A stretch of DNA of 64,000 nt from Pagrus major (taxonomy: Eukaryota; Chordata; Actinopteri; Spariformes; Sparidae). The notes under the pieces were generated by a model. It made no database searches. It saw nothing but the letters and a program-made list of their open reading frames with translations, and was not told the DNA's origin. Where the stretch lies: NCBI RefSeq assembly GCF_040436345.1, contig NC_133236.1:13136443-13200442 (forward strand), in the 5' to 3' direction. Positions 1 through 64,000 of this stretch are shown piece after piece; position 1 is the first letter of the stretch; the number at the start of each line of letters is the position of its first letter. Position numbers and translations under genes: made by a program.

Positions 1-87
1 ATTTCTAAGATGTTTGCTAAAAGTCTGACCCAACCTGTTATTGGATATTAGAGCATAAAAACTTGCATACTATATATAATCAGTGGG

Positions 88-290
88 GATTCCAGCAAGT
101 CAAATGTGGGTATTTGCTGCTTTTCTCTGTTTTATGTAATTTTAAAGTGAATATGGGTGTTCAAACTGTTGGTTGGACAAAACAAGAAATCCGAAGACAT
201 CTTCTACACTGGGAAGTTGTGACAGAAATTTCTCACAATTTTTCTCATGTTTTTACCAACTGGATTTTTGATAAACAGTTAACTAAAGAG
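88..290 (-). repeat. Fragment of hAT-like MITE (family M1)
   Basis: This stretch reads as the reverse complement of the internal part of the MITE that is complete at 12,388-12,748. It shares the blocks around GTTGGTTGGACAAAACAAG, the 'AAGACATCTTC' segment and the 'TTTCTCACAATTTTTC' segment, in the right order. Both terminal repeats are missing, so it is an old truncated copy. The short open frame across it is chance coding. Confidence 0.7.
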
Positions 291-1278
291 TAATCCATAA
301 TGAAAGAAATATCTTGCACATTACTGCAAGCAATACCTGCCCGATCTGTGTATAATTACGAAACCCAGTAATATGCATCATAGAACTGCACTCTCTACTT
401 GAGATACTTTGATGAAGGTGTATCACAGCAGGCATTAAATATCAGTGACCTGCAATGACTTTTAAATCTTGTGTCATCAAATTTTCTTAACCAGGGATGT
501 GTGAAGTCAGTCACAGTTGAGGGTGCTGAGGGGTCAGTCTGTATAACGATGTCGTAGTAAATGGTGCACGACATTCATGTTTTTGTATAAATTTGAATGG
601 CCAGGATAATATAATGTATCTGATCATTATTAACAGTAATTTACAACAATTTGTTTTGTGCTATAGCAGACGGCGTGAACATGAACACTGACATACTATA
701 GGTCAAAGCAGCCACATCAACTGCACTCAACAACAGCAAGGAGATGAAGAGGCAGAGGAATTCCCCAGACTCCCTTAAAAAATGGCTCAATTTTGTGAGT
801 TGTTGAATTAGGAGAACTTTATAAAGTTCGTAATTATTTGGGTCTTCTTGTAAATTCAGCATATGTTATAGCCTCGTTTTATGGGGTGCTGCAGCCCCCT
901 CAGCGACCCTAGTTCCCGCATCCATGCTTGCAACTTGCATATCGCTCGATCAAAATATTTTGGGGGTATCAATTTCTGTAAGCAAATTCCCACATACTGT
1001 CTAACCTGCGAAACTAAGTTTATTAGCAATATTTCGAATAATAGAACGGAGCAAAATAGTTCTCTCAAAACTGGCATGTGCACATACAGTATTCATCTTT
1101 AGAGTCCTCCAACCTACAGCACATAGAGTCAACTAAAAAGTTTGTCTGTGTTTGCGGTACACAGAGCTCGTCTGTGATGGCCATTTGTTTGTAACTCTTG
1201 TATAACTGCCATAACTGTCTCTCCTAGTCTACTCACAGTGGAGTTCTGACTATTAGACTACCTAAACTGGTTTAATAG

Positions 1279-1283
<5 letters not shown>

Positions 1284-1314
<31 letters not shown>
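1284..1314. repeat. (CA)n microsatellite
   Basis: A pure AC dinucleotide run of about 15 units. A second mixed CT/CA run lies at about 1,502-1,554. No gene is visible around either. Confidence 0.95.
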
Positions 1315-1317
<3 letters not shown>

Positions 1318-1523
1318 GGGCTCTGACATTTTTGCAGTATTAAAAGTTGCACTCACTCTCTTTTTAACAAACACTGTCAGAGCTCTGACACTTGTACAGT
1401 AGAGGCAGCAAAACTTTTAACATCACACACACCCACTCACACTCATTCTGACACTTGTACAGTACGTAGGCTGTATGGAAACCTGTTAAGCATCACACAC
1501 CCTCTCTCTTTCTCTCTCTCTCA

Positions 1524-1554
<31 letters not shown>

Positions 1555-1679
1555 TGGTAGAGATGATCGAGATCTAGAGGGAAGAGCTTGTAAACAAATG
1601 GTACAAACAGTTGCTGTCCTGGTTGTTGGTTCAGATGAATAATTACACTTTCACTGGAAATGCTTTAGAACTTGCGTCA

Positions 1680-1733
1680 GTAATATTGTATATTATATTA
1701 TAATAATATATAATATATATTATATTATTGTGG
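1680..1733. repeat. AT-rich palindrome
   Basis: A run made only of A and T (apart from one G near the left end) that folds back on itself (ATATTATATTATAATAATAT and its complement). It is expected to be unstable and cruciform-prone. No gene or site is attached to it. Confidence 0.7.
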
Positions 1734-2269
1734 TATCACTCACCCCTCTCATGTTCCTTCCCTTCACCCTGACATGGTTACTTGTCATCACAGTCATATT
1801 CAGTGCATATGTCACCTTAATGTTTTTTAGTCATTCAAACTGTATAATTAAGTGGAAGATAATGGTCATTAAGTCTGATTGGGAGGCTAAAAGTTGTCGC
1901 CCAATCAACAAGATTTCAAACACTGCATCTGAATCTCCCTAAACGATTGACAGGTCTTTTAACACACAGAAACAAAAACTAAGTTACACCTTGAACGTTG
2001 ATTTTTGACCTTGGAAACAGCAGGTGATAAACAATATTCACTAAAGGTCCGCTTGTGCTGGAGCTTCATCGATGAAGACCTCAAAAGCAACGAAACACAG
2101 AACAATCTGCATAATTTTCTTATGCAGTTTGTACAGTAATGTTTCTCAACACAGAGCAGAACTACAGTTAAAGTTCTTATGAATTAGCCTATAGAGAGCC
2201 GAAGTCACGCACCTTCCAGTAGACTCCACGGGACCTAATTTCGGATAAACTTTGCATGGTAGTGAATGA

Positions 2270-2872
2270 AGTTTAGATCCTGTGTGAATTGTGCGATGAA
2301 CTACACATATGATTTTGTCAATTTTAAAAGGTAATTTTCCAGGTCAAGAAAGTCGCAGTTTGTCATAAATAAAGTGAAAATATTATCTAGTTTTGTGTTA
2401 AACCGCTCAGTAAGCTACATTGTCTCACTCAACATTTCAGACAGGATCAAAAAAATGTTGTGTTTCTCCTTTCACCACCATACAAAGTTACCATACAATT
2501 GCATTAGTGACGCTGTCTCGTTAACCCCTAACTTAAACATTGTAGAGCTGCTCCTGTGTGTTAGCAGCTCACAAAACTGACCAACTCTCCTTTCACATAA
2601 CTGCAGTCGTCAGTAATGACCAGATTTATGTGATTTTCACCTTTTTTACTACTTTTTCTGCTCCAAGTTGGCGGCCATGTTGGTGTTGGTGACGTGTAGA
2701 GCCAGACGGTGTAGCTCACTGATCAGTTCAACTCAAAACTAGATGATATCTTACTTAAATTACGACAAACCGCGACTTTCTTGACTTGAAAAATTACCTT
2801 TTAAATGGACAAACATCGTGTGTGTGGTTCGAGGCACGAATCAAATGGGATCAGAAATTTTATAGTGTAGCT
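2270..2872. mobile_element. Non-autonomous DNA element with long inverted arms
   Basis: The segment at about 2,318-2,396 (TTTTAAAAGGTAATTTTCCA onward, through 'AAGAAAGTCGCAGTTTGTC' to 'TCTAGTTTTG') reappears inverted at about 2,735-2,810 ('CAAAACTAGATGATATC' to 'AATTACCTTTTAAA'). Weaker inverted similarity continues outward on both sides. Two arms of roughly 80-130 nt flank a middle of about 340 nt with no coding frame. This is the structure of a fold-back MITE. The outer limits are approximate and I could not see a clear target duplication. Confidence 0.65.
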
Positions 2873-3039
2873 TTAATTTTATTACTATTTTTTTTTTTTT
2901 ATTATTCTTCTAGTGACTTTTTTTTTCTAAAATGGGAACAAACAGACCCTTGACCCTGAACTCTCATTTATTATTTTACTCGCGTTCCGGTACACTACAG
3001 CACAGTGGAACTTGGATAACACACACACACACATACACA

Positions 3040-3480
3040 CACACACACACACACACGCACACATACTGACATACTGAGTGAGTGAGTGAGCGCGCGAGCA
3101 GGCGGAGGAAGTGCGCGAGTCAAGTGCAGCTTTCAGCAGGTGCCGCCCCGCGTGAGCCGGCGAGGACGAGATGAAAGACACCGCTGCACATCGACTCCTC
3201 TCTCCTCTCCTCTCCTCCCTCCCTCCCTCCCATCCTCCCCCTCCGCGCCGGCACCCCGTCCCCTCCCTCCTCCTCCCTCCCCTCCTCTCCTCCCCTCTCG
3301 CTCGCTGAGGCAGATTTGTAGTGACAGCAGCGGGTGCATTCGCCAGTCATTCCCCATAAAAGGTTCCGTCTGATCAAAGCCCCGCTGAGGCAGGGAGAGG
3401 CAGGGAGGCGGCCCGCTATGTCGGCGTGTGTCGGTGTGTGTCTGCGGTGTCTCGCAGGGTTGAGGCGGGTTTGAAGCTTT
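3040..3480. promoter_or_regulatory. Orphan CpG-rich block, candidate promoter
   Basis: In an AT-rich setting this block is GC-rich and full of CpG, for example GAGCGCGCGAGCAGGCGGAG near 3,087. It holds a C/T-only tract at about 3,192-3,300 (CTCC and CCCT units) and is preceded by a (CA)n run at about 3,019-3,062. A second CpG-rich patch lies at 3,730-3,800. Unmethylated promoters of housekeeping genes in fish look like this. I could not join any coding exon to it on either strand, so its gene may lie to the left of the window. The frames of 60-120 aa crossing it are proline/arginine-rich compositional artefacts. Confidence 0.45.
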
Positions 3481-4489
3481 AAAAACACAGAAAAAAAACC
3501 TCCTCTCTGTCTCTCTCCCTGCTATTTACATTCGAGCTCCGTTTTGCCTCGGCAGTAAAACATTGGTTTTTTATTCCCTCCGCCTGCAGCCCGTGTGACA
3601 GGCTTCGGCTGCATTAATCAACTCCTCCCCGCTCAGAGCCAAGGATCCCTTAAACTGGGAGAATTAAATCTTTAAATACATTTTAAACGGAAGCGTCTGA
3701 CTGATGTTATGTTAACAAGCCCCGCAACCTGAGGTGCGTGCGTGTGATGAGCGGGGCGCACTCCCCGGTGAGCGCTGAGGGGATCGCAGCCCGCACATCC
3801 AAAAGCACAAAAAGGAGGCAGCGTGTTGATATAAATTTACCCATCCGCTGTCAATTAGACAAACACTTTAAACGGGTGTGGAAAAAGTTCGGGTCTCCAC
3901 AATAGGAACACCAAATATCAGGGAGACAGCACCGCAACATGAACTTTAAAGTAACCTGCCAGCCATACTTCCCAATTTATTTATTTTTTTCCATATTCAT
4001 GTTGCTTTAAATCACCAGGAAGCCCGAGCATCCCTCTTTACCTCCTCATTAACATCAGTCGTCTCGTCAGGAGCAGACAGCGTTATTCACCATCAATTAA
4101 GCGCACAGGAACCCAAAGCCAGTCTGCTGCTGACACATCTTGATACAGGATGCAAATGCAGGAGAAATTTTGGCAATGCAAATTTTCAAGTTAAAAACTA
4201 GACCCCCCCCCCCCACACACACACACACCACCCAAAATTTCTTTCACTGTTGTTGTTATTATGTGCAGCACAAAGCTGTCTATACATTGATCTTCTCCTT
4301 TGCAATAGTCCCAGTCCCTGCTGAATTAAACATAACCCATCAGCACTGCTTGAAGTTGTTGTCCGCCCATCAAGGCCTTCAATCAGCGTTGGGGGGGGAA
4401 TGTAAGTGTAAAGAAAATGAAATAAACTGCTTATAAAGTAGCTGTGATTCTTGGCCTTGTTACTGGAAACATAACCACTAATACTTTAA

Positions 4490-4814
4490 AGGGCCACTAT
4501 GTAATTTTGGAGAGGAAACACAAACTCAGAATTAATTAATGAGGTAATAATACAAACTCAGAAATATATTTTATTTTTCCATAAGTGAACAAACAAGCTG
4601 TTCTCAGACAAAAACACTGTTTGAAGCTAGAAAGGTGGCAGGGTCCGCCACATATAAACAAAGTAAAACTGTGTTGTCCTTTAAGGTCAGTTTGTTTATT
4701 CAGTCATGAAAACGAAGAGAGTCTGTTTAGTTTGTTTAGGCATAAACAAGATCAGTCAGTGAAGATCTCTCTCTTCTGATTAAAATTTCTTCCCCAAAAC
4801 TACACAGTGCACCT
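4490..4814. mobile_element. TTAA-flanked MITE (family M2, copy 1)
   Basis: The element begins AGGGCCACTATGTAATTTTGG and ends CCAAAACTACACAGTGCACCT, so the termini are inverted repeats. TTAA lies on both sides (4,486-4,489 and 4,815-4,818), consistent with a TTAA target duplication as made by piggyBac-type transposases. A second copy is at 35,514-35,855, sharing the internal block 'GTGGCAGGGTCCGCCACAT'. It has no coding capacity. Confidence 0.8.
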
Positions 4815-4818
4815 TTAA

Positions 4819-5982
4819 ATTTACTAATCTAATCATCTTTATTGGGTTCCTCCATCTTTTTGTTCATCTTGGCCAGGCCTCTAGACACCCATAGTTTTAG
4901 TTAGTTTTGGTATTATTTGTAAACAAACACTTCATTTTGCATCCTTGTTCTAGGGTATGGCGTCCCTCCTAATATTTCGCAGGTCACAAGGTAGAGCCAA
5001 CTGTGTGTTTTGTTGTGGCCGTAACATGTAGATAGTTTTTTCCGTCAACATTGCCGGGCCACTGTTACCCCCTATCCACCAAATTAACTCTGGTTCTTGA
5101 ACATGTGTAAGGTCTGTAGAACAGTGATTGAGTTCACCAGTTGCACAATGCTAACACCAGTTCTTTTTTTACTTGCCTCACCCTCAGTGGCCTGCATGAG
5201 ACTCACAGCTTTATTAAATATCATAGGTGGGCTAATGTTCCCAGGTTGGATGACCAAACATGGTATTTAATAAAGCTGATAAATAGCTCTCCTGGTAAAG
5301 TGTATGCCTCTCGCAGGCTACTGAGGTTGAGGCCTCCTCCCTGTAGCTTTTGCTGCACAGAGTAAAATTTAGCTGTCATAAAAACTTTAATTTTGAACCA
5401 CAAAACTGATTGAATACACATGAATACACACTGATCATGACCAACACCGCCGCAGGCAAAATGGACTACCCTCATTAAAACGAATGGGGAAACCTGTGTT
5501 TTCGCCGCACCGCCGGATTTGGTCTGAAACCAGCCTTCAGCGTCACATCTTACTGGGACAAGTGAATATAAATGAACCAGGGGGGTCACAAAAGAATAGC
5601 AAACCCAGAAATGAGTGTCAGTGTGGTTATCATCACACTATTTAATCTCAACAGTTGGTAAGAAAAAAATATTACAGCATATATAAACATTAGGATCACT
5701 CCAGCTCCTCTGAGTGCTTAAACTTTGCTATGTTACATTCGACTCACTGACAAGTCCACAAAATCCAAGGCAACGCTCCTCGACGACACTCTGCTATAAT
5801 TTAACAGCCTCTAAGCAAAGCTGAATTTACACAAGAATCCTCAAACACACTCACATACTGTATCTGACTCGTCTCTGATCAAGGCAAAGTGGTGCTAGTA
5901 TGTACAGTCTGTTGTGTGGATGTTAGCGTGCGTGTAGCCGTCATGATGAATCTGAAGATCAGGTTGTAGATGTCATTTTAAT
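4819..5982. other. Non-coding stretch and HADHB 3' flank
   Basis: I see no exon here. The part nearest 5,982 is expected to be the 3' untranslated region of HADHB on the minus strand. The sequence AATAAA overlaps the HADHB stop codon, but I could not pick a convincing downstream polyadenylation site. The open frame at 5,221-5,589 shows no recognisable protein. Confidence 0.4.
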
Positions 5983-12350
<6,368 letters not shown>

Positions 12351-12387
12351 TATGTTCTACAGAGAAAGAAACTGCAATTGTTACTTC

Positions 12388-12748
12388 TAGGACTGCAACT
12401 AACAGTGTTTTTTTTTTTCGATTAATCCGACCATTGCTTTCACAATTAATCAATTAATTTTTTTAAAAAATGTGAAAAATGCTCATTGCTATTTCCCAGA
12501 TCCCAAAGTGACGTCTTCAAATTGCCTCTTTTGTCCAACCAACAGTCCAAAACCCAAACACTTCCCATTTACTGTCATGAATGACAAAGAAAACCGGCAG
12601 ATCTTTACTTTTAAGAAGCTGGAACAAACAACTGTTTGACATTTTTGCTTGCACATTGACTAAATTGATTAATCTAATATCAAAATAGTTAGCAATAAAC
12701 GTTCTTTGGATCAAGTAATTGATAAATCGACTAATTGTTGCAGCTCTA
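12388..12748 (+). mobile_element. hAT-like MITE (family M1), full length
   Basis: It starts TAGGACTGCAACTAA and ends TGTTGCAGCTCTA, imperfect terminal inverted repeats. The flanking 8-mers are GTTACTTC (12,380-12,387) and GTTACTGC (12,749-12,756), a 7/8 match, which fits the 8-bp target duplication of the hAT superfamily. It is 361 bp with no coding frame. It sits in HADHB intron 1, close to the exon that carries the start codon. Other copies are at 22,323-22,643 and 61,873-62,256, with fragments at 88-290 and 9,159-9,233. Confidence 0.85.
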
Positions 12749-12756
12749 GTTACTGC

Positions 12757-14414
12757 AAAGTTATAACCAGGGATCTGGTGGAAGAAGAAGTTCATGGCAT
12801 AACATTCTTAAGTTTTAAAAGTTTTACTACTTTCTGTTTTAACAGTGTTGTTTTTAGGGGGGCAGAAAATAATCAAATTTCAACTTAAACTGGACTGCAA
12901 ACTACCAGCTAATACAGTATGTAGACTAAATAACAGAACCCCCTATCTGTATAAAATGACCAGAAAGCTGAATAAACACGTCTCTAAAACAGCTTTAACA
13001 AAATGTGAACACTATAACCTTTTGGAAGGTAGGACTTATTGCAGCACTGTTGTATTAGACAGCAACTTAATAAACTGGGAATTAAGAAAACATACTCTCA
13101 AATTCCCATACAGTGAAAAAGTTTTCCTGGTTTTCCATGACCTCCTCAGAGAATCTGTCAAAGTCTTGGACCTCCTAGTCTGAATTCAGGATGAATTTTT
13201 TATTTTATTCCTGACACCACATAACCCATGATGACTTAATTGTCCTTTAAAACTTTTATTTCATTTTACTCTTTATTTTAAATCTATATATTATACTTCT
13301 ATATATTATACTTTATTCTTTTTACTGCTGTTGTGCCTTCCTGTTTTAACTCACCTTAGACGAGGCTTCCTTGTGCTCGGCTTGACTGCTGAGTTTTATT
13401 TTGTAATATTGTATTCCTGAGTTTCCTGCTTTTGCTTGCTTATTTATTATATTACCGTTGTTACTGTGTGAGTGCGTCCTTTTAGAGTGACATAACTACA
13501 CTACATAGCCCCGGTGGTAATACTCAGATCAGGCTCTGTAGGTAAAAGGTCAACCTGGGACTGGATGTCTGGATCAGACACTCGACCCATAAAACCGTCA
13601 TCCCCGAGTCCCATGGTCTGTTTGACTGTTTATGACTAGGTAACTTGGACATATGGCTATACAAATTATGAGCTGATAAGGTTGTGGTGTGACTATAAAT
13701 TACTTGTGAAAACAGGATGGGGGAATTGCAATAAGCTTGAAAGACTTCCCCATATTTTGTAGCGTAGAGAGAAAAGCAGCTAGTTTAGAGAGAGTGAACA
13801 CCATAAGAAACTGTTAATGCAATGTTACCTTGCTTTATAGTACAAACACACACCCCTGTGAAGTATAACATAACCTTAAGACATTTAATGATTCCTTATT
13901 TAGCTTTAATGTGTTCCTTATTTTCCCATATAACATAGCAATGGGGTTTTAATTCTAGGCTATAATAAATAGATTTATAATAAATCCTATTCTGTCTTTT
14001 ATTATGTGGGCTAATGTGACATATCGTTGACATTCACCCAACCCCACCCCCCTTATCCAGGCTGTGACCCTTCACCTAGATTCCTAGCTGGAGAATGACA
14101 GAGACAGAAATACAGAATCACGGGACTCAATCTGGATCTCTACTGTTTACAGAACAACTTAGTATTTGGCTTAAATAACGTTTGCACAAATTGAAAAAAA
14201 AAAAAAATTAGCTAGTGTAACAAATGGCAAAACGATGACGCTAAAGCTCAATGCAAGCTAATAAAGCTAGTTAGCTACTTGTTAGCTAAAGTTTCCACTG
14301 AGTCAATTCATATCCCCTGTGTTTGGGTTGCAGATACGCATTAGCAGAGTTCATATCATATCTTTGCTCTTTTTTAATTTTATTAGTCGAAGTGATAGAT
14401 AAGTTGAAGCTTAC
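12757..14414. other. HADHB first intron, no gene seen
   Basis: AT-rich intronic sequence with a short poly-A run near 14,191. A 112-codon open frame at 12,845-13,183 has no recognisable domain and no splice context, so I do not call it. Confidence 0.5.
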
Positions 14415-14500
14415 CTGTTCTAGTGTTGTATCTTTGCCGACAGTGCTTCCCTGTCAAACGATCAGCCAGGCTCAGGAGCGCTGCTGGACTACGCTTTCAA
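14415..14500 (-). other. hadhb: Candidate HADHB 5'UTR exon
   Basis: On the minus strand the sequence ending ACACTAGAACAG is followed at 14,414 by GTAAGC, a strong donor. It would splice to the acceptor just upstream of the HADHB start codon. The transcription start is not visible, so the upper limit is a guess. A second donor (AACAGG/GTAAGG) ends at 14,717 and could mark an alternative first exon. Confidence 0.55.
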
Positions 14501-16084
14501 GACCCGTTAGCGTTATAGCTGTCTAAAATAATGCCTGAGTAAAACACACGGGTGACCAATAAAAACACTTAACTGCTTATGTCTACGAGGTATTATGATG
14601 ATGATTTGTAACACCGAAGTTATAAAATATTCATGTTTTACAAATGAAAGATAATTATTTGAGTACAATAACATTTTAGGCTACGGCAATCTTTCAGTGT
14701 GTTTTGAGGTCCTTACCCTGTTTGCAACTCTACACTGTTGGCTCTGCTCTAGCGCCTCCATCGGTCAGGATATGTGTTGTGCATAGAACCTATGACAGGT
14801 GTGTTGAATACACTTTTCCGTATATCCATCATTGACAGGTAAATAACAGCTGGATGACAATAGCACCATCTCATATACTCTCACTAACTGGGCCAGACTG
14901 ATGGTTGACCAAAATATCAGGCCATTTCCGTAGAAGTATAGCTATGTGTTATAATGTGTGTGTCTTCCTCTGATGTGGAAGTTTCAAGACCAGATTTTTT
15001 AATTGTTTACTGTCCTTTCCAGCCTGTAACAGTTAATCAAGTCAAATGTTAGCCCAAATTAACCTTTATTTGCATCGTCAGTATCACTAAACAACTGATT
15101 TAAAGGTCCCTGATAGAGTTTTCATGCAAACACATAAAAGTTGTTTACATACACCGTTGACACATCAAAACACACTGTGTGTATCCTTGAGAACTAACAG
15201 ACTGCAGCTTGATAGTTTGTTGATAAATTAAAAAGGAGTACTTCAATGATTTTCTTAGAAACAATGTATAGACTCAATCAAAAGTAATCCCTCCAATGAC
15301 AGCATGCAAAAATGTAGTGACCAGGTTAAATCTCTGTCTCAGTCTCTGCTCTGTGTGTCTGTTTGACCAAGGGTGGAGCTACACACACACACACACACAC
15401 TGGCGGAGAGGCAAACAGCTAAGGGCCCGTGTCCACATGAGGTTTTTTTCGGGCAAAAAAAACGCTGGCTGTGGGCTCAGGAGCACTGAGATGAAGGGTT
15501 TTTGCTCTGAGGGGAAAAAAACTGCACATGCGACTTGTCTCCATGACAACAACATTTTGACAACCAACGCTGTATGATCGACACTGCCCCTTTGCGGTTT
15601 ACTCTCCGTTTGTTTTTTTATTTGACATCAGGACATCAGAGCAAGTAGGATGTGGGATGAGAGATTTTAAACTCAGAGCACTCTTCATTCACTCTCCAGC
15701 TTGCTTGACCTCAGTTGGTCACTCTCTCTGTCTCGCTCGTTGAGCCGGGGAGGACGGGACTAAATTGTGTGTTTACAAACAGCAACTGACAAATCATCAT
15801 CATTGGTAGCTCATCATCAGGGAGTGTGTTGTCTGACTTTGAAGACCAGCCAATGATCTTGGGGTTTAGTTACTCTTTAAAAACATTAAAACGTTCATTC
15901 AGTTGTTGACAGGCTGGTTCTTTCGCCCTCACAGTTCCCTATACACCCAAGTGTCCTTGAGCAAGGACACCATTCATGTATATTTGTGCTATATATGCTA
16001 ACGCTACTAGAAATTAGCATAATACAATACTGGTAGCCCTCTGCCTGACGGCCTCTCATCTTTTGTACTCTTCTCTCCATCAAG
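14501..16084. promoter_or_regulatory. Ancestral head-to-head HADHB/HADHA promoter region
   Basis: HADHA and HADHB are divergent neighbours in vertebrates and share a bidirectional promoter. This is the interval where that promoter should lie. The HADHB side has usable 5' splice donors. On the HADHA side I found no first coding exon encoding a mitochondrial leader. The interval also holds a (CA)n run at 15,381-15,400 and, near 15,420-15,590, a piece that looks like a MITE end (GGGCCCGTGTCCACATG). No TATA box stands out. Confidence 0.45.
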
Positions 16085-18116
16085 CTCGAACACACGTCAG
16101 CTACCAGCTCAAGGATGATGTGGCAGTTATACGACTCAATGATCCAACAGCCACGGTGTGTGTGTGTGGGTGGGTGTGTGTTTATGGAAGAGAGTGTGAG
16201 ACAGTACATGCATGTCAGAGAGACAGAGAGATTATGTTTGTGACAGTCTTGACTGCCTGTCTCTGTCTCTCACTGACAGATGTGACATGACTAATCAGTG
16301 TGTGTGCGTTTGTGTGTGTGTGTTTGCAGGTGAACACACCGACGGCACAGATGAATTCTGAGCTGACGGAGGCGATGGGAGAGATCTGGTCGAATGGAGC
16401 TGTGAGGTACTGTCTTCATCTCCAGCAAGCGTGGCTGCTCCATCGCCGGGGCAGATATCAAGTAGGCTTGCTAGAGCTTGAACAAGGATTTACAGTACTT
16501 ATGTGTGTGGTCGCTCCTACATTTGTATGTTGTTTGAACCAGAGGTAAAACGTTAATAATGGTGCATTTTGACATTTTAAACTTTCCAGCAAACTGAAGA
16601 CAGTCACACGAGTCACTTCACAGCCAGAGTCCCCAAAACCGAAGACATATTTCGTCCAATGTAAAGAGTGGATTAGGCCTCACCATCAGCTGAACATCAA
16701 CATCATCACCAAAGACCCCTAGGAGCTTAGCCCTCTGACCCCCTAAGTAAAGCTTTTCCGGCAGTTATTTCTACTTTTGACGGATCTGGATCATCATACC
16801 CTGTTTTACTATCTCCTATATCTGTACTTCTGTAAAATTTGATCCCTTTTCATTCTGATGGGTTTTTTTTTAATTGCTCATTATCTTGTATGGCCTGCCG
16901 TCTTCCAGGTCACCATGGTGGAGTGCATTCAATTTAGAGGAGTTAGCCCAATGTCAGATCTGCCAGTTTTGCTTCCCCCTTATCTTTGTGGTAACATTAA
17001 AAGGATTTGGACGAGGACAGATTGGTTGGTTGCTGACGTATTTTTAAGATGATATGAATTATTGTTAGCTAGAAAAGATATTAGCTTCTCTTGTTTTCAT
17101 TGACACTAGTATGACTTGGCCTCAAATCGCATCATTTTGTCGTGTTCGTAAAATTTTACATCATGAAATATCCCTCCATCGCATGCTGTAGTCCCTGCTG
17201 TTGCCTTCTTGAAGCTATATGACCTGAATCCTAGAAACAGGATCACCGTTGCCATGTTTCTTTTTGTCACTTGGATTGGACTTTGGATTGGTCAATGCCT
17301 TCATGAAACTGACATGTATTTTTTGGGCTTTTTGAGCACCACAAGCCTTCTAGTTCCATTATATTTGAGAGACTTCTCCAAAACTCAGCAACTCACACCA
17401 ACATGTATTTTAGATTTTGGGTCAAACTGTCCCTTTAAAGTATTACGTCTGTCCCCTTATGTCTTTACTCTCAGGATAATCCAGTCCTGTAAGAGCAGTG
17501 AGGAGGTCACCCGTCTCTCTTGGGAAGGTCAGAAGGTTTTGGAGAAGACTGAGAAGGCTCCAAATCCCTATCTGCCCGCACCAGTCAGAGACCGCCTCAA
17601 ACGGTATACATACACACACTCATATTAATCAGTTATTCACTTAATGTCTTGAAAGCACTGTCACAGTCTTGCGCTGGTGGCTACTGAGTTACACTGGAGT
17701 ATATTAAGGTCAAGAGGCTCACTTTGGGGGATATCTGTTCATAATATCAGCAACCGGCTTGTCTCATGCCCATGTGTGTGTGTGTGTGTGTAGGTGGGTC
17801 TCCCCGGAGCGTCTGACATGATGCTGACAGGCAGGAACATCAGGGCAGATAAAGCCAAGAAGATGGGTCTGGTGCAGCAGCTTGTGGACCCTCTGGGTAT
17901 GTTCTACGTGTGGCATTTCTTCACTGCTGAAGAAAGATAGTGTTGTTTTCCTGCTGTAATCTTCTGTGGTTTGATCCTCTAGGCGAGGAGCAGGAGGGGA
18001 TTAAACTGTTGTGTCTGTTCACTCCAGGCCCCGGTGTGAAGCCTGCCGAGGAAAGAACTGTCGAGTACCTTGAGGAAGTTGCAGTGGGCTGGGCCAAAGT
18101 AATCGCCAACAAAATG
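16085..18116 (+). pseudogene. hadha: Broken remnant of mitochondrial trifunctional enzyme subunit alpha
   Basis: Five pieces match HADHA in order: 16,085-16,155 (THVSYQLKDDVAVIRLNDP), 16,330-16,461 (MNSELTEAMGEIW, then IAGADIK in another frame), 17,475-17,603 (SSEEVTRLSWEGQKVLEKTE), 17,794-17,896 ([20 protein letters not shown]) and 18,028-18,116 ([17 protein letters not shown]). Most splice sites are intact. The first exon with the targeting leader is missing. About two bases are lost near 16,405-16,412, shifting the frame between 'GAVR' and 'FISSK'. After EKTEKAPNP the expected oxyanion-hole segment with NGSCLGGG is replaced by unrelated residues, and the exon that should follow (GTPEVLLGALPGAGG) is absent. 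No part of the C-terminal 3-hydroxyacyl-CoA dehydrogenase half exists before GAREM2 begins at 20,568. It lies divergently next to HADHB, the ancestral position. I infer loss of function; a working copy elsewhere is likely. Confidence 0.88.
17334..17438 (+). repeat. Interspersed repeat end, shared with 29,451-29,559
   Basis: Starts GAGCACCACAAG and ends CAAACTGTCCCTTTAA; the same start and end with a similar middle ('GTTCCATT.TATT.GAGAGA', 'TCTCCAAAACT') occur at 29,451-29,559. It lies in an intron of the HADHA remnant. Both copies end in TTAA. Family unknown to me. Confidence 0.6.
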
Positions 18117-18373
18117 GTATATTTTTACTTTACACTGAGGTCAAACAGCTCTGTCCCTGCCTGATAGCTGTTTTATTTTACCATTTTCTTTAAATGCAAT
18201 AGCAGCATGACTGTATCCTGCAATAAACCCCACATCTATGTAACATCTATGTGGATGAAACACAGGAGGATAACTTGCTTTCCAGAGGTCATTACGTTTC
18301 TATTTATTTCGTATTCTCTCATTTATTTCTTCATCGCTCTTCTTACAGTGGCCTTGCAGTTACATGATCACAT

Positions 18374-18405
<32 letters not shown>

Positions 18406-20567
18406 TATGGAGTTTCTGTCATGAGAAACAGTTTGGAGAAACATCAGTGGCGTCAGTGAGCAGCCTCTGACCCGTCTGCAGCCTGTCAAGTTGTGGGAAT
18501 GTTACGGAATTGAAAGAAAATGATCTCAGACATTATGAGAGAACAGCAGCTTGAATGGCAACAAGAGAATCACAAGAACTAACACACAGGATTACTCTCT
18601 GACATTTACAACAACATAAATTGCATTTTCACAGTTGTCTGGCCGACGTGGATGGTTTTGCTTCTTGTAGCTGAGGCTAAAGTTCCTGGTTATGTTCATT
18701 TTTTTTCTATCATCAGTCCCTGTATGAAGAAATAGTTTGTAACGCTATAAAAGCTAGATACACTCTGTGTGTCAAATTCATAGAGCAGGCAGAATTATGT
18801 GTATCCCTCTCATCTGCTAATGACTGGATTCAGTCTGGGGCAACATTTTTTAATCTTTCTGGTCATTTCTGACTTGTCTTATTTTTGAAGGTGTTTGTGT
18901 TTTTTAGCCACCATAGATCAAAGCAGTAGAATAATTATTACATTTTCTCATGTTGCACCTATTTTGATTATGTTGGGTAGAGGATACAGCAATTTATTTA
19001 AATGTTGGGCTGTTACTCATTATCATTTTCTTAATCTTTCAATTAATCAAGTAAGAGTCTGGTGCAGGGAATTTAAGAAACTGGTGAAAAACAGCCATTG
19101 AATTCCCTCAGCTTACTTTGGAAAGTTTAAATGGCAGACGTTCCTAAAAAAAAATTGTTCATTACCTCCACCAAGAAGGTTATGTTTTCACTTGTGTCCA
19201 TTTGTCTGTTTGTCCATTTGTTGGTTGGTTTGTCAGCAGGATTACACAAAAACTGCTCAGCGGATTTCCACCAAACTTGAATGGTGGATGGGCCTCAGGG
19301 GCCCCACTTTCTTTAACATTACCAGATAGGGCGTTCTTCGATACTTCTTCGATACAACATCAATTAATGTTGATGAAAAATATCAGCCGTATTTAGGTGG
19401 TCGGTATTTATGTGGAGTGCAGTTGTAGATCCTAGATCTGGTGAGCTTAAATTATGGTTAAGCAATTTTTGGGAGTTTAACATTTCGAGTGATGCAGGGC
19501 TAATGAGCATTTTTTCTTTTATCCAAACGTATTACTTCCAGGCATCAGTGTGTTTTTTGTCTTGTTATTTGTAGTGAAAAAAAATAATTACTGGATGTGA
19601 ATTCAATTTATTTTTTATGCCTGGCCAAATCAAGCAGATCTGAAAAAGTGATCTGAGGTACATTTTGAGAACTCTATATCCGAGGAAGTCGAAGCTTCTA
19701 TTAAAGATGGCAACACATCTGTATATCTGACAACAGGCGGACGGACATCTTGTGTCACGTTTGAAAGGAATGTAAAAAAAAACTGTATATTTGAGTTCAG
19801 TTTCATAGTTCAGTGAATCATTGATCGGTACCAGAAACTCAATCAGTACTTCATTGGGTGCTTTTAACTTTCATATTTTCTTAATTTCCTTTTTTTTGTT
19901 ACGCTTTAAACAACTTTAACAACTCTTTCTTGTCTCCTCAGGACCACTTTGTAAATTGAGCCAACTGCAGGCTGCTGAAGCTCAATGAGACGGATGAAGG
20001 ACATTCAGGTAGGAACAGATTCAATGTTACATCTGTGTCATCACGTGTCACCAACAGAGGCTGTAAATGCCCCTCATACTGAAAAAAACACTTACATTAA
20101 ACCCTCCCTGTTGTTTGAATGATGCAATATGAAATTCTCTCCATTTGTCAAAATATTGTTTATGGAGAATGAAGGCATTTTTTCCCTCACATCAGATTTT
20201 GTGTGGGACCACAGCATGAGGGAACCTCTCGCTGTCTCGGAGAATGAAGAATGTGGTTGAAAATCTGCCCAAAGAAGAATTGAAACGGGGCACTCTCATC
20301 ATGTGGCCCTCTGTCGTAGCCATTTGTTAGTAAACTAGTCCCAGTCTGTGATTCAGACAGGAAGTACACAGTTAGTCTGGCGTGAGAGCCAGTCAAGTGT
20401 CAGTCCTACAGTTTGACCACAGGGTGGCGTCGTTTCCTTTAGCATAGTCTCAGCTTGAGTCAGTCGTGGCTCAGCAGCCGGTTGGTCACAGTGGAAGGCA
20501 CATTCAGGACGGCTCAGTAGCCAACAGGCACATTATCAGGACAGTGTGTGTTGTGTGTGTGTGTGTA
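18117..20567. other. HADHA-GAREM2 interval, no exon recognised
   Basis: No further HADHA exon could be found here, although roughly 500 residues of HADHA should follow. The interval has a (GA)n run at about 18,376-18,401, an interspersed repeat at 19,165-19,460, and the expected GAREM2 3'UTR side (minus strand) next to 20,567, starting with a (CA)n run on that strand. A segment at 19,933-20,008 has splice-like edges but encodes nothing I recognise. Confidence 0.5.
19165..19460 (+). repeat. Interspersed repeat R3 (copy 1)
   Basis: Contains TTGTCAGCAGGATTACACAA followed by AAACTGCTCAGCGGATTTCC, then a thymine-rich 'TTTAACATTACCAGATAGGGCG' type segment and 'GATGAAAAATATCAG'. The same opening is at 34,850-35,010. 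This is a widespread fish repeat to my recollection, but I cannot name the family with certainty. Confidence 0.65.
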
Positions 20568-38976
<18,409 letters not shown>

Positions 38977-39233
38977 CCTCCCGGGTCATCACGGTACCGG
39001 AGATAATGGTGATGATGATGGCGAAGGTAACGAGGGTGGCGTCAGCGGCGAGGAGGACGGCGAAGCGGAGGACGGCGAAGCGGAGGAGGGTGAGGGTAAT
39101 GATGGTGGTGCTTTAATGTCAAAGAGTTTCGCCATGTTTGAATGTGGGAGAGAGGGAGCGCAGTCACAGTCGGTGCGCACAGGCGGTGGGAGGGAGCGCG
39201 AGCCCTCTCTGTCTCCCTCTGTGTCATTTGTCA

Positions 39234-39281
<48 letters not shown>

Positions 39282-39300
39282 AGCAGGGTCAGTCAAACTT
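38977..39300 (-). promoter_or_regulatory. garem2: GAREM2 5'UTR and likely promoter
   Basis: GC- and CpG-rich sequence directly upstream of the GAREM2 start codon. It carries a short tandem repeat on the plus strand (GACGGCGAAGCGGAG, about two and a half units, 39,056-39,088) and a pure (CA)22 run at 39,235-39,278. No TATA box is obvious. An open frame across it on the plus strand is a shadow of the repeat composition. Confidence 0.55.
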
Positions 39301-39349
39301 TAATTTTCTACAGTTTGTCATCATAATGGAGGGAAAAGATCAAACATTT

Positions 39350-39788
39350 CAATCAATCAAACTTTATTAATATAGCACCTTTCAAACAAAATCAAAATTC
39401 AATTCAAGTTGCTTTACAAGTGATTGAATGAAACATGGTATAACATCAGGTTTAGAGACTGATGCACATCTACTGCAATAGAATGGATAGTTAGGATAAG
39501 AAAAGATAAAAACAGGCAGTACGAATTATGATGAAAATAAAATGAAATATTGCAAGTAACAGTAGTGAAAAATGTTAATAAAAAATAATATAAAATTAAT
39601 AACAGTAATATGTAAACACAAATCTACATCTACACAAAGTCACTTTCACACACTGATTGCAGAGGCTGCCATGCAATGTGAGGTTCAGCATCTTGCTCAA
39701 GGATACCTCGACTTGCAGCCAGGGATTCAAACCAGCGACCTTCCGATTACTGGATGACCTGCTCTACCTCCTGAGCTACAGTGGCCCC
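39350..39788 (-). mobile_element. tRNA-headed SINE, near full length
   Basis: On the minus strand it begins GGGGCCACTGTAGCTCAGGA. It has an A-box-like TAGCTCAGGAGG and a B-box-like GGTTTGAATCC (one change from GGTTCGAATCC), the internal Pol III promoter of tRNA-derived SINEs. An unrelated body follows, then a 3' tail TGAAAGGTGCTATATTAATA and (GATT)n. It is 439 bp long. Not a tRNA gene: the cloverleaf is not maintained beyond the B box. Confidence 0.8.
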
Positions 39789-40132
39789 GTAGTACCAATA
39801 TTTCCAGTTCCTCTCAGATTCTCCAGCAGGCTGTTGGAACGGCTCAGACGTCAAGCCTCTTATCGAGGCTATTGTTTGATAATCTGACTCATATCATCAT
39901 GTTTTCCTCATCGCTTATTGCACCAGTTTGTCCACAGAGGTTAATCTGAGGTGTAGCCACCCACACACCTGCCTGAATAGCAGATGCAAGGACTATTTGA
40001 GCAGGATTTCGTAACATTTTCTGGCCTGCTGTGGGCTCATTTTAACATCCCAACATTTTCATGAGCCCAGCAATTACAGAAGTCATGTGATTTTGATTTT
40101 TTCAGGGGAACTGAATGTACATTAACCCAGAT

Positions 40133-40372
40133 GATCAATCAAGCAATCAAACTTGATTTATACAGCATTTTTCAAGCAAATCAAATGTAATTCAAGACAA
40201 ACAAAACAAATATGGGTTTAGAGACTAATGGAAGTCCCAACACCCATTCAAACAAATCAAAAAGTAAACAAATTGAATAAAACAGCAATAAATTTACAAT
40301 AGTAAAAGATAAATAAAAGATAATACAAGCAATAAAAATGATGATTAAAAAAATATGAAATACTACACATAA
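40133..40372 (-). repeat. 5'-truncated copy of the same SINE
   Basis: Shares the (GATT)-type tail and 'TTGAAAAATGCTGTAT' with the SINE at 39,350 and, further in, the 'GTTTAGAGACT.ATG' block. The tRNA-like head is missing, as in incomplete reverse transcription. Confidence 0.65.
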
Positions 40373-42670
40373 AAATGCATTCCCTGAAGTACAGTGCTTT
40401 TGCTTTATGTACATGACTTTATGCTATACCTTCAGTTCACTACATTTGAAAGGCTTTAAATGTACGTTTTAGAATTTCATACACAAAATCAATATTGAGC
40501 TAAAATGTGATACATAGCAGTAGTTCCCATCCCAACCTGGGGATTGTGATCCTATGCATTTCAAAAAGTAAACTTGAGGGTCAAGAGATGATTCACAGGA
40601 CAGGAGAGACGGTAAAACTTACTTCTGCTTCAGAATGTTTTTTTATTTATTTTTATTTTTTTCTGACTTTTCTCAATTTTTTGAATTCTTGAATGACAGG
40701 ATACTTTACTCTCTTCAGGCCTCTCAGATGTATACAAATGAAACAATCCAAGAAGGAAAACATCCATGGCATGATATCCTTGGCACTTAGAGCAGGAAGG
40801 AACCGTGACAGCTCTCCCAGACACTCAGACAAAGACATTTATTTAATGATGTAACATTATGGTACAACAAATATGAACGCCTACACAACAAACCAGTGTC
40901 TCTACCCTGTCGTCAAAAGCCATCGATTCATCTCAGTCTCAAGAGAGCAACTCTACAAAAGACTACTGCATCTATGACATAATCAAAGGACAGTTGTATT
41001 ATTTAAAAAAATAATAATAAAGAAAAGAAAACTGATATTTTTCGAGGCACCTAATTATGTTTTGGGGGTTTAGCTTTAACACAACTAATGAGATGCAACA
41101 GAGATTAACTGAAAATTCGATGTGTTTTTCTTACTAAACGTGTTGAAACGAGACAACTTCTGCACAAGTTCAGAATGTAGAATCGACGTATCGATTTCAA
41201 ACCATTGTTAAAACATGCTTTGTTATAATAACAGAGGTAATGCCATCTTCTATACACCAGTTGTGCATGTGCATGAAGTATTGACACTGTTCATATCAAT
41301 CCAATCACCAGCATACACAGACAATAGTGATGTTGTGGAAGTGTAATCACTTTATCCACCTCTTCGCCCAGCACTAAACTTCTGGCCCCGGGCAGGACTC
41401 TGGCCAACTCACTCTCAGTTCAATGAACCAAACTGTAAACAGATACTGATTCATTTGCTATTGATTTTCACCAACAAACCAGTTGTGATGCTACGGTCCT
41501 TTGTGCTACAACTCAGAGTGAGCGGTTCAAATTCAAAAGAATTATACCTAATTGATTAAATATACAATTGGAAGCTGGAGTACTATTCAAAATGTGGTTG
41601 TGTGTGCAAATGGAGATTATCATTATCACATTGGCTCGTACCTTCACAAATATTTGGTGAAATGTGAGATTTCTGGCTTCCTAGAATCACCAACCACGCC
41701 CACGCTCACTGAACACCAAACATGGCAGCGCTGTGGTTTACTCTCTGTTCAATCAGTTAAAATGTAAACTCAAACTGTGATTCATTGGCTAATAGCTCAC
41801 TCATTCATCCACAACTGTGTATGACAACACTGAAATAAGAGGATACATTTCCAAAGGACCACACAACCTGGACTGAACCAACCAATGCGTTATAACAACT
41901 GATTATAGAATGGATTTATGAGTTTGAGTATTGTTCATACTCCTAACTGAAACATTGGATTTACCATTAAGCGTGACACAGAATTGGGACGCAGTAGTTC
42001 ACTGAATTTTCCCTTATTTTTCTTTAAAGGTTTAAAAAATGTGTCAAAAATGTAATCATGTCATCTCCACACCAGTAAACATCTCTGTAAAGGCAGAAGC
42101 AAGAAATGTATTGACCATTATAAAAGGGTTCATACACCTTTTACACCCCAATTCCAAGTTATCCCAGCAACTTACATTTGTAGTAAATTACACAATATTT
42201 ACAGATATATACAAAATTATTTAACTTCATTACTTTAAATCATGTTATTGTGCTATAAACAACCAAAATTGTGTTTCATAAAATTCCACAGGATGAAAAA
42301 TTTAAGAAAAACAAGAAAATTTAACGTTTCAAAATGTGTCAGTGGTCTCTAAGATTTGCCATCTGTATAATAAATATATTAAGCAGTTTCAAGCACTTGA
42401 TCCAAAATCCAAGCATCTTTCAAACCTTGAAAATACCACTTTAAAATTCAAGTGTTTGTGTTTAATATACATATTAAAAATATATGAATTTTCTGTTAAT
42501 CTGGTTATGAGAAGGGCCTAATGTTAATTCACATACCTCTCTTTTGATTAAAACATTTCCTTAGCAGCTTTTTCGGTCTACAGTCACCACTGTGTTTAAA
42601 ACAAACAACTAATTTGGCATTAACTTATAAAGGACAAAGTAAAAAAGGAAAGAAAAGACAACAATGAAAT
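40373..42670. other. Intergenic, no exon recognised
   Basis: AT-rich, no frame above 75 codons and no recognisable protein. The minus strand has AATAAA near 40,838-40,843 and a good-looking donor (AGAGAG/GTATGTG) near 42,535, so a minus-strand non-coding transcript or an extended ATP5MJ 3' end is possible, but I cannot support one. Confidence 0.4.
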
Positions 42671-42692
42671 GATTAAAGGTTTGGATAGCAAC

Positions 42693-42698
42693 TTTATT
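42693..42698 (-). terminator. atp5mj: ATP5MJ polyadenylation signal
   Basis: AATAAA on the minus strand, 104 nt past the ATP5MJ stop codon. Position and spacing suit the 3' end of this short message. Confidence 0.65.
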
Positions 42699-42801
42699 TG
42701 TTCCATATTAACAAAAATTCTCATATGAAGCTGGACTTCTGGACAAACGACTGGGGCATTATTTGACAGCAGGAGGGGGGCTGGTCAGCATGGTGGAATA
42801 C

Positions 42802-44178
42802 TCAATGGGCAGGCTCTGCAAAAAGAGAGGACCACAAAAAATAAACATTGAAACACAGACTGTTGAAATAAAACCTTTCTAACAAAGCATGGGCAGACCA
42901 AAAATCATCAAAATATCAGCCAGTAATGACCAGATTAGCCACCTGTCAGTGACATCTAGAGGAAAACATCTGTACTTGCACAAAATCAAGTTCAGTTCAC
43001 TGGTGCTTGAAAAAGAAAAAACCCAGGTAGTACCGTTATATACACTGTACACAGAAGTGGACAACATGGGTAAAATTCTCTAGCATGATATGTGCATTTT
43101 TTTATCTTGCTATAAAGATATACATCTATATCTTTCTATGCATCTTTATATAAAATTCTCATTGATGCTTGTGCTCATTCATTTGTAACATTGCCCACAA
43201 TGGCCAATATAGTCAGACATCAAGGGTCAAAAAAATTATATCACAACATGTGCATTCACGATCCACATCTAAATTGCAATCTTTTTCTTAATTTTGACAT
43301 GCCCTATAGACTAAAGCCAGCCTTGAAATGGCCTATGAATGTCTAAACTTGCACCCTTAAAGCACAATATTGCAATAAAAATGACACTTCCTCATCTGCC
43401 ACACTGCAGGCTATAACTCATGTTGCATTATCTACAACTGCCCAAGTAAGAGTCCCGCAAAGTAATCCGTTCAACTAGCATAGCCATCTACTTGCCTACA
43501 TTACTCTATTGATTTGTTCAAATAGCGCAGATCTGCTAGTCTAATGTCTAAAATTCATCTGAAAAGTTGATTGTGGTCGCTGTCAAGATTGTTCACCATC
43601 TAAAATTGTAAGGTCGCCTACCCCTAGGGATATCTACCAATGGTATAGCAAAATCTGATGGTAGACAAATTTATATCATCTCACAATATCATATAATCTT
43701 TGCCTTTCCCTAATTATTAAGTACGAATAAACAAAATGCAAGGTTACTTACTGTCCTTTACTGCCTTGTTGCCTGGAATAGAAAGAGAAGAATGATATAT
43801 TAGTTGCATTAACTCATACCACAGAAACATGTTCATTTGAAAAAAAAAAAAAACATCTCAGTACATCTACAGCTGCTTACATTACTCATATTCAGCACTA
43901 TCAAAGCCATTTATTTCAGTTCTGTTCACAACTACTGTATACTTATGACAATAATGTAATATAACAACATTATTATGATACCATATGTTGTTTGTATAAT
44001 GAAATACATCTTCATTTTCAATCTACATTACAGAGCATTAAGTCTTGAACTCACCCCCATAGGAAACTTTGTAGTACGCATATGTCATGATGCCCAATCC
44101 AACCCATACCTCCTGGTATGCCTTTGTGTAGTAAGGGCCCATCTTGGACCACCAAGCTGCAAAAAAGCTTCTGGCCAT
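42802..44178 (-). CDS. atp5mj: ATP synthase membrane subunit j / 6.8 kDa proteolipid (MP68)
   Basis: ATP5MJ (6.8PL, formerly C14orf2) is a small inner-membrane protein associated with the ATP synthase membrane sector. Three coding exons join to 52 aa (human 58): 44178-44055, 43772-43752 and 42815-42802. The product starts MARSFFAAWWSKMGPYYTKA, continues YQEVWVGLGIMTYAYYKVSY, and ends GGNKAVKDKPAH. The core KMGPYYTKAYQEVWVGLGI matches human KPYYTKVYQEIWIGMGL. A single hydrophobic span (about residues 24-38) is the membrane helix. The middle exon is only 21 nt and the last contributes 14 coding nt. Donors and acceptors are canonical and phases agree. The ATG is directly at the acceptor of its exon, so the 5'UTR is on an upstream exon. 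Confidence 0.92.
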
Positions 44179-45118
44179 CTGTGGAGACAGCAACAGCATA
44201 GCATCAAAACAGTGCTTAGGCCAGTGCAAATGCTACAACATCAAATAACTGTTTCTTTCTGTAGAGATTAGAAGAGCAGTGCCAGAAAGACCACACCAAA
44301 CTCCATTCACAATTCTACCAATTTACTGAAGTGTTGCTTTTAGGCTTATCTGACAGAATTAAGTTTTTAATCAGCCTAAATAGTCATATAGTCATATTTT
44401 TGAAGTTACATTTAATACACTAATGTTGACTGAAGCTAAGTTTTAGAAACTGATTCCTTCATTCAGACAATGTTGTTTCTCAATATAAAGTTAGCTTGTT
44501 TGCAGCCCTGACCCTCAGCTGTGATAGGCCTAGCTAATGACTTTGGCCACCTTGGAAGGACTGATCAAAAGAGGAGGTAGCAAAAATGGCAACACCATTT
44601 TACTCATGTAATCTTTGCTCTTGGTGGAATAAGTGCCATAGCTTTTCATTGACACATTCAGTAATTTATCTTTACTGAGGATAAAGTTACGGTAACGTAG
44701 CTGGCTAACGCTAATGTGTTGCTGCTAATATCACAACCTCGGATTTGCCAAAGTCAGTGTTAGCATTAAATGTTAAGATATACCAGCCGCTTAAAAGAAT
44801 GAAGAGGACATCTACAAGCAGCCATAAAGCTGACATTTATATTGCGTTCATTTAACTATACTAGCTAACTAATTCAATCAATGAATGGCCCCTGACTAGC
44901 CGTGCTAGTATCTACTCTACTGTAGAACCAGGAAAGAACGCTAACTAGCTTTAGCAAGAAGCTAGCTAGCTGAGTACACCTGCAAAAGTGGCACACACAA
45001 CCATAGCATAGCAAGTAGAGATGTTAGCTTGCTTTTTTAATTGCTGTCGTGAGGCATACTATGTTTTTGTGTTAAAATTAAAGTTACTTCACTAAATAAG
45101 TGCAAACTCTTCTTTTAC

Positions 45119-45200
45119 CTTTCAGTTTGTCACGCTGCAGAGAGAAGGTCAGGACAGCCGATGGTGCTAAACGTCAAAGTCGTGGGGAAGTCTTCTTCTA
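45119..45200 (-). other. atp5mj: Candidate ATP5MJ 5'UTR exon
   Basis: On the minus strand, sequence ending GTGACAAACTGAAAG is followed by the donor GTAAAAG. It lies about 940 nt upstream of the coding exon of ATP5MJ. The transcription start is not visible. Confidence 0.55.
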
Positions 45201-45730
45201 CGCTCCACTGTGTAGTGTTGCATCATGTGCTGGTATGTAGCGCCACCACATGGAGGTACACGAGTAATGTTTTTGATACGTGTGTAGTTATCTCTTAGCT
45301 CCACCTTGAGGACATAGTAGCTAATGTATGACATACAGCATCATTTATAATATGTATTGACATATTTCCATTAATTAAGAAAAATATAGTAAACACAGTA
45401 CAGTCAGTAGATAGTGTTATTAATTGCATTAACTGTATTTTAAACATCTCAGAATTAATTTTGATCTGATATCATACAGCTTATGTCACTGAAATTACAG
45501 TTTTCATCTGGCAATGAAAACATGATTTTAATCGTAATTCTGTCAAAAAAATAATGGCCAATTAAGGTCAGTTAGGCAGTTCTCAAGATTCCTTCTATGA
45601 ATGATTACTGAGCAAAGCCAACAGTATGTTTTTCAAAACAGCTCTGATTTGGTCACCAGAAATACATTCATTGTGAAATTGGATGGATTGGTCAGCTGTC
45701 TGAAAATTAAAAAAAAAAGTAGGACATTAA

Positions 45731-45910
45731 AGGTAAGGAAGGCGATTCTGATGGAAGATAGTTGATTGTTGAGTCTTATTCCCTGGTCGTCAAATATCAG
45801 TTTGGGTCAGTATTTGGCCCGAAATTCTAATCCAAAGCGTCAGTAATTGACGATCCGGGCATGACACTCAATCAATCAACTATCTTTCTCCAGAGTCCCC
45901 TTCCCTACCT
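45731..45910. mobile_element. TTAA-flanked fold-back MITE (family M7)
   Basis: Starts AGGTAAGGAAGGCGATTCTG and ends CAGAGTCCCCTTCCCTACCT, with 'GATAGTTGATTG' inverted as 'CAATCAACTATC'. TTAA flanks both sides (45,727-45,730 and 45,911-45,914). The 180-bp element is almost wholly palindromic. Confidence 0.8.
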
Positions 45911-45914
45911 TTAA

Positions 45915-47309
45915 TGTGTGAGGTAAGAGGCTGGAAATTGGTAAGAGTGTCTGGGTTTCATCTTGTTAGGCTTTGATGTCACAAACTTGTTCATGCAGTT
46001 AAACCAGACACCACTTTCCTTTAATTGCTGCTCTTATAATCTGTGCTCTCAGTGGTCATGCACTATAATAACCTAATGTGAAAAACCTCCCACATCACTT
46101 TCAATTTCAATCACGCGCTCTTATCATGGTGCATTTTTTATAGATTTTTTTTAACTTGATGTTACATTACACAGTTTGAGACTTTCCAAAGGAACAATTC
46201 AGCTATCTTATATCCTCTTCTGCTATTTGGTGCTTGTGCCTCCGCCATAACAGAAGGGAATTTGAGGTGAGGGTGCAGCTGCTACATGTATGTGGCACAC
46301 AGACTTTCCACCAGCTCTGTCTGCTCACCATAGTGATTCAACAAATAAAACACTGGCACTGCTTTCAAGGGTAAAGATGGCATTGTGTAACAGGCCCTAC
46401 TGTTTGTGCGCCCTCTTTCGCTTCATGTGAAACAAATAAATAAGGAAATAAAAAGGGATTTTGGCTCTCGATTTATTTTGAATTCAATTAAAGCCTTAAA
46501 ATATCGCTCTAACTCAATATGAAACTGACTGAGAAAGTCCCTCTGTCCTTATTTCTGTGCTGTTATGTCATTGCATTAGCAGACTATTAGCAAATAGAAT
46601 AAAAGAAAGACAGAGAGACACACTATCAGTTTTGTTTCCTGGAACATTAGTAATAAGTAAAGCTGAAAACAAAACTAATCCACAGTGGGATTTGTGAGGA
46701 CATGGATACTGAGTTGTATGTGAGCCTGCAGGAGTGTTTTGGGCTTGCAGTGAGCGTAGGCGGGACTCTCCACCCTGTTTTTGTCCTCATGCTCCAATAG
46801 GCAAGAGGTACCTTGTTTCATTTATGAGCACCTAAAGGCCACGTCCTATTTGAAGAGACTGAACACAGTGAATCAACGTAGACTTGTGCCAATATTAAAG
46901 GACACAGCTGAGGACATTTATTGTACACAATCTGCTGGGTTCTTCATTGTAATGCAGTCAGCTGCATTAGCTGCCTTCAGTGACTACAGCCCTACTACAG
47001 GTATGTTAAAGATCTGTGACCAGGCCATCTATTTTTGTATATCTACATGATGGCAGTGTGAGGCCGGCTCTTTATACAGCACGGTTATTCCTCCTCTTTG
47101 AACTCTTTGTTTAAACGTTTGCATGTGTCTACTTGCATCTCTGTGGTAAAGTAAGGGTGCAGGTGGGTGTGTTCTTACTGCAACATGACTAATCAGGCTG
47201 TGGCGGCAGCTAACTAAAATGTTTTGGAAAAAGAATGATTCCTTTGTGGCACTGTGGATCTCACTTGGGTTGACGATTTACTAATCCATGTCTCCTGCCC
47301 CCCTCTGAG
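45915..47309. other. Intergenic upstream of SYNE2
   Basis: No exon recognised. An 89-codon open frame at 46,781-47,050 has no known domain. The SYNE2 promoter may lie here or further left; no CpG island is apparent. Confidence 0.4.
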
Positions 47310-47338
47310 GTTGATCTCGTGTTGTGGTTGGAGACCAC
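47310..47338 (+). other. syne2: SYNE2 5'UTR part of the first coding exon
   Basis: A pyrimidine-rich stretch ending CCCCCCTCTGAG looks like an acceptor just before 47,310, so the exon with the start codon probably begins here and an upstream non-coding exon exists. Confidence 0.5.
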
Positions 47339-50300
47339 ATGGCCTCAGGTGGAGCAGGGGATGACGATGGAGGCATTCCATTGGATATTGACAACGTGCA
47401 CATGCTCCTCCAAGGTCAGTCTATTCCTGTACTTTTGTAGATGTTGTGACATGTGCTGTAGTCGGGAATCACAGTGGTGGCCAAATTATGAACTGTGTTG
47501 AAGAGATACTATTTCAATGTCTCTTGCATCACTTTAATTTGACATATAATAGGTACTATGAACCAAAAGAAGTACCTAAAAAGTAAAAAAGTGAAAGTGG
47601 TGGTGCTTGGTGAGAGTGGAGGTGCAGGAGGTTTACCGGTTTGTCCAGTTTCCTATTGACCAACAACTCTTACTTTCAAAATTCATATTAGCACTAAACA
47701 GCTGTGCCCTCAGGCACACTGAGGACTTTACTTGTGACGGTTTACAAACTTCACTATGATATTGAGGGTACATTTGTGCAGGTTCTGTCTTTATTTTCTC
47801 AGTTGAAACAGACAATGAATGATTTGTTGTTCAGCCCTTCATGCTAAAATTGGAAAACCTGCTATATTTGCGTGAGTCATGCCAAAAAGCTTGCTTGTGA
47901 CTCCATCGCTAATTGGATGAAAGTTCCTGGTCAAACTGGTCTTTAATCACATGACAACACATTGAGTCCGATGACCAATCAAATTGTTCTTCTACTGCAG
48001 ACGGCAAAACTACTGTACAGTAATCATGTCATGTTGGCTATAGTAATTCAAACTTACCTTAAAAGTCACTGTATTCATTGATCGGACTAATCTTTTTCCT
48101 CTCTGTAAGCAGTGCACGTCTTAAAAAGGGAATAAATCTTGCCATGTTTTATGTGAGCGGAAAATAGTCATTCTGATTGCAAGATGTGCAGAATTTTGTC
48201 AATATGGCTTTACACTTTATTTCATGAACACGAAGGAGTCTTCATGATTGTTTATGACTGTTGTCATCAAGTGTCATTTGGTCAACAATGTCACTTTAAA
48301 TGCAGAGTTGACTTCGTTTGAGATGTCTTTGTTATGACAACTTGAGATTAACCAAGACGACATGACCTGCCTTAAACATGTCACGGCAGGCCTAATTATT
48401 AAACTTTAAAAAACTATTTAGCTTTATGTGTTGACATTACATTAAACTGTCATACGTTGGCTGTCATAAGACCATCATTATTGTGTCATGAATATTTTTC
48501 TTGACTTGTCATTAAGTGTCAATAAAAGTTATCACACTGTCAAATGCTTTTGTAACAGTGTCATGAATCATTTTCCTGACCTCAACTACAGTGGTACAAT
48601 TTGAACTCCTCATTAAAAAGGGAATAAGTACCAAAATAATTTCAAGAGTTGTACTTGTTGCCAAAGTAAGATAATTGCTAACTGTAGTTAGCTGTAGCTA
48701 GTTAGTTCAGTTGGCTTTGAAGCTACAGTAGCGCTCCTATTAGCTTTGTCAGTCCTGTGGTGCCAGGAGCCAAAACCCAGTGAGAAAACCATATTCGTTG
48801 TACCCTGTTGTCACAAAATGACACTTTATAACAACAGTCATAAACATTCATGAACACTCCTTCACGTTCATGACAGGTGTCATGTCAAGGTTATGAGGTA
48901 TCACGTCATATGTTTCCTCAATATGTGACGCTTGAAGAACGTGTGCTTTTAAACACAGCTGTGTTTCATTGGTGTCTGGTACCGGCTATATGTTTTTTTT
49001 TAATATAAGCATTTAACTGTGCATCAGGGATATCAGACACAGACACATTTACATACTCTCAAAGTTGTATTTGTTGTAAATTGTGTAAAATCTATGACTG
49101 AGAAAACATGTTTGTCTGATGGCGTCTTACAATGGCCTAAAGCAGGGCGTCATTACTGACATGTTGAAGCCTCTTACTGCTGTTTGTACTGGCCATGTCA
49201 GGTGAACTGCCAGGCTAACTGGGTGGAGTGGGGTGATTAAATGTTGTCATGAGTTTCCTGCCTTGGCAGGCTCTTAAACAAACAGCAGACTCACTGAGTC
49301 AGATTCAGAGCTAAATCTGATCTGCAAGTGTGAGTTTGTCAACCTGAGAGTTAGCCTGTGTGTGTTTTTCTGATTACCTCAGACTAAACATCAAGCTCCG
49401 TTAATTCATTACTGACTGAATCTTTAAATAGTCCCAACAGATTGTTTGTAATTGTAGCAACACTGCACACAGATGCAGAAAGTAGTGGTTAAAGGTTTAC
49501 GAAAGCGATGCAGAATCATATGATTACTGGCAACATCCAGATGTTCATGTTGGATACAGCTATAAGTATTCTTAACAAATTTAATTAAAGTAGTAAAATA
49601 CTTTGACTCAATGCATAAAGTATTTGTAAAATATACAATGGACACAAAAATGGCCATCATTGGCTCCACTCACTCTAAGTATCAATATACTCAGAATAAT
49701 ACCAAAACCACTTGCATATGTCTTTAACATTTCCATCACTTCCATAATACTGTCCTTCAGGAGGCCTTTATAATGTTATATATAGTAAGAGGTTCATGTT
49801 TTGGCAACAGAACCTCAGGATTTGGTCTAGTACCTCTCAAGAACCATGTATGATCAAATCCCTTCACTGTGTGTGTGCATATGTCTGTCAGGAGGTTTAT
49901 TCTAGCTGTGAGCTTGTCGCTGTGTATATCAGCTGTGTGCATGAGTGTCAGTATCTATGTCTGTCGCCGTCCTGGAAGTGGTCCCGTCTTGTAGCCAGAT
50001 CCCAGCCAGTAGCCTTACTTTAGCTTAAAGAGGAAGTCTGCCACTCTGGGTCAACTTGTATTAGAGAAGTAGCCTCTTCACTCATTATATATGGATTTAT
50101 TGGCTATTAGTTATAAGCATGGAGGGTCAAACAGTCATTCAGTCCTCTGATGTCGGTGAGTAGTTTACGGCCAACCTGCAGCTAATATCAGGATGATTTA
50201 TAGATAATTATAGACGTTACAGGAGCACGTTACAGACAGGAAAGATCAGAGAAGGTCAGGTTGCTTTTGAGGAATATACTCAAATGTATTTGACAAATGT

Positions 50301-53300
50301 TCTGTGCATTTGTTTGCATTAGTTGGTGTTTTCAATCCAGCTGGAGTTTAAATGACATAGTTGAGAAAACCCAGGGATGCAGTTAACTAATTAAACACTG
50401 TCTGCACCTATGTGCTACTGCCAACAAACACAAGCTCCCAAAATCCATAAAGAATCATCATTTTTCAATTGAAACTATGTGTGTTTTATGTTACAGCAAT
50501 CCATGTCACTGGTTTTAGTATCCAGTACTTCAACTGTATTGAACAGTGATCATTGAAATGCAATGAGCATAGATTAAAATTTTTTGTCTGTTTCAACAGT
50601 GGAGCATGAACAGATTCAGAAAAGGACATTCACCAACTGGATAAATGCTCAACTCTCAAAGGTATGTTGATGCTGAGTGAGTGAGTGTGTGAAGGAATGA
50701 ACAAGAACTTAGCAGTTGTTAAAGAAAACAAGAAACTGCCAGCACCTGATTTTTATGAAAAAAACAAACAAAAAACATTACAAGTATACGTACGTATTTG
50801 TCAAAATAATCAAAAAAGTTCTTGGATGGTTTTAAAGCTTTGGATACATTATCTAATCTATTTAATGCTTCTTAAAGCAGCGTTTCTGCTGTGGGTAGTT
50901 TCAACTAAAAAAAGATCTGGTGCTTTTAGATTCAACTGTTAAACTGGATATATCTTCTGGAGATGATCTTTATTCCAGTTAAAGTACAGAGTGAATGAGA
51001 GAGGCTGGAGTAGTGATGAAGAGAGTAACACAAGGCTGCAGGTCTACATGCAGCATCAGCATGTAAGAAGGAACTTGTCTCTTCCATGTACTGCACAGCT
51101 TATCTTTCCCTAATATCTGAAATATTCTGTCTGCAGGAGCCAAATTCAATTTGCCACTGAATGTGTATTATTATTTACATGTTTATATGTAGTCAAATGT
51201 GTCTTGTTTTCACCAATTTTTATTATGTTTGGGAGGAGGTGAATCAATATTTTTTGGTTTCATCTACAAGAGGTGTCGATGTGAGCTGTGTGCACCGGAT
51301 AGGAAACACGTGTCGATCTCAGGTTTACACTCTGCATCAAGTTTCAAACAATACACCTGTTGACCTTTAACATAGATTTCTCTTCAGGTTCAGCAAAAGT
51401 TGTCTTCTCTATATTCCAAAACCTACTTTTAATTTGGCTGATGTCTCAAGCAAAACCTAATCAAAAAGATAATTTGATGCTTTTGCTTAGAGTTGAACTG
51501 CTTTTCAGTTTGCAATATTTGGAGACGAGTGAGTGTTAAAGTATAAAAATAATGTTTGGGAGAGCTCTACCCAGGTAGTGTTGAAAAATGACATGACATC
51601 ATGCTGCGGCAGAGCTGTAAATGATATGTAGCGAGCTGCAGACATGCTGACTCATTGTTGAGACAGCAGGGTGCATTGAAGCAGCTCACCGTGGATCTCG
51701 GTGGAAAGAGACCTTGAGCTGCTCGTGACTGTCGCCAGGAGTATAAATAGTGCTTCAGTGAAGCAGGACAGCACGTAATCTGAATCCAGCCACCTCTTCA
51801 TAACCTCAGGTCCATATGACTCCTCGCTAAAATCACCGGTTCATAACCTGTCATCTGTTACAACAATCCACTGACGACCCCCAACAAGAGAGACTTCCTT
51901 TATGTCTCGAGGACAACGGTCACAATTGTGACTTGGCCTAAAGCCTTGACCTGGAAACTTTTAAATGCTCCCAACTCAGTTTCAGTTCAGTTTTGGATGG
52001 ATTTATAGGCTCTGACCTTTTGGGTTGTGGGTGTGTTTGTGAAGCAGCATTTAAAAAAATATCATGTCATGGCAAAATAATTGTTGATGTTATTGTTTCC
52101 CACAAAGTAGATCCCATTTCCCATAAACCCTTTAACTCCCTGGCACACTTTTTTCTTCTGTGCTTTGCTGAACATTTCAGAAATGTTTTTCCATCAGCCT
52201 TTCACTTTTTATTTATCACATGACATGTGAAAACCCTGAACAGCTTCCTGTTTTATACAAAATGATGCAGCACATTTCACACCAAATATGAAACAGTGAC
52301 CCAAGAATATTATATGGATTCATTAACAGCCGTCTAGTTTGTTACCTAATTGATATTTTTACTCAAAATGAATGTTATGTGATGATAAATTGATCTTTAT
52401 GCTGTTATTGCACGTAACATATTTGACAGTACTGTATGTTTGGACTCATGACAAAACTTGAGGAGCTCAGATGCCTTTGTCAGCTCTGCTACTTCCTGTT
52501 TAGAGGTTTAATCGGCTTTGAATGTGCTCAACACCAACATCAGAAAGATCAAAAATAGATAAACCTTCAAAAAGTCAATAAAACAAAACTCGATTGCTGT
52601 TTTGGAATCTTATTGTTAGTTTTATTTTTTCATAATAGGTTACTGCTAATTATAATTTCATGAATAGTCCTGTCACTTATTTTCAATATCCAATATATTT
52701 GGCTTATTTTGCATTTTCTTGTCTTATTGTCTGTTTTATTAAGAATCTGCTGAGATTTAAAAATGAAGACATTTAATACATTTGATTGTAATTTTGAACA
52801 TGCCTCTGTGTTGGTATCTTAGTATCAGTACAGTCAGTATCATCTTCGATTGTAGTAGATGGAACAGGTGAAGTTAATGTTGGATCATCACCTAAGCTCA
52901 CCCGTTCCTTTATTTTGATGTACTGTGCAGCTGGACAGATAAACTAATAAGACTATTTGTGTGCTTTGTTACAGAGATGCCCTCCCTCATTTGTGTCGGA
53001 CCTCTTCTCTGACCTCAGGGATGGGTCGCAGCTGCTCGACCTGCTGGAGGTGATGAGTGGCCAACGGATGGTAAGTTACTACAATGCTAATGATTAGATT
53101 CCAAATCAAAATGAATATTAACGTCACAATTAAGCTGATGCTTGAATTTGTCTCCAAAGAAAAGACAAAGAGGCCGCGGGGTTTTCCAGCAGAGAGCCAA
53201 CATTGAGACAGCGCTAAACTTTCTCAAGAAAAAATCTGTAAGTTTCCACAGAAAAAAACCCCAAACAAACAAACAAAGCATGGCAGCTGACTACAGTTTG

Positions 53301-56300
53301 TGTTATCAACATGTGTTGTATTTGGTTTGTGTAGATCAAACTGGTGAACATCAACATCTCAGATATCATAGATGGACGGCCCTCCATCATCCTCGGACTC
53401 ATATGGACCATCATCCTCCACTGTCATGTGAGTACCAATGCTAAACTAGTGCTCACACACATTCCCCTACTTCTACTTTTGTGAAAGAGAAGAGGAAACT
53501 ACAGCAACAGGATCTTGTACTACATGATTAATAACTTCAAGAACATACAGATTTCAGCCATTTCAAAGATACTGATCATTTGACATACAAGATATTGTTT
53601 TATTGTCTCTGTTTTAGATTGAGGAGTTGGCCAACACTCTCTCCTTCAGCTCTCGTCATTCCTCCCTCGACTCTCTGTCCAGCCTGGACTCCTGGTCTGG
53701 CAGCCCAGTCCCGGCAAGTCCGGTCCCTGGAGGACGGACATCGCCTCTTCACAGACGTTTCAGAGTATCCGCCAAGAAAGCCCTGCTCATGTGGGTCAGG
53801 GACCAATGCCAAAGGTGGTTTTTCTACCATATATATGAATGCTTAAAATTGAATCTTTATCACTGGCAACCTGAAAAGTTTTCTGGGCAGCATGGTGGCA
53901 CTGATCCATCACAGGAGGAATGACAGTTAGTCCTTGACCTGTCTTTGTCAGGTTTGCATGTGTTTCCTTAGTTTGCATGTCTTTTCTCTTAATCAACCTT
54001 TGTCGTAGCACAGTTCAAACACATGCAAAACAGATGGACAAGCTAAATTGCTTGTTGGTAGTAATGATAGAGTCGAAGCAATAACTGGACAATGACTGAT
54101 GTTTTGCGACCACTTCAAGACAGACTGGCTCAGACCCTCTTTGGTGCTTTCTTCTTGTTAATTTGTGTTTATCTCTCTAGGGTTGGCTGCTCTGTCAGTG
54201 TGAGGGACTTCAAGTCAAGCTGGAGAAGCGGAGAGGCCTTCTTGGCCATCCTGTGCTCTCTCAGACCACAGCTGGTGGATCTCTCACTGGTCAGGTCCAG
54301 AAGCAACCAGGAGAACCTGGAAGAGGCATTTCACCTGGCTGAGAGGGAGCTAAACATCCCCCGCCTACTGGAGCCGCAGGGTGAGGCTCATTCAGTAGTG
54401 ACTTATACTGGTTCTCAGTATTTTTAAGGGAATCCTTTAGCTACGATAATTCACTTTGTTCACCCATTTCACCTCAGACAAAACTGTGTGAACTTGATTT
54501 TTATACATAGGATGAGGCGAAACCTGTTGCTTCAGTGGGATAGTCAGGTTAAGCAACAGATTCCTGCTCCTGCGAAGCACTGAGAAAAAGTAGTGTATTA
54601 TTTTTCATCATGTGTAAACCTTTCTGTGTCTTTACCCGAACCCCAGATGTTGACGTGAAAGACCCTGAAGACAAGTCCATTATGACATATGTGGCCCAGT
54701 TTCTGCAGTACTCTAATGACATGCCATCACCTGATGATCATCTGCAGGTAGGAAATGAAACCTTTACTGCAGAACTGACTTCATCTACAACTTGCCTTCT
54801 TGAAAGTTTCTGTCCCTGCTGCATCTCTTTCTTGTTTGAACCCACAATCTCCTGCATGAAACAAACCTTTTCTGACCTTGCCTTTTCCCCCCATGGTGGC
54901 ATTGGTGCAGCTGTTTCCTCTGGTCCAGCCCTCTTTTCTCTCCCTTGAGAACTTGCCTGCTCACTTCACTCCAGCAGTTGCTGTCTCACCAATACGTCAG
55001 GTAGCTGTACACTGGGCAAAGAAGTCCTTCTTCAGTTCATATTTATCAGTCTTTTTAAAAGTCTTTTCTTTCACTCTGTTGCATTGATGATGCAAATCTT
55101 CTTGACAAACAATTCAGCTGCCGTTTATAAGATGGATGGCTATCAATGCACAGGGCTTCTTAAAATTTGAATGGGTCAAAATCTCTTTTCTCTGAAACCT
55201 AGTTGAGGCAAACTCTTAGGTCTGTTTGAGTATGGCACGTGCTTCTTACATTTAGATTAACACAGAAACGTTATTAATGACAGTTTGAATTTTGAAAATG
55301 TAGGTCTCTCCAAGTGAGCGTGCAGAAGAGGTGACTTGCTGGCTGCAGCAAGCCTACCAGGAGCTGTCAGAGTCGCAGACAGCTACAGAGAAGTCAAGCT
55401 TTGCAGAAAAATATCAGGTAAGGTGAAGCAGAAGAGCCGAGAAAAGAAAACGCTGATTTGTGTCTACTATTTATTGTTGTTGTTTAGAAGTTTTAACTGT
55501 TTTTGGATCATTAGGTGTTTCAGAACTTCGCTGATTCCTTCACTGAGCAGAGGAAACCAGTGATGACCCTCCTTGCTTCCATAAGACGCCGTCCTGAGAT
55601 GAGCCAAGAACAGTGTGCTCTCAAGGCAGCATGGGATCGTTTAGAGGAGGAGGTGAGGAAATCTACCTCAGTATAATAAGCAGTATGGTCATACTCTGCA
55701 CCCAGCAGCTTTTTAGTCACTTAAAGTCTTGCTCATTTACTGCCTCCTTTGCAATTTTTTAAACATGTTTCTTGTGTTAAGTGTTTTGTGTTTAGTGCAT
55801 TTGTCTGGGCAAATGCTCCTGAGGCTGCTTTTAATGTGGAAATTGGCTCCTGCTGAGTCCCTTCCTTTATCTCCAGATGTGTTAGACTCATTAGACAACG
55901 TTACAATCAGCAGGTTTGTGCTTATACCAGGTTGTTTATGTGCGTGTCATTACTCAGCTGCAGAGACGTAAAGCAGACCTGGACTTGAGCCTTCCTCCTC
56001 CCCTGGACTCAGTTGTCTTGTGGCTGCAGCGAGCGGAGGCAGCGCTAACAGAAGAGGGAGGAGGAGGGAAAGATCATGCAGATGCTGCCAAAGAAGCAAG
56101 AGTTCAACAGGACACACTAAAGGTTATTTTTAATTTGAATCAAAAATCGAAATGTAACATTTTCTAGACAACTCTGAAGTGGCATATATGCTATGGAATG
56201 AGAATGTCACATCTTGTTTTTTTTGTGCTTATAATCACTTAAATTGTTTGCTGTTTTTTTCTTCAGACTTTAATTAAGCAGATGAGCCACCACGTCGATA

Positions 56301-59300
56301 TCCTTGATACCTACCACAACATGGATGACTCAGGAAATGTAGTAGTGCCACTAGAAAAGTTTGATGAGATAAAAAGACGGTACGTGAAATAATTGTTCAA
56401 CTTCTGTAATTACAAATTTGATTAAAATTAAATCCATAAATCTTTAAGTCTCTATTAAATGTATCTGCAGTTCCGCTCCTGTAAAACACTTACGTAACAC
56501 ATTCACACCTTCTTTGTTTATAAACAGTTTAACCGATATCCGAGTCACAGCCAAGTATCAAGGGATTAAGTTGGAATACCAGGAATCCCGTCACACTGTT
56601 CTGGATCTCCTGGGTCGCATCACTGCTAAGCTTCAGACCTGGAAAGCTCCCTACAGATCTCAGGAGACAGTACTTGTGCTTCTGCAGGACTGGCACGTAA
56701 GTATCTGAAAGAGCTGGATATAAAACCTTGTAACACCAGTTCCAAAAACATACCAGTGGTATAATGTCAAAGTCAAAAACAGCAAAAGTGATGACTTCTG
56801 TTGGTTTGTTGTCTAGGACACAGTGGAGCGGCAAGGACTGCTTTTGATTCTAATGGACGCTCTCCAAAACCTGAAGGAAAAGGCGAATGCTTACACCAGC
56901 AAGGCAGCGCTAGGTATGTGCTAAATGTGTTTTTTATACGAGTTCTGTAAGCTCAGTTTTATCCTTTCATGAAGATTCTTTATTTTCAAAAGGCAAGACT
57001 TGACCTCCACACACTCTTCACTCCCCCAGGTGAAGGTTCTCAGCTTGTCACTCGTCAGGTGAAGGAAGCAGAAAGCGAAGCTGAACTGGTTGCACAGGCT
57101 GTGACAGCTGTCAGGGGGATGATGGAGAGGGTGGTGTCCGCGTGGGAGACCTACAACAACTGCATCACTTCTCTACAGACGTGGTTGGCACAAAAAATAC
57201 ATTCGCACACCCAGTCTCCTGCTGCAGGGACGCAGGTAATCTCACCTTTATTTGGGAATTTTGTCAATGAATACCTCTAAAAGATTCCTTTATGACTCTC
57301 ACTATTAAGTCTAGTGTGAAAGCTGCACCAACCAATGTTAATGTGTTAGATTACTGTATATCCCCTTGCGGTAAATCACAACTGATGACTGCAGAAGAGA
57401 AGCTTTGGATCCACCTGATTTTTTTATCTTATGGTTTGGTTTCTGTAGGGTATGAGTGAGTGGACATCATGTCAGGCTAAGCTAAACGAGGCAGGGAACT
57501 TACTCATCGAACTGACAGAATCTTCAACCAGCCTCGCTCTGGCTGAGCAACTCAGCAAGGTCAACATGCAGTGGGCTGAATGTATGAAGAAGACAATGTT
57601 TGTAAGTATGCATGTTCTCATTGCTCTTTCCATTGTAGTACAGATTTTTAATGAAGGTACAGTTCAGATGAAATTCATGTATAGGATTTTAAATGTTCAA
57701 AATTTACCTTCTTAAATAGTGTTGCAGGACATAAAGGTTGTTACTCATGAAGCACGTCTTTCTTAGGAAGTATCATCAGAGCCCAGTGTCGGTCCCCTCT
57801 GTTTTCAAATGGTGCATTCACTGACCCAGGAGGCCAGCCAGCTTCTGAGGCAGCCACTGGATGTGGCTTCTGTCCCACTGAAGGCTAACAGACAGAAACT
57901 ACAGGTTGGCAAAGTTACAAGTGGATGGATAAAAATAAACATACAAATATAGACACAGTTTTTGAAAAGTCTTTCTGAAACGTTATACTTTCTTTTATTA
58001 GCTACTGAGTAAGAAGATGGCCGACGTGGACCTTTCATCTCTTAGTTCATCCCCAGACTTTCAAACAAGCCACATAGAGAACCTCATGCAAACTCTCCCA
58101 CAGGTACTATGCTGCAAAAAGCTGTGACTAACTGTAATGCATTTTAACATCATTTCATTTTCCATTTTTTGACTATGAATTGTTTCAATCAAAACATTTC
58201 CATAAGATTAGTTATTGATATATTATCCTATTATTGGTATTATGTTGTAGTATGACAAAGTAAGGATAGGCTTCACTCCTAATTGCTTGTACATGTACAT
58301 TAGATGCTTGCTGAAGCAGAGAGGAGCTGTGGAGAGCTGCAGAAGGCTGCGTCCTTGCTGGAGGGCCATCTGGCTGAGCTGGATCACTGGAGCACAGAGG
58401 CCCTTGACTGTCACCAGCACCTAAAGGAGAAAAAACACAGAGGACGCTCTGCAGTGGAATCTACAGCCAAAGTCAGCAAATCACAGCTTTCTGCACCTTC
58501 AAACTAGGCATTATTTTGTTTTTTGTTGAAGGCATCACAAATAATCCTAGAGCCCGTTTCAGAAAAGCATTTGTTAACGTGGATATTGCAAGTGATGGCA
58601 GTGTTACAATTCACAAATGACTGTCGCTCTCAAATTGTGGATACATTTTAGAGTCTTGTTTGGTTTCGGTCCATAAAATGAAACATTACAGTACAGATAA
58701 TCAAATATAGGCTATATAATCTTTTCTAGGTCCTGGTCTCCCGAGGCTTGCAGCTGGAGAGCCAGGTTGTAATGGAGGGACAGGATCTGCAGGACCTTGT
58801 GGCACAAGTACAGAAAACTTCTCCTCTGCAGCACCTCAGTACTTCTGTCATGCAGGATAGGATCTCAGAGGCAGTCTCTCACTGCCAGGTGAGTTAAATC
58901 AATGTAAATAACCTCTAAAAATAACCTAACTTTTTAAGTTCTTCAACACTTATATTTATATGAGACAATAACATTTGTATATGTTTTATTTTTTCAGGAG
59001 ATTCTTGAGAGGTTTGCTTCCCTTGGGTTTCTGCGACATGTTGAAACAGCCGATCAGATGCAGAGGCAGCCACAGTCGGGTTTTTTGGTTGTGGCCAGAA
59101 CCAAACATGTAGACCAAGTTGGAAATGTTATGCTGCAAACTCAAGACCCAAATCAGGTTTTAGCTGAGAGCCCATCTCAGACACCTCAACAAAGAACAAG
59201 AGGTCTCCAAGGCTGGCCTGAAAAACAGCACATGAACACACAGGAGGAACCATCCATTGTTATACCACATGTTCAAATCCAGATGCTGCCTCAGCGTTTG

Positions 59301-62300
59301 GGGGCACCAGGATGTCATATTCACCCTCCTCTTGCTCAAACTGTAAAAGAAGCGGAGCAAATGACTCAGCCACAGTCAGTGTCCAAATCACACACTCAAG
59401 TTTCACGTCCGAGTCAAAATGATCAACTTCTCCCTGCCTTAACCGAAGCTCCTGCTGGAACAACTTGTCCAAAAAGTCCAGTTCTGTCAAGTCCAGTTTC
59501 TGAGGAAAAGGAAAGCTCATCTTCCCCACAAATCCACATGTCAAAATCCAGAATAAGAGTGAAACCAAACACCCCACAAAGTAATAAAACATCTCCACAG
59601 CCACCGGTTATGGTCCGCAGTGAAGTTCATTCAAAAGCCCAGTCGATGGCGAGGAGCAGACTGGAGAAGGCCAGGTTTCGTCTGCAAGGACGCATCCAGC
59701 AAGCCATCAAGTTATTTGGTGGCAAAGAGATTTCAGAGTCACAAGCCAAAAGGAAGCAGGTACAGATTTAAATATTATGGATATAGTATTATTTATTCAT
59801 CTTCAGAAAAGTTTCTCGATAGCAAAAGTAAATGAATGAATAGTAAAGACTTTGAATTAAGAATATATACGTAGTTTCAGATTATTTTTTTATCATTCGT
59901 GAAAAAGGAACTTTGCACTTGCTAATAAGTGTTAATCAAAGTGACTATAAAGCTGGCTTTGCACCCAATTGTTGCTTAAAGAAAATGCTTTCATGCTTAA
60001 ACATCCAGACCATAGAAACTCAAAAATGTAATTTCAGAATTGGGACATATTTTTTAAAAGGTCTGTGGTGTTTTGCTTTGCACAGCTGCCGGTTTTGTCC
60101 GCGTATGTTTGTCTAGCTTTCTGTGTCTTTCTGTGCAGAGAGCTTTAAAGATTCTGCAGCCTGCCATCCTGGAGGAGTTCCTGGTTGCAGTGGAGGGTTT
60201 TGGGGCCTTTTGCACTGGGCCCCAACTCCAGGACTTGATGCTCCTGTCTGACTCAGTCAGAAAGCAGTGGGAGGTATGACAGAGACCGTACACAGAAGAC
60301 TGTTGCATCTATAAGAAGGGGTTCAGTCACCTCTGTCATGAAGAAAGGTTTAACTGCGCTTTGAACCGGTCTAAAGGCTTAATCATACACCATACAATAT
60401 ATTCCTGAAGTTTAATCTGTTTTATTGTCCTCAATCTTACTCTTAATACAGTCAACACCCAAAAATATTGATTGTGTCATATCTGTTTGTTGAAAACTAA
60501 AGTCAGCCAAAGAAAGAAAGCTTAGCTTCATTTTACTTTTTATGTACAGTATCTTACTTTCTGATTTGTCCCACCTGTAACACTGTAGTTCATCATCATA
60601 ACTCATAACATAACTCATTTAATTCAGTAGCTTTAACCGCTATGATATACCATGATAACTTATCACTTACATTTTTCTTAAGTACCTTGTTTGTGTCAAA
60701 CTCAGGATGTACGCAGAGAAATGGCGGCCTTTGTTCCTGTCTTATTGTCTAAGATCAGAGAGGGAGAGCAGTCTTTATCTGTTGTGCAGTGTGAAATGCA
60801 AACTAACCCCCTGCATGAAGCCACTGACCAGACTGACCTTGACTCTTTGTTGCAACAACAGGTATTTGCATAACTCTGTAACATTTGCATTAACATCTAA
60901 CTGTGTCGTGTGACAGACTGTATGATCTGGGAAACGTTACGATAGCCAGAAAGAAAGAAACTTGATTTTAGTTCACATGTTTTCCAGGCCGTCATGGACG
61001 ACGCTGCATCTGCTGAGGAATGTGTTGAAACGCTCCAAGAGCTGTGTGAAACACTGACACCAAGTGAATCCTCCTGCCTGGAAACAGACCAACTGAGAGA
61101 GTCAGATGAAGCACAGGAAACACAGCCCAGTGACATAGTGCTCCCATCTGACTGGTAAGATAATGCTAAGGAGAGGCGGCATGAGGTGTAATACATTAAA
61201 AATCAACACATTTAAAGATCCACTCCACACATGTATTAAGGCATATTAAAACAGTGTCTGAGAAGGTTTTTGCTGAAAAAAGTATCATTAAAAAAGTATA
61301 ACCACATTCAAATCCTCAAATGGACATCTCCCACGTTGTTTAATTGAAGCAGACAGCTTATTTATTAACCATTGTCACTCTGTAATCCCTCAAGTCTATT
61401 AATCGTAATGAGCTGCCTGTAGTAGGACTGAGTGGTTCTAACCATCCGACATTGACCTCCCACTGATGAACACTTCTTAACTCAGCAGGGGACAGCAGCT
61501 CTGGGGTAACACCCCGCTGAGAGCGACTGGCATGTCGGCTGACACACAGCAACAGAGCAACAATCTCCCACATAAACAAAGCGTGGACAGCCCACAACAA
61601 GACCTGTCACCTGTGGGAGGCAGTGGGGATGTCGTGAAGTTGCGAGTTCAGGATGTCCCAACAGAGAGCGAGGAAGACCTCACACAACACAGTGGCTGTG
61701 GGTCAGTGAAAGATCTGAAGCCATCACTTCGAGCCAAAGAGCAGTCGCTGAAAGTTCGTCTGTTGCACATCCCTGGGGGCAATCAACAAACCCAAGCTCA
61801 TATACAGGTATGAAGAGGGCTTTTATTTAGATTCTCTTAATTTTATGAGCTCTATAGGTATGTTATTGCTTTTAGGGCCGCAACTAATGATCATTTTCAT
61901 TAACAATTAACTTGTCAATTATTTTCACAATTAACTGATTGTTAAGTGAATTGTTCAGTGTATAAAATCTCAAAGATTGGGAAAAATGCTAATCACAATT
62001 ACCCAGAGCCCACAGCGACATCTTCAAATTGCTTCTTTTGTCCATCCAACACTCCAAAACCTCCAAAAGACTCTTCATTGACCATCATAAATGACACAGA
62101 AAGGCAGCAAATCCTTACAATTAATAAGCTGGAATCAGCAAATGTTTGACAGTTTTGCTTAAATGATTCTTGACTGAAATGATTAATTGATTATCAAGAC
62201 TGTTGGGAATTAGTTTTCTTTTGATAAACTCAAATCAACCAATTGTCAGAACTCTAACTGATTTGTCAGCTCTGAGTTTCAGCGAGAAACAACGATTTGC

Positions 62301-63847
62301 ATTTTTTAAAATTTGAAGAACTTTATTTTGTTGACCTACCAAAGATGTGAGTGGTGAATCCACTTTTCTTTGGATGTATCAAGTATTTAGATTTCAAGCT
62401 TCAGTTTTGTTTTATAGGCTCAACAGTAGATCATAATAAAAACTAAAACAACATATGACATAGAATGTATGCTTTACATTAAAGAAAGAAGGGGAAAGCT
62501 TTACAGTCCTCACTTGGATGCAGCCTTTTTATTTGAAATCCTGGACATCAGTGTCTGTGTACCCCTGCCTTCTTCAGGATGCTTAAGAAGGCAAAAAAAA
62601 AATAGAAGAGTTAAAGTTATTAGTAACCCTTTCTGCCTCTTTCTTTGATTTTCACTGCAATCCAAAACCTCACTACAACCAGATCACAATGTTGGGATGC
62701 TGTGTTTAACATAAATAAAAAGGAATGTGCTAATTTGATAATCCTTTTTGACACACACTCGATTGAAAAAGTACAAAGACAATATATTTAATGTTTTACC
62801 TCATAGACACATTGATTTTTGTAAATATATGCTTATTCTAAATTTGATACCAGCAAAAAATTTCAAACAAGTTGGATGAGGAGCAACAAAAGACTGGGAA
62901 AGTTGTGGAATGCTCCAAAAACACCTGTTTGGAAGATTTCACAGGTCAACAGGGTCATTGGTTACAGGTGATAGTATCATGATCCTCCTGGTCAGAAAAG
63001 AACTCAGCAGTTTCATTGGCTGTGACTGACCTGTAGAAGTCACAGCACCAGCTGCGGGGCACTAATCCTCAGTAATTGGATTGGCACGCTGCTCCATCTT
63101 TTCCTCTGTTCTTCGCTTGGCTGTTACAATCTGGCTCTCCCATCTCTCAGGCGGTTGTCAGAGGCAACACTGTGGAGACCAAGCAGGAGGCAGAGTGGAT
63201 GGTCATCACAGAGACAGACGTCCCACCACAGGAAGAGCACTCCTCCATCCAGGAAGTACTGGAAAGGTGTGGGTTAATACCGCTTTCTCTCCTTATTTAT
63301 TTATTTATTTTTTTTACTTTTTTGCTTTTGTTTAAAGGACTGACAGCATGTGGAATTAAGTTTTAACATGATAGATTATTACAGTAGAACATAATCCAGA
63401 ATTGAAATCTAATATTTATTTGCCTTTGAGGAACATCTGGTTCAGCATCATCCTTTCAAATGGATAGTTTTTTAACAAATATTTACATTTCATTGTGGAT
63501 TTACAATGTTATTGACTGTGTAATCCATTTAAACAACAATATGATGCTGCAGACATTACAGTATTCCACGTTCCTTATTATCACTGTAGTGAAATAAGAA
63601 CAAAAGACAACATAGTGCCAAGAACTTGATGTCACAGATTTTGCAGCACGCTCTGTTCCCATGTAGCCTTTCAGTGTCACAAATTAATCAAATGTTCTGT
63701 TCAAACAATGTGTAATTCTTATATTATAGGTACAGAAAGTCCTGCTCCGAGTTTCAATCTCAACTTCAGAAGAACAAGCAACATTTGGAGTTTATTCTGG
63801 ACCCAGTCACCGTCTCCACCTTGCAGAACCACAAGAAGCAACTACAG
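47339..63847 (+). CDS. syne2: Nesprin-2 (SYNE2), N-terminal part, continues past window
   Basis: Nesprin-2 giant tethers the outer nuclear membrane to actin through paired calponin-homology domains. I read 27 exons in frame (1,467 codons), starting [12 protein letters not shown]: 47339-47414, 50600-50661, 52975-53070, 53160-53237, 53335-53427, 53618-53814, 54181-54380, 54647-54747, 55304-55417, 55515-55652, 55958-56122, 56267-56379, 56528-56696, 56817-56913, 57030-57235, 57449-57601, 57767-57904, 58002-58103, 58304-58471, 58730-58888, 58998-59759, 60139-60273, 60706-60861, 60988-61154, 61486-61807, 63151-63266, 63730-63847. CH1 spans about residues 30-137 ([33 protein letters not shown]), then a serine-rich linker, then CH2 about 184-290 ([35 protein letters not shown]). 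Helical spectrin-like repeats follow. Residue choices such as DFKSSWR and [13 protein letters not shown] favour SYNE2 over SYNE1 or CLMN. The transmembrane KASH end lies outside the window. Confidence 0.94.
48219..48880. mobile_element. Long-TIR non-autonomous DNA element
   Basis: The left arm at about 48,219-48,296 (TTCATGAACACGAAGGAGTC, 'GTTTATGACTGTTGTCAT', 'AAGTGTCATTT') is repeated inverted at about 48,808-48,880 ('AAATGACACTTTATAACAAC', 'AGTCATAAACATTCATGAAC'). Between them TGTCAT and TCATGAA-type motifs recur many times. It has no coding frame. It lies in the first SYNE2 intron. Confidence 0.75.
48881..50599. other. Rest of SYNE2 intron 1
   Basis: Nothing but AT-rich intronic sequence was recognised. 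The open frames of 60-80 codons are chance. Confidence 0.5.
50662..52974. other. SYNE2 intron 2
   Basis: No exon or recognisable repeat was identified in this 2.3-kb intron apart from short A/T runs. Confidence 0.45.
53883..53975 (+). repeat. Degenerate interspersed repeat fragment
   Basis: Contains GGGCAGCATGGTGGCACTG and later 'GTTTGCATGTGTTTCCTTAG', which resemble the start and middle of a common fish repeat (GGGCGGCACGGTGGTGCAGTG type). Strongly decayed; in the SYNE2 intron after exon 6. Confidence 0.45.
61873..62256 (+). mobile_element. hAT-like MITE (family M1)
   Basis: Starts TAGGGCCGCAACTAATGATC and ends TTGTCAGAACTCTA. The flanks ATTGCTTT and ACTGATTT agree at 6 of 8 positions. Internal blocks such as 'CATCTTCAAATTGCTTCTTTTGTCC' are collinear with the 12,388 copy. 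SYNE2 intron between exons 25 and 26. Confidence 0.8.
62257..63150. other. Rest of SYNE2 intron 25
   Basis: No exon was recognised. A pair of short inverted segments near 62,500-62,590 ('GCAGCCTTTTTATTTGAAATCC', 'CCTTCTTCAGGATGC') suggests another repeat end, not assigned. Confidence 0.35.
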
Positions 63848-64000
63848 GCAAGTTTAAGCGTCATTTCAACGCTTAACATTCATATTCAGATATGTTTTGA
63901 TCCATCTTTTGAAATGGTGCACTCAGTGCAGAGTGTCACTTACATTTGCATTTCTACAACCTAAAACGAAATAACTGTTAAGCAGACATTTGTTCACAAG

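Follow-up and report, generated by a model that had tools for sequence, protein, structure and literature searches.

The window analysed here is the whole 64,000-nucleotide stretch of Pagrus major DNA at C22:13136443-13200442, and positions given below without a contig name refer to it. HADHA and HADHB encode the alpha and beta subunits of mitochondrial trifunctional protein, a fat-burning complex in which each subunit requires the other, and the left part of the window carries an intact HADHB gene that lies head to head with the remains of HADHA. Thirteen HADHB coding exons on the reverse strand (5983..11630) form a single open frame that runs from about residue 38 to one terminal stop, in agreement with the first-pass annotation of this DNA, which had called the gene intact. 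Probable N-terminal coding exons, placed by eye from ATG-led frames, are located at 11920..12350 on the same strand, with the ATG at 12350. Farther upstream, positions 14415..14500 on the reverse strand may hold a 5ʹ untranslated exon of HADHB and the promoter area formerly shared with HADHA, to judge from a donor-like sequence recognized by eye and from CpG content. The CpG ratio is 0.68-0.73 at 14201-14800 versus a window mean of 0.38, and is 0.64-0.94 versus a mean of 0.38 at the start of a second HADHA copy on contig C16 (C16:9540701-9541900), but the signal at both surviving starts is weak because other stretches equal or exceed it.

A dispersed repeat at 12415-12640 separates the possible promoter area of HADHB from its coding exons and is found again at 61982-62150 and at C16:9524815-9525037 (77% and 83% identical). 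The far-side neighbour of the HADHA remains is a reverse-strand gene (20571..26532) whose CABIT exon (25462-26532) scores above its cut-off and whose SAM match (20571-21194) falls below it, and which we take to be GAREM2. Near the other end of the window, an exon encoding a CH domain (54071-54424, forward strand) is followed by long forward-strand open frames that continue to 64000 and through the next 8000 bases; we presume that this gene is perhaps nesprin- or calmin-like. One piece downstream of the window, within the same run of open frames, matched no Pfam family. Outside the window, at about 13203.9 kb of C22, a run of N within a long TA-rich simple repeat represents an assembly gap or masked sequence. 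No structured RNA family reached its gathering score in the window.

Remains of HADHA beside HADHB

Five pieces of HADHA reside in order on the forward strand at 16085-18118, and they correspond to exons 3, 4, 5, 7 and 8 of the 20-exon gene. A human HADHA query yields five short forward-strand matches in this interval. To avoid dependence on human sequence, all 20 exons of the C16 copy were also aligned locally, one by one and as DNA, to positions 14001-20600 and to eight control stretches of C22. The scores of exons 3, 4, 5, 7 and 8 were 139, 277, 266, 348 and 194, respectively, versus best control scores of 91, 135, 113, 103 and 106. Five of 20 exons therefore exceed all eight controls with their order kept, which puts the HADHA ancestry of the relic beyond chance and establishes that the five exon-like pieces noticed in the first-pass annotation, in divergent position, are all real.

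The relic of exon 3 (16085..16155) retains 71 bases, 47 of them identical to C16 exon 3, together with its AG acceptor and GT donor. Exon 4 (16330..16461; 91/132 identical) has a net loss of two bases that aligns at about 16403/16404, and thus the loss of about two bases previously placed near 16,405-16,412 is present. Exon 5 (17475..17603; 90/127 identical) has a degenerate 3ʹ part and a net loss of 10 bases. This exon end had been described as lacking a segment encoding NGSCLGGG, which is better worded as degeneration of the exon end with that net loss; the GT donor is kept. Exon 7 (17794..17896; 84/103 identical) is the best preserved, and exon 8 (18028..18118; 62/91 identical) is without its 3ʹ end and donor. 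The splice sites are well kept, as had been stated: AG acceptors are present in all five pieces and GT donors in the four complete ones (exons 3, 4, 5 and 7), and the intron positions are common to the relic and C16 HADHA. Both deletions, in exons 4 and 5, shift the reading, and the five pieces spliced as they stand contain stops in all three frames.

Exons 1, 2, 6 and 9-20 were not found by exon-by-exon DNA alignment within 14001-20600, a test with little power for exons 1, 2 and 10, which are short (67, 42 and 57 bases). Of these 15 uncredited exons, 14 scored no higher than their control maximum. The other, exon 10, gave a match at 15176-15223 with a score of 75 versus a control score of 74, and was not credited because it lies upstream of exon 3 and is thus out of order. 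The first reading had noted one missing leader exon; the absence stands, but the number does not, as there are two such exons in the intact gene and both went undetected here. It had also reported no trace of the dehydrogenase half, which agrees with our failure to detect exons 9-20, which include it, in the same interval. These exons would be expected at 18119..20560, in the stretch that separates the pseudogene from the point where GAREM2 ends. Amid this stretch is a dispersed-repeat fragment (19220-19298) that is 81% identical over 79 bases to 34892-34970.

The relic is also faint at the protein level. A whole-genome protein search with human HADHA recovers two of the five pieces at E values up to 0.01 (C22:13154233-13154340 and 13154466-13154561), and the exon 7-8 piece matches Pfam ECH_1 below the cut-off (18.8 versus 27 bits). 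The two hydratase glutamates of the human enzyme correspond to exon 6 and the end of exon 5, and these parts are gone or degenerate in the relic.

An intact HADHA gene on C16

Genome searches covered 785,883,843 bases in 25 contigs. Human HADHA (E 0.01) gave 23 matches, of which 16 fall in a gene on C16, two in the relic and five elsewhere. The last five (three on C9 and one each on C1 and C19, with 33-58% identity) resemble related enzymes. The gene model at C16:9541059-9548176 is a complete HADHA with 20 exons and 2292 bases, comprising 763 codons and a single terminal stop, and 546 of its 763 residues are identical to those of the human protein. All 19 introns are GT...AG, where modelling had required AG and GT or GC, and the 3HCDH_N, 3HCDH and ECH_1 domains all score above Pfam cut-offs. 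The proposal that this lineage relies on a paralogous HADHA is thereby supported. For exons 1, 2, 10 and 18 the search gave no match anywhere in the genome and so is uninformative. The missing exons that are visible to it (6, 9, 11-17, 19 and 20) occur at HADHA-level identity at C16 alone, and on the same exons we rejected the idea that the missing half has another copy somewhere else in the genome.

An equivalent search with human HADHB gave 13 matches, 10 in the window gene (C22:13142704 to 13148103) and three elsewhere (two at C22:17.96 Mb and one on C1; 38-51% identity) that resemble other thiolases. The window copy is the sole HADHB found in the genome. With HADHA on C16 and the only HADHB found on C22, the divergent coupling of the two genes is broken, as had been proposed.

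The two loci also share a DNMT3A duplicate. A query with the catalytic part of human DNMT3A gave 31 matches: seven on C16, seven on C22 and 17 on C7, the last at three places that resemble other DNMT3 genes. The C16 copy (9649716-9655147) is about 100 kb beyond HADHA, and the C22 copy (12632449-12636721) is about 0.5 Mb from the window. Gene order on C16 is HADHA, a KIF3-type kinesin, an ASX-type PHD gene and a ZZ exon of dystrobrevin type, and on C22 it is HADHB, the HADHA relic and GAREM2. The human 2p23 order is DNMT3A, DTNB, ASXL2, KIF3C, RAB10, GAREM2, HADHA and HADHB, of which both fish loci would be subsets, with the C16 genes taken as the presumed counterparts of their human namesakes. 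A GAREM2 query matched its own place and C19, with no match on C16. Comparing the two stretches, C22 with C16, both as DNA and in translation revealed no shared gene beyond the HADHA exons, and widening the comparison by 10 kb at each end added no further match; the other matches resemble repeats, as judged without checking them one by one. The pairing of C16 with C22 thus rests on DNMT3A plus HADHA itself.

In the place that HADHB has on C22, C16 carries an RPS6KA5 kinase gene (C16:9523655-9535216) head to head with HADHA. Among 56 of 666 candidates scored, RPS6KA5 gave an exon run at this place and another on C13, the latter taken for RPS6KA4; the first RPS6KA5 exon on C16 had no confident location. 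No HADHB relic was credited in the 20 kb upstream of C16 HADHA when exons were aligned against controls. Two of 13 exons outscored their best control, by 106/94 and 92/80, an excess that we read as chance among eight target and 14 control stretches. Because these 20 kb show no relic, a former HADHB on C16 is something that we infer.

Rate and timing of decay

The relic and C16 HADHA were compared over 159 codons, a set that takes in the first 94 bases of exon 5 and the surviving part of exon 8 and excludes codons that are split by introns or fall at the exon 4 gap. Fifty residues differ. When human HADHA is added to the comparison, 28 changes turn out to be unique to the relic and six to the C16 copy (binomial p = 0.0002). 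The 133 nucleotide differences fall 32, 26 and 75 at the first, second and third codon positions, corresponding to a dN of 0.22 and a dS of 1.12 (NG86). Since third positions carry most differences, dN is low relative to dS, and the relic branch is nonetheless the faster one, C22 HADHA appears to have been under selection for a long time and then released, with its decay coming late. The shared intron places and a dS of about 1.1 further indicate that the relic is an old, unprocessed duplicate. A processed copy is ruled out by the introns, and a recent segmental copy of C16 by the synonymous divergence.

With three assumed rates, the unconstrained phase can be roughly estimated to span 3-17% of the period that followed duplication, if all extra changes came after full loss, if each codon has 2.25 nonsynonymous sites, and with the reservation that dS is near saturation. 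The teleost genome duplication occurred near 300-350 million years ago. If that event produced the two copies, the free phase would perhaps have lasted about 8-60 million years, a figure that is too high if constraint was already relaxing while the gene still worked. The recent loss once suggested for this locus therefore holds only relative to the age of the duplication; in absolute terms, if the duplication is the teleost one, the loss is perhaps tens of millions of years old.

Some features of the relic could reflect constraint that still acts on part of it: the excess of third-position differences, the 159 codons without an in-frame stop in the ancestral frame, and exon 7, in which only three of 34 residues have changed. 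The lack of stops and the state of exon 7, together with the five intact acceptors and the four intact donors of the complete pieces, would suit a relic retained in a short spliced transcript, which would either encode a hydratase fragment or act as a non-coding RNA driven by the promoter once shared with HADHB. We nevertheless regard such retention as quite unlikely. A short coding transcript, as first suggested, conflicts with the frame disruptions of exons 4 and 5 and with the stops that block the joined pieces in every frame; exon 6 is gone and the end of exon 5 is degenerate, the two parts that hold the hydratase glutamates, and the leader exons were not found. The lack of stops says little, because we estimate that only about one would be expected under a short period of neutral decay.

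Separation of the HADHA and HADHB pair

We consider it highly probable that C22 HADHA is an unprocessed pseudogene and an ohnologue of C16 HADHA, and that the pair was split by opposite losses after duplication of the locus. Behind this reading stand the anatomy of the relic, the intact C16 copy, the single HADHB found, the DNMT3A pair and the faster C22 branch. The duplication was very probably the teleost whole-genome duplication. An ancestral head-to-head HADHB-HADHA pair, presumably driven in fish by one promoter, would have been duplicated along with its surroundings. C22 would then have kept HADHB and lost HADHA as small deletions arose and exons 1, 2, 6 and 9-20 were removed or eroded away, whereas C16 would have kept the complete HADHA and lost its HADHB, such that each copy of the promoter retained one direction. 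The enzyme complex would now be assembled from C16 alpha and C22 beta subunits, and, because genes on separate chromosomes cannot have their expression tied by a shared promoter, the subunit amounts would presumably be balanced in trans. A fuller version, in which the pair was split by complementary loss, promoter coupling is dispensable and the relic exons beside HADHB persist through a non-coding transcript from the old divergent promoter, is a rather doubtful possibility.

Two other explanations seem highly improbable. HADHA might be whole in the animal, with exons 1, 2, 6 and 9-20 collapsed or deleted in the assembly, and the single assembly used as the basis and the simple repeats in the region would permit this. 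However, an assembly error of this kind fits poorly with the frame-shifting losses inside the surviving exons 4 and 5, with the concentration of residue changes on the C22 copy, with the restriction to C16 of exons 6, 9, 11-17, 19 and 20 at HADHA-level identity, and with the absence of N from the stretches examined, namely 84 kb of C22 that contain the window and 59 kb of C16. Local transposition of HADHA from C22 to C16, leaving a damaged source behind, would account for the single intact copy found, yet it can be given hardly any weight: the C16 gene sits in the same kind of neighbourhood as in human (KIF3C, ASXL2 and dystrobrevin), DNMT3A copies are present on both C16 and C22, and a recent move would have left a synonymous divergence far below the value of about 1.1 seen here.

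This arrangement resembles known systems in several respects. Other unprocessed pseudogenes from the teleost duplication likewise keep their introns, show old synonymous divergence and have an intact sister on a chromosome that carries another shared duplicate. The complementary loss of neighbours known from teleosts differs in that here the oppositely lost genes encode partners of one complex. Human HADHA and HADHB are described as a head-to-head pair on 2p23 with one bidirectional promoter region (PMC5983392, citing Orii 1999). The C22 locus has the same two genes in the same order as the human locus, but its alpha gene is dead and a different chromosome carries the one that works. Zebrafish has two alpha genes, hadhaa and hadhab, whereas one of the two copies in Pagrus major is a pseudogene. 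Both alpha copies can apparently persist elsewhere, because zebrafish intestine is reported to contain Hadhaa as well as Hadhab protein in succinylated form (PMC9171437). The fish in the hadhab literature, as placed by title or abstract, are zebrafish, yellow catfish, hybrid taimen and Atlantic salmon, and the titles and abstracts found, which cover the literature in part, contain no description of HADHA and HADHB split across chromosomes.

The case seems to be one of ordinary duplicate loss, with the twist that a pair sharing a promoter in people is now on two chromosomes. The split pair may also inform how the two sides of a bidirectional promoter each turn one-way. Pagrus major offers a natural test of whether the shared promoter matters for balanced production of HADHA and HADHB; on the rather doubtful fuller version above, the trifunctional protein of this lineage would have no need of shared-promoter coupling.
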